Of a stretch of 64,000 nt of DNA, positions 1 to 64,000 are shown in pieces. Under the pieces are notes generated by a model that was not told the DNA's origin, searched no databases, and saw only the letters and a list, made by a program, of their open reading frames with translations. Numbering within the stretch: position 1 is the first letter of the stretch; each line of letters starts with the position of its first letter. The DNA is from Oscillospiraceae bacterium (GTDB lineage Bacteria; Bacillota; Clostridia; Oscillospirales; Ruminococcaceae). The stretch is from the NCBI GenBank assembly GCA_014799385.1, contig JAAVIC010000022.1, forward strand, positions 1-64,000. Direction: 5' to 3'. The position numbers and the translations under genes were made by a program.

Positions 1-21
1 AAAAAGGTGGGAGTATTGACA

Positions 22-210
22 ATGGCTAAGATAATCAAAGGTGCGGTTGTAATCTCGGACGAAGAGCTTGAGTCTCTGCTTAAAGTTGATAAGGTCATTG
101 ACAAATTCATCGAATTTTATGATTTGATGAAATCATTAACCGAGAAAGAGCAGAAAATGCTCATAAAATCGCTTGAAATGACGGATGAGGAGATGAAAGA
201 TAATGGCTGA
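22..210 (+). CDS. Small phage early protein, unknown function
   Basis: A 62-residue acidic, probably all-helical protein with no motif I recognise. The ATG at 22 is preferred over an in-frame GTG at 7 because a GGTGGGAG ribosome site lies before it. Its end overlaps the next gene by 8 bases, as is usual in this early cluster, which points to translational coupling. Function not assigned. Confidence 0.6.
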   Translation: MAKIIKGAVVISDEELESLLKVDKVIDKFIEFYDLMKSLTEKEQKMLIKSLEMTDEEMKDNG

Positions 211-541
211 ACATAGTAAAAATATAAAAATGCTCCTTGAGCTTATAAAGGAAAATCCCGGACTTCCCATACTGCCTATGGTGGATTCCGAAATATGCGG
301 AGACGGCTATGGACGATGGAGCGGAACGTGGGGAGCGGCAATGGTTGACAGGTACTTGATTACCAATGATGAGTGGGAACCAAGAATAATCTTAGAAAGC
401 GACGGTGATGTGTTGGAAGCTTTGGAAAGGTATCTGACCGATTATGAGTTTGAACGGCTTCCGGACGATGAAACCGAATGGCAAAAAGTCTATGATGGTC
501 TCCCGTGGATAAAGGCTATCATTGTCAACATTGATGTTTAG
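203..541 (+). CDS. Phage early protein, unknown function
   Basis: A 112-residue acidic protein (pI clearly low; many D/E, W-rich). It contains a GDGYGRWSGTWG stretch around residues 33-44 and ends in a hydrophobic strand. A GAGGAG ribosome site precedes the ATG. It overlaps its upstream neighbour. I do not recognise the family; similar small acidic proteins are common in Firmicutes phage early regions. Confidence 0.6.
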   Translation: MAEHSKNIKMLLELIKENPGLPILPMVDSEICGDGYGRWSGTWGAAMVDRYLITNDEWEPRIILESDGDVLEALERYLTDYEFERLPDDETEWQKVYDGLPWIKAIIVNIDV

Positions 542-554
542 GGGGGTGAAAGTA

Positions 555-854
555 ATGGCTGAATGCATAGAGCGTAAAAAGGTTTACGCGGATATAAGCC
601 GGCTTTTAGTTGTTGACGACATTGAGCCGAAATATCAAGATGCATGGGAAACGGCGATAATCGAGGCTATGTCAATAGTCGAGAAAGCTCCCGCCGCCGA
701 CATTCGCCCCGAGAGGCACGGGCGGTGGTTGTATTGCGGAGATGGATATGAATGTTCAGAATGCGGAGGGGATTCGAGGGTAAGCTCACATCCATTTTGT
801 TGGAGGTGCGGCGCGAAGATGGACGGAAAGGACGGTGATACTGGTGAGGAATGA
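555..854 (+). CDS. Phage zinc-ribbon protein
   Basis: A 99-residue protein. The N-terminal half ends in a PAADIRPERHGRW-type segment followed by two CxxC knuckles (CSECG and CWRCG, about residues 71-93), so a treble-clef or zinc-ribbon fold is likely. This architecture is very common in small early genes of Firmicutes phages, whose role is unknown. The ATG at 555 is chosen because GGGGGGTGA lies just upstream; an earlier in-frame start at 522 would overlap the previous gene. Confidence 0.7.
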   Translation: MAECIERKKVYADISRLLVVDDIEPKYQDAWETAIIEAMSIVEKAPAADIRPERHGRWLYCGDGYECSECGGDSRVSSHPFCWRCGAKMDGKDGDTGEE

Positions 855-882
855 TGATAAATGGCACATCGGCGGTGGAAAA

Positions 883-1137
883 ATGCGCGAAATGAAAGAA
901 CTCCGTCAAACGGCGTTAAAATCAATGTCGCGTGAAGAATTTAAGCAAAAGGAAACAGAAACATTTAGGTCAGTGCGTGATTTCCTGAAAGAAGAATCGA
1001 AAAAATCACTTGCATATAACTCTGCATATAATAGATGTTTCAGCATGCCTTGGATTTTCTATGGTGTTTACAGCTTCGAAGAGTGTGTAAAAATCTTGAT
1101 TGCTGAAAGCACTGAATCTGAGGGAAAGGACGTGTAA
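883..1137 (+). CDS. Small phage protein, unknown function
   Basis: About 84 residues, charged N-terminal half with helical, coiled-coil-like composition and a more hydrophobic C-terminal part. The start is uncertain: ATG 883 has a GGCGGTGG ribosome site. GTG starts at 835 or 844 would overlap the previous gene and add up to 16 residues. No recognisable domain. Confidence 0.5.
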   Translation: MREMKELRQTALKSMSREEFKQKETETFRSVRDFLKEESKKSLAYNSAYNRCFSMPWIFYGVYSFEECVKILIAESTESEGKDV

Positions 1138-1140
1138 GAA

Positions 1141-1482
1141 ATGGGATATCAACCTAAACTTATTCTCGGAAAAGTAAAAAATACCGGCTATCCGATAGAC
1201 GGTCGAGAGCTTTTTTTCTCACTGTGGGATTATGACAATTATGAAAGCTATCATCTTAGCGGTTGGCGCGAGGACGATGATGAAGCTGTTATGCTGACCA
1301 TATATCAGAGCGGGGAAGAAGCTGGGCTTTGCGTATATGACACTTTGGAGGACTTTACAAGGGCGTGGAAAGCAGGCGAATATGAGCCGGAAGGTACATT
1401 CTGCCTCGCTCCCGACAATGTGGACGTTTTGGAGGTTATACAGGAAGAGAAGCGGTCGGACGGAAAGGACAGCAAAAAATGA
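1141..1482 (+). CDS. Phage protein, unknown function
   Basis: A 113-residue acidic protein rich in aromatic residues (WDYDNYESYHLSGW around 29-42) with a lysine-rich tail. Nothing identifies a family. Its TGA stop overlaps the ATG of the serine recombinase (ATGA), so the two are probably translationally coupled. Confidence 0.6.
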   Translation: MGYQPKLILGKVKNTGYPIDGRELFFSLWDYDNYESYHLSGWREDDDEAVMLTIYQSGEEAGLCVYDTLEDFTRAWKAGEYEPEGTFCLAPDNVDVLEVIQEEKRSDGKDSKK

Positions 1483-2111
1483 TTTATGGATACATACGAG
1501 TTTCGAGCGATAAACAGACAGTTGAAAACCAACGCTTTGAAATCAACAATTTCTGTGAGCGTGAGGGATTAAAGGTCAACGGTTGGATTGAGGAAACGAT
1601 AAGCGGCACGAAGGCTTACGATAAGCGTGAACTTGGAAAACTCCTCAAAAAGGTAAAGAAGGATGATTTGATTATTTGCGCCGAGCTTTCGCGGTTGGGA
1701 AGAAATCTGTTTATGATAATGGAAATTCTCAACATCTGCATGACCAAAGAGTGTAAGGTCTGGACTATCAAGGACAACTACCGGCTGGGAGATGATATTC
1801 AAAGCAAGGTACTTGCGTTTGCGTTCGGGCTTTCGGCTGAGATTGAACGTAACCTGATAAGTCAGCGCACAAAAGAGGCTCTTGCAAGAAAACGCTCGGA
1901 AGGGATCGTTCTCGGAAGACCTAAAGGCAAACCGGCATCTCATGTAAAGCTTTCGGGCGCAGAGGAAACTATCCGCGATCTCCGTAAACACAATGTGTCA
2001 AAAACCAAAATAGCGCGAATTTATGGAGTACACCGCGAAACTGTTGCAAAATTTATAAAAGACAACAATTTAGAAGACGGGGATCTTGGTCTAAAGGAGG
2101 CTGACTCATGA
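1479..2111 (+). CDS. Small serine recombinase, Hin/Mpi-type invertase-resolvase
   Basis: A 210-residue resolvase/invertase. The catalytic domain starts YGYIRVSS (nucleophile Ser9) and contains ELSRLGRN (about 68-75) and the E-helix segment RTKEALARKRSEG. A short C-terminal helix-turn-helix (about 165-200, KTKIARIYGVHRETVAKFI) would bind DNA. The length and DNIDYRLG-like 'IKDNYRLGDD' region resemble the Mpi master-invertase group. It is distinct from the large integrase at 44.4 kb. It lies in the early cluster, coupled by ATGA overlaps on both sides. No inverted invertible segment was seen next to it, so its substrate is unknown. Confidence 0.88.
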   Translation: MIYGYIRVSSDKQTVENQRFEINNFCEREGLKVNGWIEETISGTKAYDKRELGKLLKKVKKDDLIICAELSRLGRNLFMIMEILNICMTKECKVWTIKDNYRLGDDIQSKVLAFAFGLSAEIERNLISQRTKEALARKRSEGIVLGRPKGKPASHVKLSGAEETIRDLRKHNVSKTKIARIYGVHRETVAKFIKDNNLEDGDLGLKEADS

Positions 2112-2554
2112 AAAAAGTCAATAGTGACCTTGAACGCATTGTAGCATTAGCAGATGCTGAAGGGTTGACTTACGGGAAATACGTTGCAAAGGAACACGCA
2201 ATCTGTACTCAGCGTAGACCTTCAGCACTTGATACTGTCAAGCATTGCGGGATGTCCACTATTCAAGCAGCGTTACCTATTGATTGCCCAAAATTACGCG
2301 TTGTAATTGATGAATCTGTTCCAAATTTGAAAGGATTTTCCGCTGCTCAAGTAGTGCGATTGCATAAACAAGGCTATAACACTGTCGCTATAGCTAACCT
2401 AATTGGATGTACGACACGAGAGGTTGTATCATGCCTAAAAAATGCAGGGATAAAAATCAAAATTCAAAGTCAGGCGAACCTCCCGGATGAAGTAATTCGT
2501 TCCATACAAAGCACAACGGAAACACGGGGCGGAGCAAGACGGAAAGGACAATGA
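2108..2554 (+). CDS. Helix-turn-helix protein, unknown phage regulator
   Basis: A 148-residue protein overlapping the recombinase by ATGA. A probable helix-turn-helix lies around residues 78-110 (AAQVVRLHKQGYNTVAIANL followed by GCTTREVVSCLKNAG), similar in form to the recombinase C-terminal HTH. The tail is basic and glycine-rich. It may partner the recombinase or regulate early genes. The family is not recognised. Confidence 0.55.
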   Translation: MKKVNSDLERIVALADAEGLTYGKYVAKEHAICTQRRPSALDTVKHCGMSTIQAALPIDCPKLRVVIDESVPNLKGFSAAQVVRLHKQGYNTVAIANLIGCTTREVVSCLKNAGIKIKIQSQANLPDEVIRSIQSTTETRGGARRKGQ

Positions 2555-2557
2555 CAT

Positions 2558-2761
2558 ATGAACACAAACAAAGCTAAATTTGCACAGGCTGTTGTAGGAT
2601 CAGCTTGCTCGGTCATAGGCGCGGGAATGTATGACAGCACTCCTCCTGCCGTTTCCTACGATGATAATCCGTATCGCTCCGAAGGAGCACGGGCTTTCAA
2701 GCACAAGAAAAGACGGCGCAAGATTGCCGATAAATCAAGAAAGACAAATAGAGGACGGTGA
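2558..2761 (+). CDS. Small basic phage protein, unknown function
   Basis: A 67-residue protein whose last 20 residues are almost all Lys/Arg (KHKKRRRKIADKSRKTNRGR), suggesting nucleic-acid contact. The N-terminal 25 residues are small and mildly hydrophobic. A GGAAAGGA ribosome site lies just before the ATG. No known domain. Confidence 0.5.
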   Translation: MNTNKAKFAQAVVGSACSVIGAGMYDSTPPAVSYDDNPYRSEGARAFKHKKRRRKIADKSRKTNRGR

Positions 2762-2766
2762 GAGCG

Positions 2767-3126
2767 ATGGATAGGCTGACAGTTAATTCCGAAATTCTTG
2801 ACGGACACCACGAGTTAAAGTGCCTATGCAATGATGTAGTACCCGAATACAAGGGAAATTGTTGCGATTATTGTGAATTAAACGCCGATTGTGAATATTG
2901 CGGCATACGACAAGCGTTTGACCGCCTCGCCGCCTACGAGGACACGGGGCTTACTCCCGCAGAAGTAGTCATACTTAAAGCCAAGATGGAAGATAGTTAC
3001 ACTGAACATCTGGATATGCTGTGTGATACGAAAGACAATCAAGCTTCAGTACTATTTATCGAAAATCAGCGGTTGAAAAAACTCATCAAAGAGATTGAGG
3101 ACATTTTGAGAAAGGGTGAAGAATAA
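2767..3126 (+). CDS. Cys-rich phage protein
   Basis: A 119-residue protein. The N-terminal half holds a cluster of seven cysteines (residues 18-48, CLCN...CCDYCELNADCEYC), probably binding metal. It continues with a DRLAAYEDTGLTP segment that is recurrent in Firmicutes phage small proteins, and a C-terminal coiled coil. ATG 2767 is preferred over GTG 2758 because GAGGACGG sits upstream. Function unknown. Confidence 0.6.
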   Translation: MDRLTVNSEILDGHHELKCLCNDVVPEYKGNCCDYCELNADCEYCGIRQAFDRLAAYEDTGLTPAEVVILKAKMEDSYTEHLDMLCDTKDNQASVLFIENQRLKKLIKEIEDILRKGEE

Positions 3127-3347
3127 TGCAGATTCAATGCAACGAATGCGGAGCAACACAACTGTTCAAGTATTCGGAGAAGAACGTAAACAGCCTTATC
3201 GCGTTCGGCTGGAGCAGCTACGGCGGCAAGCTGTACTGCCCTGAATGCGTTGAGAAAACCGACGATGCCACAGGGCTAGTATTCCTCGGAGCGGAAAACA
3301 CACGGGCGGTTATTGACAGCATTGCAGAAAGGCAGGACGTTTTATAA
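3126..3347 (+). CDS. Small zinc-ribbon phage protein
   Basis: 73 residues with CNECG near the start and CPEC at about residues 38-41, spaced like a zinc ribbon. The start overlaps the previous stop (TAATG), and its own stop overlaps the next ATG in the same way, so three genes are chained. No further assignment is possible. Confidence 0.6.
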   Translation: MQIQCNECGATQLFKYSEKNVNSLIAFGWSSYGGKLYCPECVEKTDDATGLVFLGAENTRAVIDSIAERQDVL

Positions 3348-3610
3348 TGGAACACAAAAGTTTTCCTGTAAAAATAGATAACCCGCACGATGTGGTGATT
3401 TACGATCTGATAACGATAATCCGCAATTTCGGCGAAAAGGTAGATGTAGCGCACTTTGTCAGAGATGACCTTACTTTGGATAATATCGAAACAAAGGGTG
3501 CGAATTATATAACCGTTATCGCCGAAAGTCCGTTGCACGGCGAAGTTTACCGCTACGGAAGCCACGGAAAATATTGGGAGCAGGTCGGCACGGTCTGCGG
3601 GTATGCATAG
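3347..3610 (+). CDS. Small phage protein, unknown function
   Basis: 87 residues, mixed alpha/beta composition with a C-terminal GEVYRYGSHGKYWEQVGTVCGYA segment resembling a short beta-hairpin. Coupled to the preceding zinc-ribbon gene. The family is not recognised. Confidence 0.55.
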   Translation: MEHKSFPVKIDNPHDVVIYDLITIIRNFGEKVDVAHFVRDDLTLDNIETKGANYITVIAESPLHGEVYRYGSHGKYWEQVGTVCGYA

Positions 3611-3622
3611 GAGGTTACGAAG

Positions 3623-4033
3623 ATGAACGAAACAAGAGGACTTTGGCGCGGGAAGGTTACGGACGAGGTTCCCTACGAACACAACGGCGAATGGGTACAA
3701 GGCGATTTGATTTGCAGTAAATACCCAGATGGTTCAATTGATTGTTCAGTTTGCGCTCGCGAGGTTGGGGAACTCAAAGGATATTTGGTTGACCCCTCAA
3801 CCCTCGGCGAGTGTACGGGCTTGCGTGACAAGAACGGCAAGCTCATTTTCGAGGGAGATGTTGTTAAGCACAAAGCCGATGTTTTTGAAATAAAATATTC
3901 GGACGAACAAGCGCGGTTTCTCGCTGTCCTTGCAAATGGAGTATTTAATCCTGTGGCTATAAAAAATTGCGAAATCATCGGCAATATCCACGACAACCCA
4001 GAGCTGCTGAAAGGAGAAAACGATGAAATGTAA
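3623..4033 (+). CDS. YopX family phage protein
   Basis: A 136-residue protein with the features of the YopX family: GLWRGKV near the N-terminus, the central DPSTLGECTGLRDKNGKLIFEGDVV block (about 58-82), and an ending in IGNIHDNPELL. YopX proteins are widespread in Firmicutes phages as probable oligomeric beta-rich proteins of unknown role. A clear AGGAGGT ribosome site lies at about 3610. It overlaps the next gene by 11 bases. Confidence 0.88.
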   Translation: MNETRGLWRGKVTDEVPYEHNGEWVQGDLICSKYPDGSIDCSVCAREVGELKGYLVDPSTLGECTGLRDKNGKLIFEGDVVKHKADVFEIKYSDEQARFLAVLANGVFNPVAIKNCEIIGNIHDNPELLKGENDEM

Positions 4034-4610
4034 AAGCTGCTTTAGATGTCAAGAAGATTGGCGCGATGCGAAAGCAAAGGGTTTGAAGCCGCAATGTCAT
4101 AAACCATTATATTCGGCAAAACCAAGACCTGGAATCAAGCTGCTTTGTACAAGCGTGATGATTGAAAGAGAAATCACACCGAATACCAAAGCCTGTAAGG
4201 ATTGGGAACACAGAGCCGTCTGGAACGCAAAACTGCGAATGGAAGAAATCAAGTCAATGGTAAGACGGATTGTTGATGTTTGTATTCGCGCTCCGTTTGG
4301 CAGATTGAGAAAGCCTGTACAGCTTATATGGAGTGACACATACGATCCCCAAACAGATAAAATTATTCGTAATGCAGAGCCAAAATGTCCGCATTGCGGC
4401 GAAATGCCGTATAGCATGGATTGTTGTGTGTTCTGCGGGCAGAGATTCATTCAAGATGAAGCCATCGCAGAATACAATAAGCCGCCCGAAAAGGTTATGA
4501 TGAACTGTCCGAGGTGTGGCGGTGAGAACACATTGGTTGGGACGAGAGCAAAATGCAACGGACATTTTCACGGTAAATGTGAGAAATGCGGCTGTAAACT
4601 TATGGAATGA
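4023..4610 (+). CDS. Phage zinc-binding protein with several Cys clusters
   Basis: A 195-residue protein with an N-terminal CKSCFRC cluster and three C-terminal knuckles: CPHCG (about 119-123), CCVFCG, and a last ribbon CPRCGG...CEKCGC (about 160-192). It probably binds two or three zinc ions. The middle is basic and helical. Such multi-ribbon proteins are typical accessory early genes; no function can be assigned. Confidence 0.6.
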   Translation: MKCKSCFRCQEDWRDAKAKGLKPQCHKPLYSAKPRPGIKLLCTSVMIEREITPNTKACKDWEHRAVWNAKLRMEEIKSMVRRIVDVCIRAPFGRLRKPVQLIWSDTYDPQTDKIIRNAEPKCPHCGEMPYSMDCCVFCGQRFIQDEAIAEYNKPPEKVMMNCPRCGGENTLVGTRAKCNGHFHGKCEKCGCKLME

Positions 4611-4619
4611 GGTGTGAAG

Positions 4620-4976
4620 ATGAACAATACCAAAATCGAATGGTGCGATGCAACGTGGAATCCCGTTACAGGGTGCCTGCATAGCTGTGAATATTGCTAT
4701 GCACGTAAAATCGCGAACAGATATAAGGGCTGCAAACAGGACGAAAGCAAATATTTCTCAAATTTCAATGGCGAAGAACTCACAAGCATTGAGGTCTTTA
4801 AGCTGATGGAAAGAGTTCAGAAAGACGGCAAAACAGTATCTGGGCATTATTATCCGGATGGTTTTCACTATGTCATACAGACACCAAACAAAGTTGAACG
4901 TAAATTTATCGCGCGAGGCGATGTACGCGCTAAACAAATTGAAATTATTGAGGGCGAACTGATTAAGTTAGTCTAA
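4620..4976 (+). CDS. Chimeric remnant of a Gp37/Gp68 (DUF5131) radical-SAM-like protein
   Basis: 118 residues. The first ~40 match the start of the phage Gp37/Gp68 family (TKIEWCDATWNPVTGCLHSC, then EYCYARKIANRYKG), including a CxxxCxxC radical-SAM-like cluster. Family members are about 240-280 residues, but here the sequence changes abruptly to an unrelated 75-residue tail (from about ESKYFSNFNGEEL to the end). No frameshift is needed to read it. It is best read as a truncated gene that fused to other coding sequence; enzymatic activity is unlikely. ATG 4620 has GAGGTGTG upstream. Confidence 0.6.
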   Translation: MNNTKIEWCDATWNPVTGCLHSCEYCYARKIANRYKGCKQDESKYFSNFNGEELTSIEVFKLMERVQKDGKTVSGHYYPDGFHYVIQTPNKVERKFIARGDVRAKQIEIIEGELIKLV

Positions 4977-4989
4977 AAGAGAGGTAAAC

Positions 4990-5235
4990 ATGGGCAAAAT
5001 CAAGAAACAAACTCCGGCTCAAAAGAAAACGCATGACATTGCGGTTAAACTCCGTAAGATGACCGATGAACAGCTTGTCGAGCGGCTTTCGATGGCTCAG
5101 AATACGGTTCGGGAAAGTTCTACGGACAAAGTTGAAGAATTTCTGCGCGAGTTGGAAGAGGAAAGCATTCGGGGGATTGGCAAAGTAACAATCAAGAAAA
5201 TCGGCGAATTTGCCAAGGCAAAAGGATACATTTAA
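4990..5235 (+). CDS. Small basic phage protein, unknown function
   Basis: 81 residues, Lys-rich N-terminus, then helices and a C-terminal GIGKVTIKKIGEFAKAKGYI segment that looks like a small helix-hairpin DNA-binding motif. An AGAGGT ribosome site is present. No family recognised. Confidence 0.5.
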   Translation: MGKIKKQTPAQKKTHDIAVKLRKMTDEQLVERLSMAQNTVRESSTDKVEEFLRELEEESIRGIGKVTIKKIGEFAKAKGYI

Positions 5236-5250
5236 GGGGGAAATCACGAA

Positions 5251-5658
5251 ATGACGCTTTTGGAACTTAACGAATACGGCATACTCAAGGCGCATATTGA
5301 GCAGTGCCACGATAAAATCCGTGAGATTAGCAGCAGAACAATTCGCTCGCCGATAATCGACACAAGCGGCATTTCAAACAGCCCCTCAGCGAGAAATCCT
5401 GTTGAAGAGAGATACATAAAGGATATGGCCGAGCGGGAAAAGTACGAGCGGCTTATCGCCGAGGATACGGCGAAACTGGAGCGCATTGAACGTTATATCC
5501 AACGAATTAAAGATCGCAGAACCAAGATGATTTTCGAGATGCACATTTACGACAATGTGAAATTTTGGAAAATTGCAATGAAACTCGGCGGAAACAACTC
5601 CGAATCCAGCGTCAAACAGATTTTTTATCGTTATATCGATAATCACCCTCACGGCTAA
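5251..5658 (+). CDS. DUF1492/ArpU-RinA-like late transcription regulator
   Basis: A 135-residue protein. A long coiled-coil N-terminal half (about 40-88) is followed by a sigma-region-4-like helix-turn-helix at about 88-130 (RIKDRRTKMIFEMHIYDNVK then WKIAMKLGGNNSESSVKQIF). This layout is typical of DUF1492/ArpU/RinA-type proteins, which activate late genes in Gram-positive phages. It is the last gene before the first late promoter at 5734-5776, the usual place for such an activator. I infer it recognises the repeated GTTACGAATGTTAC box seen there and at 13154. Confidence 0.7.
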   Translation: MTLLELNEYGILKAHIEQCHDKIREISSRTIRSPIIDTSGISNSPSARNPVEERYIKDMAEREKYERLIAEDTAKLERIERYIQRIKDRRTKMIFEMHIYDNVKFWKIAMKLGGNNSESSVKQIFYRYIDNHPHG

Positions 5659-5667
5659 ATAAGAAAA

Positions 5668-5691
5668 CGGCACTGTGTTTTGGCAGTGCCG
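5668..5691 (+). terminator. Stem-loop after the regulator gene
   Basis: An 8-bp perfect stem (CGGCACTG/CAGTGCCG) with an 8-base loop, 10 bases after the regulator stop. There is no clean T-run after it, so termination would be weak. It separates the early cluster from the late promoter. Confidence 0.5.
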
Positions 5692-5733
5692 GTTGCGTAA
5701 AAATATTTCAATTTCTGAATTTTCTAAAAAATA

Positions 5734-5776
5734 TGTTACGAATGTTACGTTTGTAACGATTAAAATGTGATAGAAT
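5734..5776 (+). promoter_or_regulatory. Late promoter 1 with activator box
   Basis: A TGTTACGAATGTTACGTTTG box followed by TAACGAT, then a TAGAAT -10 at 5771-5776. There is no good -35. The same box with the same spacing to a TATAAT recurs at 13154-13196 (27 of about 28 box positions alignable, -10 exactly 11 bases after the box end in both). It drives the methyltransferase/terminase segment. The 200-base gap 5659-5860 holds this, the hairpin, and nothing else I can identify. Confidence 0.72.
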
Positions 5777-5860
5777 ATAATTGTAATCTTAATCTCACAA
5801 GTGCACTCCTTGATTTCCGCGCCATCGCCCGGGCACGAGCTAAAATTAAGGAGGATTATT

Positions 5861-6274
5861 ATGTCAAAAAAGCAAACTCAACCAGAAGAATTACAGGCGG
5901 TTGAAATGCCGCCCGTTAGAGATTTCCTGACGGAAACACAGCGCGATGGGACAACATTGTGCGCATCGGACGTTTATTCGGAAACCTATTCATGGCTGAA
6001 ATTAATGGGCTGTGAAAATGCAGTGAGCCGACAGCTTATCGAGCAGTACGCAATGTCGGTAAGCCGCTGGGTACATTGCGAACAGATAATTTCAAAGTAC
6101 GGTTATATTGCCAAGCACCCTACAACGGGAGCAGCAATGACCTCGCCCTATGTCACAATGTCACAGGCATATATGAAACAGATCATATCTATCCGCGCCG
6201 AAATAAATCGAATAGTTGAGGACAACCGCCCTGTAACATCAAACTTTGTGCAGGAGGTGGTATACGGTGAATAA
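5861..6274 (+). CDS. P27-family phage terminase small subunit homologue
   Basis: A 137-residue protein. The central segment WVHCEQIISKYGYIAKHPTT then GAAMTSPYVTMSQAYMKQI (about 71-110) matches the P27-type small terminase pattern. ATG 5861 has an AAGGAGG ribosome site. It overlaps the methyltransferase gene by 8 bases. The packaging operon downstream has its own Nu1-type small subunit (12426-13091) next to TerL, so this copy is a second, uncoupled homologue. It might have another DNA-binding role or be a relic of a recombination event. Confidence 0.72.
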   Translation: MSKKQTQPEELQAVEMPPVRDFLTETQRDGTTLCASDVYSETYSWLKLMGCENAVSRQLIEQYAMSVSRWVHCEQIISKYGYIAKHPTTGAAMTSPYVTMSQAYMKQIISIRAEINRIVEDNRPVTSNFVQEVVYGE

Positions 6275-7523
6275 AGACATTGAATACTATCTCGCTGATA
6301 TTTCCGAGTTGCTGCCTTACGCACGAAACGCGCGTACACATTCTCCGGAGCAGATTGCGCAAATCGCCGCGTCAATCAAAGAGTTTGGATTCCTCGCGCC
6401 GGTTGTAGTTTCCGGGGATAATACAATCTTGTGCGGACACGGTCGTTTCTACGCGGCACAAAAGCTCGGACTCAAGAAGATACCATGTATCAAGGAGAGT
6501 CATCTTACGGAGGCACAGCGGCGCGCGTACATAATCGCTGATAACAAGCTATCGCTTAATGCGGACTGGGACGAAAACCTTCTCGCAGTCGAGCTTACCG
6601 ATCTTCAAGGGGATAACTTCGATTTGTCGCTGCTCGGATTTGACGATATGGAAATCGCTGATTTGTTTTCTGGAGATAAGAAAACCGGGACAACTGACGA
6701 TAATTTTGACCTCACCGCCGCGCTTGAGAAAGCCGCATTTGTGCAGCTCGGCGACATCTGGACTGTAGGCAGGCACAGAATGATGTGCGGCAGCGCAACA
6801 AGCCCCGAGGATGTTTCTGCACTTATGGACAACAAGACCGCAAACATTGTCGTTACCGACCCGCCCTACAATGTGTCCTTTAAGTCCTCAAGCGGATTAA
6901 AGATACAGAATGACTCTATGGGCGGCGAGGATTTTTACAATTTCTTAAAATCAGCTTTCGACAATATGGCGGCACATCTGGAAAGTGGCGGTGCAGCTTA
7001 TGTGTTCCACGCTGATACCGAGGGCTTGAATTTCCGAAAAGCATTTATTGATTCCGGATTCCATCTTGCCGGGTGCTGCATATGGGTGAAGAATTCGCTA
7101 GTCCTCGGGCGGAGTGACTATCAGTGGCAACATGAGCCCGTGCTGTACGGATACCTCAAAAATGGCAAACACTGTTGGTACTCTGACCGCAAGCAAACTA
7201 CCATTTGGAATTTTGACAAGCCCAAACGCAACGAAAATCACCCGACAAGCAAACCACTTGATTTACTCGCTTATCCAATTTGCAACAGTTCGCAAGAGAA
7301 TGCCATTGTTCTTGATACATTTGGTGGGAGCGGTTCAACGCTTATGGCGTGCGAACAGACAAACCGCACTTGTTTTACGATGGAGCTTGACCCGAAATAC
7401 GCGTCAGTTATCTTGCGGCGGTATGTCGAGTATACCAATCGCCCGGACGATGTGTATGTATTGCGCGGCGGTGAGAAAATACCGTATTCCGACCTCGTCA
7501 AGGAGGTGGAACACGGTGAGTGA
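6267..7523 (+). CDS. ParB-domain DNA methyltransferase (N6-adenine/N4-cytosine type)
   Basis: 418 residues from a GTG start with AGGAGGTGG upstream. The N-terminus is a ParB/Srx-like nuclease-fold domain (about 5-100, with GHGRFYAAQKLG). The methyltransferase domain follows: DPPY at 198-201 before the SAM-binding FGGSG at 352-356, the beta-class motif order. It modifies exocyclic amino groups of A or C; the site cannot be read from sequence. Such enzymes usually protect phage DNA from host restriction. It overlaps the next gene (C5 methyltransferase) by 8 bases, so both are expressed together. Confidence 0.92.
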   Translation: MNKDIEYYLADISELLPYARNARTHSPEQIAQIAASIKEFGFLAPVVVSGDNTILCGHGRFYAAQKLGLKKIPCIKESHLTEAQRRAYIIADNKLSLNADWDENLLAVELTDLQGDNFDLSLLGFDDMEIADLFSGDKKTGTTDDNFDLTAALEKAAFVQLGDIWTVGRHRMMCGSATSPEDVSALMDNKTANIVVTDPPYNVSFKSSSGLKIQNDSMGGEDFYNFLKSAFDNMAAHLESGGAAYVFHADTEGLNFRKAFIDSGFHLAGCCIWVKNSLVLGRSDYQWQHEPVLYGYLKNGKHCWYSDRKQTTIWNFDKPKRNENHPTSKPLDLLAYPICNSSQENAIVLDTFGGSGSTLMACEQTNRTCFTMELDPKYASVILRRYVEYTNRPDDVYVLRGGEKIPYSDLVKEVEHGE

Positions 7524-9252
7524 TTTAACTTTAGGCTCGTTGTTTGACGGGAGCGGCGGTTTTCCGCTTGCAGGAATATTATGTGGAATTACTCCGATTT
7601 GGAGCAGCGAAATCGAGCCGTTTCCGATTCGTGTAACGGAAAAGCGACTGCCGAATGTGCGGCATTTTGGCGATATATCCAATCTGAACGGTGCTGAATT
7701 GCCGCCTGTGGATATTATAACATTCGGTTCGCCGTGTCAGGATATGTCGGTAGCCGGGAAACGGAGCGGCTTGTGCGGAGAGCGTTCGGGTTTATTTTAT
7801 GAAGCAATCCGCGTAATAAAGGAAATGAGAGGTGCTACTAATGGCAAACATCCGAGATACATCGTGTGGGAGAACGTCCTCGGTGCGTTCTCCTCAAACA
7901 AAGGCGAGGATTTCCGCGCCGTCCTTGAAGAAATCTGCCGCATCGCGGATAATAAAGTATCAATTCCTGGATTTGAGAAGTGGCGTGGTGCGGGAGAAAT
8001 CGTGGGAAACGGATATTCCCTTGCTTGGAGAACCCTTGACGCGCAGTTTTGGGGAGTTCCCCAACGTCGCCGTAGAATCTTTCTTATCGCAGATTTTAGA
8101 GGTCAGAGTGTCGGAAAAGTATTATTTGAGTCCGAAAGCCTGTCTGGGCATTTTGAGAAGAGCAAAATTGCGCGGGAAAGAACTACCGGAAGTGCTGAAA
8201 AAGGCTTTAGAGCAACAGTCTGCTTGAACGACCAAGGCGGAGAGCGCATTGACATCACTGATGATGTCACTTGCACCTTGAGAGCCTCAGCTCATCACCC
8301 GCCATGTGTTCTCAACGCGGCAGGGTTCTGCATGGAGCATTCCGCAAACTCTCGGAGCATTGGCTACGAAAAAGAAACCTCACCTACACTCCGTGCCGGG
8401 ACTGTTCCGGCTGCTGTTTTTGAAAATCATTCACAGGATACGAGATACACGTTGCTTAATGAGGTCGCTCCCACCGTGTCCTCAACCTATGGAATGGGCG
8501 GAAATAATCAGTCTTTGGTAGTGGAGAATGTCGGAAATTTCGATATTCGGCTGACTTCTGAGGGCACAAAGAACGCCCGGGCGAACATCTATGAAACAGA
8601 TACCTCACGCACAATCGACTGCAGCGGAAATTCTCCCGATAGGAATCAGGGCGGGCTTGCTATAGTCTCATACGGAATAGACCGAGCAGCTTTCAATCAA
8701 GGCAGAAATGCTCAATTTGATTTTACTGTTGATGAGGAGATACAACCGACCATTGTCGCAAAAGGTGCAGGGGCGGTTGTACAGCCGACTTTTACATCAA
8801 GCAAGGCATCGTTTTTTACAAATTATTCGGAAGAAGTGACAGGCACACTCGTTGCGACCGACTACAAAGACCCACCAATCGTCAACGATAGCGAGTTGCA
8901 ATACATAGTGCGTCGCCTGACTCCAACTGAATGCGCGAGACTGCAAGGATTTCCCGACTGGTGGTGTGAAAATCTCGGTGAGGATAATCCGAACGAGGGT
9001 GAAATTGCACACTGGCGGCAGATTTTCGAGGAATATCGAGCGGCTGCAGGCAAGCCGTCAAAGCCAAAAACCGATAAGCAGATTATTAAATGGCTTCGTA
9101 ATCCGCATAGCGACAGTGCGGAATACAAGCTGTGGGGAAATGGAGTTGCTTTGCCGTGCGTTTGTTTCGTACTGTCGGGGATTGTTTGGTACAATTCCGA
9201 CAAAAATTTGCAGAAATGTTTGTACACCAGTGACATTGATAAATCAACGTAG
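7516..9252 (+). CDS. DNA (cytosine-5) methyltransferase with long repetitive insert
   Basis: 578 residues from GTG 7516 (AGGAGGTGG upstream). Motifs: I GSLFDGSGGF (7-16), IV GSPCQD with nucleophile Cys74, VI ENV (119-121), VIII QRRRR (183-187), IX RRLTPTECARLQGFPDWW (466-483), X GNGVALPC (541-548). The 275 residues between VIII and IX, normally the target-recognition region, carry about six degenerate copies of a [DE]-x3-T-[LIV]-x-[AS] unit (near 249, 286, 315, 360, 407, 438). Likely role: DNA self-modification against restriction. The last codons overlap the upstream part of the promoter for the next gene. Confidence 0.93.
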   Translation: MSDLTLGSLFDGSGGFPLAGILCGITPIWSSEIEPFPIRVTEKRLPNVRHFGDISNLNGAELPPVDIITFGSPCQDMSVAGKRSGLCGERSGLFYEAIRVIKEMRGATNGKHPRYIVWENVLGAFSSNKGEDFRAVLEEICRIADNKVSIPGFEKWRGAGEIVGNGYSLAWRTLDAQFWGVPQRRRRIFLIADFRGQSVGKVLFESESLSGHFEKSKIARERTTGSAEKGFRATVCLNDQGGERIDITDDVTCTLRASAHHPPCVLNAAGFCMEHSANSRSIGYEKETSPTLRAGTVPAAVFENHSQDTRYTLLNEVAPTVSSTYGMGGNNQSLVVENVGNFDIRLTSEGTKNARANIYETDTSRTIDCSGNSPDRNQGGLAIVSYGIDRAAFNQGRNAQFDFTVDEEIQPTIVAKGAGAVVQPTFTSSKASFFTNYSEEVTGTLVATDYKDPPIVNDSELQYIVRRLTPTECARLQGFPDWWCENLGEDNPNEGEIAHWRQIFEEYRAAAGKPSKPKTDKQIIKWLRNPHSDSAEYKLWGNGVALPCVCFVLSGIVWYNSDKNLQKCLYTSDIDKST

Positions 9253-9264
9253 AAGAGTTAAAAT
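9236..9264 (+). promoter_or_regulatory. Accessory-module promoter A
   Basis: TTGATA (9236-9241), exactly 17 bases, TAAAAT (9259-9264), with AGAGT directly before the -10. It is one of three near-identical promoters (also 10028 and 11223). The -35 lies inside the end of the methyltransferase gene. Confidence 0.7.
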
Positions 9265-9293
9265 GTCAGTACAAAACAAGGAGGGGTTTTAGA

Positions 9294-9986
9294 ATGAAAA
9301 TCAATTTTAACGTTACCGGCACACGGCGTAAGGATTTTGTGAAGGCGATTGCTGAAATTTTGGAGGTTCAGCCGAAATATCTGGGAACACCAACAATGGC
9401 TTATCAAGTTGACTATTTTGAAGTCGATAGGAACGGCATTTTAGAATTTGATGACCGCACCGGCAGTAAAGAAATCGAGAACCTTTTGGAGCGGCTTGCA
9501 GAGCGCGGATTTTGCGCTGTAACGTCTCAAAATGAAGAGGATGGTGAAGTTGCTCTTCAAATGCAACAAGCCCCGCAAAACGCAAATTTCGGGCTTGTTG
9601 TGGAAGTTCCGAAAGAGTGCGTTAATGTTGATAATATCAACAATCTAATTTCGGCAAAAGGCGCGCTGATTAAAAAGGCTTTATCAATTGAGAATTTGCC
9701 CGTTGAGGTGGGCGAGAGCATCGTTAAATTTCCGTGGTTTGAACGCGAACTGAGCACCGATGAAGTGAGTGCATTTACGCATTTCATTTCCGCGCTTTGC
9801 AAAATGTCCGTGGAACTGAAGCGAATTGATTGCAAGTCCAAACCGATCGAGAATGAGAAGTACGCGTTTCGTTGTTTTTTGCTTCGATTGGGATTCATCG
9901 GCTCGGAGTACAAGACCGAACGTAAGATTTTGCTAAAAAACCTTGAGGGCTCGGCGGCATTCAAATTTCCAAAGCAACTGTCATAA
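9294..9986 (+). CDS. Accessory-module protein sharing a C-terminal tail with the amidoligase
   Basis: 230 residues, no signal peptide or membrane segment. I recognise only that comparable proteins, often labelled 'virulence-related', occur with amidoligases in Firmicutes mobile elements. The last ~45 residues (186-230, ENEKYAFRCFLLRLGFIGSE and on) closely match the last ~44 residues of the neighbouring amidoligase. That suggests a common docking or recognition tail. The N-terminal part (1-90) looks alpha/beta. It has its own promoter and an AGGAGGGG ribosome site. Function unknown. Confidence 0.72.
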   Translation: MKINFNVTGTRRKDFVKAIAEILEVQPKYLGTPTMAYQVDYFEVDRNGILEFDDRTGSKEIENLLERLAERGFCAVTSQNEEDGEVALQMQQAPQNANFGLVVEVPKECVNVDNINNLISAKGALIKKALSIENLPVEVGESIVKFPWFERELSTDEVSAFTHFISALCKMSVELKRIDCKSKPIENEKYAFRCFLLRLGFIGSEYKTERKILLKNLEGSAAFKFPKQLS

Positions 9987-9988
9987 TA

Positions 9989-10018
9989 TACACAAATTCT
10001 TCGTTGAAAGTTTGTGTA
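9989..10018 (+). repeat. Inverted repeat upstream of promoter B
   Basis: TACACAAA (9989-9996) and TTTGTGTA (10011-10018) form a perfect 8-bp dyad with a partly complementary interior (TTC/GAA). It lies 10 bases upstream of the -35 of promoter B, so it could be an operator. It could also be a weak terminator for the preceding gene. Confidence 0.5.
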
Positions 10019-10027
10019 CAAATGGTA

Positions 10028-10056
10028 TTGCTATAATCCTCCAAAAGAGTTAATAT
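10028..10056 (+). promoter_or_regulatory. Accessory-module promoter B (amidoligase)
   Basis: TTGCTA (10028-10033), 17 bases, TAATAT (10051-10056), again with AGAGT immediately before the -10. It precedes the amidoligase gene. A short GGGCAATGCCC-centred dyad lies in the 5' leader at about 10069-10079. Confidence 0.72.
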
Positions 10057-10114
10057 ACAGTTACCGAAAGGGCAATGCCCTACGGAAAACAAAAACATTT
10101 TGGAGGACAAAGCA

Positions 10115-11059
10115 ATGAAAAATACAGAGAAGCAAATCACAGAAATTAAGAGCCAGACCATTGGGGTTGAGGTTGAAATGAACAACATTACCCGCGAAAA
10201 CGCGGCGAGGATTGCCGCAGAGTTCTTCGGAACAAACCGCAGCGAATACACCGATAGCCGAAACGGATACCGCACTTGGTCGGCTTGGGACTCGCAAGGG
10301 CGCGAATGGAAATTCCAGAGGGACGTTAGCATTGCGGGACCCGACAATCAGAAATGCGAATTGGTAACCCCGATACTCACCTACTCGGACATTGAAACCT
10401 TGCAGGAGCTTATCCGCAGACTTCGCAAAGCGGGCGCGAAAAGCGACGCCACAAGAGGGTGCGGAGTACATATTCACATTGGGGCGAAAGGGCACACGGC
10501 ACAGACATTACGCAACCTCGCGAACATAATGGCGAGCCACGAGCGGCTGCTTGCAAGCGCACTCAACATTGACAGTCGCCGAATGAACCAATATTGCCGA
10601 ACGGTGGATACACGCTTCCTTACCGAGCTTAACCGCAAAAAGCCCGCAACAATGGCGCAGCTTGCAGATATTTGGTACGGTTCGCAGGGAGAGAATTATG
10701 ACAGAAACCACCATTACAACAGCAGCCGATACCATATGCTGAACCTGCACGCCACATTTACAAAAGGAACGGTCGAGTTCAGACTTTTCCAATTTGACGC
10801 ACCCGCTGACGGCAAGCAGAACGGACTGCACGCGGGGCAACTCAAATCCTACATTCAACTTTGCCTTGCACTCAGCGCACTTGCAAAGAATGCGAAAAGC
10901 GCCTCACCGAAGCCCCAGCAAACCGAGAATCCGAAATACGCAATGCGGACTTGGCTGCTTCGGCTCGGATTCATCGGTGAGGAATTTGCGACAGCGCGAG
11001 AAATCTTTACCAAGCGGCTGAACGGTGACACGGCATTCCGAAACAGAAGAGCGGCTTAA
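10115..11059 (+). CDS. Amidoligase-family enzyme (ATP-dependent COOH-NH2 ligase)
   Basis: 314 residues. Family hallmarks are GVEVEM (17-22), KFQRDVSI (66-73) with CELVTP (81-86), GCGVHIHIG (115-123), RYHMLNLH (205-212) and EFRLFQF (221-227). These are the acidic and histidine residues of the glutamine-synthetase-like ATP/metal site. The reaction would be formation of an amide or isopeptide bond; the substrate is unknown. The last 44 residues repeat the tail of the upstream neighbour. ATG 10115 is chosen for TGGAGGAC upstream. A GGCT gene lies two genes downstream, a pairing known from comparative genomics of this family. Cytoplasmic. Confidence 0.9.
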   Translation: MKNTEKQITEIKSQTIGVEVEMNNITRENAARIAAEFFGTNRSEYTDSRNGYRTWSAWDSQGREWKFQRDVSIAGPDNQKCELVTPILTYSDIETLQELIRRLRKAGAKSDATRGCGVHIHIGAKGHTAQTLRNLANIMASHERLLASALNIDSRRMNQYCRTVDTRFLTELNRKKPATMAQLADIWYGSQGENYDRNHHYNSSRYHMLNLHATFTKGTVEFRLFQFDAPADGKQNGLHAGQLKSYIQLCLALSALAKNAKSASPKPQQTENPKYAMRTWLLRLGFIGEEFATAREIFTKRLNGDTAFRNRRAA

Positions 11060-11071
11060 ACCGCCAAAATT

Positions 11072-11093
11072 GCCCCGCAAAGGCGGGGCTTTT
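11072..11093 (+). terminator. Intrinsic terminator after amidoligase
   Basis: GCCCCGC / AAAG loop / GCGGGGC followed by TTTT. Good rho-independent form, 12 bases after the stop. Confidence 0.85.
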
Positions 11094-11222
11094 GCGGTGG
11101 TGGTAAAACTACCAGGCTGAATGTTAAAAACGCAATACGGCGCAAATTTAGGGCTAATTTGGTGGGTGTAAGCTGCACAATTCCAACTGCCGATATTTGT
11201 GGAAATTATTATCAAAAAACGC

Positions 11223-11251
11223 TTGCTATTTATCCGTTTTAGAGTTAATAT
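11223..11251 (+). promoter_or_regulatory. Accessory-module promoter C
   Basis: TTGCTA (11223-11228), 17 bases, TAATAT (11246-11251), with AGAGT next to the -10. Upstream, ACAATTCC and ATTTGTGGAAAT resemble ACAATTCC and ATTTGCAGAAAT upstream of promoter A at nearly the same distances. That indicates duplicated control regions. Confidence 0.72.
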
Positions 11252-11295
11252 GTAACTACAAAAGGGAAAACAAAACACAAGCGGAGGATAAGAAA

Positions 11296-11511
11296 ATGAA
11301 AAAGGCTACTTGGACAGTAAAAATTCACACGGTTACAGGCGAGGGGAAAACAACGATTGAGAACGGCATTAAGACCTACACTCCTTGTACAGGCTGGGTT
11401 GAAGTCAAAACCTTCAGCGACTTCGCGGAAGCAGACGAGTGGGTTTGTATCTACGCGAGGGAGCACGGGGTTTTACCGAATGACATCAAGTTGACGCGCA
11501 CAGAAGATTGA
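11296..11511 (+). CDS. Small accessory-module protein, unknown function
   Basis: 71 residues: a beta-rich N-terminal part (TWTVKIHTVTGEGKTTIENG) and a helical second half. A GCGGAGG ribosome site is present. It has its own copy of the module promoter and sits between the amidoligase and the GGCT gene, so it may belong to that pathway, possibly as a substrate or carrier. The latter is speculation. Confidence 0.6.
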   Translation: MKKATWTVKIHTVTGEGKTTIENGIKTYTPCTGWVEVKTFSDFAEADEWVCIYAREHGVLPNDIKLTRTED

Positions 11512-11565
11512 CGCAAAACCGCCTCGCTTCGGTGGGGGTGGCGGTAAAAGCGAAAGGAGGAAATT

Positions 11566-12018
11566 ATGAAACGGCTTTATTTGGCTTATGGCAGCAACCT
11601 CAATGTTCAGCAAATGCGGTATCGTTGCCCGGGTGCAAAGGTTATCGGAACGGCGGCAATTCGCAACTACGAGCTGCTGTTCAAAGGTTCGCAAAGCGGC
11701 TCGTACCTCACCATAGAACCAAAGCACGGTGGCAAAGTCCCCGTTGCGGTGTGGGAAGTGGACGAAGATGACGAACTAGCACTCGACCGCTACGAGGGAT
11801 TCCCGACATTCTACTACAAAAAGGACGTAAACATTGATGTTAAGTTCTCCGATGGCACAGTTGAAAGGCGAGTGGCTTTTGTGTATGTTATGCACGAGGA
11901 ACGTCCCCGTGGAACACCGACACAGTATTATATGGACGTGTGCCGCGAGGGGTATAGGAGCTTTGGATTTGATGAGAAGTTCCTCAATAACGCATTTGGA
12001 AGGAGTGTGAAAGTATGA
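11566..12018 (+). CDS. Gamma-glutamylcyclotransferase (GGCT/AIG2-like)
   Basis: 150 residues with the family's substrate-binding YGSN at 8-11 and the catalytic glutamate in DRYEGFP (Glu77), followed by FYYK. The normal length is about 140-160. Members release gamma-glutamyl groups as pyroglutamate or cleave gamma-glutamylamines. With the adjacent amidoligase it could reverse or trim an amide-linked modification (inference). A strong AAAGGAGGAA ribosome site is present. The 54-base gap before it holds an ACCGCC/GGCGGT dyad. Confidence 0.9.
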   Translation: MKRLYLAYGSNLNVQQMRYRCPGAKVIGTAAIRNYELLFKGSQSGSYLTIEPKHGGKVPVAVWEVDEDDELALDRYEGFPTFYYKKDVNIDVKFSDGTVERRVAFVYVMHEERPRGTPTQYYMDVCREGYRSFGFDEKFLNNAFGRSVKV

Positions 12019-12230
12019 ATGTAAGGAAAAACGAGCGGCTTTGTGGTAGAATCTGCCCGAAATGCGGTATAACGTATCACGATGTTCCCGCCGTGTCGCG
12101 GACAAACGGAACATCAATCTGTCCCGATTGCGGCGTGCGTGAAGCACTGGAGAGCATTGGCGTATGTACGGCGGAGCGTGAGGAAATCCTTAAAACAATT
12201 CACAGAGCAACGCGTGCAAATTGTACATAA
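12015..12230 (+). CDS. Small zinc-ribbon protein
   Basis: 71 residues with CPKCG (about 14-18) and CPDCG (about 36-40), typical of a zinc ribbon, then a short helix. It overlaps the GGCT gene by ATGA and so is its coupled partner, which ties it to the accessory module. Role unknown. The following 195 bases to the next gene hold a GC-rich patch with a GAGCC/GGCTC dyad near 12340 and no gene I can support. Confidence 0.65.
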   Translation: MNVRKNERLCGRICPKCGITYHDVPAVSRTNGTSICPDCGVREALESIGVCTAEREEILKTIHRATRANCT

Positions 12231-12425
12231 GTTCAGAGCACTTGATAGGGTGGAACACGTTACTTTTTCCGTTCATTATCTTGTCTTTGACGTTGAACAA
12301 AAGAAAAAGGTACTGTCCCGCCCCCGCCGGGAGCCTGCGGGCTCGACGACCCCGGATTGCGCTCAGTTAGTGGGCAAAAAATGGGGGCATTAAACTAAAC
12401 TCGAAAATTGAAAGGGGATAGGGTT

Positions 12426-13091
12426 ATGGCAAGAAAAAGCAACACGGAGCAGAGCAGTTCGAGCAGTAAAAAGCGCGCTGCCGCCAGTGGAACAAAGCAA
12501 ATCATCTATTCGCTTGATGCGGGTACACCGATTTTTGTTACCGCTGCGGATATTTGCACCGCGTTCGGGAAAACCAAGTCGCGAATCAGTCAGATTACCG
12601 GTGACGGGATTATACATAAAACAACAACGAAATTTGGGTCGCTGTATAACCTGTTTGAAACCGTAAAATCATACTGCGAGTACCTTGAAAACCGCGCAAA
12701 CAAGGTAGACGAGAATACCGCCGCGCTGGAGCTCCGCCGCAAAAAGGCGGAGGCAAAGCTGAAGGAGTCCAAGGCTACGGTGGCGGAGCTTGAGGCGGCG
12801 GAGTTCCAAGGCAAAATGCACCGCTCCGAGGACGTTCAAGCGATGACAGCCGATCTGCTTTACTACGTTCGCGGTTCACTTTTGGCGCTTGCGGGACGGT
12901 GCGCAACCGACTGCGCCGCGTCCGATGATCCCGCCGAAATCCAGAAAATTATCGAGCGTGAGGTCTTTGCAATACTCCATGACCTCTCGGAGTATAAGTA
13001 TGACAGCAAACGCTATGATGAGCTGGTTCGGCAGCGTATGAAGCGCGAGGTTGATACGGACGTATCCGACGGCGATGAAGATAACGAATAG
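12426..13091 (+). CDS. Terminase small subunit, Nu1-like
   Basis: 221 residues. A winged-helix-like segment at about 35-65 (FVTAADICTAFGKTKSRISQ) resembles the Nu1 DNA-binding domain. A long charged helix follows (about 90-130), then a helical C-terminal domain that would contact the large subunit. A GpA-type TerL follows, matching the lambda pairing. An AAAGGGG ribosome site is present. Two stem-loops and late promoter 2 separate it from TerL. Confidence 0.75.
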   Translation: MARKSNTEQSSSSSKKRAAASGTKQIIYSLDAGTPIFVTAADICTAFGKTKSRISQITGDGIIHKTTTKFGSLYNLFETVKSYCEYLENRANKVDENTAALELRRKKAEAKLKESKATVAELEAAEFQGKMHRSEDVQAMTADLLYYVRGSLLALAGRCATDCAASDDPAEIQKIIEREVFAILHDLSEYKYDSKRYDELVRQRMKREVDTDVSDGDEDNE

Positions 13092-13153
13092 CGGAATTGT
13101 GCAATTTTGACAATATCACAATCCGATATTTGTACAATATTTTTCAAAAAAAA

Positions 13154-13196
13154 TGTAACGAATGTTACTTTTGTTACGATTGACCTGTGGTATAAT
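13154..13196 (+). promoter_or_regulatory. Late promoter 2 with activator box
   Basis: A TGTAACGAATGTTACTTTTG box followed by TTACGAT, then TATAAT (13191-13196). Box, spacing and -10 position match late promoter 1 (5734-5776). No canonical -35 is placed 17 bases from the -10, as expected of an activator-dependent promoter. Confidence 0.75.
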
Positions 13197-13217
13197 AGAA
13201 TTGGACAAAAATACAGC

Positions 13218-13248
13218 CCCCGCGAAAATTAATCGCGGGGTTTCTTGT
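13218..13248 (+). terminator. Intrinsic terminator just downstream of late promoter 2
   Basis: CCCCGCG (13218-13224) / 9-base loop / CGCGGGG (13234-13240), then TTTCTTGT. It starts only about 14 bases after the predicted start site of late promoter 2. It may end the upstream terS transcript or attenuate the late transcript. Confidence 0.78.
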
Positions 13249-13268
13249 ACCCTCGAATCCCTAAAAAT

Positions 13269-13375
13269 CTTAATCGAACGGGAATTTCTGCAAAATTCTC
13301 AACAAATTCACACTATTTTACGTTGAAATGTTGAAAATTTCGTGCGAATTACAGGCAAGTTTCCGCTCGATTAAG
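13269..13375. repeat. Long imperfect inverted repeat, candidate cos/pac or regulatory site
   Basis: CTTAATCGAACGGGAA (13269-13284) pairs with TTTCCGCTCGATTAAG (13360-13375) in 14 of 16 positions. Inside, AAATTCTCAAC and GTTGAAAATTT pair in 10 of 11, and CAACA/TGTTG pair further in. This occupies most of the 327-base gap between the small terminase and the VRR-NUC gene; no gene is seen there. Confidence 0.6.
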
Positions 13376-13417
13376 TAAAAATGGGATACGAGCGTACTGT
13401 TGAAAATGGAGGTTGAA

Positions 13418-13780
13418 ATGCAGCACAACGAGGACAACGAGCAAATAATGCTATTTGACTGGGCGGCGGCGCAATCGGGGAAATATCCCGAATTGTCGCT
13501 GCTTTTTCATATCCCGAACGGTGGAAAACGGAATGTTCGCGAGGCGGCGCGGTTCAAGCGTATGGGTGTAAAGGCGGGTGTTCCCGACTTGTTTCTGCCT
13601 GTTCCTCGCGGGAAATTTCACGGGCTTTTCGTGGAGCTTAAATCGACTAAGGGAAAACTATCCGATTATCAAAGGAAATGGCTCTCCGAATTGGCGGCGA
13701 GCGGCTATGCCGCTTGCGTGTGCTTTGGATTTGACGAAGCTCGGCGGGATATTTTGAATTACCTTGAGGGAAAATTGTAA
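13418..13780 (+). CDS. VRR-NUC domain nuclease
   Basis: 120 residues, a stand-alone VRR-NUC domain of the PD-(D/E)xK type. Visible motifs are HIPNGG (about 33-38), GVKAGVPDLFLP (about 54-65, catalytic Asp), GLFVELKSTKGKLSDYQ (E-x-K). Phage VRR-NUC proteins are taken to be structure-specific nucleases, possibly clearing junctions before packaging, which suits its position beside the terminase. ATG 13418 has GGAGG six bases upstream; ATGs at 13400 and 13406 lack this. Confidence 0.9.
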   Translation: MQHNEDNEQIMLFDWAAAQSGKYPELSLLFHIPNGGKRNVREAARFKRMGVKAGVPDLFLPVPRGKFHGLFVELKSTKGKLSDYQRKWLSELAASGYAACVCFGFDEARRDILNYLEGKL

Positions 13781-13811
13781 ATCGGAAATTTTCCGTTTTG
13801 CACGCGCTTGC

Positions 13812-13861
13812 AAAAATCCGCGTTGTGCCGCTGAAGTATCGGCGGCAGACCGCGGATTTTT
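13812..13861. terminator. Strong two-part hairpin, possible bidirectional terminator or structured RNA
   Basis: AAAAATCCGCG (13812-13822) pairs perfectly with CGCGGATTTTT (13851-13861). An inner TGCCGC/GCGGCA stem closes a loop of about 10 bases. The A-tract and T-tract would let it terminate in either direction, yet it lies inside the late operon, between the VRR-NUC and TerL genes. Confidence 0.68.
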
Positions 13862-13871
13862 CCGTATCACT

Positions 13872-13933
13872 TTGGCGCGGGTTGGACACAGAGTCAAACA
13901 ATGCATTTTTTAGTCTGATAACCACCGCGCCAA
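13872..13933. repeat. Inverted repeat before TerL
   Basis: TTGGCGCGG (13872-13880) and CCGCGCCAA (13925-13933) are perfectly complementary over 9 bp, 44 bases apart. It ends 13 bases before the TerL ribosome site, so it may affect TerL translation or be a packaging site. Confidence 0.55.
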
Positions 13934-13957
13934 GCTGATTTTATGGAGGTGGAATTT

Positions 13958-15862
13958 TTGCGAAAAGAAACCGAGCAGCAGCGGGAGGCAAAGCTAAACG
14001 CGTGTATTGCGAAGGTTTTAAGCGCAATGAAGCCTCCCGAAAACTTGACTGTATCTCAATGGGCGGATAAGCACCGCCGTTTATCTTCGGAAGCGTCTGC
14101 GGAAGTCGGCAAGTGGCGTACATCGCGTACTCCGTATATGAAAGAAATTCTGGACAGCTTTACCGACCCAAAGGTCGAGCACATTGTTGTCGTTGCGGCG
14201 TCGCAGGTCGGAAAGTCCGAAGCCCTTAATAATATGATCGGATACTGTATCCATCAAGACCCCGGTCCGATTCTGCTTGTAGAACCAACGGTCGATAACG
14301 CAAGATTTTATTCAAAGGAGCGTATTGCTCCAATGATTCGTGAAACAAAATGCTTGAAAAAGGTGATTTCCGCGCCGAAAAGCCGCGATTCGGGGAATAC
14401 GGTCTTGCAAAAGGCTTTTCCGGGAGGTATGCTGACGCTTACGGGCTCTACCGAGGCGCAGGCATTGTGTTCGCGCCCTATCCGATACCTTTTCGGAGAT
14501 GAACGTGACCGTTGGGCGGCATCGGCTGGCTCGGAGGGTGACCCGTGGGGGCTTGCTCTTGCGCGTACAACAACATTCTATAACCGTAAGATGGTTGAAG
14601 TATCAACCCCAACCATCAAAGGCGCAAGCAGAATCGCCGAATCGTATGAGTTAGGAACAATGGAGCGGTGGAAAACCAAGTGTAAGCATTGCGGCGAGTA
14701 CTCGGAGATTAAGTTCGAGGACATTCGGTTTGAACACACGGTGTCCGGAAACGAGAAAAAGACGTTTGAAATAAAGTCGATATGGTATGCCTGCCCGATT
14801 TGCGGCGCGGTTTCCACCGAAAATGAGGTAAAAAAACAGCCGTCCGCGTGGTTCGCCGAAGTTCCCGAGGCTAAAGAGCTGCACAAGACGCGCTCGTTCT
14901 GGCTTACAGCTTGGGTTTCCCCGTGGGCAACGTGGGAATCAATCATACTGCAATTTTTACAAGCAGGAAATGATTCCGCAAAATTGCAGGTCGTTTACAA
15001 CACCAAATTCGGTATGTTGTGGGAAAATCGCGGAGATATGCAGTCGGAGGAGGGTATTATGGCGCGACGTGAGGATTACGAGGCAGAGCTGCCTGACGGT
15101 ATTCTTGTGCTGACGTGCGGTGTGGATACACAAGACGACCGACTTGAGTATGAGGTGGTTGGGCATGGGCATTTTGGCGAGAAATGGGGCATCAAGAAAG
15201 GTATTATCATGGGCAGACCCGACAGCGATGATGTGTGGGAGCGGCTGGACGATGTGATAGAACGTAAGTACACATTCGCGAATGGAAAGACGCTGGGCAT
15301 TTCGTTGACGTTTATGGATGAAGGTGGACATTTCACACAGGAAGTCCGATGCAGATGCGCGGAACGTCAGCACAAAAATTTGTTCGCGATTAAGGGCGCG
15401 GCTGGCAATCGGGATATTCCGTACACTACCGTGCCGAAAAGGCTGAAAATAATTATAGGCGGACGGTATATCGGAGAGGTATGGGTATACGAAATAGGAG
15501 TTGACGCGGGAAAACAGAAGATTTTCGACAGTCTGCGGGTGCAAACTCCTGGGGCAAACTACTGTCACTTCCCGCGTCGTGATGATTACGGCAAGGAGTA
15601 CTTCAAATCGCTGATGTCGGAACATCTTGTGTATGATAAAAAGCTGAAAAATCCGTGGCATTGGGAGAAAATCCCGGGACACGAGAGAAACGAGGCACTT
15701 GACTGCAGAAACTACGCGAATGCGGCATTCGCTGCACTTGACCCTGACCTTGACGCAATTGACGCTAGGTTGAAACAATCAGTCTCAAAGGTTAGTGCAC
15801 CCAAGAAAAAGCCGTCTGTTGTGAAACGCAAGCCGAAAAAAGAGATTTTTAACGATTGGTAG
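13958..15862 (+). CDS. Terminase large subunit, GpA family
   Basis: 634 residues of lambda gpA type. The ATPase has Walker A ASQVGKS (about 81-87) and Walker B LFGDERD (178-184). A zinc-finger pair CKHC (242-245) / CPIC (279-282) lies in the linker. The nuclease domain starts near CGVDTQDDRLEYEV (387-400, Asp390). It translocates and cuts DNA into the prohead. A TTG start at 13958 is chosen because GGAGGTGG lies 5 bases upstream; an in-frame ATG at 13943 would place that site inside the gene. Confidence 0.95.
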   Translation: MRKETEQQREAKLNACIAKVLSAMKPPENLTVSQWADKHRRLSSEASAEVGKWRTSRTPYMKEILDSFTDPKVEHIVVVAASQVGKSEALNNMIGYCIHQDPGPILLVEPTVDNARFYSKERIAPMIRETKCLKKVISAPKSRDSGNTVLQKAFPGGMLTLTGSTEAQALCSRPIRYLFGDERDRWAASAGSEGDPWGLALARTTTFYNRKMVEVSTPTIKGASRIAESYELGTMERWKTKCKHCGEYSEIKFEDIRFEHTVSGNEKKTFEIKSIWYACPICGAVSTENEVKKQPSAWFAEVPEAKELHKTRSFWLTAWVSPWATWESIILQFLQAGNDSAKLQVVYNTKFGMLWENRGDMQSEEGIMARREDYEAELPDGILVLTCGVDTQDDRLEYEVVGHGHFGEKWGIKKGIIMGRPDSDDVWERLDDVIERKYTFANGKTLGISLTFMDEGGHFTQEVRCRCAERQHKNLFAIKGAAGNRDIPYTTVPKRLKIIIGGRYIGEVWVYEIGVDAGKQKIFDSLRVQTPGANYCHFPRRDDYGKEYFKSLMSEHLVYDKKLKNPWHWEKIPGHERNEALDCRNYANAAFAALDPDLDAIDARLKQSVSKVSAPKKKPSVVKRKPKKEIFNDW

Positions 15863-15871
15863 GTGTTTTTT

Positions 15872-16129
15872 ATGATTAGCAAAAAAACCGCGCGGAAGAT
15901 GTACGACTACTACACCGAGCGAATCGACCAGCTGATACAGGCGCAAACCGCATTGACAGTAGGCGGTGTTAAGTCCTACACCATAGGGGACAGGCAAATA
16001 ACCAAATTTGACTTGTCGCGGCTGTCCGATGAGCTTGAAAACGCAGTGGAGATGCAATCCTACTATGATAATCTGCTCCACGGCAGACCCACTCGAAATA
16101 TGGTAGGGATTGTGCCAACGGATAGGTAA
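15872..16129 (+). CDS. gpW-like head-tail joining protein
   Basis: 85 residues, helical ends with a central YTIGDRQITKFDLSRL segment (about 36-51), resembling the gpW/DUF6148-type small joining proteins. It lies between TerL and portal, exactly where lambda W lies. It would sit at the portal and prepare the head for tail attachment. GGTAGGTG precedes ATG 15872. Confidence 0.68.
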   Translation: MISKKTARKMYDYYTERIDQLIQAQTALTVGGVKSYTIGDRQITKFDLSRLSDELENAVEMQSYYDNLLHGRPTRNMVGIVPTDR

Positions 16130-16152
16130 TTTTGCTAAGGAGATGATTCAAT

Positions 16153-17667
16153 TTGAGCGGCTACTCGGACGCGGGCGCAAGTACAATTAAACGCTCGCTT
16201 AAAGCATTTGTTGCGCACTCGCTGTCGGCGATAGAGGATATTGATTATAACAATTACACGCTAAGGCAGCGCGCCCGTATGCTTTATATGGCGTCACCCG
16301 TCGCGGCATCGGCTATCAACACTAATCGCACAAAAATTGTCGGGAAAGGACTTCGGCTGAAGTGCAATATCGACTATTCAACATTGGGAATATCCCCCGA
16401 GGCGGCTAAGGAATGGTGCAGGCGAACCGAGGCAGAATTTCTCCTGTGGTGTGAGGACAAGCGTAAGTGTGATGCGCTCGGAATGAATAATTTTTTCGAG
16501 CTTCAGAGCCTTGCGTGCAAATCGTGGTTGATGAGCGGCGATGTATTCGCACTGATGAAACGCGAAGATCCGACTGCGCTTAACCCGTACTCCCTGCGTA
16601 TTCAGCTGGTGGAAGCCGATAGAGTGTGTACTCCAATGACATTCGGCAACTTGTGGGGAGTCACCGAGGGTGAATTCGAGGGCCGAAGAATACATGACGG
16701 TGTGGAGGTCGATGAATGCGGAAGAGTAGTCGCGTACCACATCTGCAACATCTATCCCGGTCAAATGAGCGCGAAAATCGAGGACTGGGTGCGAGTTAAA
16801 ACGGTCGGTGATAAAACGGGCATACCGAATATTCTGCACATAATGGACGCAGAACGTCCTGATCAGTATCGGGGCGTTTCGCTTTTGGCATCTGTTATTG
16901 AGATGGTTTTGCAAGAGCGCAGATACATCGAGAGTGAGCAGATGGCAGCACTTGTTCAGACATATCTCACCGCGTGGATTAAGACCGATACGGATGCCAT
17001 TCCGTTTGTGGGAAATCAAGGCGGCGACGAGGATGACGACACGGAGGAGAAATACGATGAAGAACCCGAGATGTCACCGGGAAATGTTATTCGTCTCAAG
17101 CCGGGCGAGGACGTTGTTCTCGGAAACCCGAACATTCCCACGGCGGGGTTTGAATCATTCTCTAACGCGATTCTGAAACAAATAGGCGCGGGAGTGGAGA
17201 TTCCGTATGATGTGCTGATTAAAGAGTTTAATTCCTCGTATTCGGCATCAAAAGGCGCGTTGGAAGAGGCGTGGGAAACTGTCAAGATGCGCCGTGCGTG
17301 GTTTGTATCTGATTTTTGTCAGCCTGTTTATGAAACGTGGCTTGCGGAATCGGTCGCGCTAGGTAGAATCAAAGCCCCCGGTTTTTTCGATGACCCGCTG
17401 ATTCGAGCGGCTTGGTGTGGTTCGCGTTGGGACGGACCTGCGCAGACGCACCTTGACCCACTAAAAGAGGCGAAGGCTAACGTGATTATGGTACAGAACG
17501 GATGGAAAACCAACGAGCAAATCACCCGCGAGTACTACGGCGAGAACTGGGAGGAGAATATGCGCCGCTTGGAACAAGAAAACGAGCTGAAGAATAGGGT
17601 CTGTCCGCCGATAAGCGGTATGAATTTCAATGACGAGGAGGATGACGAAGATGCCAAAACCGATTAA
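16153..17667 (+). CDS. Phage portal protein, lambda gpB family
   Basis: 504 residues. Family features are the N-terminal ARMLYMASPVAASAINTNRTK segment, the region around residue 240 (RPDQYRGVSLLASVIEMVLQ), and an acidic insert GGDEDDDTEEKYDEEPE near residue 295. A C-terminal helix region (about 375-415) carries SKGALEEAWETVKMRRAWF. It forms the dodecameric DNA gate. TTG start with AAGGAGA upstream. The end overlaps the protease gene by 17 bases. Confidence 0.93.
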   Translation: MSGYSDAGASTIKRSLKAFVAHSLSAIEDIDYNNYTLRQRARMLYMASPVAASAINTNRTKIVGKGLRLKCNIDYSTLGISPEAAKEWCRRTEAEFLLWCEDKRKCDALGMNNFFELQSLACKSWLMSGDVFALMKREDPTALNPYSLRIQLVEADRVCTPMTFGNLWGVTEGEFEGRRIHDGVEVDECGRVVAYHICNIYPGQMSAKIEDWVRVKTVGDKTGIPNILHIMDAERPDQYRGVSLLASVIEMVLQERRYIESEQMAALVQTYLTAWIKTDTDAIPFVGNQGGDEDDDTEEKYDEEPEMSPGNVIRLKPGEDVVLGNPNIPTAGFESFSNAILKQIGAGVEIPYDVLIKEFNSSYSASKGALEEAWETVKMRRAWFVSDFCQPVYETWLAESVALGRIKAPGFFDDPLIRAAWCGSRWDGPAQTHLDPLKEAKANVIMVQNGWKTNEQITREYYGENWEENMRRLEQENELKNRVCPPISGMNFNDEEDDEDAKTD

Positions 17668-18871
17668 CATCGCAACTACCAATTACTCTATAGCGGCTGA
17701 CAAAAAGTCAAACAGCGCGGAAATTAAGATGTACGGCGAGGTTGTGGAGAAACGTCCGACAGATTGGTGGACAGGTGAGCCCATTGAGGGGGATTTCATA
17801 ATTCCATCGGAATTTATCAAAGACATTGAGAAGCTTGGTAAATGCAAAAGACTGAACATTAGGCTTAATTCCATCGGCGGCGAAGTACACGCCGCCATTT
17901 TGATACATAACCGGTTGCGCGAAATGTCAAGAAACGGAACTGAAATTACCTGCAGCGTTGACGGTGTCGCGATGTCGGCGGGGTCTATGATTATGTGTGC
18001 TGCCGATCACGTTTCAGTATCGGCGGAATCACTGGTGATGATACATAAATCAATAATTTGTATTTGCAGTTGGCTGAATGCCGATACCTTGCGTGATCTT
18101 GCCGAACGATCCGACAGCTACGATAAGGTGATAGTTGCGGCATATAAGCGAAAAACAGGGCTTGACGAAAAAGAACTATTGGCGATGATGACCGAAGAAA
18201 CGTATCTGACTGGCGAAGAAGCAAAAGAAAAAGGATTTGCAGACGAGGTTTACGAAAGCGAAAACAAAACCGAGATTGCTGCTTGCGCGGATAAGAGTGC
18301 GTTGGTGGTCAACGGTAAGATGTTCCCGCTTCGTGGAATGCCTTGTCCCGGAAATTTACCCGTGGTAACACTGCCCGAGCCGCAAAACAGCGGTGAAGGC
18401 ATTACAAATATCAAAACAACCGAAGGAGGTAACAAAATCATGGCAAGTAATTTTGATGAGTTGCTGAATGAGAATCCCACTCTTGCGGCCGCTATCGAAA
18501 AGGAACTGACAGCAAAAGTAAACTCGAACGCAGAAAGCGAGAGTAAGGCGGCGGCAACTGCGGCCATAGAGGCGGAGCGCAAGCGTCTTGCAGAGATCGA
18601 CGAGATTTCGGCGCAGTGTTCGCCCGAAATGGTGAAAGAGGCGAAGTACGGCGAAAATGCATGCACGGCTCAGGAACTCGCCTACCGAATGTTGCAGGAG
18701 AACGCCAAGAAGGGCAAAACCTATCTTGACAACGTGATGTCCGATTCCAACGAATCCAATGTTGGGTCTGTTCAGGCAACACCCACGATAGGTGATTCCA
18801 GCGCGGCTGACACCAAAGAAATCGGACTTAGCTTTATGGACAGTGTCCTTGCAGGAAAGGAGAATGCGTAA
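17651..18871 (+). CDS. ClpP-type prohead protease with C-terminal scaffold region
   Basis: 406 residues. Residues ~20-210 are a ClpP-like serine protease: NSIGGEVHAA (73-82), nucleophile Ser109 in AMSAGSM, His132 in MIHKS. Residues ~264-406 are charged, helical and scaffold-like. As with lambda C/Nu3, an internal ribosome site and ATG (18440) would make the scaffold separately. The protease cleaves the scaffold during prohead maturation. ATG 17651 with GAGGAGGATGA upstream; the upstream in-frame ATG 17630 lies within portal codons. Confidence 0.93.
   Translation: MPKPINIATTNYSIAADKKSNSAEIKMYGEVVEKRPTDWWTGEPIEGDFIIPSEFIKDIEKLGKCKRLNIRLNSIGGEVHAAILIHNRLREMSRNGTEITCSVDGVAMSAGSMIMCAADHVSVSAESLVMIHKSIICICSWLNADTLRDLAERSDSYDKVIVAAYKRKTGLDEKELLAMMTEETYLTGEEAKEKGFADEVYESENKTEIAACADKSALVVNGKMFPLRGMPCPGNLPVVTLPEPQNSGEGITNIKTTEGGNKIMASNFDELLNENPTLAAAIEKELTAKVNSNAESESKAAATAAIEAERKRLAEIDEISAQCSPEMVKEAKYGENACTAQELAYRMLQENAKKGKTYLDNVMSDSNESNVGSVQATPTIGDSSAADTKEIGLSFMDSVLAGKENA
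18440..18871 (+). CDS. Nested scaffolding protein (Nu3-like), in-frame internal start
   Basis: An AAGGAGGT ribosome site at 18423-18430 precedes ATG 18440, in frame with the protease (its residue 264). The 143-residue product is highly charged, helical and Ala/Glu/Lys-rich, as expected of a capsid scaffold. The arrangement is the one established for lambda C/Nu3; here it is inferred from the strong internal site. Confidence 0.7.
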   Translation: MASNFDELLNENPTLAAAIEKELTAKVNSNAESESKAAATAAIEAERKRLAEIDEISAQCSPEMVKEAKYGENACTAQELAYRMLQENAKKGKTYLDNVMSDSNESNVGSVQATPTIGDSSAADTKEIGLSFMDSVLAGKENA

Positions 18872-19263
18872 TGGATAACAAGTTATCGCGTAAGCTCGGC
18901 GAAGTATCTTATGATAACCTTTTCGCCGGGGCAACTCCCGCGCCGCGCACCATGGGCGGCGTTCTTCGCAAGGGAGCGGAAGATGTTACTCTGAAACGAG
19001 GCACACTGCTTGCAAAATCAAGCGTAGACGGCAAACTGGTGATTCTCGGCGAAACTGCCAATGAGGGAGAAACGTTAGAACCTTACGGTGTTTTGTGCGA
19101 TGACACTACCGTTGGAGTGGCAGAGGACGAACCCTGCGCTATATATGCCGAGGGACATTTCAACAGCAACAGTTTGATTGTTGCCGATGAATACGAAATT
19201 ACAGAGGCAGATCGTGATGCACTGCGTAAATACCGCATTGTATTGAGTGGTGCGCTGTCTTAA
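18871..19263 (+). CDS. Head decoration protein, lambda gpD family
   Basis: 130 residues. It follows the gpD pattern: a disordered N-terminus, then TLKRGTLLAKSS, LEPYGVLCDDTTVG, and a C-terminal YRIVLSGALS-type strand. Trimers stabilise the expanded capsid. Its position between scaffold and major capsid is the lambda order. An AAAGGAG site precedes the ATG. Confidence 0.85.
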   Translation: MDNKLSRKLGEVSYDNLFAGATPAPRTMGGVLRKGAEDVTLKRGTLLAKSSVDGKLVILGETANEGETLEPYGVLCDDTTVGVAEDEPCAIYAEGHFNSNSLIVADEYEITEADRDALRKYRIVLSGALS

Positions 19264-19286
19264 TCTATGAGGAGGTAAAAATACAC

Positions 19287-20372
19287 ATGGCAACTAATAT
19301 TAAAATTGATTTCTCGGATACATATACGCTTATGCGCCTTATCCGAGATATTCCGCCCGAAACGCACTTCTTCCGTGATCGGTATTTCCCCACGGGAGAG
19401 GGCGATTTGTTCAAGGAGAAGAAAATTCCCGTTGCGTTTCAGGACGGGGATATGAAAATGGCTCCGTTCGTTTCCCGCCGTCTTGGACCCATTGAGGTTG
19501 AACGCGATGGATTTGAGGTTTTTGAATACGAGCCTGCTTTCATCAGCGTTAAGCGCACTATCAACCCCGATGACCTTGATGTTCCAATGTTCGGTGAGCA
19601 GTTTTTCAAGACAGAGGACGAGGCTCGGCGTGCTATTAAACTCCGCGCTAAGGATATGATCGAACTTAATCGTATGATTTCCCGCCGTGAGGAGTGGATG
19701 GCGGTTCAGGTTGCGCTTAACAATGCCTGCACTGTTCAGGAATACGTTGACTCGAAAACTAAGGGCAGGAAAAGGTATCTTGAGTTCTTCCGCAAGAACG
19801 ACAAGGAACATATCTTTACTGTTTCCAAGCCGTGGACGGATCCCGATGCGGATATTGACAACGACGGTGCGGAGATGTGTCAGATGGTCGCGGATCACAA
19901 CAACAATCCGACCGATATGGTTGTCGGTCCCGATGTGTGGCGCGTAATGCGAAACAACAAGAACATTATGAAAACTCTTGATAAAACGCTGTCATTCAAT
20001 GATTCCACCATTCGTGAAAGAATCCTCGCGCCGGGTGTTATGTCGCCCGGTAAGCTGATGTTCGGAGGGTATATCCTTGATTTGTTTGTAGTTTCCACCA
20101 AATTCACCAACGATGAGGGTAAACTTGAATCTTACTTCCCCACGGACGGTGTGATGGTATCGTTCCCGAAGTGCGGTCACACGATGTACGGCTCCGTGTT
20201 GCAGCAGCCTTTCGGCTCGATTGAGTACCAAAAAATCGCCGCCGCAAGAATCCCGAAGTTTGTAAACAATAATGGGGAGGATCAGAACAGTTGGATTTTG
20301 AAGTCCGCTCCTCTTGTGGCACCTCACACCTACTGCCCGTATGCGTTCGCACCGCACGTGCTTGGTGATTAA
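19287..20372 (+). CDS. Major capsid protein, lambda gpE family
   Basis: 361 residues. Recognisable gpE features: FRDRYFPTGEGDLFKEKKI near 30-48, VAFQDGDMKMAPFVSRRLGP, and RMISRREEWMAVQ near 130. C-terminal capsid strands close with APHTYCPYAFAPHVLGD. It forms the HK97-fold capsid shell. A GAGGAGGT ribosome site is present. No scaffold domain, consistent with a separate scaffold gene. Confidence 0.95.
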   Translation: MATNIKIDFSDTYTLMRLIRDIPPETHFFRDRYFPTGEGDLFKEKKIPVAFQDGDMKMAPFVSRRLGPIEVERDGFEVFEYEPAFISVKRTINPDDLDVPMFGEQFFKTEDEARRAIKLRAKDMIELNRMISRREEWMAVQVALNNACTVQEYVDSKTKGRKRYLEFFRKNDKEHIFTVSKPWTDPDADIDNDGAEMCQMVADHNNNPTDMVVGPDVWRVMRNNKNIMKTLDKTLSFNDSTIRERILAPGVMSPGKLMFGGYILDLFVVSTKFTNDEGKLESYFPTDGVMVSFPKCGHTMYGSVLQQPFGSIEYQKIAAARIPKFVNNNGEDQNSWILKSAPLVAPHTYCPYAFAPHVLGD

Positions 20373-20393
20373 CGTAATTGAAAGGAGCAGAAA

Positions 20394-20807
20394 ATGAAGA
20401 AAATCAAGATAATCGGGGGGAGATACGGATATATCTCCCCTTCGGGTGTTTACAACGTAAAAACTCCCGATGACCCGCCTTTTGAGGTCGACAATGCCGA
20501 AGCCGAACGCTTGATAAAGCGCGGCGTTGCGGAAATCATCGGCGCGGGCGCAGCAGTACTCGCAAAGGGTGTGGCGGACGATGAAAAATTGCCCGCCACA
20601 CCCGCCGATGATGACGAAAATGACGATGAATCGGAGTATGACGATATTCCCAAGTACAACAAGGAAAGCACAAACTCCGAATTGCAAGCGATTGCAAAAG
20701 AGTACGGCATTGAGATTCCGCCGCATGCAAACAAGGCACAGATCATTGAAATCCTTGACAACTATTTCGCGGATTCGCCTGTGCTGAATGCCAAGGAGCC
20801 GGAATAA
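20394..20807 (+). CDS. Head protein with C-terminal HeH/LEM-like domain (FI position)
   Basis: 137 residues. An N-terminal part typical of small capsid-associated proteins (GGRYGYISPSGVYNVKT; PFEVDNAEAERLIKRGVAEII) is followed by an acidic DDDENDDESEYDD linker. A HeH/SAP-like helix-extension-helix follows (about 92-127, STNSELQAIAKEYGIEIPPH). Such tails are found on phage head-completion proteins. It lies where lambda FI lies. Confidence 0.65.
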   Translation: MKKIKIIGGRYGYISPSGVYNVKTPDDPPFEVDNAEAERLIKRGVAEIIGAGAAVLAKGVADDEKLPATPADDDENDDESEYDDIPKYNKESTNSELQAIAKEYGIEIPPHANKAQIIEILDNYFADSPVLNAKEPE

Positions 20808-21175
20808 TGGGGTTTAAGGAAATGGTTGCACAAGATAACGCGCGAATTATTCTGAATACCGAGGAATTTGCGGAATATCACACAATCAGATTTGACGGCG
20901 AGGAATACACGGATATACCTGTGGTGTTGACAAAAGTCAAGCAGTCGGACAGGACGATTCTGCAAAATGACCACGTTGAGGGACTCTATCTGGTAACGGC
21001 AAAGGCATATTTCAATGCCGCAGATACCAACGGACAAGTCCCCGAAAAGGGAAAAGTGTTCGAGATCGATGACGGCGAGGCACTCGGAAGACCGTTCTTT
21101 AGACGATACCGTGTTGCAACGTCCGAAAACGCAATGGGTATGATTGAGTTGGAATTGGAGGCTTATGGTGAGTGA
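20807..21175 (+). CDS. Head-tail connector, FII position
   Basis: 122 residues, mostly beta strands (YHTIRFDGEEYTDIPVVLTK; LYLVTAKAYFNA; RRYRVATSENAMGMIELELEA). The composition and position (after FI, before Z) fit a lambda FII-type connector that closes the portal after packaging. Start overlaps the previous stop (TAATG). No decisive motif. Confidence 0.6.
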   Translation: MGFKEMVAQDNARIILNTEEFAEYHTIRFDGEEYTDIPVVLTKVKQSDRTILQNDHVEGLYLVTAKAYFNAADTNGQVPEKGKVFEIDDGEALGRPFFRRYRVATSENAMGMIELELEAYGE

Positions 21176-21788
21176 TAACTATTTAGGAAATTCCATTTCT
21201 GGAATAGTAAATGTCACTGTCACGGACGGAAGCGACAGCGGTGCAAGTCGCGCGTTATCTCGTGCCGAAAAGCTCCTTGCAGGGTTTGAGGGCGGCGTCA
21301 ACAAGGCGGTAAATTCCGCACTGTCACGCGCTGGCACAACAGGACGAACATCCGCTGCACGTGAGGTCGGAAAATATTATCAGCTTAAGGTCGCCGACTT
21401 CAAGAAATATACTCAATCTTCGCAGAAAATTCAGCAATCGGGCGACGAAATAAGCGTTGGAATTAACTTTCGCGGCACGCATATCCCGCTGATACGGTTT
21501 AATACGCGTCTTGGCTCCAACGGTAGAATAACAACGCAGGTGAGGCGGGATTCGGCGCGTAAAACTCTTGACCACGCGTTCCATGCAACTATGGATAGCG
21601 GACACGTCGGTATTTTTGAACGCGTTTACTCGTCACGATTACCAATTGGAGAAATGCTCGGTCCGTCCGCACCGCAGATGATGGGCGCGAACGAGAACTT
21701 AGCGAACGCTGTTGGAGATACCGTACGGAAAACGTTTGAGGAACGTATGGAACACGAGATTCTTGCGATTATGAACGGTTGGAGGTGA
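21168..21788 (+). CDS. Prophage minor tail protein Z
   Basis: 206 residues from GTG 21168 (TTGGAGG upstream). The pattern VNKAVNSALSRAGTTGRTSA then AREVGKYYQLKVADFKKYT, and IPLIRFNTRLGSNGRI, matches lambda gpZ-type neck proteins. It acts at the head-tail junction. It overlaps the previous gene by 8 bases. Confidence 0.82.
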   Translation: MSDNYLGNSISGIVNVTVTDGSDSGASRALSRAEKLLAGFEGGVNKAVNSALSRAGTTGRTSAAREVGKYYQLKVADFKKYTQSSQKIQQSGDEISVGINFRGTHIPLIRFNTRLGSNGRITTQVRRDSARKTLDHAFHATMDSGHVGIFERVYSSRLPIGEMLGPSAPQMMGANENLANAVGDTVRKTFEERMEHEILAIMNGWR

Positions 21789-21794
21789 CGCTGA

Positions 21795-22286
21795 TTGAAT
21801 GCTATACTTTTGCTTGATGCGCTGAAAATCGAGTGCAAAAAGGCGGTGAAAGGTTTAAAGATGTCGATGATGCCGCAACAGGGCGACAAGGAACTTACAC
21901 AGCGAGAACCCGCCATACATTTAATGCGTCTCCCCGAAAGCCGTTCTTACGAGAGAGTCGCGCCGTATATCATTGTGCAATTTGTCACCGGAAAACACAA
22001 TCGCGTAGAGCCGCCCAAGCCTTACAACAAGGCAACGGTGCGGTTTATATGCTGTGTGTACGACAGCAACGAGGAACAAGGCGCATTAAATCTTTTGAAC
22101 GTAATGACAGCAATACAAATGCATTTGCTGAAACTCGTTAAAATCGGAAAATGCTTTACTCTCGACCCAGAAGTGGGCATTGAGATGATAGCCTATACCA
22201 ATGATTCCGCACCGTTTTATGGCGGCGAACTGGTGGCGGATTTCTTTATGCCGCCTATAGAACAGGAGGTGGATTTAGTTGGCTAA
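21795..22286 (+). CDS. Probable tail terminator/completion protein
   Basis: 163 residues from a TTG with GGAGGTGA upstream. Alpha/beta composition with VAPYIIVQFVTG and VRFICCVYDSNEEQGALNLLNV segments, resembling tail-completion proteins that cap the tail tube. Position between Z and sheath supports this. The family is not certain. Confidence 0.6.
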   Translation: MNAILLLDALKIECKKAVKGLKMSMMPQQGDKELTQREPAIHLMRLPESRSYERVAPYIIVQFVTGKHNRVEPPKPYNKATVRFICCVYDSNEEQGALNLLNVMTAIQMHLLKLVKIGKCFTLDPEVGIEMIAYTNDSAPFYGGELVADFFMPPIEQEVDLVG

Positions 22287-22632
22287 AAGAAGAAATGATG
22301 ACGAGGAGATTTCGGTGGTTACAACTGATGAGACTGCCGAAGTTTGGTCAGAAGAGACCCCTGTCGTTTCCGAAAAAATCCCCGAAAAATCGGGGGTTTT
22401 CGTTTATTTGGGTCCTACAATCAGAGGGTTCATCTCAAACGGCAGGATTTACGCAGGGACAAAAACGGCTATTTTGAAGGATTTGGAAAGTCTGATTTCA
22501 AAATATCCGCAAATTGAGCGGCTTATCATTCGCGACTGTGATATTGCGTCGGCGCGTGAAAAGCTATCGGGCGGCGAGGGCGCGATTTCGGTTGCGTTCA
22601 AGGCACTTGAATATAAATTGAGGGAGGGTTAA
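22279..22632 (+). CDS. Small tail-region protein, unknown
   Basis: 117 residues. An acidic N-terminal 40 residues, then FVYLGPTIRGFISNGRIYAG and a Rossmann-like pattern. The TTG start has AGGAGGTGG upstream. This small protein commonly precedes the sheath in Firmicutes myophages. Role unknown. Confidence 0.6.
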   Translation: MAKRRNDDEEISVVTTDETAEVWSEETPVVSEKIPEKSGVFVYLGPTIRGFISNGRIYAGTKTAILKDLESLISKYPQIERLIIRDCDIASAREKLSGGEGAISVAFKALEYKLREG

Positions 22633-22634
22633 AT

Positions 22635-24056
22635 TTGTTAAGACACGGAATTAACACATACAAGGACACCGAGGACGTGTTTACCGTTCAATCGGCGGCG
22701 GTCGGGATTCCTTTTTACATTGGTGCGTGGCCGTGCCATATGGGCAGAGGTTACGCAGGAAAACCGCAGTATGTGAAAAAATACGGTGAGGCGAAAGACT
22801 TGGGCGGCTACAGCGACGAGTGGAGAAACGCGGACGGTTCTCCGAAATGGAGTTTGTGCCAAGCAGTATATGCGCATTTTGCGCTTATGGGAGTATCTCC
22901 CGCGATTTTCTACAATCTGTATAATCCCGAAGAGCACAAAAAGGCAGTGCCTGCGGACGTGTTTGAGGTTGCGGATTATGTTGTGAGGCTTCCCGCTGAC
23001 GCTATCGTGAATGACAATCTTGTGGTTAAGGCAGACGACACTACGCTTGTAAAGGGTGTGGATTATGAGACGTACTACCAAAACGGTGCGTTGTATATCG
23101 AGCTGCTTGACAGCTCGGTGAGCTATGACGCAACAGTGCTGACAATCGGATACGATATTGCGGATTTGTCCGGCATCACCGCCGAGGACGTGGAGCTTGC
23201 GGTTGAAGAAATCGAGAAGTGCCGCAGCGTGTGCAGGGTTGTTCCCGATTTGATTTGCGCGCCCGGTTGGAGCAAGAATCCGATCGTTGCGGCGGTTATG
23301 GCGGCGAAAGCTCCGAGCATCAACACTGTTTTCCGCGCAAAGGCGGTGGTGGATCTCGATACGACTGTTGCCACCGACTTTACAAAGGTACTTTCCGCAA
23401 AGAACGACAACGGCTATACCTCGGAGGATATGATCGTGTGCTGGCCGATGGTGAAAAAGGGCGATATGCTTTTCGATTTGTCGGTTATCATCTGCGCTCT
23501 TATTGCGAAGGTAGACAGCGGTAACGGCAACTGCCCTTATGAATCTCCGTCCAACAAAGAAATCCCTATCAGCGGCGCGGTATTGGCGGACGGTACCGAG
23601 GTTAATCTCTCGCTCCCCGATGCGGACACCGTGAGCGTTGCAGACGGCGTGGTTACGGCTATCAATTTTTACGGCTGGGTTTTGTGGGGCAACTATCTCG
23701 GTTGCTATCCGAAGAATGATCATGTTGAGCGGAAGTTCATCTGCACCAACCGCGTTCAAGACTGGATTTGCAATACATTCGTTGCAACTTACTGGAGATT
23801 TGTTGATCGACCGATCACTACCGCGCTCCGCGATGCGATTACATTGTCGTTTAACACTTGGCTGAACGGTTTGACCGCAGAGCACAAACTGTATGGCGGA
23901 AAAATTGAGTACATCACCGAGCTGAATCCGGTGACAAATTTGCAGGACGGCATTTTCAGACTTGACACCACGGCGGCATCTCCCGTACCCGCGCAGCAGA
24001 TCGATATGCACGTCACGTACAGTCTGGATATGTTGGAAGCGGCTATGTCGTCATAA
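22635..24056 (+). CDS. Contractile tail sheath protein
   Basis: 473 residues. Sheath features: N-terminal YKDTEDVFTVQSAAVGIPFYIGAWP, central ICAPGWSKNPIVAAVMAAKAP, and a C-terminal domain with WRFVDRPITTALRDAITLSFNTWLNGL, then YITELNPVTNLQDG. It wraps the tube and contracts on infection, so the virion is a myovirus. A TTG start with GGAGGG upstream. Confidence 0.92.
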   Translation: MLRHGINTYKDTEDVFTVQSAAVGIPFYIGAWPCHMGRGYAGKPQYVKKYGEAKDLGGYSDEWRNADGSPKWSLCQAVYAHFALMGVSPAIFYNLYNPEEHKKAVPADVFEVADYVVRLPADAIVNDNLVVKADDTTLVKGVDYETYYQNGALYIELLDSSVSYDATVLTIGYDIADLSGITAEDVELAVEEIEKCRSVCRVVPDLICAPGWSKNPIVAAVMAAKAPSINTVFRAKAVVDLDTTVATDFTKVLSAKNDNGYTSEDMIVCWPMVKKGDMLFDLSVIICALIAKVDSGNGNCPYESPSNKEIPISGAVLADGTEVNLSLPDADTVSVADGVVTAINFYGWVLWGNYLGCYPKNDHVERKFICTNRVQDWICNTFVATYWRFVDRPITTALRDAITLSFNTWLNGLTAEHKLYGGKIEYITELNPVTNLQDGIFRLDTTAASPVPAQQIDMHVTYSLDMLEAAMSS

Positions 24057-24074
24057 AAGAAGGAGGGATAGACT

Positions 24075-24602
24075 ATGGCTAACGGAACAGATGAAGGTGT
24101 AGTTAATTACGCCGTATATGAGGACGGTAAGATTAAGCTTGGTATCGCAGAAGTGGAACTTCCCGATGTCGTGTTGAAAACTTTTACCGTCAATGGTCCG
24201 GGGATTTTGGGAGATGTGGAGATGCCGGTAACGGCATCTCCGAACGCGATGATAACAAAAATCAATTTTCGTCATGCAAGTGCGGAAGCGTACTCGCTCG
24301 CTGAGGAACGCACACACAATTTGACGCTCTACCGAGCCGATCAGAGCTATGACAGCAAGAGTGGCGAAATCGATGTTACTTCCAGAAAAATCATTATGCG
24401 CGTTTTCCCAAAGAAACTTACCGGCGGCACATTAAAACCCGCGTCCCCGCTTGCAATTTCGGGCGAGTATACGGTGTTGTACTACGCCGAGGAAATCGAT
24501 GGCGCAATTATGCGCGAAATAGACCAACTCAACGGAAACTACATTGACGGAACGGGTACAGACCGCGCGGCGAAAATTCGCGCTGCTCTTGGAATGGCAT
24601 AA
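24075..24602 (+). CDS. Tail tube protein, P2 FII family
   Basis: 175 residues. Tube-type pattern: ELPDVVLKTFTVNGPGILGD then VEMPVTASPNAMITKINFRH, and the C-terminal MREIDQLNGNYIDGTG. It forms the rigid inner tube. GGAGGG upstream; it directly follows the sheath, as in P2. Confidence 0.9.
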   Translation: MANGTDEGVVNYAVYEDGKIKLGIAEVELPDVVLKTFTVNGPGILGDVEMPVTASPNAMITKINFRHASAEAYSLAEERTHNLTLYRADQSYDSKSGEIDVTSRKIIMRVFPKKLTGGTLKPASPLAISGEYTVLYYAEEIDGAIMREIDQLNGNYIDGTGTDRAAKIRAALGMA

Positions 24603-24614
24603 AACATAACGGTA

Positions 24615-24645
24615 TTAGGGCGCATCACGCGCCCTAAATCGTTTT
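24615..24645 (+). terminator. Intrinsic terminator between tube and chaperone genes
   Basis: TTAGGGCGC (24615-24623) / ATCAC / GCGCCCTAA (24629-24637), then ATCGTTTTA. It would lower expression of the distal tail genes relative to sheath and tube. Confidence 0.75.
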
Positions 24646-24667
24646 ATTGATTTACGGAGGTGCTACT

Positions 24668-25081
24668 ATGGCAAAACAGGAAACGAAAAATGAAGCAATT
24701 GTTGAGGGAGTTGACCTTGAGAAGGCAAATGAGAAAGTCGAAAAAGCAGCGGAAGAAATGATTGAGAACATCACAAATCCCGCAAATACACGTCCAATTA
24801 AGCTCAAGAAGCCGATTAAAAACCACGATGAGGAAATCAAGGAGTTAACGTTCGATTTCGACAAGCTGACAACAAAGGACGCTCTCAAAATTGAGAACGA
24901 GCTAATCGGTTCGGGTAAGAACCCTGCAATGCCCGCGTACAACGGCGAGTACCTGCTGCGTTTGGCATTGTTCTCGTGCGAACAGGACGTGGATCTGGAT
25001 TTCTTTATGCGGCTGTCTATTGTGGATTTTAACCGTGTGGAGAGTAAAATGCGTTTTTTCTTGCTGGGGTCTGCGACCTAA
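24668..25081 (+). CDS. Tail assembly chaperone, gpE-like
   Basis: 137 residues: an acidic N-terminal half, then ELTFDFDKLTTKDALKIENE, typical of gpE/41/14-type tail chaperones. It binds the tape measure during tail assembly. The last coding stretch contains T TTT TTC (25054-25060), a -1 slippery heptamer in the correct phase, which leads to the extension listed next. ATG 24668 with ACGGAGG upstream. Confidence 0.85.
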   Translation: MAKQETKNEAIVEGVDLEKANEKVEKAAEEMIENITNPANTRPIKLKKPIKNHDEEIKELTFDFDKLTTKDALKIENELIGSGKNPAMPAYNGEYLLRLALFSCEQDVDLDFFMRLSIVDFNRVESKMRFFLLGSAT

Positions 25082-25221
25082 AAAAGCTGCGTCGCAATAT
25101 CCTCGTTATGTCGGTGAGCGGCTACGCGCCTATTGACTATTGGGAGAACTGCACGCTTGGCGAGTTTAGCCGTTGGATTGATGCGCATAACAAACTCCAA
25201 AAGGAGTTGGACAAGGAGTGA
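25054..25221 (+). CDS. gpE' extension made by -1 frameshift
   Basis: From the slippery T TTT TTC the -1 frame is open for 55 codons to a TGA at 25219-25221. It encodes a tail with VSGYAPIDYWENCTLGEF then SRWIDAHNKLQKE. It has no start codon or ribosome site of its own. E/E'-type fusions at T_TTT_TTG are established in P2, and this has the same position and phase. The fused product would be about 184 residues. Confidence 0.8.
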   Translation, partial: FFLAGVCDLKKLRRNILVMSVSGYAPIDYWENCTLGEFSRWIDAHNKLQKELDKE

Positions 25222-25227
25222 TTTTGA

Positions 25228-28200
25228 GTGGCTTCAAGGCAATATGAAATGCTGTTTACGCTCGGTGCTAAGCTAAACACGGCATTTGCGGGTTCGTTTT
25301 CGTCCGCGCAGAAGATTCTGCAGGCAACGCAAAAAGAGCTTGCAGCGATGAATAAGGTTCAATCGGACATCACGGGCTATCAGAAGATGATTCAGAGCCT
25401 TGAGAAATCGGAGAATCAGCTTGCCTTATATCAAAAGCAGCTTGAGATTGTTCGCACCAAAATAAAGGAAAACGGTGACAGCACAGGCGAACTTGCGATT
25501 AAAGAGACTGAATTAGTCGATAAAATTGACCGCGCAAAGCTTGCAATTGCCGATAAAACCGCGCGATTGAACACAATGCGACAAGGGCTGGAAGACGCGG
25601 GGGTTGATGTCAATAATTTGGCAAGGGAAGCTTTTGATTTACAAGGAGAAATGGCTAAACTTGCCAGACAGGAAGAAGAAGCGGCAAAAGAGCTTGACAA
25701 CTTCGGCGTTAAGGGCATTGAAGCGTTTGATGCCATGAATGACGCTCTTGAATCATCCGGAATTATAGATGGACTCCAAGAACTGTTCAACGCATATAAA
25801 GAGTGCGTTTCAATCTCGATGGAGTTTGAGGCAACGATGTCCACCGTTGAGGCACTGTCGGGAGCAACGGCGCAGGAAATGAAAGCTCTCACGGCGCAGG
25901 CAAAGGAAATGGGCGCGACTACCGTTTTCACAGGGAATCAGTCCGCCGAGGCTATGACCTATATGGGAATGGCGGGCTGGGACGCTGCGGAAATGATCTC
26001 GGGACTTCCCGGTGTCATCGCGCTTGCGGCGGCAAGCGGCGAGGACTTGGCAAGCGTTTCCGACATCGTTACCGATAACCTCACCGCATTTGGGCTTGCG
26101 GCTTCGGACACAGCGCATTTCGCGGACGTTCTCGCAGCGGCGGCAACCAACTCCAACACCGATGTCGGAATTATGGGCGAAACGTTCAAAAGTTCGGCGG
26201 CTGTCGCGGGTGCGCTTGGTTACAGCGTGGAAGACGTTGCAGTGGCTGTCGGACTTATGGCGAATGCGGGTGTTAAGGGTTCGATTGCAGGTACGGCACT
26301 CAAGAACACGTTTAACGGCTTGCTTTCGGGTGCTACACTTACCGCTGAAGCATTCGGCGAAGTGGAGTATACCACCGTAAACTCCGATGGCACGATGAAG
26401 AACTTTTCAGCGACTATCAACGAGCTGCGCGGTTATTTCGACCAAATGACCGAAGCCGAGCGCGTGAATAACGCTATGGCACTTGCCGGACAGCGCGGAT
26501 ATAATGGACTTTTGGCGATTCTGAACGCGACAGACGAGGATTATCAATCGCTTTCTGCGTCTATCAACAACTGCACGGGCGCAGCGCAAAGAATGGCGGA
26601 CATCAAACTGGATAATCTTCAGGGCGATGTTACGCTGTTTAACTCCGCTTTGGAGGGTGTGCAAAACACGCTCGGCGGTATGTACAACGAGGAAATGCGC
26701 GGCTTGACGCAGCTCGGTACAGAAATCCTTACCGGGATTAACGAATTTTGTGAGCAAAACCCCGCTGTCGTTAAGGGAATTATGGCGGTTGTTGCGGGAA
26801 TCGGCGCAATTGTCGCGATTTACGCGGCATATAAGGCGGCTAAGGTAGCACTCGCAGCGGCGGAAAAAATTTTAGCGGCATCTATGACGGCGACTAATGC
26901 GCAAATGCTGATTTTCGCGGGTGTGGCTGTTGGTGTTATCGCCGCGCTTGCCGTTATCCGCGAACTATGCAAGGAGGCGGCATTTGAGGAGCAAACCCTC
27001 ACAACGGCAACGCAGGAACAGCAGAACGCAGTCACCGACCTTACCGCACAGTATGAGGACGCTTGCGCGATGTACGGTGAAACCTCAGACCAGGCACGTG
27101 CGCTGAAGTACGACCTTGACGAGGCTACGGCGGCGGTTGAGTCACAGTCTTTCTCGGTGAGCGAGCTGTATGCAGAAATTGACGCTCTGCACGATTCCAC
27201 TGCGGAGCTGCTCACCAACATGAACGCGTCCACTACCGAGATTGACGACAATTACGAATCCGCTATGATTCTGTCGGCAAAGCTCCGAGAGTTGTCAACA
27301 AACACCGACAAGTCGGCGGCATCCACGGCAGAAATGGAGCCCATCATCAGGCGCCTGAACGAGATGTACCCTGAGCTTGGATTATCTGTTGAGAATGTCG
27401 CGGACAGAATGGGCAGTCTGAATGACGAAATCGAACGCGCCGCAGGTGCGCAGAGCTTACAGGCGAAGTATGACGCGGCAAATGAAAGCCTTGATGATTT
27501 GTACATCAAGCAAAAGCAACTTCAAGAGGTGTACGAAAAGGCGGAAGTTGCTCAAGCTAAAGCGCGTGATAACTATCTCCGTACCGTTGGAGACGGCAAT
27601 GTGGGAAAGGCACTATGGGCGACAATCAACGGCACAGAGAAAGCCGCGAATGAAGCCCTTGACGATACGAATGAGGCGTTTTCAACCGCTGCCGAGGATT
27701 TGCGGAATATAAATCGGCAAATCGCCGAAGCCGAGGCGGCAATCGAGGAGTACGGCGCAGTCGTGTCGGGAACATCGGAAGAAACAGTATCCGCATATGA
27801 TGCGATTTCTATCGCTGTGAACGGTGTGACAAAAGAAACAGAGGAGTTGATACAGGCTTACAATGACGCGTATCAAGCCGCGCTTGAAAGCGTTTCGGGG
27901 CAGTACAATCTCTGGGATGAGGCGGCGGAGGAATCCGCTGTCAGCATCGGAAAAATCAACAGCAACCTCGAAGGTCAAGCGGATTACTGGAGCAAATACA
28001 ACGCTAATCTTGAAACTTTACTTGGGAAAACGGGTGAGATTGAGGGCTTGAGGGAAGTTATCGCAACGTTTGCGGATGGTTCGCCCGATAGCGTTAATAT
28101 GATAGCCGGAATGGCTAACGCGACCGATGACGAGATCAGAGAAATGATTGATAATTGGGAGATGTTGAAAGATGAACAGGGCAAGGTGGTGAAATCTCTC

Positions 28201-28782
28201 GCCGACACAAAGGTGGATTTTGAAGACCAAATGAATCAAATCTCCGATACTGTAGCGGATACTATCGAGGGTATGAACATGTCCGCAGAGGCGCGACAGG
28301 CGGCGAACGACACAATTCAAGCCTACGCGGACGCTATTCGCGCGGGGCAAGGCTCTGCTGTGGAAGCAGCGGCGCAGGTCAAGGCGGCTATGGCGGCGGC
28401 ATTAGGTTTTGCATCCGAAGCCGAAAAAACGGGAAGCGGGGGTGGATTCAGACCTTCGTCTGTCACTGGAAGTGGCGGCGGGTTTAGACCCTCGCGCGGA
28501 TACGCTGTCGGTACGGACTATGCCGCGCCGGGGCTTGCACTTGTCGGAGAAAACGGTCCGGAACTCGTGAATTTTCGCGGCGGTGAGGCTGTATACACCG
28601 CTAAGGAAACGAGCGGAATGCTGGGGAATAAAATCAATATTTCTCCGAATTTCGTTATTAACGGCGGTAGCGGTGATTTTACGGAGCAAAATCTGCGTGA
28701 GATTGCGGATCAGCTTGTGGATATGGTCAAGGACGCGCTTGCCGAGGCGGGAATTGACAAGCAAAGGAGCGTGTATGCGTAA
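25228..28782 (+). CDS. Tail tape measure protein
   Basis: 1184 residues, the longest phage gene. Coiled coil at about 20-150, a PhageMin_Tail-type domain (about 190-430, TTVFTGNQSAEAMTYMGMAG), hydrophobic segments at about 512-585, further coiled coils, and a C-terminal ALVGENGPELVNFRGGEAVY motif seen at tape-measure ends. It sets tail length and enters the cell envelope. GTG start with AGGAGTG upstream. Confidence 0.95.
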   Translation: MASRQYEMLFTLGAKLNTAFAGSFSSAQKILQATQKELAAMNKVQSDITGYQKMIQSLEKSENQLALYQKQLEIVRTKIKENGDSTGELAIKETELVDKIDRAKLAIADKTARLNTMRQGLEDAGVDVNNLAREAFDLQGEMAKLARQEEEAAKELDNFGVKGIEAFDAMNDALESSGIIDGLQELFNAYKECVSISMEFEATMSTVEALSGATAQEMKALTAQAKEMGATTVFTGNQSAEAMTYMGMAGWDAAEMISGLPGVIALAAASGEDLASVSDIVTDNLTAFGLAASDTAHFADVLAAAATNSNTDVGIMGETFKSSAAVAGALGYSVEDVAVAVGLMANAGVKGSIAGTALKNTFNGLLSGATLTAEAFGEVEYTTVNSDGTMKNFSATINELRGYFDQMTEAERVNNAMALAGQRGYNGLLAILNATDEDYQSLSASINNCTGAAQRMADIKLDNLQGDVTLFNSALEGVQNTLGGMYNEEMRGLTQLGTEILTGINEFCEQNPAVVKGIMAVVAGIGAIVAIYAAYKAAKVALAAAEKILAASMTATNAQMLIFAGVAVGVIAALAVIRELCKEAAFEEQTLTTATQEQQNAVTDLTAQYEDACAMYGETSDQARALKYDLDEATAAVESQSFSVSELYAEIDALHDSTAELLTNMNASTTEIDDNYESAMILSAKLRELSTNTDKSAASTAEMEPIIRRLNEMYPELGLSVENVADRMGSLNDEIERAAGAQSLQAKYDAANESLDDLYIKQKQLQEVYEKAEVAQAKARDNYLRTVGDGNVGKALWATINGTEKAANEALDDTNEAFSTAAEDLRNINRQIAEAEAAIEEYGAVVSGTSEETVSAYDAISIAVNGVTKETEELIQAYNDAYQAALESVSGQYNLWDEAAEESAVSIGKINSNLEGQADYWSKYNANLETLLGKTGEIEGLREVIATFADGSPDSVNMIAGMANATDDEIREMIDNWEMLKDEQGKVVKSLADTKVDFEDQMNQISDTVADTIEGMNMSAEARQAANDTIQAYADAIRAGQGSAVEAAAQVKAAMAAALGFASEAEKTGSGGGFRPSSVTGSGGGFRPSRGYAVGTDYAAPGLALVGENGPELVNFRGGEAVYTAKETSGMLGNKINISPNFVINGGSGDFTEQNLREIADQLVDMVKDALAEAGIDKQRSVYA

Positions 28783-28991
28783 TGAAATATACCACAATCC
28801 AAGGCGATATGTGGGATTCAATAGCATATAAGCTGTACGGCGATGTCAACCGCGTTGACGTGCTTATCGCGGCGAATCCCCAACATCGAAAAATTTACAT
28901 TTTCTCGGCGGGAATTGAGCTTGAAATCCCCGATATTGAGGAGAATACAACGCCGAGCGGCTTGCCGCCGTGGAAAATTTCGGATGGATAA
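28782..28991 (+). CDS. Tail protein X (LysM-like)
   Basis: 69 residues. The short LysM-like fold of P2 gpX: YTTIQGDMWDSIAYKLYGD, then LIAANPQH and an IELEIPDI end. It probably links tape measure and hub. Its start overlaps the tape-measure stop (TAATG). Confidence 0.88.
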   Translation: MKYTTIQGDMWDSIAYKLYGDVNRVDVLIAANPQHRKIYIFSAGIELEIPDIEENTTPSGLPPWKISDG

Positions 28992-29003
28992 GGCGGTGGA
29001 GAA

Positions 29004-30836
29004 ATGAGCGATATCAATAGCGCACGCCGAGCTGATGTGCAAATAAATTTCAAAGGCTCGGAGCGGCGCATCACACTGAACAAGGACTGGATGTCGTTTA
29101 CCTACACCGATAATGAAGAGGATGAGGCGGACGATTTTCAGCTTAAAACGCACGACCGCGAAGGAAAATGGCTGCGCGACTGGCTGGCGGGTTTTGTTCA
29201 AGACCAAGCAAACTCCGGTGAGATCATCAGCAACGCCGAGCAGGCGCAGACGGCAAGCGGCACAGTGTCAGGCGGTTCATCGTCAGGCAGTAAGGGCAGC
29301 ACCGCTCACAACGTTTATAAAGTCACATCTCCAAACGGCTTGAATATTCGCTCGGGAGCGGGCGAAAAGTATAAAATCCTCGGGAAATACGCGTATGGGG
29401 ATTACATCGAAGTAAAGAGTTTTTCCAACGGCTGGGCGAACGTTTCCTATGCCGGGAAAAATGCGTATGTTAAGGGTGCTAATCTTGTTTTGGCGGGAAC
29501 GGCGACAACATCATCGGGATCATCTTCGGGCAGTACTACATACAGTACGGGAACTTCGGGCAGTTCGAGCGGCTGGACAATCGGCGAGGCGGTGATTTGT
29601 ACCGGCAGACCGCAATATACCAGCTATGGCGAAGGAAATCCCGGAGTAATGGTGACGAATCATAAGGGCAAGGTAACATATCTGAACCTTAAGGCAGGCG
29701 TTCCGTACCCCATTTGTGTGGATTATCTCGGCTGGTTCGCGGAAAATCAAGTGACAAAAGCATCGGAATCCATACCTACACCGAGCAGCGGCAACACTTC
29801 CGCAATCAGTAAGGGTGTGAAAATCTCCGCATCAATCGTCCTCAGAAACGCAAACAACGATGGAAAGGATGAGGTGCTGGACTGCGGTTTATTTGAGCTT
29901 GATTCCATTGATATGCAAGGACCGCCGTCAACGCTCACCATAAAAGGCACTTCTCTGTCGTACAGCTCTACAATTCGGCAGACGCTGAAATCCAAGTCGT
30001 GGGAGAATATCACACTCTCGGCGATTGCAAAGGAAATCGCGAACGCAAACGGAATGTCAACGCTGTTTGAATCGGCGAATAATCCAAAATACTCCCGCGT
30101 GGAGCAATACAAGATGTCGGATATCGCGTTTTTGCAAAAGCTCTGCCACGACGCGGGTTGTTCGCTGAAGGCGACAAACAACATTATCGTGATTTTCGAC
30201 CAAGCAGAATACGAAAGCAAGACCGCGGTGAAAACTATCCGATTTGGCGCGGAGGGCGGCTACACCAAATACAAGCTGTCAACAAAGGAGAATAGCTGCT
30301 ACACGTCTTGTCGCGTGTACTGCACCACATCAAGTGGTGCGGTGATTTCCGCCACCGAGTACGCATCGAATTATCGCGAGGGAAGCGATGGTCAGCAATG
30401 CCTTGAGGTCAATCAAAAGGTTTCGAGCATTGCCGAGGCGCAGCAACTGGCGCATAAGTACTTGCGATTGCATAACAAATTTGAAACTCAAGCAACGTTC
30501 ACATTTCCGGGCGATCCCGCGCTTGTCGCGGGGACTACGATAGTGCTTGAGAATTTCGGAATGTGGGACGGAGTTTATATCATCAGGCAAGCAAAACACA
30601 CTGTATCATCGTCCGGCTACACCACCGAAGTTACATTGCGGAAAGCCCTTGCCAGCAATGAGAAAATTGCGTCCGCTTCAGTTTCAGCAGACGATGACGC
30701 GGCGATTCAAGAACTCGCAATGCAATGCATACGCGGCGATTGGGGCAACGGACAAGACCGTGAGGACAGGCTTACCGCCGCTGGTCACGATTACCATACC
30801 GTGCAGGCGAGAGTGAATAAGATTCTTTACGGATAG
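29004..30836 (+). CDS. Baseplate hub protein D-like with SH3 and CW_7 inserts
   Basis: 610 residues. The outer parts resemble P2 gpD/late-control hubs (N-terminal 1-75; about 275-560 with LKIKGTSLSYSS-type and SDIAFLQKLCHDAG). Inserted at ~103-165 is a bacterial SH3 domain (NGLNIRSGAGEKYKILGKYA). At ~180-260 is a second beta module, both flanked by Ser/Gly/Thr linkers. The last ~43 residues are a CW_7/Cpl-7-like repeat (RGDWGNGQDREDRLTAAGHD), also present in the endolysin. The hub therefore carries wall-binding modules. Confidence 0.85.
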   Translation: MSDINSARRADVQINFKGSERRITLNKDWMSFTYTDNEEDEADDFQLKTHDREGKWLRDWLAGFVQDQANSGEIISNAEQAQTASGTVSGGSSSGSKGSTAHNVYKVTSPNGLNIRSGAGEKYKILGKYAYGDYIEVKSFSNGWANVSYAGKNAYVKGANLVLAGTATTSSGSSSGSTTYSTGTSGSSSGWTIGEAVICTGRPQYTSYGEGNPGVMVTNHKGKVTYLNLKAGVPYPICVDYLGWFAENQVTKASESIPTPSSGNTSAISKGVKISASIVLRNANNDGKDEVLDCGLFELDSIDMQGPPSTLTIKGTSLSYSSTIRQTLKSKSWENITLSAIAKEIANANGMSTLFESANNPKYSRVEQYKMSDIAFLQKLCHDAGCSLKATNNIIVIFDQAEYESKTAVKTIRFGAEGGYTKYKLSTKENSCYTSCRVYCTTSSGAVISATEYASNYREGSDGQQCLEVNQKVSSIAEAQQLAHKYLRLHNKFETQATFTFPGDPALVAGTTIVLENFGMWDGVYIIRQAKHTVSSSGYTTEVTLRKALASNEKIASASVSADDDAAIQELAMQCIRGDWGNGQDREDRLTAAGHDYHTVQARVNKILYG

Positions 30837-30846
30837 GAGTGAGGAA

Positions 30847-31119
30847 ATGGCGGAAATTAGAATCGGGCAAGTGTCCGATATAAATATAAAAAAATGGATT
30901 GTTCGAGTAAGATTTCCTGATGTCGGCATTACATCGGGGTGGCTGAAGGTTTTATGGAACGAAACATCTACCCGCCGCGAGGATGATGATTCCGACCACG
31001 AAAAGCGCAATTACAAGCCTAATGTTAAGTCGTGGTTTCCCGATGTCGGGGATTTTGTCTTATGCCTATATGATGAGGGTTTCAACTCCGATGGCTATGT
31101 ATTGGGGGGACTTAAATGA
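30847..31119 (+). CDS. Baseplate assembly protein V-like (short)
   Basis: 90 residues, an OB-fold pattern like the N-terminal part of gpV: RIGQVSDINIKKWIVRVRFP, then WFPDVGDFVLCLYDEG and DGYVLGGLK. It lacks the C-terminal spike helix, so the puncturing tip may be elsewhere. AGGAGTGAGG upstream. Confidence 0.72.
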   Translation: MAEIRIGQVSDINIKKWIVRVRFPDVGITSGWLKVLWNETSTRREDDDSDHEKRNYKPNVKSWFPDVGDFVLCLYDEGFNSDGYVLGGLK

Positions 31120-31547
31120 CAGTTGGGTATCTGGGTGATATCGTTTTCTCAGTATCATCAAACCAAGTCAAAACACCGAACAACATTAAATATTCAAACT
31201 CCGCAAATTACTCGGAGCAAAAGCGGCACAATGCATCGCCGATTTTGGAGTATACAGGATATAATCTCGCTTCGATTTCTTTCAAAATGACATTGTCGTA
31301 TTTGCTCGGAGTGAAGGTCGAGGACGAACTGAAAAAAATCGACGATTATATGAAAATCGGAAAACTCCTGAAATTCGTGCTTGGAAAAAGGTGTTACGGC
31401 TCATATAGGTGGGTAATCACAAAATACAGTGTAGACTATCAGACCTTCAACGTCAAGGGCGAGGTGGTGACAGCGGATATTACAATTTCCCTCAAGGAGT
31501 ACAACAACTACTCTTGGGGCAATACAACAGGGGGCGCGACTAAATGA
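31116..31547 (+). CDS. Tail protein GpU-like
   Basis: 143 residues. It follows the P2 gpU pattern: MTVGYLGDIVFSVSSNQVKT, ILEYTGYNLASISFKMTLSY, and a C-terminal VVTADITISLKEY. It caps or completes the contractile tail. ATGA-type overlap with the previous gene. Confidence 0.8.
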   Translation: MTVGYLGDIVFSVSSNQVKTPNNIKYSNSANYSEQKRHNASPILEYTGYNLASISFKMTLSYLLGVKVEDELKKIDDYMKIGKLLKFVLGKRCYGSYRWVITKYSVDYQTFNVKGEVVTADITISLKEYNNYSWGNTTGGATK

Positions 31548-31861
31548 CGGTAACTGTTAATTCGGGCGATAATTACGAACTGACATTGGCACAGTCAGAA
31601 ACGCTGAAATCTGTCCTGCAAAATGTCGCGGTACTGCTAAATACACGGTGTGGAACATCACCTATGTATCGCGAATTCGGGTTGCCTATGGAATTTATAG
31701 ACAAGCCAATTGATGTTGCCGAAACAATCGCGGTTTCCGAGATCTCGGAAGCACTGGAGAAATTCGAGCCGCGAGCCACGTTGCAAGACTTGCGGTTGGT
31801 TAAAAATGCGGAGGGAACTATGAATATCGAGGTGGAGGTGAGTATCGATGCGGGGGAGTGA
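31544..31861 (+). CDS. Baseplate wedge protein W/gp25-like
   Basis: 105 residues with the gp25-type core: ETLKSVLQNVAVLLNTRCGTSPMYREFGLP, then a C-terminal strand MNIEVEVSIDAGE. It nucleates sheath assembly on the baseplate. It overlaps both neighbours. Confidence 0.85.
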   Translation: MTVTVNSGDNYELTLAQSETLKSVLQNVAVLLNTRCGTSPMYREFGLPMEFIDKPIDVAETIAVSEISEALEKFEPRATLQDLRLVKNAEGTMNIEVEVSIDAGE

Positions 31862-32993
31862 ATACAGATTTGTGACGACTGACAGCGCGAATATCGTTGC
31901 GGACTTAACGGCAAAATACGAGGAGCTGACAGGTCGTTCTCTGTTGCCGTCCGACCCCGATAAACTGTTTATTTCGTGGGTTGGGGGAATCATTATTCAA
32001 GAGCGGATTCTGCTTAACTATGCCGCGAATCAGAATATCCCGTCACGAGCGGTCGGAGAAAACCTTGACGCGCTGGGCGAAATGGTTTACAATGTCAAAC
32101 GTCCGCAAGCCGAGCCTGCCGTCTGCACAATGAGGTTTACGATATCCGCGCCGCAGAAGTTCGCGGTGGAAATCCCGAAAGGCACAAAAGTTACCGACAG
32201 TGGTGGAAAATACACATGGGAAACAGTTTCGGACGCGATTGTTCCCATTGGCGCGGTTATTGCCGACGTTGAGGTTCAGTGCACAACTGTGGGAGCAGTT
32301 GGGAATGGATTTGCCCCCGGACAGATAAGCACGCTTGTTGACGTGGATAAGGTACTGTATTATCAATCCTGTGCGAATATCGACACTTCCAACAGTGGCA
32401 CGGAAATGGCAACAGACGCAGAGTACTACGAGCTTATGCGGCAAGGGCTGGAAGCGTATAGCACAGCGGGTCCGCGCGGTGCGTATGAGTATCACGCGAA
32501 AACGGTTTCAACGTCCATTGCGGACGTGTGCGCGATAAATCCCGTTGACAAGCCCGGACACGTTGAGATTTACGCGATTATGTCGGACGGAAGTATCGCG
32601 GACGACGGCACGAAAAACGCAATTCTCGAGGCTTGCTCGGACGATAAAGTACGACCTCTTACTGATATTGTGGAGGTCTGCGATCCCGAAACGGCGGAGT
32701 TCAACGTTGATTTGACGTACTATGTCGACCGCGCGGAAAGTCGTTCAATCGCCGATATTGGCGCGGCAATTAGGGCGGCTGTCGATGAATATACCGAGTG
32801 GCAATGCGCGAAAATCGGGCGCGATATCAATCCCTCGCGGTTGATGTGGCTGCTTCGCGATACGGGCGCGAAACGTGTTGAAATTCATGAACCTGATTTT
32901 GTGTCGCTCCGCGACGGCAGTGGACGATTAACTCCCCAGACTGCACGGCTTGGTACTGTAAACATCATAAACGGAGGATATGAAGATGAGTAG
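31848..32993 (+). CDS. Baseplate protein J
   Basis: 381 residues with the baseplate J pattern: SWVGGIIIQERILLNYAANQNIPSRA and GENLDALGEMV near 45-85, AVEIPKGTKV, and a C-terminal GRDINPSRLMWLLRDTGAKRV. It forms the baseplate wedge with W and I. Strong GGTGGAGGTGAG site. Confidence 0.93.
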   Translation: MRGSEYRFVTTDSANIVADLTAKYEELTGRSLLPSDPDKLFISWVGGIIIQERILLNYAANQNIPSRAVGENLDALGEMVYNVKRPQAEPAVCTMRFTISAPQKFAVEIPKGTKVTDSGGKYTWETVSDAIVPIGAVIADVEVQCTTVGAVGNGFAPGQISTLVDVDKVLYYQSCANIDTSNSGTEMATDAEYYELMRQGLEAYSTAGPRGAYEYHAKTVSTSIADVCAINPVDKPGHVEIYAIMSDGSIADDGTKNAILEACSDDKVRPLTDIVEVCDPETAEFNVDLTYYVDRAESRSIADIGAAIRAAVDEYTEWQCAKIGRDINPSRLMWLLRDTGAKRVEIHEPDFVSLRDGSGRLTPQTARLGTVNIINGGYEDE

Positions 32994-33729
32994 TTACATT
33001 ACGGACGAATCCGCGCTTGTCGGCTCACTTCCATTCTCCATATCAAGAAATGATGATAAGGAGCGGCTTGCCGAGACAATCGCCGCAGAACTTGCCAAGC
33101 TCGTTGGAAACACCGACTGTGCTGCGATTTTACCGCGCGTGGACGAGCTGCCCGAACAGGTTTTGGATATTCTCGCGTATGACCTGAAGATTGACTGGTA
33201 CGAGCCGTCCGCACCAATTGCGAACAAGCGGCGAGCTGTCAAGGAGGCAATGTTCGTACATCGATACAAAGGAACAAAATACGCGGTGGAAACTGCTTTG
33301 CACTCTGTGTTCCAATCCGCTGAAGTGCAGGAGTGGTTCGAGTATGGCGGAGAACCATTCCATTTCAAACTCGCGGTTTATGGCGGCTCCGCCGGCAGCA
33401 ATCTGAAAAGCCTTATCGCGCGGATTCAGTACGCGAAAAATCTCCGAAGCGTAATGGATACGGTAGAATTCACAATCGAGCCTGACGGCGAGATTGAGGT
33501 TTATTTCGGTGCGAAAATCGCAGGAATAATCAAGAATCTGCAATCAAAAATAACCGCCGAATTTGACAGCTTTGCCGTCACTGGCAGCTATTCGGCTGGA
33601 ATGGCACTCGCGGGACGCGAAAGGCACTATACCGCGCGAATGAATTACAATGAGGGCGATTTCTCCGTTTCGGGGGATTTCTCTATAGGTGCGAAAACCA
33701 CATGCTTTGTCAAAAAAATAGGAGGCTGA
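32986..33729 (+). CDS. Tail protein I
   Basis: 247 residues. The P2 gpI pattern: LPEQVLDILAYDLKIDWYEP, ANKRRAVKEAMFVHRYKGTKYAVETAL (about 66-100). The C-terminal part is beta-rich. Completes the wedge and holds the fibres. ATG 32986 is preferred over 32980 by spacing to ACGGAGG. Confidence 0.9.
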   Translation: MSSYITDESALVGSLPFSISRNDDKERLAETIAAELAKLVGNTDCAAILPRVDELPEQVLDILAYDLKIDWYEPSAPIANKRRAVKEAMFVHRYKGTKYAVETALHSVFQSAEVQEWFEYGGEPFHFKLAVYGGSAGSNLKSLIARIQYAKNLRSVMDTVEFTIEPDGEIEVYFGAKIAGIIKNLQSKITAEFDSFAVTGSYSAGMALAGRERHYTARMNYNEGDFSVSGDFSIGAKTTCFVKKIGG

Positions 33730-33734
33730 TAAAA

Positions 33735-34466
33735 TTGAGTTGGAATGAAGTGGTGCTGACAAAGGTCGGCGAGGAGCTGATTGCGGGAATGTTGGGCGGG
33801 GCGAGGCTTACCATTACACGAGCCGAAATCGGCGATACGGCGGTTGACGAGGAAACGCTCCCCGAACAAACGGCGGTGTTTTCGCCAATTTCCGCGCCTG
33901 CGCTGATTCGCGGACAGGGAATGGTCGAGAGCAGGAACGGCACGAGAATCGACATTCAGATTCGCAATGATGGAGTAACAGAAACATCGCGAATGAAACA
34001 AATCGGCATTTTCGCCAAAACGGAATCGCACGAGGAGATTATGCTCGGGATTTTGCAAGACGATGTAGGTGAGGAAATCCCTGCATATAACGATTTTCCC
34101 GAGTGGCTGATTTCGCTTTCCGTGATTATCGGTATCAGTCGTACTAACAACATCGTTGTGAATGTCAATCCGCACGTTTTCGTTACGTTGGAGGATTTTA
34201 ACGTATTGAAGGAGCAGCTTTCCGCTCATCTGGCGGAATCCAACTGTCATCATCGAGAAATCTCGCGGCGATTCCGTGATCCTACCAAGCCCGATTATGG
34301 GATAGGTGGAGGGGATGCGGCGGGAGTAACGTTGATAACGGCTGAATATACGGGAAACACCGATGTAACAGTTGTAATCAACGGTAAAGAATACGACGGA
34401 AAGAACATAAGCCGCAGAGCGGAGGACGCTCCGAGCGGCACGCTTATAATCAAGGAGGAACAGTAA
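33735..34466 (+). CDS. Tail fibre protein, collar/H-like N-terminal domain
   Basis: 243 residues from a TTG with GGAGG upstream. The N-terminal half resembles phage tail-collar fibre domains (VLTKVGEELIAGMLGGARLT, MKQIGIFAK). The C-terminal half is short and beta-rich. It follows gpI, the P2 position of the fibre gene H, but is much shorter than full fibres; the distal parts are the next three genes. Confidence 0.7.
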   Translation: MSWNEVVLTKVGEELIAGMLGGARLTITRAEIGDTAVDEETLPEQTAVFSPISAPALIRGQGMVESRNGTRIDIQIRNDGVTETSRMKQIGIFAKTESHEEIMLGILQDDVGEEIPAYNDFPEWLISLSVIIGISRTNNIVVNVNPHVFVTLEDFNVLKEQLSAHLAESNCHHREISRRFRDPTKPDYGIGGGDAAGVTLITAEYTGNTDVTVVINGKEYDGKNISRRAEDAPSGTLIIKEEQ

Positions 34467-34467
34467 T

Positions 34468-34986
34468 ATGGCAAATACAAAGTACATTTTGGAATCCATT
34501 AAGGTGGATAACGAACTGAAAGAGATTATCGCCAAGTCGAACGGCGAGAACACCACCGTCACTTACGGCGGAAAGGAGATGACACTCTCGGCGGCATTGG
34601 CGGAAATCGCAGCAAGCGTATCGGACATTCCCTCGGGAGAAAACATTGACAAGAAAATCAGCGCGGCTATTGACGAGCTGATTGGCGGTGCGCCCGAAGC
34701 CTACGATACCTTGAAAGAAATTGCGAACTACATTATTGAGCACGAGGACGTTGTTTCAACGCTTAATAACGCTATCGGAGGCAAAGTCGACAAGGTAGAG
34801 GGTAAGGGCTTGTCCGCAGAGGATTTCACCACAGCCCTCAAGGAAAAACTCGAAAGCCTTCCCAACATTACATCGGCGGACATTGAACGGCTTAACGGTA
34901 TTCGCGGCGTCAGATACGGCACACAAGCTCCAGATGATATGCAAAACGGAGAACTGTTTGTTCGCGTGGTTTCCGCTTCGGAATAA
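34468..34986 (+). CDS. Tail fibre/structural protein
   Basis: 172 residues, largely helical. It carries the ELIGGAPEAYDTLKEIANYI motif that recurs in Firmicutes phage fibre and structural proteins. The C-terminus has RYGTQAPDDMQNGELFVRV, a typical fibre-tip segment. AAGGAGGA upstream. Confidence 0.68.
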   Translation: MANTKYILESIKVDNELKEIIAKSNGENTTVTYGGKEMTLSAALAEIAASVSDIPSGENIDKKISAAIDELIGGAPEAYDTLKEIANYIIEHEDVVSTLNNAIGGKVDKVEGKGLSAEDFTTALKEKLESLPNITSADIERLNGIRGVRYGTQAPDDMQNGELFVRVVSASE

Positions 34987-35008
34987 TCAGTACAATTAGC
35001 AATCTTTT

Positions 35009-35040
35009 GGCGCGGCAAAATGCTTGCCGCGCCATTTTGA
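35009..35040 (+). terminator. Intrinsic terminator between fibre genes
   Basis: GGCGCGGCAA (35009-35018) / 5-base loop / TTGCCGCGCC (35024-35033), then ATTTTG. A 10-bp GC-rich stem within the late operon. Confidence 0.78.
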
Positions 35041-35052
35041 AAGGAGGACAAT

Positions 35053-35403
35053 ATGTCAACTATTGAACGTGATATAGTTATGCAGTCGAAGGATGAAAAC
35101 GGAAATCCTACGATTGATTTGCCAATCACGAGGCTTGGGAACATCGAAGATACCGCAAAAATAAAGGAAAAACCGGTTAAGGGGGATTATCTCGCGATTG
35201 TTGACAGCGAAGATAATGGGGAAATGAAGAAAGTAAAGGTTGGGGATATTTCACTCCCCGCAAACGGCGGCAACGCAGACACGGTGGACGGCGCGCACGT
35301 TGTCACTACCTCCGCGCTCGGACTGCACAAAATGGCAAGCGGAACAGCCGCCGCAAACTCCACGAACTGTCCGCCAGGGTGTTGGTATGGGCAGTATGAG
35401 TAA
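35053..35403 (+). CDS. Tail fibre accessory protein, unknown
   Basis: 116 residues. N-terminal DENGNPTIDLPITRLGNIED and a GGNADTVDGAHVVTTSALGLHKMASGT segment (about 75-100). GNADTVDGxHA-type sequences are common in fibre proteins. Ends in a Cys/Gly tail. AAAGGAGGA upstream. Confidence 0.6.
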   Translation: MSTIERDIVMQSKDENGNPTIDLPITRLGNIEDTAKIKEKPVKGDYLAIVDSEDNGEMKKVKVGDISLPANGGNADTVDGAHVVTTSALGLHKMASGTAAANSTNCPPGCWYGQYE

Positions 35404-35415
35404 GGCGGTGGAGCA

Positions 35416-36192
35416 ATGATTACAGCAAACGATAACGGCGTTCTGCGGTCGCTCGGAACTGTTTCGGAGAATAACGGCGGTGTGCTTCACGAAATGAACA
35501 CCGTCCACGCGAATGACGGGGGAGTGCTGCGCGAGATTTTTTCGAGTAGTGTTGATTCCGCGACCGTTGATGGCATTACCCCGTTAGTTGTCGCCGAAGA
35601 CCACCTCGTAATCGTCAACAACGGCTCTTTTACACTCTCCGCACCAAAGGGAGCAAGAATTATTGTAGGCGGCGCGGCGCAAGGCACAAGCGGCGGAAAT
35701 GTCGCGGAGTACGTTCTGGATAAAAACACCAGAAATGCAGTTTGTGTATCAAATTGTGCCGCCGTAAATTCAGGCGGTGCTACAACCTTGACAGTCAATG
35801 GGACTACATACGACAGCGGCTCAACCCGCCAGATTATCCAATCAAAATGGGGTCCTATTGGTGGTAGCGGCGGCTATGGTAGCACAAGTGGCAACGGAGG
35901 TAATGGATCAGGTGCAGGCGGTGGCGGCGGAGCACGCAGATATTGGGGCAGAAACGGAAATTATGGAGGGGATACGGCGGGAAAAGGCGGAAATTATGGT
36001 GGCTACGGCAACCAAGGTGGAAATGCTAAGGGTGCAGGTCATCACGGCGGTGACGGCGGCTATGCTGCGGGTGGCGGCGGCTATGGCAGTCTTACGGATT
36101 ATTTCCACACCGAAGATGAGTACGGGTATTTTGGTACCGTAAACGGAACGGTCGGTAGCGGCGGCGCGGGAATAATCGTAATCGAATGGTAA
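35416..36192 (+). CDS. Glycine-rich tail-tip/adhesin protein
   Basis: 258 residues. It starts with three ~14-residue repeats (NDNGVLRSLGTVS / NNGGVLHEMNTVH / NDGGVLREIFSS, about 5-45). A beta region follows. About residues 148-238 are more than 40% glycine with GGxGG and GGNGG runs, ending in GSGGAGIIVIEW. Polyglycine-rich tips form receptor-binding sandwiches in some phage adhesins, so this is probably the host-recognition tip (inference). Confidence 0.65.
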   Translation: MITANDNGVLRSLGTVSENNGGVLHEMNTVHANDGGVLREIFSSSVDSATVDGITPLVVAEDHLVIVNNGSFTLSAPKGARIIVGGAAQGTSGGNVAEYVLDKNTRNAVCVSNCAAVNSGGATTLTVNGTTYDSGSTRQIIQSKWGPIGGSGGYGSTSGNGGNGSGAGGGGGARRYWGRNGNYGGDTAGKGGNYGGYGNQGGNAKGAGHHGGDGGYAAGGGGYGSLTDYFHTEDEYGYFGTVNGTVGSGGAGIIVIEW

Positions 36193-36210
36193 AATGCAGG
36201 AGGTATTTTT

Positions 36211-36636
36211 ATGGTTAAATTTGCAAACGGAAAACAGCTTGAAACAATCGCCGTATACGGCGGAAAGCAGACGTTCCAGAACGCGAACCGCGGAACTTTG
36301 GAAATCCAAATCGCGGCGGAAAACACGACATTTGACGAGCTGAAGGAGCTTTACACCGACAGCGCGGCATTGTCCGAAATCGAAATCACTGAAACGGGAA
36401 TCGTTCAAAACGAAAACGGCGAGAACGAGGAAAAAGTCATCACGCAGTCTTTGCAGCTCAATTTCACGCTTCCCGTGGAGCTTGCACTCCGCGAGATTGA
36501 TGGTGCGCAGACGTGGTGTGTGAAACTGGCGCAAAAGTCCGAAATCGAGATTGCACAGGAGCGTCAAGCTGAGGCTATCAACGACACACAGCTCGGTCTT
36601 ATCGAGCTTGCGGCGATGATTGGAGGTGAGGGATAA
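36211..36636 (+). CDS. Tail-region protein, unknown
   Basis: 141 residues, beta-rich and acidic (FANGKQLETIAVYGGKQTFQ; NGENEEKVITQSLQLNF), with a C-terminal helix. Proteins of this kind lie between fibres and lysis genes in many Firmicutes prophages. No function known. CAGGAGG upstream. Confidence 0.6.
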   Translation: MVKFANGKQLETIAVYGGKQTFQNANRGTLEIQIAAENTTFDELKELYTDSAALSEIEITETGIVQNENGENEEKVITQSLQLNFTLPVELALREIDGAQTWCVKLAQKSEIEIAQERQAEAINDTQLGLIELAAMIGGEG

Positions 36637-36743
36637 TGGCTAAGATTTACGCGACCCAAATCAAGCGCGGGACAATCACAATCAACGATGTGCCCAAGCG
36701 GTGGCGGAGCGCGGTGGTGGTGCTGCTTAATGGCGATACCTAA
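36636..36743 (+). CDS. 35-residue phage protein
   Basis: A very short gene starting at the previous gene's stop (TAATG) with TGGAGGTGAGG upstream. It begins MAKIYATQIKRGTITINDVP and ends in a basic/hydrophobic segment. Size, start and position resemble the short CD1375-like proteins found before holins in clostridial phages. Confidence 0.6.
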   Translation: MAKIYATQIKRGTITINDVPKRWRSAVVVLLNGDT

Positions 36744-36800
36744 GTCCAATATAGCATTATGCGGTTTGGCGGCGGATTTTCTGCCGGAGGGGGTGATGAA

Positions 36801-37190
36801 ATGGACAGTGCGATAATCGTCGCGATTATAACAAGCTGTATGGCACTTTTGGGAGTGATTTTTACGGCTGTTTTTAATGCGGTAATAGCACGAAAAAACG
36901 CAAAAGAAGCGCAGAGGCTCACCGAGGAAACGCGGCAAGCACTTGATAACGCTCAAACGGCAAAGTACGAAAAGCACATCGAGGACGGCGTACAATGCCT
37001 TTTGAGAGCGGAGATAATTCGCTCTAACGAAAAATACACAGCAAGAAGATATTGCCCTGTATACGCGAAAGAAAGCCTTAAACGCGTATATAAAGCGTAT
37101 CACGAGTTAGGCGGGAACGACGTTGCAACCCATCTGTACGAGGAGTGTATGGAACTTCCCGAACGAAAGGAGAATGAAAATGAAAATTAA
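36801..37190 (+). CDS. Small membrane protein in the lysis region
   Basis: 129 residues. One transmembrane segment at about 4-28 (AIIVAIITSCMALLGVIFTA), then a coiled coil (30-60) and a soluble C-terminal part. N-out/C-in or the reverse cannot be told. It could be a holin partner or regulator. GAGGGGGTGAT precedes ATG 36801. It overlaps the holin candidate. Confidence 0.6.
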   Translation: MDSAIIVAIITSCMALLGVIFTAVFNAVIARKNAKEAQRLTEETRQALDNAQTAKYEKHIEDGVQCLLRAEIIRSNEKYTARRYCPVYAKESLKRVYKAYHELGGNDVATHLYEECMELPERKENENEN

Positions 37191-37395
37191 TTGGCAAAGA
37201 AAACTGACAAGCCGAAAACTGTGGGTATCTGTCGCGGGATTTGTCGCGGGGCTTATCGTTCTCGGGAACGGCTCGCAGGATACCGCCGATAAAATCAGCG
37301 GCACGATTCTTACCGGGGCAAGCGTTCTCGGGTACATACTCGGCGAGGGGCTTACCGACGCGGCGAATAAGAAGGGAGATGATGAAGATGCGTGA
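37180..37395 (+). CDS. Putative holin
   Basis: 71 residues with a basic N-terminus (KINWQRKLTSRK), a hydrophobic segment (LWVSVAGFVAGLIVLG), a second weakly hydrophobic segment (ILTGASVLGYILGEGL) and an acidic tail. Two short membrane segments and position before the amidase fit a small holin. ATG 37180 spaced 8 from AAAGGAG. Confidence 0.65.
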   Translation: MKINWQRKLTSRKLWVSVAGFVAGLIVLGNGSQDTADKISGTILTGASVLGYILGEGLTDAANKKGDDEDA

Positions 37396-37504
37396 TAATA
37401 AGAAGAATCCTTCCGAACAGGAAGAACCGATTATTACGGACGTAACGCAGTTTTCACAGGCGGCCCTGGACGAGCACGCCGACGCGAAAGGAGACGACGA
37501 GTAA
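37388..37504 (+). CDS. Small acidic protein, unknown
   Basis: 38 residues, polar and acidic (MRDNKKNPSEQEEPIITDVT...). It overlaps the holin candidate by 8 bases and the endolysin start by 1 (TAATG). GGGAGATGATG upstream. It is possibly only a coupling ORF for the endolysin. Confidence 0.45.
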   Translation: MRDNKKNPSEQEEPIITDVTQFSQAALDEHADAKGDDE

Positions 37505-38448
37505 TGAACTTCACTAATAGCCCGTTGGTGAACTATACAAAAATTTCACCGTTCAGAACCCCGAACAGAAACCACGCAATCGACACTGTGACGATTCATT
37601 GCGTTGTCGGGCAGTGTGCGATTGAATCACTCGGCGAATTGTTCCAAACGAAGGAATGTTCGTCAAATTACGGCATTGGCTATGACGGCAGAATCGGAAT
37701 GTACGTTGAGGAAAAAGACCGCTCTATGTGTTCCTCATCGGCTTCCAATGACCACAGAGCAATCACAATCGAAGTCGCAAGCGATACAAAAGAACCGTAT
37801 GCGGTTAGACCCGCAGCGTATAACGCACTGATTCGCTTGCTTGTGGACATCTGCAAGCGAAACGGTATTAAGAAACTGGTGTGGTCCACGAATAAAAACG
37901 ACCGTGTGAATCACCTCAACGGCTGCAATATGACGGCGCACAGGGATTACCACAGTGGGAAATCCTGCCCGGGAACATATCTGTACGAGCGAGAGGGGCA
38001 AATCGCAGCTGAGGTCAATAAATTGCTCGGCGTGGAGGATTCCGCAGGCACACTAGGCACATCGGAAAGTACGTTGTACCGCGTTCAAATTGGCGCATTC
38101 AGCGATTGCAAAAACGCGGAGAATTACCTCGCAAAGGCAAAAGCATCGGGATTTGTGGGGTTTGTTATTCGCAGTGATGATAACCTCTTGAGGGTGCAAA
38201 TCGGAGCGTTCACAAGCAAGCAGAATGCGGAAAACTACCTTGAAAAGGCGCGGGCGGAAGGGTTTGACGGATTTGTTGTCAAAACATCAAACGCGGCGCA
38301 GTCCGAGCCGAAAAAGTCCGTGGACGAAATCGCCCGTGAGGTAATCCACGGCGATTGGGGCAACGGTGATGAACGCAAAAAGCGTCTTACCGAGGCGGGT
38401 TATGATTACTACGCGGTTCAGGCGCGTGTGGAAGAGCTGCTCAAGTAG
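37504..38448 (+). CDS. Endolysin: N-acetylmuramoyl-L-alanine amidase with SPOR and CW_7 domains
   Basis: 314 residues, no signal peptide, so release needs the holin. Amidase_2-type domain at 1-170 with zinc ligands His32, His146 and Cys155 (TAHRDYHSGKSCPG). A SPOR-like domain at about 191-261 is built from two ~35-residue units (RVQIGAFSDCKNAENYLAKA / RVQIGAFTSKQNAENYLEKA). A CW_7/Cpl-7-like repeat at 273-314 matches the C-terminus of the tail hub. It cleaves the peptide-glycan bond of peptidoglycan. Confidence 0.95.
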   Translation: MNFTNSPLVNYTKISPFRTPNRNHAIDTVTIHCVVGQCAIESLGELFQTKECSSNYGIGYDGRIGMYVEEKDRSMCSSSASNDHRAITIEVASDTKEPYAVRPAAYNALIRLLVDICKRNGIKKLVWSTNKNDRVNHLNGCNMTAHRDYHSGKSCPGTYLYEREGQIAAEVNKLLGVEDSAGTLGTSESTLYRVQIGAFSDCKNAENYLAKAKASGFVGFVIRSDDNLLRVQIGAFTSKQNAENYLEKARAEGFDGFVVKTSNAAQSEPKKSVDEIAREVIHGDWGNGDERKKRLTEAGYDYYAVQARVEELLK

Positions 38449-38490
38449 CGGTGGTGAACGTCAAGGATTTGACATTGATATAAATATCCA

Positions 38491-38526
38491 AACATCCCCT
38501 CGGAGAAATCTGAGGGGATGTTTTAT
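38491..38526 (+). terminator. Terminator of the late operon
   Basis: AACATCCCCTC (38491-38501) / 10-base loop / GAGGGGATGTT (38512-38522), followed by TTATT. An 11-bp stem 42 bases after the endolysin stop. Confidence 0.85.
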
Positions 38527-38549
38527 TGCTTATTCTAAAGTATCCTTTC

Positions 38550-38578
38550 TTGCACTCCAACGAATTGTGCCGTATAAT
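38550..38578 (+). promoter_or_regulatory. Sigma-70-type promoter for cargo genes
   Basis: TTGCAC (38550-38555), 17 bases, TATAAT (38573-38578). It immediately follows the late terminator, so the cargo genes are transcribed independently of the lytic genes. Confidence 0.75.
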
Positions 38579-38588
38579 GTTGGTTGTA

Positions 38589-38758
38589 TGGAGGTACACA
38601 ATTATGGATTGCAAAAAAAGAAATTCGCTGAAATGATGCGTAAAGCGCGGGAATCACGAGGAATGACAATCGAGGAGCTGACAGACCCACTAACGCAATG
38701 TCAAGTGTGGAAACTGTTTTTGGCAACCGAAAGTTTATTCCTTTATACTGGACTTTGA
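38589..38758 (+). pseudogene. Broken XRE-type regulator fragment
   Basis: Reading from ATG 38589 gives a start of an HTH protein (KKKFAEMMRKARESRGMTIEEL) that then runs into unrelated residues and stops at 56 residues. A +1 shift near 38690 would continue with a plausible ending (SSVETVFGNRKFIPLYWTLK). So a frameshift in a short regulator gene is likely. A TTG at 38608 is an alternative start. Confidence 0.4.
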
Positions 38759-38798
38759 AATGTACATAGTGATGTGCAACATATGGAGGTGCATATTT

Positions 38799-40016
38799 AT
38801 GACAAAAACAAAAAGAGTAATGTCGGTTTTATTTGCATTGACAATCTTTGCAACTATGTTTGCGGGGATGAGGTTAGTAAATGTAAACGCTCATGCTGTT
38901 GAAATACTTGCAGCTGATTCTATAACATCTAAGTTGGATGCAGTGATAAGCGGCACATACGGGAATGGAAAATATTTTCCGTACCATTCGGGAGATCTTG
39001 GCTCTGTTCCTGCTAGTCTGGCAGGAGTAGCAGGTGGTCAACAGTGCTTTGGATATGCCAGATATGTGTTTTATCAATTGTTTGGTATTCCAGCTCCTGT
39101 CTTGATTGAAAGAGATAGCGATGAACTCAGTTTAAGCGATACTGGTGGAAACGGGATTACCCTTCAGGAGGTTGCATCATGTAAATATTCGGTATCGCCA
39201 AACGGCAACACTGCTTCTATTTCCAAAAATGCTTTTGCAAATGTGAAACCCGGTGATATTGTTCAATGCCGCCGTACAAGCGGTAGCGCGCATACGATGA
39301 TTGTGTATTCGGTTTCTGACACGTCAATTAAAATCCTTGATTGTAATGTTATGACCAATCAGCCAAACATAGTTTTGCTTCGTGACGAAACCTACAGTAA
39401 TTTCGCCATATATAATGTGAATTTCACAATATATCGCTCAAAGAATTACCCCAATTCATCGGTAGAGAATCCTAGTACAATAACATCCAAATTGGATAAA
39501 GTAGTCAGTGGCACATATGGAAATGGAAAATACTTTCCGTACAATTCTGGAGATCGTGGTGCTGTTCCTGCAAGTTTAGCTGGAGTAGCCGGTGGCCAAT
39601 CGAGTTTTGGATATGCCAGATATGTATTTTATCAACTGTTTGGCATCCCGGCTCCTATTTGGATTGAGAAAAACAGCGATGAACTCAGTTTAAGTGATAC
39701 CGGTGGGAACGGAATTACTCTTCAAGAAGTTGCATCATGTAAATATTTGGTATCACCAAACGGCAACACGGCTTCCATTTCCAAAAATGCTTTTGCTAAA
39801 GCAAAGCCCGGTGATTTTGTTCAGTGCCGTCGGAAAAGCGGCAGCACACATTCAATGATTGTATACTCGGTTTCCGATACATCAATCAAAATTCTTGACT
39901 GTGATGTTATGCTTAATCAACCGAATGTAGCTTTGCTGCGTGATGAAACATACACTGATTTTGCAAGCTATAACGTGAATTTCACAATATACCGTGCGAA
40001 AAACTATCCGGGCTAA
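38799..40016 (+). CDS. Secreted tandem CHAP-like protein, second copy lacking the catalytic Cys
   Basis: 405 residues. Signal peptide at 1-~32 (KRVMSVLFALTIFATMFAGM). Then two ~176-residue copies (43-218 and 229-404), very alike. Copy 1 has a papain/CHAP-type Cys83 in GGQQCFGYARYVF and His165 (SAHTMIVYSVSD). Copy 2 keeps His351 but has Ser269 instead of Cys (GGQSSFGYARYVF). The probable role is peptidoglycan or peptide cleavage outside the cell. Expressed from its own promoter; TATGGAGGTG upstream. Cargo rather than a lysis gene. Confidence 0.75.
   Translation: MTKTKRVMSVLFALTIFATMFAGMRLVNVNAHAVEILAADSITSKLDAVISGTYGNGKYFPYHSGDLGSVPASLAGVAGGQQCFGYARYVFYQLFGIPAPVLIERDSDELSLSDTGGNGITLQEVASCKYSVSPNGNTASISKNAFANVKPGDIVQCRRTSGSAHTMIVYSVSDTSIKILDCNVMTNQPNIVLLRDETYSNFAIYNVNFTIYRSKNYPNSSVENPSTITSKLDKVVSGTYGNGKYFPYNSGDRGAVPASLAGVAGGQSSFGYARYVFYQLFGIPAPIWIEKNSDELSLSDTGGNGITLQEVASCKYLVSPNGNTASISKNAFAKAKPGDFVQCRRKSGSTHSMIVYSVSDTSIKILDCDVMLNQPNVALLRDETYTDFASYNVNFTIYRAKNYPG
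38925..40013 (+). repeat. Tandem ~530-bp direct duplication inside the CHAP-like gene
   Basis: 38925-39452 and 39483-40013 encode the two copies. Codons differ at many third positions while most residues are kept, so the duplication is old and under protein-level selection. Confidence 0.85.
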
Positions 40017-40120
40017 ATAACTGGTTAACACTCACGGTGAAGTGCTTTACCAAACACTTTGGGAAAAGGTCTTTTGACAATTTATATATCCCTAATCTTA
40101 TAGGGATTACCTTCATAATA

Positions 40121-40157
40121 AAAAATTCCGAGAGGACATATCCTCTCGGAAATTTTT
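40121..40157. terminator. Bidirectional terminator
   Basis: AAAAATTCCGAGAGGA (40121-40136) pairs with TCCTCTCGGAAATTTTT (40141-40157). It lies between the rightward CHAP-like gene and the leftward XRE gene, serving both. A small CCCTAATCTTATAGGG dyad lies at about 40090. Confidence 0.88.
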
Positions 40158-40413
40158 ACACCTTGCACTTGTAGACAGATTGAGGTTTGCAGTTTTCGAC
40201 AGTACGAAATTTGTTGGGAACAAATTCCACAATATCAGATAAACTGCATTGTAAAGCTTCGCAAATTCTGTCGAGCTGTTCAAGGTTCACACGTTCCACG
40301 ACATCATGATACAAGTCGTTTATAGTGTTTGAACGTATGCCCGTTGCTCGTGCAAGTTCCGCCTGCGTGACCCGCATTTCGCCCATTTTGCGGGATAGTG
40401 TAATCTTAATCAT
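40156..40413 (-). CDS. XRE/Cro-CI family DNA-binding regulator
   Basis: 85 residues, a single HTH_XRE domain: RVTQAELARATGIRSNTIND (about 13-32) and LEQLDRICEALQCSLSDIVEF. Start ATG at 40413 with AAGGAGTG upstream. It is transcribed leftward from a good promoter. It probably controls itself and the divergent gene at 40519 through the inverted repeats between them (inference). It is too small for a CI-type repressor with cleavage domain. Confidence 0.85.
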   Translation of the reverse strand: MIKITLSRKMGEMRVTQAELARATGIRSNTINDLYHDVVERVNLEQLDRICEALQCSLSDIVEFVPNKFRTVENCKPQSVYKCKV

Positions 40414-40435
40414 CGCAGTACACTCCTTTCGATTA

Positions 40436-40464
40436 ATTGTACCACTTTTTGTAATATTTGTCAT
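40436..40464 (-). promoter_or_regulatory. Promoter of the XRE gene
   Basis: Read leftward: ATGACA (40459-40464), 17 bases, TACAAT (40436-40441). The left half of an operator-like inverted repeat lies within it. Confidence 0.7.
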
Positions 40465-40511
40465 TTATTTGATGAAAAACAACGAATTTTGGTGAAAAAT
40501 AACAAATATTA
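40452..40511. repeat. Inverted repeat, candidate XRE operator pair
   Basis: TAATATTTGT (40452-40461) and ACAAATATTA (40502-40511) are perfect 10-base complements, 40 bases apart. One overlaps the leftward promoter spacer, the other lies just before the rightward gene. Confidence 0.55.
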
Positions 40512-40518
40512 TTTCGCG

Positions 40519-40923
40519 ATGAATGTATGTAAACAAGTGTATTCCTATGAAATCTTCGGCGGTTATCCCTGGTATCACAATCCCGATGTGATGTCTTACA
40601 ACGGCTTCCCGTGGGCAACAAGCGTGCCTGAGCGCGCCGCATTGATGCGAAATCCGCTTTCGCGAGGTGAGGCTGAGAGCTTCGTCCACAAGGCATATGT
40701 GGACTGCCTTGCGGGAGTCGACCACCTTGACGGCGAAACCGCGGAGCAGCACCGCACACGCGAGATGTTCGTGTTGAATTTACAATACTTTATGGCAACG
40801 CTGCTTGAAATAAATGTTATAAAAGGAAAACAGAACATATTTGCAATTATCAATCACAAAACTGCCCCTCTCGAATCCGAGAGGGGCAGTTGGTTATTTA
40901 GTTTTTCTTGCGTTTGGATCTAG
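40519..40923 (+). CDS. Unknown protein divergent from XRE regulator, possibly degenerate
   Basis: 134 residues from ATG 40519; no clear ribosome site. The first ~100 residues look like a real protein (YEIFGGYPWYHNPDVMSYNG, GEAESFVHKAYVDCLAG, TAEQHRTREMFVLNLQYFMA). The last ~25 residues are encoded by the hairpin that terminates the opposite gene, and the ORF overlaps that gene by 26 bases. So the 3' end may be a run-on after truncation. Family not recognised. Confidence 0.45.
   Translation: MNVCKQVYSYEIFGGYPWYHNPDVMSYNGFPWATSVPERAALMRNPLSRGEAESFVHKAYVDCLAGVDHLDGETAEQHRTREMFVLNLQYFMATLLEINVIKGKQNIFAIINHKTAPLESERGSWLFSFSCVWI
40861..40890 (-). terminator. Terminator of the surface-protein gene
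   Basis: A perfect 13-bp stem, ACTGCCCCTCTCG / CGAGAGGGGCAGT, with a 4-base loop. On the minus strand it is followed by TTTGTG. It lies 8 bases after the surface-protein stop. Confidence 0.85.
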
Positions 40924-43900
40924 ATTTCACCACAGTAACTCCAGTTGCTGCTGCAGCTGACAAAAGAATCCAAGTCCACGTTCCAATAGGATTACCCGTA
41001 CCGGGATTCTGATTGTCACCGTCACTCGGGGTATTAGGTGTGGTACTATCACCTATGTTGTCAGAAGAAGTATCGCTGCTGTTGTCAGAAGTATCGCCAC
41101 CGTTAGGATCACTGTTGTCATTATCGGGATCGCTGTTGTCATTATTGGGATTGCTGTTGTCATTGTCGGGATCGCTGTTGTCACCATCAGGATCGGAGGG
41201 ATTATTGCCGCCCGGTCTTGTGCCGCCCGGAGGAGTTGTACCGCCCGGAGGAGTAGTGCCGCTGCCGGGATTCTTGGGTATTTCTTCTCTGTCTTTATTG
41301 TAGTTGCCTGTTCCGGTAATCTTAATTTTGCCGTTCGGGTCGACAGTAATCGTATAATCCTTATTGGGTATTAAGGTTTTGTCGCCGTCCGTAACCGTCA
41401 CTATGGGTGTATCGGGATCATCTGGGTCTTTATCCACAGTTACCTTTATTGAGGGGTCGGTTATTGGTTTTGGTGTAATCTCAACCCTTTCGGTAAAGGG
41501 ACCTTTTATTACCTTACCGTCAAGTTCTACCCTATAATAATCCGTGTATGTTCCAACATCTGTGTGGGTCGGTATTGTTGTGCTGTAAGTACCGTCCGGC
41601 TGACGATATGTTATTATAGCTCCCTCGGGAACATTATCGGGAGTTACGGTAATGCTGTGCCCCTTGCCGTCATACATACCGCTCCAACCGGTGGAGGTAA
41701 CACTGACATCGCCGTATTTATCGGGAATAGTCTTTTCAACTCCATCTGTGTAATTGCCACCATCTTTTCCGGTAACCGTAATTGTGTATGTGGGTTCTCC
41801 GGTAATCGGGTCTGGGGTTGGACCGCTGATGACAACCGTATAATCCGTGTCCGGTACCAAAGGTGTGCCGCCGTCCGTAACTTCCACCTTGGGAGGATTA
41901 TTAGGATCATCCGGGTCAGGTGTTACCGTCACCATATCATCAGTTATCGGCTTCGGTGTAATCTTAACCGTGTTAGAGCCTGTTTCTACTTGACCGTTGG
42001 GCATCTCCACCCGGTAATAAACCGTGTATTCTCCCACGTCCGTATAAGACGGATTAGTCGAACTGTAATCACCGCCATCTGTTTCGCTATATGTTATAGT
42101 CGAACCTGCGGGGTAATCCTTCACGGTGATGCTGTGTCCTTCACCGTCATACATACCGCTCCAGCCATCGGAATCAACAACGTATACAGATTTGTTTACC
42201 GGATCCTTGTAGTTACCTTTTCCGGTAATCTTAACATCGTATTTCGTTCCTCCGGTGGTTGGGTCTATGGTTGGACCGCTGATGACAAGTGTATAATCCT
42301 TGTTGGGCGTTAAGGTTATGTCGCCGTCATCAGATATGCCACCGTCCGTAACCGTTACCGTGGGTTTGCCGCCATCGGGGTCGGGAACTATATCTATCTT
42401 CACCGAGGGGTCGGTCATCGGCTTTGGCGTAATCTTAACCGTAGAAAAGCCGGGTATTATTTGACCATCGGGTGTTTCCACCTTATAGTAAACCGTATAA
42501 TCTCCGACATCTGTATAAGACGGGTTGGTCGCGCTGTATGTACCGTCTTTTGTTTCGCAATATGTTATAGTCGAGCCTCCGGGAATATCATCGGGAAGAT
42601 TTACGGTAATGCTGTGCTCTTTACCGTCATATACGGTAACAACTCCGGTGGCGGTAACATTGTAAATTTTATCGGAAGTAATAATAAAGGTGATTTCCGA
42701 TGTCGCGGGCGTACCATCATCATTTGTAATGGTAAGTGTCGCCTCGGCTGTTCCGACTTTTATGTTATTCTTATATTGGATTTCCGTGTCAGCCGGTTTT
42801 TTGACGCCTGTTCCCGCCCAATTGTCGCTGTATGTATTGATAACCTCCTTGAGTTCGCTTCCGGTATAAGAAAAACTCGGACCGTTCGGTACAGAAAGCG
42901 TTGCAGTAGCAACGTGGTTGCAGCCGTTCTTGTGGCACGCCTCCGTAATTATGTTATCCTTAGCAGTGTAGGTTACATCGTGTGTTTTGTCAATATTGCT
43001 TCTATAATCATATTGACCGACCCATTGATTTTCAGGATACTGATCATAATACAATCCAGCCTGCGACATATAATCGTCCAAAACGGCACAGGACTCAATT
43101 ATAAGACCTTTTGTCCCTTCTGCCACACATGGACAATCAACAAAAACATCGCCACCCAATTGGGGGATTGTGTCCGTGCCCTTAAACACCACCTTACTCA
43201 AAGTATCACAACCTGCAAATGCCCAGTCTCCTATGTAGGTTATGTTTTTGGGAATTACTACTTCCGTCAAGCTATCACACTGATCAAACGTATTTTTTTC
43301 TATTCTTGTCACAGTTTCCGGGATTGTTATGCTTGCCAAAGAACCACAATTAGCAAAAGCGTATTGCCCCAAAGACTCTAATTGGTCGGGTAACTTCACA
43401 CTTTCCAACGTTTCACAGTGCCAAAAAGCTTCGTTATATATTTGTTTCACACTATTTGGAATTGTTAAGTTCTTTAGACCGTAACTAGAATAAAAGGCCC
43501 CTGTTCCTATAAGTGTAACACTTTCCGGAATCTCAATCGTTATGCCCGTTGTATCGCTGAAATTATGATGGCAAAAAGCATAGTTTCCTATACTTGTCAC
43601 ACCGTTTTCAATGACAACTTCTTTTATTTGATCTTTGAAATTATACCATGGTCTATGCTGCCAGTGTTCTGCGTCAACATCTGGGTTGTTACCAGTTGTC
43701 CAATTTGGCATATCTCCGCTTCCGGAAATTGTAAGTACGCCGTCCTTATAATGCCAACTTAAATTGTTGTTCTCAAACGGCTTATATGTACCGGAAGCAA
43801 TTGTTACTTCAAAATCGCAGAATTTACCGCCGATTTCTCCTTGTGGGCTTTCTGCCGGGTCAGCAATGACACTTAAATCGAGCGGAATACCGATTGCGGT

Positions 43901-43975
43901 GCTCGTTCCTAAAATAATTGCTGATGAAAGCAATCCTGCCAATATTTTCCTTGATTTTTTATTTTGTGCTTTCAT
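40898..43975 (-). CDS. Large BspA-type LRR surface protein with Ig-like repeats and NPGTG-type wall-sorting end
   Basis: 1025 residues. Signal peptide at 1-~40. LRR_5/BspA leucine-rich repeats at ~100-300 (SIGNYAF, IPESVTLIGTGAF, IPNSVKQIYNEAF, IPETVTRIEKNTF). Three ~190-residue MBG/Ig-like units follow from ~440 to ~910 (YDGxxHSITV ... PSYTDVGxYTVYYRVE). A stalk of TPPGG and NSDPDND repeats leads to NPGTG (990-994), a hydrophobic segment and KSRSKRKKN. It is likely attached to the wall by a sortase. Cargo that may alter host adhesion. ATG 43975 with AAGGGAG upstream. Confidence 0.85.
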   Translation of the reverse strand: MKAQNKKSRKILAGLLSSAIILGTSTAIGIPLDLSVIADPAESPQGEIGGKFCDFEVTIASGTYKPFENNNLSWHYKDGVLTISGSGDMPNWTTGNNPDVDAEHWQHRPWYNFKDQIKEVVIENGVTSIGNYAFCHHNFSDTTGITIEIPESVTLIGTGAFYSSYGLKNLTIPNSVKQIYNEAFWHCETLESVKLPDQLESLGQYAFANCGSLASITIPETVTRIEKNTFDQCDSLTEVVIPKNITYIGDWAFAGCDTLSKVVFKGTDTIPQLGGDVFVDCPCVAEGTKGLIIESCAVLDDYMSQAGLYYDQYPENQWVGQYDYRSNIDKTHDVTYTAKDNIITEACHKNGCNHVATATLSVPNGPSFSYTGSELKEVINTYSDNWAGTGVKKPADTEIQYKNNIKVGTAEATLTITNDDGTPATSEITFIITSDKIYNVTATGVVTVYDGKEHSITVNLPDDIPGGSTITYCETKDGTYSATNPSYTDVGDYTVYYKVETPDGQIIPGFSTVKITPKPMTDPSVKIDIVPDPDGGKPTVTVTDGGISDDGDITLTPNKDYTLVISGPTIDPTTGGTKYDVKITGKGNYKDPVNKSVYVVDSDGWSGMYDGEGHSITVKDYPAGSTITYSETDGGDYSSTNPSYTDVGEYTVYYRVEMPNGQVETGSNTVKITPKPITDDMVTVTPDPDDPNNPPKVEVTDGGTPLVPDTDYTVVISGPTPDPITGEPTYTITVTGKDGGNYTDGVEKTIPDKYGDVSVTSTGWSGMYDGKGHSITVTPDNVPEGAIITYRQPDGTYSTTIPTHTDVGTYTDYYRVELDGKVIKGPFTERVEITPKPITDPSIKVTVDKDPDDPDTPIVTVTDGDKTLIPNKDYTITVDPNGKIKITGTGNYNKDREEIPKNPGSGTTPPGGTTPPGGTRPGGNNPSDPDGDNSDPDNDNSNPNNDNSDPDNDNSDPNGGDTSDNSSDTSSDNIGDSTTPNTPSDGDNQNPGTGNPIGTWTWILLSAAAATGVTVVKSRSKRKKN

Positions 43976-44084
43976 ACTACACATCTCCCTTCAATTATCA
44001 CAGATACAGAAACCGACCCACTATGTACAATAGAGGAGAAACGCAGAATGATGTACGATCAAAATCGCCTGTACCTCTATTTTG

Positions 44085-44113
44085 ATTTTAACACATTTTT
44101 CGGCGAATGTCAA
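44085..44113 (-). promoter_or_regulatory. Promoter of the surface-protein gene
   Basis: Read leftward: a perfect TTGACA (44108-44113), 17 bases, TAAAAT (44085-44090). The ~110-base leader contains an AATAGAGG/CCTCTATT dyad. The 310-base gap 43976-44285 holds this promoter, the weaker rightward one below, and no gene. Confidence 0.82.
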
Positions 44114-44164
44114 TAGAAAAACTCTACCAACGTGTACAAATTTGTTAAGTAATTTTGTGCACTT

Positions 44165-44193
44165 TTTACAGAAACTTTTTCTGTATATTTAAT
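44165..44193 (+). promoter_or_regulatory. Possible promoter for the integrase operon
   Basis: TTTACA (44165-44170), 17 bases, TTTAAT (44188-44193). It overlaps an ACAGAAA/TTTCTGT dyad that could be an operator. The -10 is weak, so this is tentative. Confidence 0.4.
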
Positions 44194-44285
44194 ATAGTCC
44201 GATAGATCCGTTTTGGTGACGCTGAATTAATACAAGCAGTATCGGAATACGATTATATGATCCAATTTTTGGAAGGGGTAATCGT

Positions 44286-44429
44286 ATGAAAGTTACAATC
44301 ACATATTCAAGACTCACCGAAAGCGAGAAGAAAAGATTTACAGAGGAGGTGACAAAGAAAATGTTGGAGATAGTGGATAATTTCCGAAAATCCAAAAATC
44401 CTGACCAAGTGAGGGAGAAATCAAGATGA
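44286..44429 (+). CDS. 47-residue protein coupled to the integrase
   Basis: A short, highly charged helical protein (MKVTITYSRLTESEKKRFTE ... SKNPDQVREKSR). GGAAGGGG lies upstream of ATG 44286, and the stop overlaps the integrase ATG (ATGA). It is translated with the integrase. Recombination directionality factors of serine integrases are often small and nearby, so that role is possible but not shown. Confidence 0.6.
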   Translation: MKVTITYSRLTESEKKRFTEEVTKKMLEIVDNFRKSKNPDQVREKSR

Positions 44430-45934
44430 CGGCAATTTACTGCAGAAAATCGGTGGAAAGGGCAGACAGCACAAGCATAGAAACTCAAATTGAGTTCTGT
44501 AAAAGGCTGCTGCTGCCCGATGAGAGATTCGAGGTTTATTCCGACAGAGGTTACAGCGGCGGCAACACGAACCGCCCCGACTTCCAAAGGCTTATGTCAG
44601 ACGTGGAGCAAGGCGCGGTATCGAGGGTGATCGTCTACCGTATCGACAGAATAAGCCGTTCCGTTCTGGACTTTGCGAATATCTACGGAAAATTGGAAGA
44701 AAACAACGTTGAATTTGTATCGGCAACAGAGCAATTCGACACCTCAACGCCAATGGGAAAGGCTATGCTGCAAATCATAATGGTTTTCGCCGAGCTTGAA
44801 CGCAAAACGATTCAATTAAGAATCAACGATAATTTCTACGAGAGAGCCAAAAAGGGGTTGTTCCTTGCGGGGTCAGCTCCGATAGGATACAAGAAAATTC
44901 CGTTTGAAATAGCGGGGGTGAAGTCGCATATTCTTGATGAGGATATCGAAACAAGCGGCATTGTGAAGTTTATCTATAAGAAATATCTTGAGGACGGGGT
45001 TTCGATGGGGCAAATCGTAAAGTACCTTAATTCTCCCGAATGTGAATTTAAGCACTCCCAAAATTTCACAAATACCTCGATAATGAGAATACTCTCCAAC
45101 CCCGTGTACGTTCGCGCGGACGCGGATGTTTACAGATATTTCCAATCAAAGGGAGCGATTCTGCATGACAATATCGAGCGGTTTGACGGGGTTCACGGCT
45201 GTACGATTTACGGTCGCCGCAAAGGAAAAAAGAGGAGCAAATTCAAAGATATGGAGGACGAAAATGTTCAGCTTAATCTTCACAAGGGGCTTATTTCCTC
45301 CGAGGAATGGCTGCGCGTTCAGAAAAAAATGGAAATCAACAAATCAATAAAAAACAGCGGGCGCGGGAAAAACAGTTGGTTGTCGGGGCTTATCAAGTGC
45401 GGATACTGCGGCTTGGCGATAACCGTTGTAAACGGTCAGCGCAACGGAAAACGCTATGTTTATTGCAACGGCAGAAAAAACGGAATTTGCTTCGAGAGAA
45501 AATCTCACGCTGCATTTGACGAGCTTGAACAAAGCGTTGAGGGAGTTCTTCTGCCGCATATCCACAATTTCAAGTACGAATTAGCCGAAAAATCGAATGA
45601 AAACAATATTAGGCTGAACGAGCTGAAAATCCGGCAAGCGAAAATAGATGAGGAAATAAATTCGATCGTTGAAAGATTTGTGAAAGCAAACGATACCGTG
45701 TTGGAATACCTAAATAATAAGGTTAAAGAGCTTGAAAATCGCAAAAACGGTATCACCGAGGAGATACTCGCCCTCACAGCCCAAAAGCCGTTGGAGGTTG
45801 ATTTTAATCGGATAAAAGAGTTTATGAGCAATTGGAAAAACCTGGATTTGGAAACCAAAAAGCAGACAGCAAGACTGTTTATCAAGCAAATTACATATAC
45901 GGACGAAGAGCTGAACATAGAGTTTATTTTGTGA
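44426..45934 (+). CDS. Large serine recombinase (phage integrase)
   Basis: 502 residues. Resolvase catalytic domain at 1-~150 with nucleophile Ser9 in IYCRKSVERADSTS and YRIDRISRS (about 71-79). Recombinase domain at ~160-270. Zinc ribbon with CGYCG (about 331-335) and later cysteines. Long coiled coil (about 385-450) typical of large serine integrases. It integrates phage DNA unidirectionally; excision needs a directionality factor. The gene ends next to the right attachment site. Confidence 0.96.
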   Translation: MTAIYCRKSVERADSTSIETQIEFCKRLLLPDERFEVYSDRGYSGGNTNRPDFQRLMSDVEQGAVSRVIVYRIDRISRSVLDFANIYGKLEENNVEFVSATEQFDTSTPMGKAMLQIIMVFAELERKTIQLRINDNFYERAKKGLFLAGSAPIGYKKIPFEIAGVKSHILDEDIETSGIVKFIYKKYLEDGVSMGQIVKYLNSPECEFKHSQNFTNTSIMRILSNPVYVRADADVYRYFQSKGAILHDNIERFDGVHGCTIYGRRKGKKRSKFKDMEDENVQLNLHKGLISSEEWLRVQKKMEINKSIKNSGRGKNSWLSGLIKCGYCGLAITVVNGQRNGKRYVYCNGRKNGICFERKSHAAFDELEQSVEGVLLPHIHNFKYELAEKSNENNIRLNELKIRQAKIDEEINSIVERFVKANDTVLEYLNNKVKELENRKNGITEEILALTAQKPLEVDFNRIKEFMSNWKNLDLETKKQTARLFIKQITYTDEELNIEFIL

Positions 45935-45965
45935 TTTCTTTTTGTATCTCCGCGTGACCGCAAGG
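45930..45965 (+). other. Predicted right attachment site (attR)
   Basis: The integrase stop (45932-45934) is followed directly by sequence in frame with the asnB 3' part (SPRDRKDRMSMA...). The crossover should lie where homology to an intact asnB begins, probably between 45940 and 45965, in codons for the RKDRMSM segment. The exact core cannot be fixed without the left end. Confidence 0.6.
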
Positions 45966-46393
45966 ACAGAATGTCGATGGCGCACGGGTTGGAGGTCCGC
46001 GTGCCGTTCTGCGACTATCGGTTGGTAGAATACGCGTACAATATCCCACGCGAGTTCAGAGATTATAATGATCGTGAAAAGGGAATCGTTCGTTATGCGA
46101 TGAACGATTACCTCCCCAAGGAGATCGTATGGCGTAAGAAAAGTCCGTATCCCAAAACACATAATCCCAACTATCTGCGACTGCTAAGCGACAAGCTGAA
46201 ATCTCTGCTGAACAGCTCCGATTGCCGCCTGACAGAGATCGTGAACGCCGACCGTCTGCGCGAAATGCTTGACACGGACGGCTCCACGTTCACCAAAAAC
46301 TGGTATGGACAACTGATGACGGTTCCCCAAATTTTCGCGTATTTTCTCCAAATTGACAGTTGGCTGAAAAAATACGATGTAATCGTGAAATAA
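45935..46393 (+). pseudogene. asnB: 3' fragment of asparagine synthetase (glutamine-hydrolysing), interrupted by the prophage
   Basis: About 150 codons starting directly after the integrase stop. They encode the C-terminal part of AsnB: DRKDRMSMAHGLEVRVPFCD, LVEYAYNIPREF, REKGIVRYAM, LPKEIVWRKKSPYPKTHNPNY. The N-terminal glutaminase and the start of the synthetase domain are missing and should be on the far side of the prophage. It encodes no functional enzyme in this state; excision would restore the gene. Confidence 0.88.
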
Positions 46394-46402
46394 TTAGTGA
46401 AT

Positions 46403-46434
46403 CCTCCGCAATAGCGGAGGACTTCGTTTTTTTC
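46403..46434 (+). terminator. Terminator after asnB
   Basis: CCTCCGC / AATA / GCGGAGG, then ACTTCG and a seven-T run. It lies 10 bases after the asnB stop. Confidence 0.9.
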
Positions 46435-46471
46435 TGCTTAATTGAAAAACAGGCGAAATCAAATAAAATAC

Positions 46472-46500
46472 TTGACAAATCTCAAAAAGTATTGTATAAT
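46472..46500 (+). promoter_or_regulatory. Promoter of the tubulin-like gene
   Basis: TTGACA (46472-46477), 17 bases, TATAAT (46495-46500): a perfect consensus sigma-70-type promoter. Confidence 0.9.
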
Positions 46501-46536
46501 TTTAATAAGTATTGCTGCAAATGAGAGGGGAGCGAC

Positions 46537-48810
46537 GTGGATATGGACGAGCGTCTGGAGTGGTTTATGCCAAACCGCATAATGAAAACAATTCACGACT
46601 TTAAGAGTCCTGTTGGCGGCAGCCGTTTATTCATAATCGGAATCGGAATGAACGGTGTGGATATTGCTCTCAGATGCAAGGATTTTGCCGAAAATTTCTG
46701 CGATTTCGACTCTCACACCATCAGGTTTCTTGGAATCGACCTCGCGGAAAACCTGAGATTTTCGGAATACTGCGGCTCAAAACTGCTTGACACAGAGCGA
46801 ATCGAGATCGACCCCGAGGAGTCAATTTATCCGTATCTGAACGCTCCCGAAAGTCTTCCCGAACCGGTTCGCGAGTGGTTTGACGAAGGACTTTTCAACT
46901 ATACGCAAAAAACGCCCGTTTACGGAAAGAGCAAGCGTCAATGCGCGCGGTTGTGCGTTTTTCATTATATCGACAAGATAACGAACGAATTTAAGACCGC
47001 TCACGCTGATTTCTCCAAAGGAAAAAAACCGTTGGAAATAATGCTCGTGGGCAATCTTGGTGATCCGTTCTTCGGCGGAATGGCAGTCGATTTAGCATAC
47101 ATAGCGAGGTCTGTATTTGGCGATGTAAACTATTCCGCGCGGATTTGCGCGCATATGCTCGCTGCGGACACCGCACTGCTGCAAGGGCTGTCGGGGCGCG
47201 ATCTGGCGGCATTTTACGCGAATACGGTAGTTACCAAGTCCGAGCTTGACAGCTTTCAGTCCAAGCGACGCAGATTCACGCAGACGTATTCCCCGAAAGT
47301 AGCTTTACAATGCGATTCGTCCCCGTTTTCGATATGCAGCATTTACGCTGCGGAGAGTACATATGATTTGACCGTGGATAAGGTCGCCGTCAGGATTATG
47401 AGCGACTTTTCCGTACCATATACACAAGATGGTGATATTGACAAGAAACTGACCAACAATATGTTGCACCGTGACAAGAAGCGGAGATTCAACTACATTA
47501 CAGGGGAAAGCATTTTTAATACTGTACCTATTGCTAAGATTTTTTGTTATTTGTCACTGAAAATCCTTGTTGGACTAGATAGCTATTTGTGCAAAAACAC
47601 AATGGATGAGATGGAATTGGGTCTGCTGAAAGGCAAGGTTTGCCCGGATGCGTTGATATTGGCAAGCAAGGCGGGAAATGTTCCGAAGTTTGAATTTGAT
47701 GAAATAATCAATCCGCTTTTCTCATTTGAATCGCTGAGACGCGGCCGTAACGCCTCAATGAAGTATGTCACCGACCGATTGGAAACGATACAAACCCTTT
47801 GCGAGTCCGCTTCCGAAGCCTATTTGCAAGAACTTTTCGACTATGTTAAAAAAATCTGCGAGGACGCTGTTTTCGACATAAAAAAAGGTCCCAGATATGC
47901 CGAGGGGATAGTGAAAGGCTGCTTAAAAGCGCTCAGAGAGCGCTCTGAGAAGATTCGCAGTTCACTTGGTGAAATTGACGAAAATGTTTCACGTGCTGAG
48001 GCAAATTTGAAAGCCTTTCACCGAAAGCTAAAAGCTCCCGGATTCATTGCCAAAAAAGCCGTAGAGCCTTACATTGACAAGCTAAAAGAGTTCACGGAGC
48101 TAAAAAGGTCACAGCTTACCGGGTGGATTATGATCGCGTTTTATGACAGATTATGGCAGTCGCTTGATGAATACGCGAGTGAAGATTTGTGCAAAATGAC
48201 GAACATTTTTGACGATGCGAAAATGCTTTTGGAGTCGGACAAGATCCTAAAAAATTCCCCCCGAAACGGCTTTATACACGAGATTTTTGACCCCTCTACA
48301 GGGAAATCGCGCGAGATACTTGATCGCGTAGTGAGCAATCTGAGCGTCGACAGGAAAGAAATGCTTTTTAAGCACATAATCCTGCAAACCCTTTACCGGG
48401 GTGACTCCGCTGCGGTTGCGAAGGAAATATCCAAAATAGCGGCAATGTGTTTCAGCGAGTTGTTTTCAAAGGGAATAAATGAACTTAATGACGAGTTTGG
48501 GGAAGGGAATATCCTCACGAGCGTGCTTGCCGATTGCGTTGACAATATTTTAATCACAACTCCGACAGATGATGAACAAACAATCACGAGAATCGTGTTG
48601 CCAAAGGAGTGCGAAAACTGTAATTACAGCGAGCTTGACGGCGAAGAGATGCTCGTGAACGTGTCAATCATGCGGAATGCGGCGTTTGTGACACAGGTCA
48701 AGAGCGGAGTCAGATTAGATAAGTTCAGAGATTATGAACAATGGGAAAATATGAGATATGCATATGTAAATGATTCGCTGAAACGTCAAGGTATACATAT
48801 TTTCAAGTGA
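46537..48810 (+). CDS. Tubulin/FtsZ-like family protein with altered nucleotide loop
   Basis: 757 residues. The N-terminus fits bacterial tubulin-like proteins: FIIGIGMNGVDIALR (32-46), GKSKRQCARLCVFHYIDKI (130-148), then EIMLVGNLGDPFFGGMAVDLAYIARSVFG (167-195). The glycine-rich GGGTGSG signature expected in the last segment reads GNLGDPFFGG, so nucleotide binding may be changed or lost. The C-terminal half (380-600) is helical with coiled coil. It is followed 46 bases later by a TgpA-like membrane transglutaminase, probably in one operon. GTG 46537 or ATG 46543 after GAGGGGAG. Confidence 0.55.
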   Translation: MDMDERLEWFMPNRIMKTIHDFKSPVGGSRLFIIGIGMNGVDIALRCKDFAENFCDFDSHTIRFLGIDLAENLRFSEYCGSKLLDTERIEIDPEESIYPYLNAPESLPEPVREWFDEGLFNYTQKTPVYGKSKRQCARLCVFHYIDKITNEFKTAHADFSKGKKPLEIMLVGNLGDPFFGGMAVDLAYIARSVFGDVNYSARICAHMLAADTALLQGLSGRDLAAFYANTVVTKSELDSFQSKRRRFTQTYSPKVALQCDSSPFSICSIYAAESTYDLTVDKVAVRIMSDFSVPYTQDGDIDKKLTNNMLHRDKKRRFNYITGESIFNTVPIAKIFCYLSLKILVGLDSYLCKNTMDEMELGLLKGKVCPDALILASKAGNVPKFEFDEIINPLFSFESLRRGRNASMKYVTDRLETIQTLCESASEAYLQELFDYVKKICEDAVFDIKKGPRYAEGIVKGCLKALRERSEKIRSSLGEIDENVSRAEANLKAFHRKLKAPGFIAKKAVEPYIDKLKEFTELKRSQLTGWIMIAFYDRLWQSLDEYASEDLCKMTNIFDDAKMLLESDKILKNSPRNGFIHEIFDPSTGKSREILDRVVSNLSVDRKEMLFKHIILQTLYRGDSAAVAKEISKIAAMCFSELFSKGINELNDEFGEGNILTSVLADCVDNILITTPTDDEQTITRIVLPKECENCNYSELDGEEMLVNVSIMRNAAFVTQVKSGVRLDKFRDYEQWENMRYAYVNDSLKRQGIHIFK

Positions 48811-48856
48811 GAATCGAAGAATCTTTGTAGATTTTATACAAAATGGTGGAACAAAA

Positions 48857-51508
48857 ATGAAAAAACAAAAATTTGCGGACGTTGTGTTGGTTTTTGACAG
48901 TTATTACCGTGATAAACCTAATGCTGTGGCACTGATTCTTAAAAGAATCCTGTTGTGCTGCGGGATAAATTTATGCGCGCTGATGTATATTTTTCAGATT
49001 TATCAGCTTTCGGTGAATAGATTGCTGTCGGGAATAATTTGCGTGTTGGCATCGATTTTGTTCTCGGTTCTGTTTGTTTTTGTGAAAAAACTCATCGCCA
49101 TTCCAAGCATAATTCTGATTGTAGGATTGGCGATTTGGCGCATTGGAGAACCGTTCTTTGAGCGTTTGTCATTGTTTTGGGATAAAATTCTGTTGATTAT
49201 GGACGGCAGGTTTTTCTATTCGAGTTTTTTCATATCCAATGTTGTTACTCAGATCAACTCGCAATCACCGGCATATCAAAGGAGCGAGTTACTTGGTGTA
49301 ATATTATTGATTTCCATTTTTTCCTTTATCACAGCAGCGTGTCTGTTCAACAAAATCCACTCGCTCCCCATGATCCTTGTATGGATCATACTATGGATTC
49401 CTGCCCTTGTTGGTGAGAAGTTATACTTTAACTGGTGGTTAATTCCATCGGTGGCGCTATATATAGCGGTTATTGCGATGTCTATTTCATATTCGCAGGG
49501 GCTTGCGATTGGCAAGGGCGTGACCTCATATCACGGAGTTGTCAGATATAACGAGATTTCATTTCTCCGTCATACAGCAAAACAGCCTTACACTTCCAAG
49601 GTCGTAAACCGCCACGAATATTACTCCAAGTACTATTCACTCGGCACTTATTTGTTCATAGTGTTCGCGATTTTGGGAATTGTTTCGACAATACTATTAA
49701 ATGGAAAGGACGGATTGGACTATTCGACTTTTTATGATTTTGTTAACTCGATAGGACCAACAAGTCAACGTTCCAGTCCGTTTGAAAGCGGAGCTTTGTC
49801 AGAATACTTCATAAATCCGGGGTATAATATGAATTTTCGCGACGCCACTCTTGGAATAAGCTCACCCGGACAGGGAAATCAGGAAATTTTGAGTGTAACA
49901 AATTCCGGGGAACTGCCCGTGTATTTGCGAGGTGACATTGGGATTGATTTTACAGGTGGTTCATGGACATCGCCCGTGAATACCGACCTCAGCAAGGGTC
50001 TGTGGGAACAAACCGAACTATCCGATGCTTTCCGACCGGCAGAGCTGAACGCTCTTTTGGCATATATTGATGATCGGAACAGCGGCGATTTAATAATTCA
50101 TCCTGACTCTGATCTTATTCGTCAGCAAGATGTCACCGTGAACTATCTTTGTGACACAAATGTTGCTTTTTTGCCGTCTTATGCCACAGATTTTGGCTAT
50201 TACGGGAACGAAATGTTCGATATTTACGGCGATTTTGTTGCACGTGCCAACAAAAAATACAACACTGTCAGCACCCTTAATTTTACGGCGCTCGTCCCCA
50301 ATTATATAAACGTTGACAGCCTTTCCGGTGAATTGGGTTCGGATACCGTTGGAGTTGTGAATTATCTGATTGGTACTGATTTTTATGAAATTAATGATTA
50401 TTTTGACAAGTTCTGCAGTTCGGCAAATGTTTTTTCGCGGTATCGAGATTATGTGAACAGGGCATATCTGGACGTTCCGGACGAGCTTGCGGAGCCGCTT
50501 GATGTGTTCATTTCCGCGAATAATCTTGGGCTTCACGGCGGAGTTTTGGATGTACCCGAGGTATACCAAACCGCCGTGCGGGTTGCGGACTTTTTGCGCG
50601 ACAATTACACTTATTCACTAATCGCGCCCATTGATCCCAACAACCCGATAATGAGCTTCCTGAATGATGTGAAATCCGGACACTGCGCGCTTTATGCCAG
50701 CTCGATGACGCTGATTCTGAGGGAGATGGGGATTCCTGCCAGATATTGCACGGGATTTGTCGCACAGCCCGGTAACGGTGAGCCGCAGGTTCTGCGCGCC
50801 AGAAACCTCCATGCGTGGTGCGAGGTATATCTTGGGCGGCTTGGCTGGGTGACGTTTGATCCAACCAGTGCAGCGGCAATGGGAAATTTTGGCACAAGCG
50901 ATATTTCAATTCCCGACTTCTCGGGTGATTTTTCCGTTCCGCAAATCAGCATAAGTATTAGTTCGGACTCTGCGCAAAGCAGTGAGGTTTCAAGCGACTC
51001 ATCAAGTAAAACCGATGAGTCCGACAATAAATCAAATGATTCGGAAGAGTCTGATTCCACGATCGTTCCGTTTGGCAACAACAAGGTGAATCCATTGCAG
51101 TACATTTTGGGAATCTCGGGAATTGTAATTGTTGCGGGATTGATCGCGCTGGTAATTTACCGATACAAGGTGCTCGAAGATGATGCGAAAAAGGCACTAA
51201 AGCGTTACTACAAGAGCAATGATTCGGATTTGCTGCTTGCAAAAATTCACGATGTAATGTGGGTTTGCGGATTCCGCCCGAATCGCGGCGAGCTGCCCGA
51301 GGATTTTTATATGAGAGCCGACAAATCGCTTGGGTGCGAGATTTACAGCAATCATGAGGTGCTAGAGGCAGCGGCATTCGGAAAATCCGGCAGATCCGAT
51401 TGCAGAGCGCTCGCAAAATTACTGGAAAATCTTTACAATCAAGCGGAAAAAGATTCAAAATTCACAAGAAAAATTCGTCTTAGAAAAAGCCTTGTCAAGA
51501 ATAAATAA
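48857..51508 (+). CDS. TgpA-like membrane protein with transglutaminase domain
   Basis: 883 residues. Several membrane segments in the first ~290 residues, an extracellular region, a transglutaminase core with Cys610 (SGHCALYASS), His652 (NLHAWCEVY) and Asp668 (TFDPT). A Ser/Asp-rich linker (about 695-740), a further membrane segment (about 755-775) and a cytoplasmic tail follow. Homologues usually sit with MoxR ATPase and DUF58 genes; here the partner is the tubulin-like gene. Probably acts on wall or surface peptides. Confidence 0.87.
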   Translation: MKKQKFADVVLVFDSYYRDKPNAVALILKRILLCCGINLCALMYIFQIYQLSVNRLLSGIICVLASILFSVLFVFVKKLIAIPSIILIVGLAIWRIGEPFFERLSLFWDKILLIMDGRFFYSSFFISNVVTQINSQSPAYQRSELLGVILLISIFSFITAACLFNKIHSLPMILVWIILWIPALVGEKLYFNWWLIPSVALYIAVIAMSISYSQGLAIGKGVTSYHGVVRYNEISFLRHTAKQPYTSKVVNRHEYYSKYYSLGTYLFIVFAILGIVSTILLNGKDGLDYSTFYDFVNSIGPTSQRSSPFESGALSEYFINPGYNMNFRDATLGISSPGQGNQEILSVTNSGELPVYLRGDIGIDFTGGSWTSPVNTDLSKGLWEQTELSDAFRPAELNALLAYIDDRNSGDLIIHPDSDLIRQQDVTVNYLCDTNVAFLPSYATDFGYYGNEMFDIYGDFVARANKKYNTVSTLNFTALVPNYINVDSLSGELGSDTVGVVNYLIGTDFYEINDYFDKFCSSANVFSRYRDYVNRAYLDVPDELAEPLDVFISANNLGLHGGVLDVPEVYQTAVRVADFLRDNYTYSLIAPIDPNNPIMSFLNDVKSGHCALYASSMTLILREMGIPARYCTGFVAQPGNGEPQVLRARNLHAWCEVYLGRLGWVTFDPTSAAAMGNFGTSDISIPDFSGDFSVPQISISISSDSAQSSEVSSDSSSKTDESDNKSNDSEESDSTIVPFGNNKVNPLQYILGISGIVIVAGLIALVIYRYKVLEDDAKKALKRYYKSNDSDLLLAKIHDVMWVCGFRPNRGELPEDFYMRADKSLGCEIYSNHEVLEAAAFGKSGRSDCRALAKLLENLYNQAEKDSKFTRKIRLRKSLVKNK

Positions 51509-51524
51509 AAAATTCAAAAAGTAC

Positions 51525-51553
51525 TTGATTTTTCCAAAAAAGTGTGGTATAAT
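51525..51553 (+). promoter_or_regulatory. Promoter of the DHH phosphoesterase gene
   Basis: TTGATT (51525-51530), 17 bases, TATAAT (51548-51553), 33 bases before the start codon. Confidence 0.82.
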
Positions 51554-51586
51554 TAAATAGAACAAATTATTAAGGAGTGATATCCT

Positions 51587-52525
51587 ATGGCAATGCGGTT
51601 GATTACGCGGTCGGATTTTGACGGATTGGCTTGTGGCGCGCTTTTGCTGTGCGCAGGTATCGTTGATAGCTGGACTTTTGCGCATCCAAAAGATTTGCAA
51701 GATGGGTTGATTCCCGTCACAGAAAATGACTGCCTGGCGAATGTTCCGTTTGTCGAGGGGTGTGGATTGTGGTTCGATCATCACTCCAGTGAGGATGAGC
51801 GTATTCGTTACAAGGGCAAGTACAAGGGCGAAAGCCGTATTACACCTAGCTGCGCGCGCATTATTTACGAATACTACGGCGGGAAAGAGCGCTTCCCTAA
51901 TTTTGACGATTTGATGATCGCGGTTGATAAGGTCGACAGCGGAAATTTAACACGTGAAGAGATTTTGAACCCCACAGGTTGGATTCTTGTCGGATTTCTG
52001 ATGGATCCGCGAACCGGTCTGGGTCGTTTTAGGAATTTTACAATCAGCAACTACCAATTGATGGAAAAATTGTTGCGTTGCTGTGCGTATATGAGTACAG
52101 ATGAAATCCTCGCTATGCCCGATATTCAGGAGCGCATCAAGCTGTATAACGAGCAAACCGACTTGTTTAAGAATATGGTGCGCGAACATACACGCGTTGA
52201 TAACGATGTGATCATAACGGATTTGCGTGGTGTGAACCCGATTTACACCGGAAATCGATTCTTGATTTATTCTCTCTACCCCGAGCAGAACATATCATGC
52301 TGGATCGTTGACGGTAAGGGCGGCAAGGGATGCTCTTGTGCAGTGGGTTACTCCATTTTGAATCGAACTTCCCGCGTGGACGTTGGCTCGCTGATGTTGA
52401 AGTATGGCGGAGGCGGTCACAAGGCAGTTGGAACGTGTCAGTTCACTGATGCGGATGCAGCAACGCAAGTTCCGAAACTGCTTGATGAACTTGTGAATTA
52501 TAATAAATATTACTCCTTTTCTTGA
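51587..52525 (+). CDS. DHH-family phosphoesterase (exopolyphosphatase-like)
   Basis: 312 residues. DHH motifs: ITRSDFDGLACGAL (6-19), LWFDHHSSED (61-70) and a C-terminal DHHA1 GGGGHKAVGTCQF (about 276-288). It hydrolyses phosphoester or phosphoanhydride bonds with Mn; the exact substrate (polyphosphate, short oligonucleotide or other) cannot be read. It lies alone between its own promoter and a bidirectional terminator. AAGGAGTG upstream. Confidence 0.85.
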   Translation: MAMRLITRSDFDGLACGALLLCAGIVDSWTFAHPKDLQDGLIPVTENDCLANVPFVEGCGLWFDHHSSEDERIRYKGKYKGESRITPSCARIIYEYYGGKERFPNFDDLMIAVDKVDSGNLTREEILNPTGWILVGFLMDPRTGLGRFRNFTISNYQLMEKLLRCCAYMSTDEILAMPDIQERIKLYNEQTDLFKNMVREHTRVDNDVIITDLRGVNPIYTGNRFLIYSLYPEQNISCWIVDGKGGKGCSCAVGYSILNRTSRVDVGSLMLKYGGGGHKAVGTCQFTDADAATQVPKLLDELVNYNKYYSFS

Positions 52526-52537
52526 TATGTAAATTAA

Positions 52538-52570
52538 AGTTAAACGCAACTGCTTCAGTTGCGTTTAACT
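52538..52570. terminator. Bidirectional terminator
   Basis: AGTTAAACGCAACT (52538-52551) pairs perfectly with AGTTGCGTTTAACT (52557-52570), 5-base loop. It serves the convergent DHH and trmO genes and overlaps the last codons of trmO. Confidence 0.85.
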
Positions 52571-53226
52571 ATTTTGGTGATATATAATTTGGGGTTTTCA
52601 ACATAGAACGAAACCTCGAAACCTCCGTAAGACATTGTGTAGATACGTTCCGCATTGGACTGGTATTGCGGACGCGGGTCCTGGGCAAGCAGCTCAATCA
52701 GAACATCAAGCTTTTCATTGGGAATCGTATCGGCGATATTTTGTGGTATGACAACATCAAGTATACCCGATGTTGTTGCAAGTGCCCACCCGTTGGAGGC
52801 TTCGGGAATGCTGTCGGCATATGGAATATACGGCTTGATATCAAAAATCGGTGTGCCGTCCATCAAATCCGCGCCGCTAACGACCAACATACCGGGTTTG
52901 ATCTCCTCAAGCCGCACCACGCTTAGCCCCAGCCGATTGGGACGAAACGGCGACCGCGTTGCGAATACGCCTTTTCGTACATTTCCGCCGAGTCGGGGAG
53001 GACGAACCGTTGGTGAAAACGTATCCTCCGGGACTTGAGAAAATCCCCAAATCAGCCAAATGTGTGAAAAATCTTCCAGCCCTCGAAAACAATTCAAATC
53101 AGAAAATTCATCTTCAAAAACAATTTCGGAACGAATAGATGTTAATCCACTTTGTCGTGGAGTACCAAATTTCTCGATTAAATCGTTGTGGATTTGCGCA
53201 ATTTGGCGAATTGTGTATGAAAACAT
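52555..53226 (-). CDS. trmO: tRNA t6A37 methyltransferase TrmO (TsaA/YaeB family)
   Basis: 223 residues. Family features: N-terminal IAQIHNDLIEKFGTPRQSG, IVFEDEF, GLEDFSHIWLIWGFSQ, and the diagnostic GVFATRSPFRPNRLGLSVV, then LMDGTPIFDIKPYIPYAD. It methylates N6-threonylcarbamoyladenosine at position 37 of threonine tRNA using SAM. It starts 9 bases after the stop of the GTPase-nuclease fusion gene, so two translation-related genes share an operon. Confidence 0.93.
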   Translation of the reverse strand: MFSYTIRQIAQIHNDLIEKFGTPRQSGLTSIRSEIVFEDEFSDLNCFRGLEDFSHIWLIWGFSQVPEDTFSPTVRPPRLGGNVRKGVFATRSPFRPNRLGLSVVRLEEIKPGMLVVSGADLMDGTPIFDIKPYIPYADSIPEASNGWALATTSGILDVVIPQNIADTIPNEKLDVLIELLAQDPRPQYQSNAERIYTMSYGGFEVSFYVENPKLYITKIVKRN

Positions 53227-53235
53227 TATAATTTC

Positions 53236-55755
53236 TCACTTTCGATGCATTTTGTCCAGTATTTCTTGAATCGCCCGATTGATTTCATCAACTTCGAGTT
53301 TAAATTCGCGAGCCGAAATGCGTGTCGCCCCGGAACCCAGAATAATGAGCTGCTCCGTGCCGTCTGAAGTCGCCACACGAACGCGGTTGTCGCTGCTCAA
53401 CCGATGTGCGGTCTTTTCGATGAACATATCCGCAGTTTCCGCTTCGCGAGTGTAGACCACTTTTAGATTTCCGTATTCTTCCACCTCTCGGTCGCTTTTA
53501 ACTCGATATGCATCGAAAACCAAAATCACATTGCAGCGCCGAAAACCTTGATAATTACACAATATATTGATGAGCTGTGCACGCGCGGCGCCAAGATTTA
53601 GTCTGGCAATCTCTGCCAGCTCATCCCACGAAAAGATAATATTGTATCCATCAACCAACAAAAATTCCTCGCCGCGCTTTGGCGGCGGGAGCTTCGCGGT
53701 TTTCTCTAAATCCTTGTCGCGCCGCATTGCTACGCGGTTTTCACGTTTTATCTTGCCATATGTTCGTTCAAAAATTTCCATTAATTCCTTGTCAGTTGCC
53801 GCACGTTGCTTATATGATGCAATCTCGGTTTTTGTTGGATATTCAACTTCTTTCGCACGGAATACATACGGAATGTGCATTTTCTCGGGAACTTCACTCC
53901 ATTTAACCAGTTGCGCCGCACCATGTGAGCAAAAGATACTATCCGCAGTGTTTTCAATATCGGATTCGTGATTATAACCAATTTTCTCGATGATCTCTTG
54001 TGCATTGTGACAAGGGAAATATCCCTTCGGAATTAAAGTTAGACTCCCCAAACCGTGCGTATATGCATTAACCTCGCGTTGATAACCGCGCATTTCATAA
54101 ATTGAGCAGCTCCCGGTGATTGTTGAAAATTCAGTAAAACCGCATGGCTCCGTGAAATCCGCGTCCATTCGTTCCAAGTCGGTAAGCGCTCTGCCAACGC
54201 AATTGACAGGTATCTCCAATTTGAACGAGTAAAACGGTTCAAGCAGTATGGATTTTCCGCTTGCAAGTCCTTGCCGAACGGCTCTCCATGCGGCCTCACG
54301 AAAATCACCGCCCTCAGTATGCTTTTGGTGTGCTCGTCCGGCGACTAGCGTAATTTTCACATCTGTGAGCGGTGATCCGGTCAAAACGCCGAGATGTGAC
54401 CTCTCTCGGAGAGATTCAATCACCTGATTCTGCCAATTTTCCTCCAGATTATTACATTTTGAGCAAATTTCAATTCCGCTCCCCGGTGGCAGCGGCTCAA
54501 GGAGCAGATGTACCTCCGCATAGTGACGAAGAGGCTCATAGTGCCCCACGCCCTCGATTGGCTCTGCAATTGTTTCACGATATGAAATATTCCCCTCGTC
54601 AAACGTCACATTCAGACCGAATCGCTCTGCTATGCGACTTTGAAGTACCTCAAGTTGCAGCTCACCCATCACCGAAACGTGAATTTCGTTCAGTTGAGAA
54701 CTCCAAATGAATTTTAACTGCGGATCTTCTTGCTCTAATGCTTTAAGCCTCGAAAGTGTTTCGACCGAATCCGCCCCCTCCGGTAGGATTATCCGATACT
54801 CGAGAATCGACTCCAGGACCGGCTTTGCGCCTATTTCCTGCACCCCGAACGCTTGTCCAGCATATGTCTGTGACAATCCAACCAACGCGCAAAGCTGCCC
54901 CGATTCGGCAGAATCGATTTGTGTGAATTTTGTTCCGTTATAAACGCGGATTTGTGAAATTTTGTCACCTGAATTGTCAATAGCTGTGCGGTTTTTCAGC
55001 ACTCCGCCGTTGATTTTGATGTGTGTTAGACGCGAACCTTTTTCATCGGTAGTGATTTTGTACACTAAGGCAGCAAAGTCTTCGGAGCGCGATTTGGGTA
55101 TCGCAAGCCGTTCCAGAACGCTAAGAAGTTCATCAATGCCCTCGGATTTTAGTGCCGCCCCGAACATTACAGGGAACACCCTCCGCGTTGCAATGGTGCT
55201 TGAAATAAGGGTTTCCGGCACATTTCCGGAATCAAGCAGGGAATTCATACATTCCTCGTCCAGCTCAGCAATATGTTCAAGAAAATTATTGTCCAATTCA
55301 ACGAAATTTTTGTCTAACTTCAACAAATCATCAAGCAGTTCTTTGTTAGATTTATACGAAATATCCATCTTGTTCACAAAAACGAACACAGGAACTCCGG
55401 CTCGCTGTAAAAGCCCCCAAAGCGTTGCTGTATGCGGCTGAACGCCGTCCGTGCCGCTGATTACCAACACCGCTGCATCCAGAACCGAAATCGCACGCTC
55501 TGCCTCGGTAGAAAAATCCATGTGACCGGGGGTATCGAGAATTGTTATTTCGCAGTCATTAATTCTCAGAATCGCCTGTTTTGAGAAAATAGTTATCCCG
55601 CGTTCACGTTCAATCGGATTGTTATCAAGGAATGCATCGCCGTTGTCGACCCGCCCGCATTGCCGAATCGTCCCCGACTTGAACAGCATAGCCTCAGCAA
55701 GTGTGGTTTTTCCGGCATCAACGTGAGCCGCCAACCCGATAACCAGTCTTTTCAT
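53236..55755 (-). CDS. TetM/EF-G-like translation GTPase fused to a YacP/Rae1 NYN ribonuclease
   Basis: 839 residues. Residues 1-~660 are a ribosome-protection-type translation GTPase: P-loop AHVDAGKTT (10-18), DTPGH (74-78), NKMD (128-131), then EF-G-like domains II-V. Residues ~696-839 are a complete YacP/Rae1 domain: LLVDGYN with Asp702, VFDAYRVK with Asp748, TREAETAD, ATSDGTEQ with Asp798, SAREF. Rae1 of Bacillus cleaves mRNA in the ribosomal A site. Here the nuclease is covalently tied to a factor that enters that site. A linker of KRGEE type joins them. Role in ribosome rescue or regulated mRNA cleavage is inferred. The gene gives no evidence for tetracycline resistance. Confidence 0.93.
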   Translation of the reverse strand: MKRLVIGLAAHVDAGKTTLAEAMLFKSGTIRQCGRVDNGDAFLDNNPIERERGITIFSKQAILRINDCEITILDTPGHMDFSTEAERAISVLDAAVLVISGTDGVQPHTATLWGLLQRAGVPVFVFVNKMDISYKSNKELLDDLLKLDKNFVELDNNFLEHIAELDEECMNSLLDSGNVPETLISSTIATRRVFPVMFGAALKSEGIDELLSVLERLAIPKSRSEDFAALVYKITTDEKGSRLTHIKINGGVLKNRTAIDNSGDKISQIRVYNGTKFTQIDSAESGQLCALVGLSQTYAGQAFGVQEIGAKPVLESILEYRIILPEGADSVETLSRLKALEQEDPQLKFIWSSQLNEIHVSVMGELQLEVLQSRIAERFGLNVTFDEGNISYRETIAEPIEGVGHYEPLRHYAEVHLLLEPLPPGSGIEICSKCNNLEENWQNQVIESLRERSHLGVLTGSPLTDVKITLVAGRAHQKHTEGGDFREAAWRAVRQGLASGKSILLEPFYSFKLEIPVNCVGRALTDLERMDADFTEPCGFTEFSTITGSCSIYEMRGYQREVNAYTHGLGSLTLIPKGYFPCHNAQEIIEKIGYNHESDIENTADSIFCSHGAAQLVKWSEVPEKMHIPYVFRAKEVEYPTKTEIASYKQRAATDKELMEIFERTYGKIKRENRVAMRRDKDLEKTAKLPPPKRGEEFLLVDGYNIIFSWDELAEIARLNLGAARAQLINILCNYQGFRRCNVILVFDAYRVKSDREVEEYGNLKVVYTREAETADMFIEKTAHRLSSDNRVRVATSDGTEQLIILGSGATRISAREFKLEVDEINRAIQEILDKMHRK

Positions 55756-55794
55756 TTTTTCTCACCTACGATTCTTGTTAAAATTGCATAAATT

Positions 55795-55815
55795 ATCCCG
55801 CTTTGAGAGCGGGAT
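55795..55815 (-). terminator. Short hairpin between AcpS-like and GTPase-nuclease genes
   Basis: ATCCCGC / 7-base loop / GCGGGAT, without a clear T-run on the minus strand. A weak terminator or mRNA stabiliser within the leftward operon. Confidence 0.5.
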
Positions 55816-55842
55816 AGAATGTGTTTGTATAATTCGCACAAA

Positions 55843-56220
55843 TCAACGTGTAATAATCACTGTTGCTGTCGCGTAATGCTTGCAGTGGTCAACGGAAATG
55901 TTGATTTCAAAGCCCTCGCGCTGTTCCATCAGCTTCGCATTTCCGCTTGTGATGATGAACGGAGAACCCAATCTATCGCGTAAAACCGCAATGTCGCGCG
56001 CTCTGATAATGCGAAAACCGGTACCGATCGCCTTTGCCAATGCAATTTTTACACAGTAGTTTTCAGCAATAAGTGCTGGTGACAACTTACGGGAAACGAA
56101 AAAACGTATCTCGTCCGCAGAAAAATAATTCGACAGAAAAAATCTGTTTTTCGCACTTTTGGCGATTCGTGGAATCTCTACAATTGCTGTTCCGGTTCGG
56201 ATAAACAATTTACTTGGCAT
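55843..56220 (-). CDS. AcpS-like protein lacking both metal-binding acidic residues
   Basis: 125 residues, normal AcpS length. It aligns with holo-ACP synthase throughout: RTGTAIVEIPRI, the YCVKIALAKAIGTGF helix, LRDRLGSPFI, and a C-terminal DHCKHYATATVII. The conserved Asp of G(T/I)DIVEI is Ala here, and the Glu of KEA is Ile. Those two residues coordinate Mg and are needed for phosphopantetheine transfer in characterised enzymes. It is therefore probably inactive as an ACP synthase. The start at 56220 overlaps the upstream gene by 11 bases. Confidence 0.75.
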   Translation of the reverse strand: MPSKLFIRTGTAIVEIPRIAKSAKNRFFLSNYFSADEIRFFVSRKLSPALIAENYCVKIALAKAIGTGFRIIRARDIAVLRDRLGSPFIITSGNAKLMEQREGFEINISVDHCKHYATATVIITR

Positions 56221-56728
56221 GGCTCTGTAACCTCGTGCGGAGCATTCCCGGAACTTGCTGCACAATCGCTTTCTTTGTCTTTTCATTGGGGCTGAAAATC
56301 AGCATAACTGTGCCATAATCACCGTGCTCTACGAACAAATAAGCAACATCGTTCTCGTTGCCGCTCGATGCGTGAACAGTTGTCTTGGCGCGATTTCCAT
56401 TCACCGGCGGCTTTTTTTCGGTAAAATCCTGCGCCTTGGACAAATCAATTGTGATCATACGTTTCCGGCGACTTTTGGCAATGATTTTATCAACGTCCAT
56501 CTGATTGTTGGTGATGATATACTCGTATTCCGAGTTGATATTTCTAACCAGCCACACACACAAGGCAATCGCCCCCGGCACTCCAAAAAACAATATCGGA
56601 GAGATAAACCCGGCACCTAAAACACACAGCATTGATACTATCGCTGCCGCGAGGATCAATCCGATTGCTTTCAGGACATCAGCTCCCGTCCGCTTTTTAG
56701 CAACCAATTGTTCACATACACAATCCAT
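56210..56728 (-). CDS. Two-helix membrane protein, DUF6106-like
   Basis: 172 residues. Two membrane segments at ~19-62 (AIGLILAAAIVSMLCVLGAG and SPILFFGVPGAIALCVWLVR), then a cytoplasmic beta-rich domain with YEYIITNNQMDVDKIIAKSRRKRM, resembling DUF6106/PH-like membrane-tail proteins of Clostridia. First gene of a leftward operon with the AcpS-like protein, the GTPase-nuclease and trmO. Confidence 0.7.
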   Translation of the reverse strand: MDCVCEQLVAKKRTGADVLKAIGLILAAAIVSMLCVLGAGFISPILFFGVPGAIALCVWLVRNINSEYEYIITNNQMDVDKIIAKSRRKRMITIDLSKAQDFTEKKPPVNGNRAKTTVHASSGNENDVAYLFVEHGDYGTVMLIFSPNEKTKKAIVQQVPGMLRTRLQSHAK

Positions 56729-56756
56729 TAGAACACTCCCATAAATTTCTACTGTA

Positions 56757-56786
56757 ATTATACCACATTTGTTAGCAAATTGTCAA
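56757..56786 (-). promoter_or_regulatory. Promoter of the leftward four-gene operon
   Basis: Read leftward: TTGACA (56781-56786), 18 bases, TATAAT (56757-56762), 29 bases before the start codon at 56728. Confidence 0.85.
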
Positions 56787-56790
56787 GAGG

Positions 56791-56834
56791 TTTTATGGAA
56801 TTTCGATAAATTTTATCGAACTTTTTCCATAAAA
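56791..56834. repeat. Palindromic A/T-rich hairpin between divergent promoters
   Basis: TTTTATGGAA (56791-56800) and TTCCATAAAA (56825-56834) are perfect complements. An inner CGATAAA/TTTATCG dyad lies between. It lies between the divergent promoters and may be a binding site. Confidence 0.5.
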
Positions 56835-56877
56835 TTGCTTGTATTATAAAATTTGCGTGAAAATTTACGAATATGTG

Positions 56878-56906
56878 TTGAAATTTACGGATTAATTTGG
56901 TATAAT
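56878..56906 (+). promoter_or_regulatory. Promoter of proB
   Basis: TTGAAA (56878-56883), 17 bases, TATAAT (56901-56906). The ~70-base leader has no T-box or other riboswitch I can see. Confidence 0.82.
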
Positions 56907-56980
56907 AAAATAGTATGGGTATCTTAATACTTATTGGAAAATACAGGAGATTTCCGTGGAATAAAAAGGACTGATAAATT

Positions 56981-57775
56981 ATGCCGAATTTTAGGGACAA
57001 AAAACGTGTTGTAATCAAGGTTGGCAGCAGCACGCTCGCCTATCCCGAAACGGGAAGTATGAACATTCGCAAGAGCCGCGCGTTGGTCGAGGTTCTGTCG
57101 GATTTGAAAAACGCGGGCAAGGAAATCGTGTTCGTAAGCTCGGGGGCACAGTGTGTGGGCGCGGCGAAAGGCGGATTTCCGAACAAGCCGCGGGACATTC
57201 CGTCAAAGCAAGCGTGCGCGGCAATCGGTCAGACCGAACTGATGAAGTTTTACAGCGAGAACTTCGAGCGTTACAACCATAAGGTCGCGCAGCTTCTGCT
57301 GACGCGTGACGTCATCAGTAACGAAACCCGCCGCACAAACGTTATCAATACGTTTAACAAGTTGTTTGAAATGTCGGTGATTCCGATTATCAACGCTAAC
57401 GATGTTGTATCCATCAAGCAGCTCGATTTCGATGAGAATGACACGCTCTCGGCGATCGTTGCAACACTCTGCAAGGCTGACCTGTTGGTGATGCTCACCG
57501 ATGTGGACGGGCTTTACACCGGTGATCCCACCAATCCCGAGTCGAAATTCATTCCCGAGGTTGACAACATAAATATGGAGATCATCACAATGGCGCAGGG
57601 AAGCGGCTCAGCAGTCGGTACGGGCGGAATGCTCACCAAGATAGAGGCGGCTCAGATCGCTGCCGAAGCGGGAATCGACTCCGTGATTATCGGAAATAAA
57701 GACCCCAAGCTGCTCTACGAGCTGTTTGAAACGGATAACGCCCGCTGCACTTACTTCAAGGCTCCGAGGGACTGA
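56981..57775 (+). CDS. proB: Glutamate 5-kinase
   Basis: 264 residues. Amino-acid-kinase fold: VVIKVGSSTLAYPETG (10-25), VFVSSGAQCVGAAKG, IINANDVV, LLVMLTDVDGLYTGDPTNPE and GSGSAVGTGGMLTKIEAAQIA. It phosphorylates glutamate in the first step of proline synthesis. The C-terminal PUA domain of the E. coli enzyme is absent, as in many Clostridia. AAAAGGACTG upstream. proA follows after a small inserted element. Confidence 0.95.
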   Translation: MPNFRDKKRVVIKVGSSTLAYPETGSMNIRKSRALVEVLSDLKNAGKEIVFVSSGAQCVGAAKGGFPNKPRDIPSKQACAAIGQTELMKFYSENFERYNHKVAQLLLTRDVISNETRRTNVINTFNKLFEMSVIPIINANDVVSIKQLDFDENDTLSAIVATLCKADLLVMLTDVDGLYTGDPTNPESKFIPEVDNINMEIITMAQGSGSAVGTGGMLTKIEAAQIAAEAGIDSVIIGNKDPKLLYELFETDNARCTYFKAPRD

Positions 57776-57782
57776 AACTATA

Positions 57783-57954
57783 GGCAACACCGCACAAAGA
57801 TTGTGCGGCAGTTGCGCCAGCAGATTTTTCGTCAGATTGCCCAAAACGACGAAGTAATACTGGCGTATTTCGAGGAGTTTTGGGCAAAAATGACGGAAAA
57901 GATGCAAGCAAATACCGTACAAAGCGCGAAGCGCGGTCTTTGTGCGGTGTTGCC
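57783..57954. mobile_element. MITE-like element (172 bp) between proB and proA
   Basis: Perfect inverted ends GGCAACACCGCACAAAGA and its complement TCTTTGTGCGGTGTTGCC, flanked on both sides by TA. A TA duplication with GGCA-type ends suggests mobilisation by an IS630/Tc1-like transposase. It has no transposase; an open frame of about 50 codons crosses it without a ribosome site. Its ends could form a long hairpin in the proB-proA transcript. Confidence 0.75.
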
Positions 57955-57989
57955 TAAATGTGATCCGAAATCGGAAAGGACAGGTTAAA

Positions 57990-59240
57990 ATGAGTATTGA
58001 ATATATAGAAAATCTCGGCAGAAATGCCAAATCCGCCGCTCCGCTGATTGCGGGCAGCGAAACCGCGAAAAAGAACGAGGCATTGTCCGAAATTGCGCGG
58101 CGGATCAACCAAAACACGCGGGAGATAATCGCCGCGAATACGATCGATATTGAAAACGCACGTAAGAACGGTATGAGCGAGGCAATGATAGACCGCCTGA
58201 CGCTCACAGAGAAACGAATTTCCGTGATGGCAGAGGGCATTGGACAAGTTGTGGCGCTTCCCGACCCGATAGGAACGCTCCTCAGCGAAAAGACGCTTCC
58301 GAACGGTTTGAACGTCAAGAAAATCCGTGTGCCGATGGGTGTTATCGGAATCATCTTCGAGAGCCGCCCGAACGTTACCGTTGATGCGGCGGCACTGTGT
58401 TTCAAGGCGGGCAGCGCGGTGATTCTGCGTGGCGGTTCGGATGCAATAAATTCTAACAAATTTCTTGTGGGTTTGATGCGCAAGACCATCGCGGATTTTG
58501 GTTTTCCCGAGGACTGCATTCAACTGGTTGAGGATACAAGCCACGAAACCGCCAACGAGATGATGCGGCTGAACCGTTACATCGACTTGCTGATTCCGCG
58601 CGGCAGCGGACGCTTGATTCGCGCCGTAATTGAGAATTCCACCGTTCCCGTGATTCAGACGGGCGAGGGCAACTGCCACGTTTTCGTGGACGAAAGCGCG
58701 GATTTGGATATGGCGGTGAACATTATAAACAACGCGAAAACTCAGCGTCCGTCCGTTTGCAACGCTATTGAGAGCATTTTGATTCACGAAAAGATCGCAG
58801 AGCAGTTTTTCGCAAAGCTGGACGAGTGCTGGCACGGAAAAGTCGCGATTGTCGGCGACAAGCGCACTTCCGATCTGATTAATGTGGAGCGTCTTGCCGA
58901 GGAAGCGGATTACGGCACGGAGTACCTTGATTTGCGGCTTTCGTCAAAGATCGTAAGCTCTGTTGACGAGGCGATTTCACATATCAATAAATACGGAACA
59001 ATGCACAGTGAATGCATTGTAACAAATTCCGATGAGAATGCCGCAAAATTCCAATGCGCGGTGGATGCGGCGGCGGTATATGTGAATGCCTCCACGCGTT
59101 TCACAGACGGATTCGAGTTAGGCTTGGGCGCGGAAATCGGAATTTCCACACAAAAGCTCCATGCGCGCGGACCGATGGGCTTGGAAGAAATCACCACATA
59201 TAAATATTTGATAAGTGGAAACGGGCAGATAAGGGGATAG
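57990..59240 (+). CDS. proA: Gamma-glutamyl phosphate reductase
   Basis: 416 residues of the aldehyde-dehydrogenase superfamily: IGIIFESRPNVTVDAAALCF, GGSDAINSN, IDLLIPRGSGRLI, the nucleophile Cys in AKTQRPSVCNAIES, and the C-terminal FTDGFELGLGAEIGISTQKL. It reduces gamma-glutamyl phosphate with NADPH, the second step of proline synthesis. ATG 57990 with AAAGGACAGG upstream; upstream in-frame codons belong to the inserted element. Confidence 0.97.
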   Translation: MSIEYIENLGRNAKSAAPLIAGSETAKKNEALSEIARRINQNTREIIAANTIDIENARKNGMSEAMIDRLTLTEKRISVMAEGIGQVVALPDPIGTLLSEKTLPNGLNVKKIRVPMGVIGIIFESRPNVTVDAAALCFKAGSAVILRGGSDAINSNKFLVGLMRKTIADFGFPEDCIQLVEDTSHETANEMMRLNRYIDLLIPRGSGRLIRAVIENSTVPVIQTGEGNCHVFVDESADLDMAVNIINNAKTQRPSVCNAIESILIHEKIAEQFFAKLDECWHGKVAIVGDKRTSDLINVERLAEEADYGTEYLDLRLSSKIVSSVDEAISHINKYGTMHSECIVTNSDENAAKFQCAVDAAAVYVNASTRFTDGFELGLGAEIGISTQKLHARGPMGLEEITTYKYLISGNGQIRG

Positions 59241-59247
59241 AAAATAA

Positions 59248-60075
59248 ATGTCAAAAAAGAAAAGAAAATCTGCCGAACAGCATACCGATGAGGTTTTGAG
59301 TGAGCTGTTCGGAAACATTGAGGATGTTGACAGCGACATTGAAAACGACATCACAGAGCTTGGCGATATGCCGGACGATGACATCAAAACCGCAGAGCCG
59401 CCGAAAAAAAATCGATTCTTTTTCGGGTTCGCGATTTTTACCGTGATAATGGCGGTAATCGGCATTATTTCGTGTGTTTCATTTGTTTCGGGCGCGATTA
59501 GAAATATAGTGGACAACACCTCGCTGAAAAACGAGTTCGCGCGGTTTCTGCTGCCCGTTGTGGCAAACGACATACCCGCGTTTGAGCAGCCCAACGATCT
59601 TCCCGATTCGGTGAAAATTCGCTGCTCGGTGTGGAATATCCTTATTAATAAAGATATTTCGGACTACAAAGTATCTCTTGAGGGTCAGTATCAGATTCCG
59701 GAATATGATATTGACAAGTCGTGCAAGGAGCTTTTCGGAAGTGAGGCGACACTGAATCACCGCACGATCAATTACGGTGATTTGCAGTTCAGCTATTCCT
59801 CTGATAATCACGTTTATAACTGCGCGCGCGACCTCAGATACCTCAATTACGCGCCGAAAATCACCGATATGACAGAAGAGAACGGTGTATACAAGCTGAC
59901 TGTGGAGTATATTTCCCCATCGCTTTCAATGCTTGCCGAGGATCTGGATTTGGAATCCACTGCGGACAAGTCAATGATTTACAACGTTACACGCGTTGAC
60001 GGCAAAATAACGCTGCTCTCCGTGGATTTCCCGCCAAGCAGCTACGCGAACGGTATTGTTAACACACATGGTTAA
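59248..60075 (+). CDS. Single-pass membrane protein, unknown function
   Basis: 275 residues. A charged, acidic cytoplasmic N-terminus (1-55), one membrane segment at about 58-84 (FFGFAIFTVIMAVIGIISCV), and an extracytoplasmic beta-rich domain (90-275). No family recognised. It starts 7 bases after proA and so is probably co-transcribed with it. Confidence 0.65.
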   Translation: MSKKKRKSAEQHTDEVLSELFGNIEDVDSDIENDITELGDMPDDDIKTAEPPKKNRFFFGFAIFTVIMAVIGIISCVSFVSGAIRNIVDNTSLKNEFARFLLPVVANDIPAFEQPNDLPDSVKIRCSVWNILINKDISDYKVSLEGQYQIPEYDIDKSCKELFGSEATLNHRTINYGDLQFSYSSDNHVYNCARDLRYLNYAPKITDMTEENGVYKLTVEYISPSLSMLAEDLDLESTADKSMIYNVTRVDGKITLLSVDFPPSSYANGIVNTHG

Positions 60076-60115
60076 TCACCGTATTTAACCATTATAAATT
60101 TTAGGAGGACTTGAA

Positions 60116-61345
60116 ATGAATACAAATTTTAAGAAGCTCGCTGCGGCATTTTCGGCGGCGGTAATTGCGTGTACGTTTACAGCGTGCATGGATAACGGAA
60201 GTCTGATGACCGTAGACGGCACCGAAATACGCAACGGCGTTTACATCAGCTACCTTACGAATTTCACAAACACAGCGCAGTCAAGGGTCAGCGCGGAAAG
60301 CTCCGCAAATTCAACGGATTCAACCGATTCCGAATCCGAAACTGATTTCTGGAGCGCTGCCATTGATGGCAAGGACGTAACCGAATGGATCAAAGAAAAC
60401 ACTCTTAAAAGCGTCCGCGGACATATTGGCGTACAGCGTCTGTGCGAAAAGTACGGAATTTCGCTTACCGATGAGGAGTTGACTGAGATCAACACCGAAT
60501 GTGACAAGGAATGGGAATCGTCCGATATCTATGCGAAATACATCTACGGATTCGACACTGTCGGCGAAATGAACGAGGCGCGCGGTGTCGGCATCGACTC
60601 CTATAAAGAGATCGTTCGTGTAAATATGCTGCGTAATAAGCTGTTTTTGCATTACTATGATACAGATGGTGAGTATGCGGTTTCCGATAATGAATACAAT
60701 AAGTTTATAGATGAGAATTATGCCGCGATCCGCATAATGTCGCTGCCTTACAAAGATTATATGGGCAACGATCTTACAGATGAATCCGACATTAAAGCGA
60801 TAAAGGATAAGGCTCAGGAATACGCAGATAAGCTCAACGATGGCGAAAGATATGAAACAATCCGTTATCTTTATGAGCTTGCAAAGGCTCAGGATGAGGC
60901 TCGTAAAAAGGCGTCAACGGAATATTCCGAGGAGGTTGCGGGCGGTCTGTCGCCCGATGAGTACATCGAGAAAGCCGCAGATGAGGCGACCTATACCGTT
61001 CCCGATGACGCAAGTCTGTTTGATATGGCATTTTCTAAAGCAAATTCCTCTTATAATACCGAGGTGACGGATTTCATTATGTCACTCGCGCGTGATGGAA
61101 AGCCGTATGTATTCCACAGTGACGAGGCAAAAACATCGTATGTTGTTGTCCGTATGGAAATGTCCGTTTTGGAAAATTGGAAAGAATCAAATCGCGAATC
61201 AATTCTTCAGCAGATGCGCGGAGATGCGTTCAATGAACTGCTCGAGCAAGCGTCCGCGAATTATGAGGTTCAGCAGGATAACTATCTCGTGAATACAAAA
61301 TACACCCCCAAAAAGGTCAGCGAGTATGTCAAGCCGGCTTATTAA
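60116..61345 (+). CDS. Lipoprotein, SurA/PrsA-like chaperone
   Basis: 409 residues. Lipoprotein signal with lipobox ending at Cys24 (ACTFTAC). A Ser/Thr/Asp linker (about 55-80), a helical SurA/PrsA-type N-domain (SLTDEELTEINTECDKEWES), then helical/beta regions without a clear parvulin core (DEAKTSYVVVRMEMSVLENW near the end). It probably helps fold secreted proteins at the membrane surface. AGGAGGA upstream. Confidence 0.72.
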   Translation: MNTNFKKLAAAFSAAVIACTFTACMDNGSLMTVDGTEIRNGVYISYLTNFTNTAQSRVSAESSANSTDSTDSESETDFWSAAIDGKDVTEWIKENTLKSVRGHIGVQRLCEKYGISLTDEELTEINTECDKEWESSDIYAKYIYGFDTVGEMNEARGVGIDSYKEIVRVNMLRNKLFLHYYDTDGEYAVSDNEYNKFIDENYAAIRIMSLPYKDYMGNDLTDESDIKAIKDKAQEYADKLNDGERYETIRYLYELAKAQDEARKKASTEYSEEVAGGLSPDEYIEKAADEATYTVPDDASLFDMAFSKANSSYNTEVTDFIMSLARDGKPYVFHSDEAKTSYVVVRMEMSVLENWKESNRESILQQMRGDAFNELLEQASANYEVQQDNYLVNTKYTPKKVSEYVKPAY

Positions 61346-61347
61346 TT

Positions 61348-63252
61348 ATGCAGCTTCTGGGAATTAATAACGTTTCAATGAGTTTTGCCGACCGCGCATT
61401 GTTCACCGATGTGAGCTTTGACGTATACGATGGCGAGAAAATCGGATTCGTTGGTGTAAATGGAAGCGGAAAAACCACACTGTTCCACATCTTAAACGGC
61501 AAAATTACACCCGATGACGGAAATGTGCATATTGCGGGCGGCATAAAAATCGGCTATATGGAGCAGTTTGCGTGTAAGGATTCCGCGCGAACGCTGATAG
61601 ATGAAACTCTGGAGATCTTTTCGGGATTGCAGGAACTGGAATTGCAGATCGAGGAGCTTCACGATAAAATCGACCTTGGAAATTGTTCGCCCGAAATCAT
61701 CGAGCGTCAAGCACTGCTGCGCGAACAATTTGAGCGTGACGGCGGATTGACATACCGAAGCCGCACGGCGGCAGCGCTGACAGGTTTGGGGTTCGCCGAG
61801 GAGGATCTGAATTTGCCCGTAAGCGTGTTGTCGGGCGGACAGCGCAGCAAGCTGCAGCTTGCGAAGCTGCTGCTCTCAAACGCCGACTTATTGTTGCTTG
61901 ACGAGCCAACGAATCACCTCGACATAAAGTCCGTGGAGTGGCTCGAACGCTTCCTCGCCGATTATCGCGGCGCGTTCATCGTGATTTCTCACGACCGATA
62001 TTTTCTTGATAAGGTTACGGAACGTACACTGGAGCTTGAAAATCGCCATATCCGCGACTATAAGGGCAATTACACGCGTTTTTTGGAGCTTAAAGCAGAG
62101 GCTCGTGAGCGTCAGGAGCGCGTCTATGACCGCACAATGCGTGAAATCAAGCGGGTCGAGGGCATTATTGAACAGCAAAAACGTTGGAATCAAGCGCGTA
62201 ATTACGTGACGATCGCCAGTAAGGAAAAGTCCATAGAACGGCTTGAACAGACGCTTGACAAGCCCGAGAACGCGCCGGAAGCGATAAAGTTCGCATTCCA
62301 TGCGGCAGACGGCTGTGGAAATGACGTGCTTGAAGCGCGGAATTTGTCGCTGGGATTTGATGGAAAGCAGTTGTTCCGCAGCGTGAATCTCGACATCAAA
62401 CGCGGCGAGAGGGTGTTCCTTATCGGCGACAACGGCTGCGGAAAAACATCGCTGTTCCGCGTTCTAATGGGGCAGTATCAGCCGCTTGGCGGGGATTTTC
62501 GGTTCGGCGCGCGTGTGCAGGTTGGTTACTTCGACCAACAGCAGCGTGGGCTGTCAGAGGATAAAACCGCGTTGGACGAGGTTTGGGACACATATCCGAA
62601 AATGACGGAAACCGAGGTGCGGAACGCGTTGGCGGTGTTCCTGTTCAAGGGCGATGACGTGTACAAGCACGTTTCGGAGCTGTCGGGCGGCGAGAGGGCA
62701 CGGGTCGCGCTGTTGAAGCTGATGCTGTCGGGGGCGAATTTTCTTCTGCTTGACGAGCCGACAAACCACCTCGACATAACCTCCTGTGAGGCATTGGAGA
62801 GCGCTCTTGCGGGCTATGACGGTACATTGTTGGTAATCTCGCACGACCGTTACTTGATCAACAAGCTGGCTAACCGCGTGTATCACCTCACCCCGACCGA
62901 AACTGTGAATTATCTCGGAAACTACGATTATTATTTGGAACGTACAATGCAAGATTCCAAGCCCTCTCCTGCAAAAGCAGAGAAGGTTCAGTCCGAACAG
63001 GCGCTGTCCTACAAGCAGCGCAAGGAGCGGGAAAGCGAACACAGAAAGCTAATTGGCAAGATATCGCGCCTGGAAAATTCCATTGAAGAAATGGATTCTA
63101 AAATTGCCGAAATGACGGAACAACTATCCAATCTTGCAGATTATAAGGAAGCAATGGAATTGTCTGAGCAGATTGAGCAGCTTCGCCAAGAACAGGAATT
63201 GGCGATGGAGGAATGGGAGCAAGCGTCTGCGGAGCTTGAAAATTTTGAATAA
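61348..63252 (+). CDS. ABC-F family ATPase
   Basis: 634 residues with two ABC domains and no membrane segments. Walker A GVNGSGKTT (about 35-43) and GDNGCGKTS. Signatures LSGGQRSK and LSGGERAR. Walker B twice as LLLLDEPTNHLD / LLLDEPTNHLD. A linker of about 70 residues separates them (ELKAEARERQERVYDRTMRE), and the C-terminal coiled coil (about 560-634) resembles Uup/YfmR-type members. ABC-F proteins act on the ribosome. No ribosome site is visible before ATG 61348, two bases after the previous stop, so coupling is likely. Confidence 0.95.
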   Translation: MQLLGINNVSMSFADRALFTDVSFDVYDGEKIGFVGVNGSGKTTLFHILNGKITPDDGNVHIAGGIKIGYMEQFACKDSARTLIDETLEIFSGLQELELQIEELHDKIDLGNCSPEIIERQALLREQFERDGGLTYRSRTAAALTGLGFAEEDLNLPVSVLSGGQRSKLQLAKLLLSNADLLLLDEPTNHLDIKSVEWLERFLADYRGAFIVISHDRYFLDKVTERTLELENRHIRDYKGNYTRFLELKAEARERQERVYDRTMREIKRVEGIIEQQKRWNQARNYVTIASKEKSIERLEQTLDKPENAPEAIKFAFHAADGCGNDVLEARNLSLGFDGKQLFRSVNLDIKRGERVFLIGDNGCGKTSLFRVLMGQYQPLGGDFRFGARVQVGYFDQQQRGLSEDKTALDEVWDTYPKMTETEVRNALAVFLFKGDDVYKHVSELSGGERARVALLKLMLSGANFLLLDEPTNHLDITSCEALESALAGYDGTLLVISHDRYLINKLANRVYHLTPTETVNYLGNYDYYLERTMQDSKPSPAKAEKVQSEQALSYKQRKERESEHRKLIGKISRLENSIEEMDSKIAEMTEQLSNLADYKEAMELSEQIEQLRQEQELAMEEWEQASAELENFE

Positions 63253-63288
63253 TTTGCATATTGAACTTGCATTTCGGAGGGATTTTCG

Positions 63289-63621
63289 GTGACAAAGCAA
63301 ATCAGGGCATATCTGGTATTTCTTGAGGAGTTTTTCGCGGCGGAGCACACAACCGAGGAACTCCTGAAGCAGCGTGAAAAGCTGCTTCAGAGAATCGCCT
63401 TCTATCAGCACGAGCGCATTGTGCACCTTATAGTTACGATGTCGTTTGCCATTTTCTTCCTTTTGTCATTAGGGCTATGGTTCGCAAACGGCGGAATCGG
63501 TCTGATTGCTCTCACAGTGCTGCTTCTCGTGATGACGATCGCATACATAAAGCATTACTACTTCCTCGAAAACTCGGTTCAAAAGATGTATCTTTACTAC
63601 TTTAAGGTGGAAAATCTATAA
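63289..63621 (+). CDS. Small membrane protein, unknown function
   Basis: 110 residues from a GTG with CGGAGGG upstream. A helical N-terminal 45 residues, then two membrane segments (about 46-65 and 68-88), then a short tail. Family not recognised. Confidence 0.65.
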   Translation: MTKQIRAYLVFLEEFFAAEHTTEELLKQREKLLQRIAFYQHERIVHLIVTMSFAIFFLLSLGLWFANGGIGLIALTVLLLVMTIAYIKHYYFLENSVQKMYLYYFKVENL

Positions 63622-63687
63622 TGCAATGTGTGCAGGATTTTGAAATGAATTATTCATAGCTGTATCTTGCAAAATGAGCATAAATTC

Positions 63688-63716
63688 ACTCGCAAAGGGA
63701 TTTGCGAGTGGTTTTT
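63688..63716 (+). terminator. Intrinsic terminator before pth
   Basis: CACTCGCAAA (63688-63697) / GGG / TTTGCGAGTG (63701-63710), then GTTTTT. Strong. Confidence 0.9.
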
Positions 63717-63744
63717 GCGTGTAAAAAAGAATGAGGTGAACAAA

Positions 63745-64000
63745 ATGTCTATTTTTGATGTTTTCAAGCAGATTGAGAGCCGCGAACCCGCGCCAACAGG
63801 CACTTTGGAGTATATCATTGTAGGGTTGGGAAATCCCGGAAGTGAGTACGATTCCACGCGCCACAACATCGGGTTTATGACCGTAGACACGCTCTGTGAG
63901 CGGTATGGACTGCAATGCAAGAAAGTGCGGTTCAAGTCGCTGACCTGCGATGCAATGATTGCAGGAAAGCGCTGCCTGATTATGAAGCCGACCACATATA
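63745..64000 (+). CDS. pth: Peptidyl-tRNA hydrolase, N-terminal part
   Basis: 85 codons, running off the window end. After a non-conserved 20-residue N-terminal extension comes the Pth core: [21 protein letters not shown] (about 24-44) with catalytic-type Asn and His, then CLIMKPTTY. It releases tRNA from stalled peptidyl-tRNA. ATG 63745 with GAGGTG upstream. Confidence 0.93.

Follow-up and report, generated by a model that had tools for sequence, protein, structure and literature searches.

The locus described here raises the question why a translation GTPase and a ribosome-associated ribonuclease should be joined in one polypeptide chain, and which task such a protein would fulfill in the cell. 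In the window (the entire 64,000-nucleotide stretch of Oscillospiraceae DNA that we analyzed), an open reading frame on the minus strand (53236..55755) starts with an ATG codon that is preceded by the ribosome-binding-site-like sequence TAGGTGAG and encodes 839 amino acids without an internal stop codon. The G domain (aa 4-217; 55105..55746) matches Pfam GTP_EFTU (E 1.3e-48) and contains a P-loop (residues 10-18), the switch motif RGITI, DTPGH (74-78) and NKMD (128-131); its G1, G3 and G4 motifs, together with the histidine of DTPGH, assign the protein to the translational GTPases of the EF2 superfamily. The EF-G-like domains II, III, IV, and V follow (aa 227-584; 54004..55077), recognized as EF-G_D2 (227-303), EFG_III (328-385), EFG_IV (388-499) and EFG_C (504-584). 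A C-terminal element (aa 578-627; 53875..54024; CHN ... FC.HG ... MH), common to the unfused relatives of the GTPase and the point at which these end, is connected through a linker (aa 628-698; 53662..53874) to a Rae1/YacP NYN nuclease domain (aa 699-839; 53239..53661). The latter matches NYN_YacP over residues 699-837 (E 5.7e-48; 163.5 bits against a Pfam cut-off of 24.6), and all other Pfam matches exceed their cut-offs as well. The view of the preliminary description that a complete GTPase and a complete YacP/Rae1 domain reside in one intact reading frame is thereby borne out, as are all the individual motifs it had listed (P-loop, DTPGH, NKMD, Asp702, Asp748, Asp798), to which Asp776 can be added as a further conserved acid.

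A frameshift or an assembly error that misrepresents the relation of the two domains, which the preliminary description had named as its possible undoing, was not found: fused frames of like length are present in independent assemblies, and because the fusion recurs in single-contig genomes and in the complete chromosome of Ruminococcus bicirculans, an assembly artefact is excluded. Compared with a homologue of 94% identity (L069), dN/dS falls from 0.12 in the GTPase through 0.07 in the linker to 0.03 in the NYN part. Within the host genome of 2.69 Mb, the fusion is the only YacP match, and the genome also encodes EF-G (frames of 710 aa) and an EF-G-like paralogue of 703 aa. Nine bases downstream of the fusion gene, on the same strand, lies trmO (52555..53226, minus strand). 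As an operon partner, the role in which it had previously been presented, trmO stands at this locus, and the pairing does not extend to the family: among 97 fused loci, trmO directly follows the fusion in only 24 and occurs at all in 29, so that we rejected it as a fixed partner. Adjacency is limited to the nearer relatives (54% identity or more), in a survey in which 87 of the 97 loci offered more than 900 bases downstream and 80 were best matches, near relatives being over-represented. Upstream, 87 bases before the fusion and also on the minus strand, is a gene for an ACPS-like phosphopantetheinyl transferase (55843..56286; PF01648, 27.5 bits, cut-off 25), perhaps part of the same transcription unit. 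A search for a leader RNA or attenuator in the window and at ten unfused loci gave no Rfam match at gathering score. Further along the window are a 312-aa protein (51587-52525) with DHH/DHHA1-like motifs (DFDG, DHH, GGGGH; Pfam DHHA1 weak, E 0.003) and a Tubulin_2-like protein (46537-48810) adjoining a transglutaminase-core protein (48857-51508).

When the distribution of the GTPase plus NYN_YacP architecture was mapped, a check suggested in the preliminary description, a YacP match was found in 250 of the 393 genomes sampled from the class: 136 carry the fusion, 113 possess a separate Rae1 only (frames of 160-342 aa), and one holds a scrap at a contig end, while 143 are without a YacP match. 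The 136 fused genomes comprise 91 recognized by a YacP frame of at least 800 aa, 36 recognized by the GTPase frame only, and nine with a cut or split YacP frame (295-789 aa), one of which (G324) is without a GTPase match. A single genome among the 393 (G417) has both a fused and a separate copy. At the level of the order, YacP matches were obtained in 43 of 147 genomes: 42 lie in frames of at least 833 aa, and a contig end cuts the frame of the last. GTPase matches with E 1e-70 or better occur in 37 of the 398 genomes of a phylum sample, and a few of these represent other groups. The named carriers include Ruminococcus, Faecalibacterium, Gemmiger, and Fournierella. The fusion is common in the class.

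We rejected the notion of a mobile resistance gene: among the 20 plasmid records listed, out of 24 with an NYN match, two carry the fusion (one from Agathobacter rectalis and one from Monoglobus), and a pattern-based scan of IMG/VR yielded no relative. The record MT835563, filed as a phage, unannotated and labelled UNVERIFIED, contains a fusion of 878 aa and is probably bacterial sequence. The NYN query also matched twelve 'plasmid' records of C. difficile; the record that we inspected (NZ_CP149721.1) carries a separate rae1 in the core region gltX-cysS-rae1-tuf-rpl and is probably a piece of the chromosome assembled as a circle, and we therefore dismissed these matches as candidates for mobile NYN genes.

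The strongest evidence for function comes from the fate of the separate rae1 gene where the fusion is present. In 44 of the 45 separate loci whose neighborhood we tested (out of 113 genomes; the C. difficile locus supplied the query genes), rae1 adjoins rlmB and/or sigH, the exception being G347. Fused genes are located elsewhere, since any of rlmB, sigH, cysS, or mrnC occurs in the flank of merely 4 of 96 loci. We located rlmB in 20 fused genomes; sigH lies downstream of it in 19, and in none is an intact rae1 found between the two. For comparison, three of five genomes with a separate rae1 harbor an intact copy in this slot, which measures 616-673 bases, and in the other two rae1 is situated farther off (G217) or on another contig (G239). 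The transition can be followed within genus g108: one member (G196) has an intact rae1 and is without the fusion; in another (G168), which carries the fusion, the slot is occupied by a decayed rae1 interrupted by stops and frameshifts, with 71.6% nucleotide identity over 587 bases and a protein match of 63 bits (at most 23.5 in 60 shuffles); four more (G263, G346, G445, G509) have the fusion and slot flanks that are 112-159 bases apart versus 556-602. In G314 and G388, rlmB and sigH are separated by 215 and 246 bases, respectively, without rae1 between them, and rae1 remnants of 34.7-54.7 bits are recognizable in G220, G241, G473, and G497 (maximum of 20 shuffles about 20). Weak slot matches in G259, G278, G281, G431 (23-29 bits) and G330 (23.5 bits) were left out of this count, and the slots of the other fused genomes in the survey contained no rae1 remnant. 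Decay or remnants are hence seen in one genus and two other families; in genus g103, the fused and the separate form are found in different genomes. The host's own rlmB (contig C27) has no mrnC, sigH, or rae1 match beside it, and rlmB of G307 has mrnC and is without sigH; the operon is broken up in both, and the slot argument can consequently not be made there. As the rae1 slot is emptied or decayed where the fusion is present, the fusion has very probably replaced the separate Rae1 in these lineages. In G330, about 3.5 kb separate the fusion from rlmB-sigH, the slot of which is devoid of rae1 (L272, 5870-13870), a layout that is possibly a trace of the birthplace of the fusion, or chance.

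In the nuclease part, Asp702, Asn705, Asp748, Asp776, and Asp798 are kept in each of the 152 fused rows of our alignment (the window's own gene is counted twice). Twenty NYN positions are at least 90% conserved both among the fused proteins (34 rows) and among the separate ones (44 rows), and at each of them the residue is identical between the two. One row tallied as separate in this count and in the NYN tree, L174, is a frame-split fusion, and a C. difficile row enters the NYN tree twice. The solved relative of the domain is YacP (5MQ8/5MQ9; E 2.5e-25, homologous over 139 residues), that is, Rae1 of B. subtilis, with which the fusion has both the NYN homology and the conserved catalytic set in common. 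The two differ in their organization: Rae1 is a separate protein whose gene, within the class, usually adjoins rlmB and sigH, whereas the fused version forms the C-terminal part of a GTPase encoded at another locus. They probably play the same role, as the fusion replaces rae1.

The GTPase part, judged from alignments and trees, belongs to a separate EF-G-like subfamily with its own domain-IV tip and is not, by sequence, a tetracycline-protection protein. All eight GTPase residues that we checked are kept in 149 of the 152 fused rows; the Asn of NKxD is lost in L099 and L209, and an in-frame stop interrupts the frame of L225 (G329). The window protein is 41-68% identical over its full length to 47 other fused proteins, and its GTPase part has an identity of 47% with an unfused protein encoded on Ligilactobacillus salivarius megaplasmids, of 29% with TetM and of 28% with the EF-G of its own host. 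Fused and unfused relatives (61 rows) form one group in a quick tree of 68 rows (99% SH-aLRT), in which L261 and L003 are long rows. A signature of 28 positions, absent from TetM/O/S and from the host's EF-G, distinguishes this subfamily. The fused proteins form one group (93 in the quick tree; 91/86 in a smaller, more careful tree; these supports are modest), with the Lactobacillaceae GTPase inside or beside it (AU p 0.307); this GTPase may have lost its NYN part or may have diverged shortly before the fusion arose. Given this grouping, the simplest reading is that the fusion arose once.

At the tip of domain IV, two loops are conserved with the consensus GxGHxEPxxHYAEVH and GRAHxKHTxGGDFR; in the window protein, they correspond to GVGHYEPLRHYAEVH (aa 402-416; 54508..54552) and GRAHQKHTEGGDFR (aa 473-486; 54298..54339). 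Of the 152 fused rows, 148 keep all nine tip residues that we checked, as do 24 of the 25 unfused ones. His411 in loop 1 aligns with the Gln of the EF-G motif GQYGHV and His476 in loop 2 with the His of GSYH, which we take to be Gln507 and His583 of E. coli EF-G. According to the available text of PMC9307594, these two EF-G residues contact the tRNA-mRNA complex. TetM has Phe and Tyr at the positions of His411 and His476. The fusion GTPase resembles EF-G in its domain order and has histidine at the two tip positions where EF-G contacts the tRNA-mRNA complex through Gln and His; it differs from it by the low overall identity, by a rewritten loop 1, and by the fact that the host possesses EF-G besides. 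It scores 277.7 bits against the EF-G equivalog TIGR00484, far below the cut-off of 659.4.

Several observations on related GTPases deserve mention. The loci of unfused relatives that we inspected have no common gene neighborhood. Two consecutive ABC half-exporters adjoin the unfused GTPases at L254 (3889-7439) and L282 (1211-4850). The B. subtilis BmrCD transporter is a pair of ABC half-exporters, too. Its genes, bmrC and bmrD, are named among the candidate Rae1 targets in the available text of PMC10632193. Matches to the window GTPase, at 46-48%, were also obtained in 33 plasmid records of Ligilactobacillus; both records inspected (L285, L. salivarius UCC118 pMP118, 5986-7920; L157, 6001-7920) encode unfused proteins of 639 and 644 aa, on pMP118 next to a plasmid-borne rpsN (S14), and their annotation as tetracycline resistance proteins is not supported by the sequence. 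L300, L301, L304, and L306 represent a third EF-G-like group (31-33% identical) with tips such as YTMPKPCWA and HTHPLDF or similar, which belongs neither to the Tet proteins nor to the subfamily of the fusion GTPase.

EF-G and TetM, translation GTPases of this shape, bind the ribosomal A site. We propose that the fusion protein is a Rae1 equipped with its own ribosome-binding motor. In its GTP form, the EF-G-like GTPase would bind ribosomes with a free or paused A site, and the tip of domain IV would be placed at the decoding center. As domain IV and the nuclease cannot occupy the A site together, two steps must be assumed: during or after GTP hydrolysis, the Rae1 nuclease, tethered through roughly 70-120 linker residues, would cleave the mRNA within the A site or adjacent to it, and rescue of the ribosome would follow. 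The fusion would thus do the work of Rae1 in place of a separate rae1 gene. What speaks for such a protein on the level of sequence is the conservation of both catalytic halves, the near-complete mutual exclusion with rae1, the decay or loss of rae1 in genomes that carry the fusion, and the distinct GTPase subfamily with its conserved tip. That the fusion acts as a ribosome-dependent endonuclease of the Rae1 type is, in our estimation, likely; for the proposal as a whole, delivery by the GTPase included, we consider the chances to be even. The replacement of rae1 argues for the nuclease and not for GTP-driven delivery; ribosome binding, cleavage in the A site (extrapolated from B. subtilis Rae1) and a GTP-timed hand-over are steps that we infer. 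The function is dispensable, given the 143 of 393 genomes without a YacP match. A more specific, and rather tentative, version would be a GTP-gated endonuclease, in which the His-rich tip clears or repositions the decoding center and GTP hydrolysis swings the tethered Rae1 into the A site; the unfused GTPases might then be ribosome factors able to work with a separate Rae1.

The alternative that survives best assigns two jobs to the one chain: the NYN domain would be a Rae1 of the usual kind, able to find ribosomes on its own, the GTPase would have a separate job in translation, and the fusion would merely equalize their amounts. We consider this unlikely, but it stays alive because each half exists separately. 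In G347, the one clear fission in the class sample, the NYN part stands alone (L286) without a GTPase remnant beside it, it sits among fused sequences in the NYN tree (support 87; supports in this tree are modest), and the GTPase encoded elsewhere in that genome is of the unfused kind; conversely, the Lactobacillaceae GTPases that we inspected are without an NYN part. Unfused GTPases (E <1e-100) are moreover present in 20 of the 113 genomes with a separate Rae1 versus 6 of the 143 without a YacP match, a comparison that ignores shared ancestry, and the former number rises to 22 if G287 and G351, whose tips fit the subfamily, are added. The linker, too, is long and variable (68-119 aa across relatives). 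However, it contains a conserved stretch (DKELMEIFERTYGKIKR, residues 655-671) that looks helix-like by eye, a single clear fission stands against 136 fused genomes, and both halves are expected at the same ribosomal site, all of which speaks against two separate jobs.

Less probable still is that the nuclease acts on rRNA or tRNA, in maturation or quality control, instead of on A-site mRNA, with the GTPase serving as an assembly or recycling factor. The available text of PMC4342817 cites a proposal that YacP-like NYN domains take part in the maturation of rRNA and tRNA, and the ancestral rae1 gene adjoins mrnC and rlmB, both rRNA genes; yet the characterized Rae1 destabilizes mRNAs in a translation-dependent way (as described in the available text of PMC10100781), and the 20 conserved NYN positions are identical between fused and separate domains.

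The architecture as such is already in print: Tet proteins with a YacP-like NYN domain were reported for ten Clostridiales species together with a guess at a resistance mechanism (PMC4342817, 2015; available text), and the protein described here has this architecture, too. Besides this article, our literature search found no other prior description, although an RNA Biol 2018 paper on the distribution of Rae1 was outside its reach and may mention the fusion. PMC4342817, in its available text, counts the GTPase among the Tet proteins and proposes a role in resistance, whereas our analysis places the GTPase apart from the Tet protection proteins and shows the fusion to go along with the loss of rae1. 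The label TetM-type in the preliminary description does likewise not hold in the sense of the resistance family. TetM, TetO, TetS, TetQ, and Tet36 have the five-domain EF-G-like order in common with the fusion GTPase, but are only 27-30% identical to it, have another tip and C-terminus, and form their own group in the quick tree (99% SH-aLRT) that excludes the fusion. The TetM/TetO/TetS domain-IV loop YYSPVSTPADF is not present in the window protein, which has GRAHQKHTEGGDF in its place. Against the NCBIfam model tet_protect (NF012153; cut-off 775), the window protein scores 376 bits, the R. bicirculans fusion 410, the L. salivarius protein 374, and two unfused clostridial relatives 421 and 442, whereas a true protection protein in G246, used as control, reaches 1001. 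That a tetracycline ribosomal-protection protein acquired a nuclease and thereby a new means of resistance, as suggested in PMC4342817, is therefore very improbable: the TetM-like domain order, the annotation of some relatives as TetM/TetW/TetO/TetS and the vicinity of some unfused relatives to ABC exporters or two-component genes are outweighed by these scores and identities, by the replacement of the TetM tip YYSPVSTPADFR by GRAHxKHTEGGDFR, by the separate grouping of the five Tet proteins, and by a gene that behaves as a replacement of rae1.

Collectively, what is new here is how common the fusion is, its very probable replacement of rae1, the separate GTPase subfamily to which it belongs, and the five NYN residues that are kept in all fused rows checked. 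These findings draw attention to an EF-G-like GTPase subfamily that occurs in gut Clostridia (for instance Ruminococcus, Faecalibacterium, and Gemmiger) and some members of which are annotated as tetracycline resistance proteins though their sequence says otherwise. At the same time, the nuclease is linked to a translation GTPase in a natural fusion that very probably stands in for Rae1, so that it becomes testable how Rae1 enters the A site and which ribosomes it selects.
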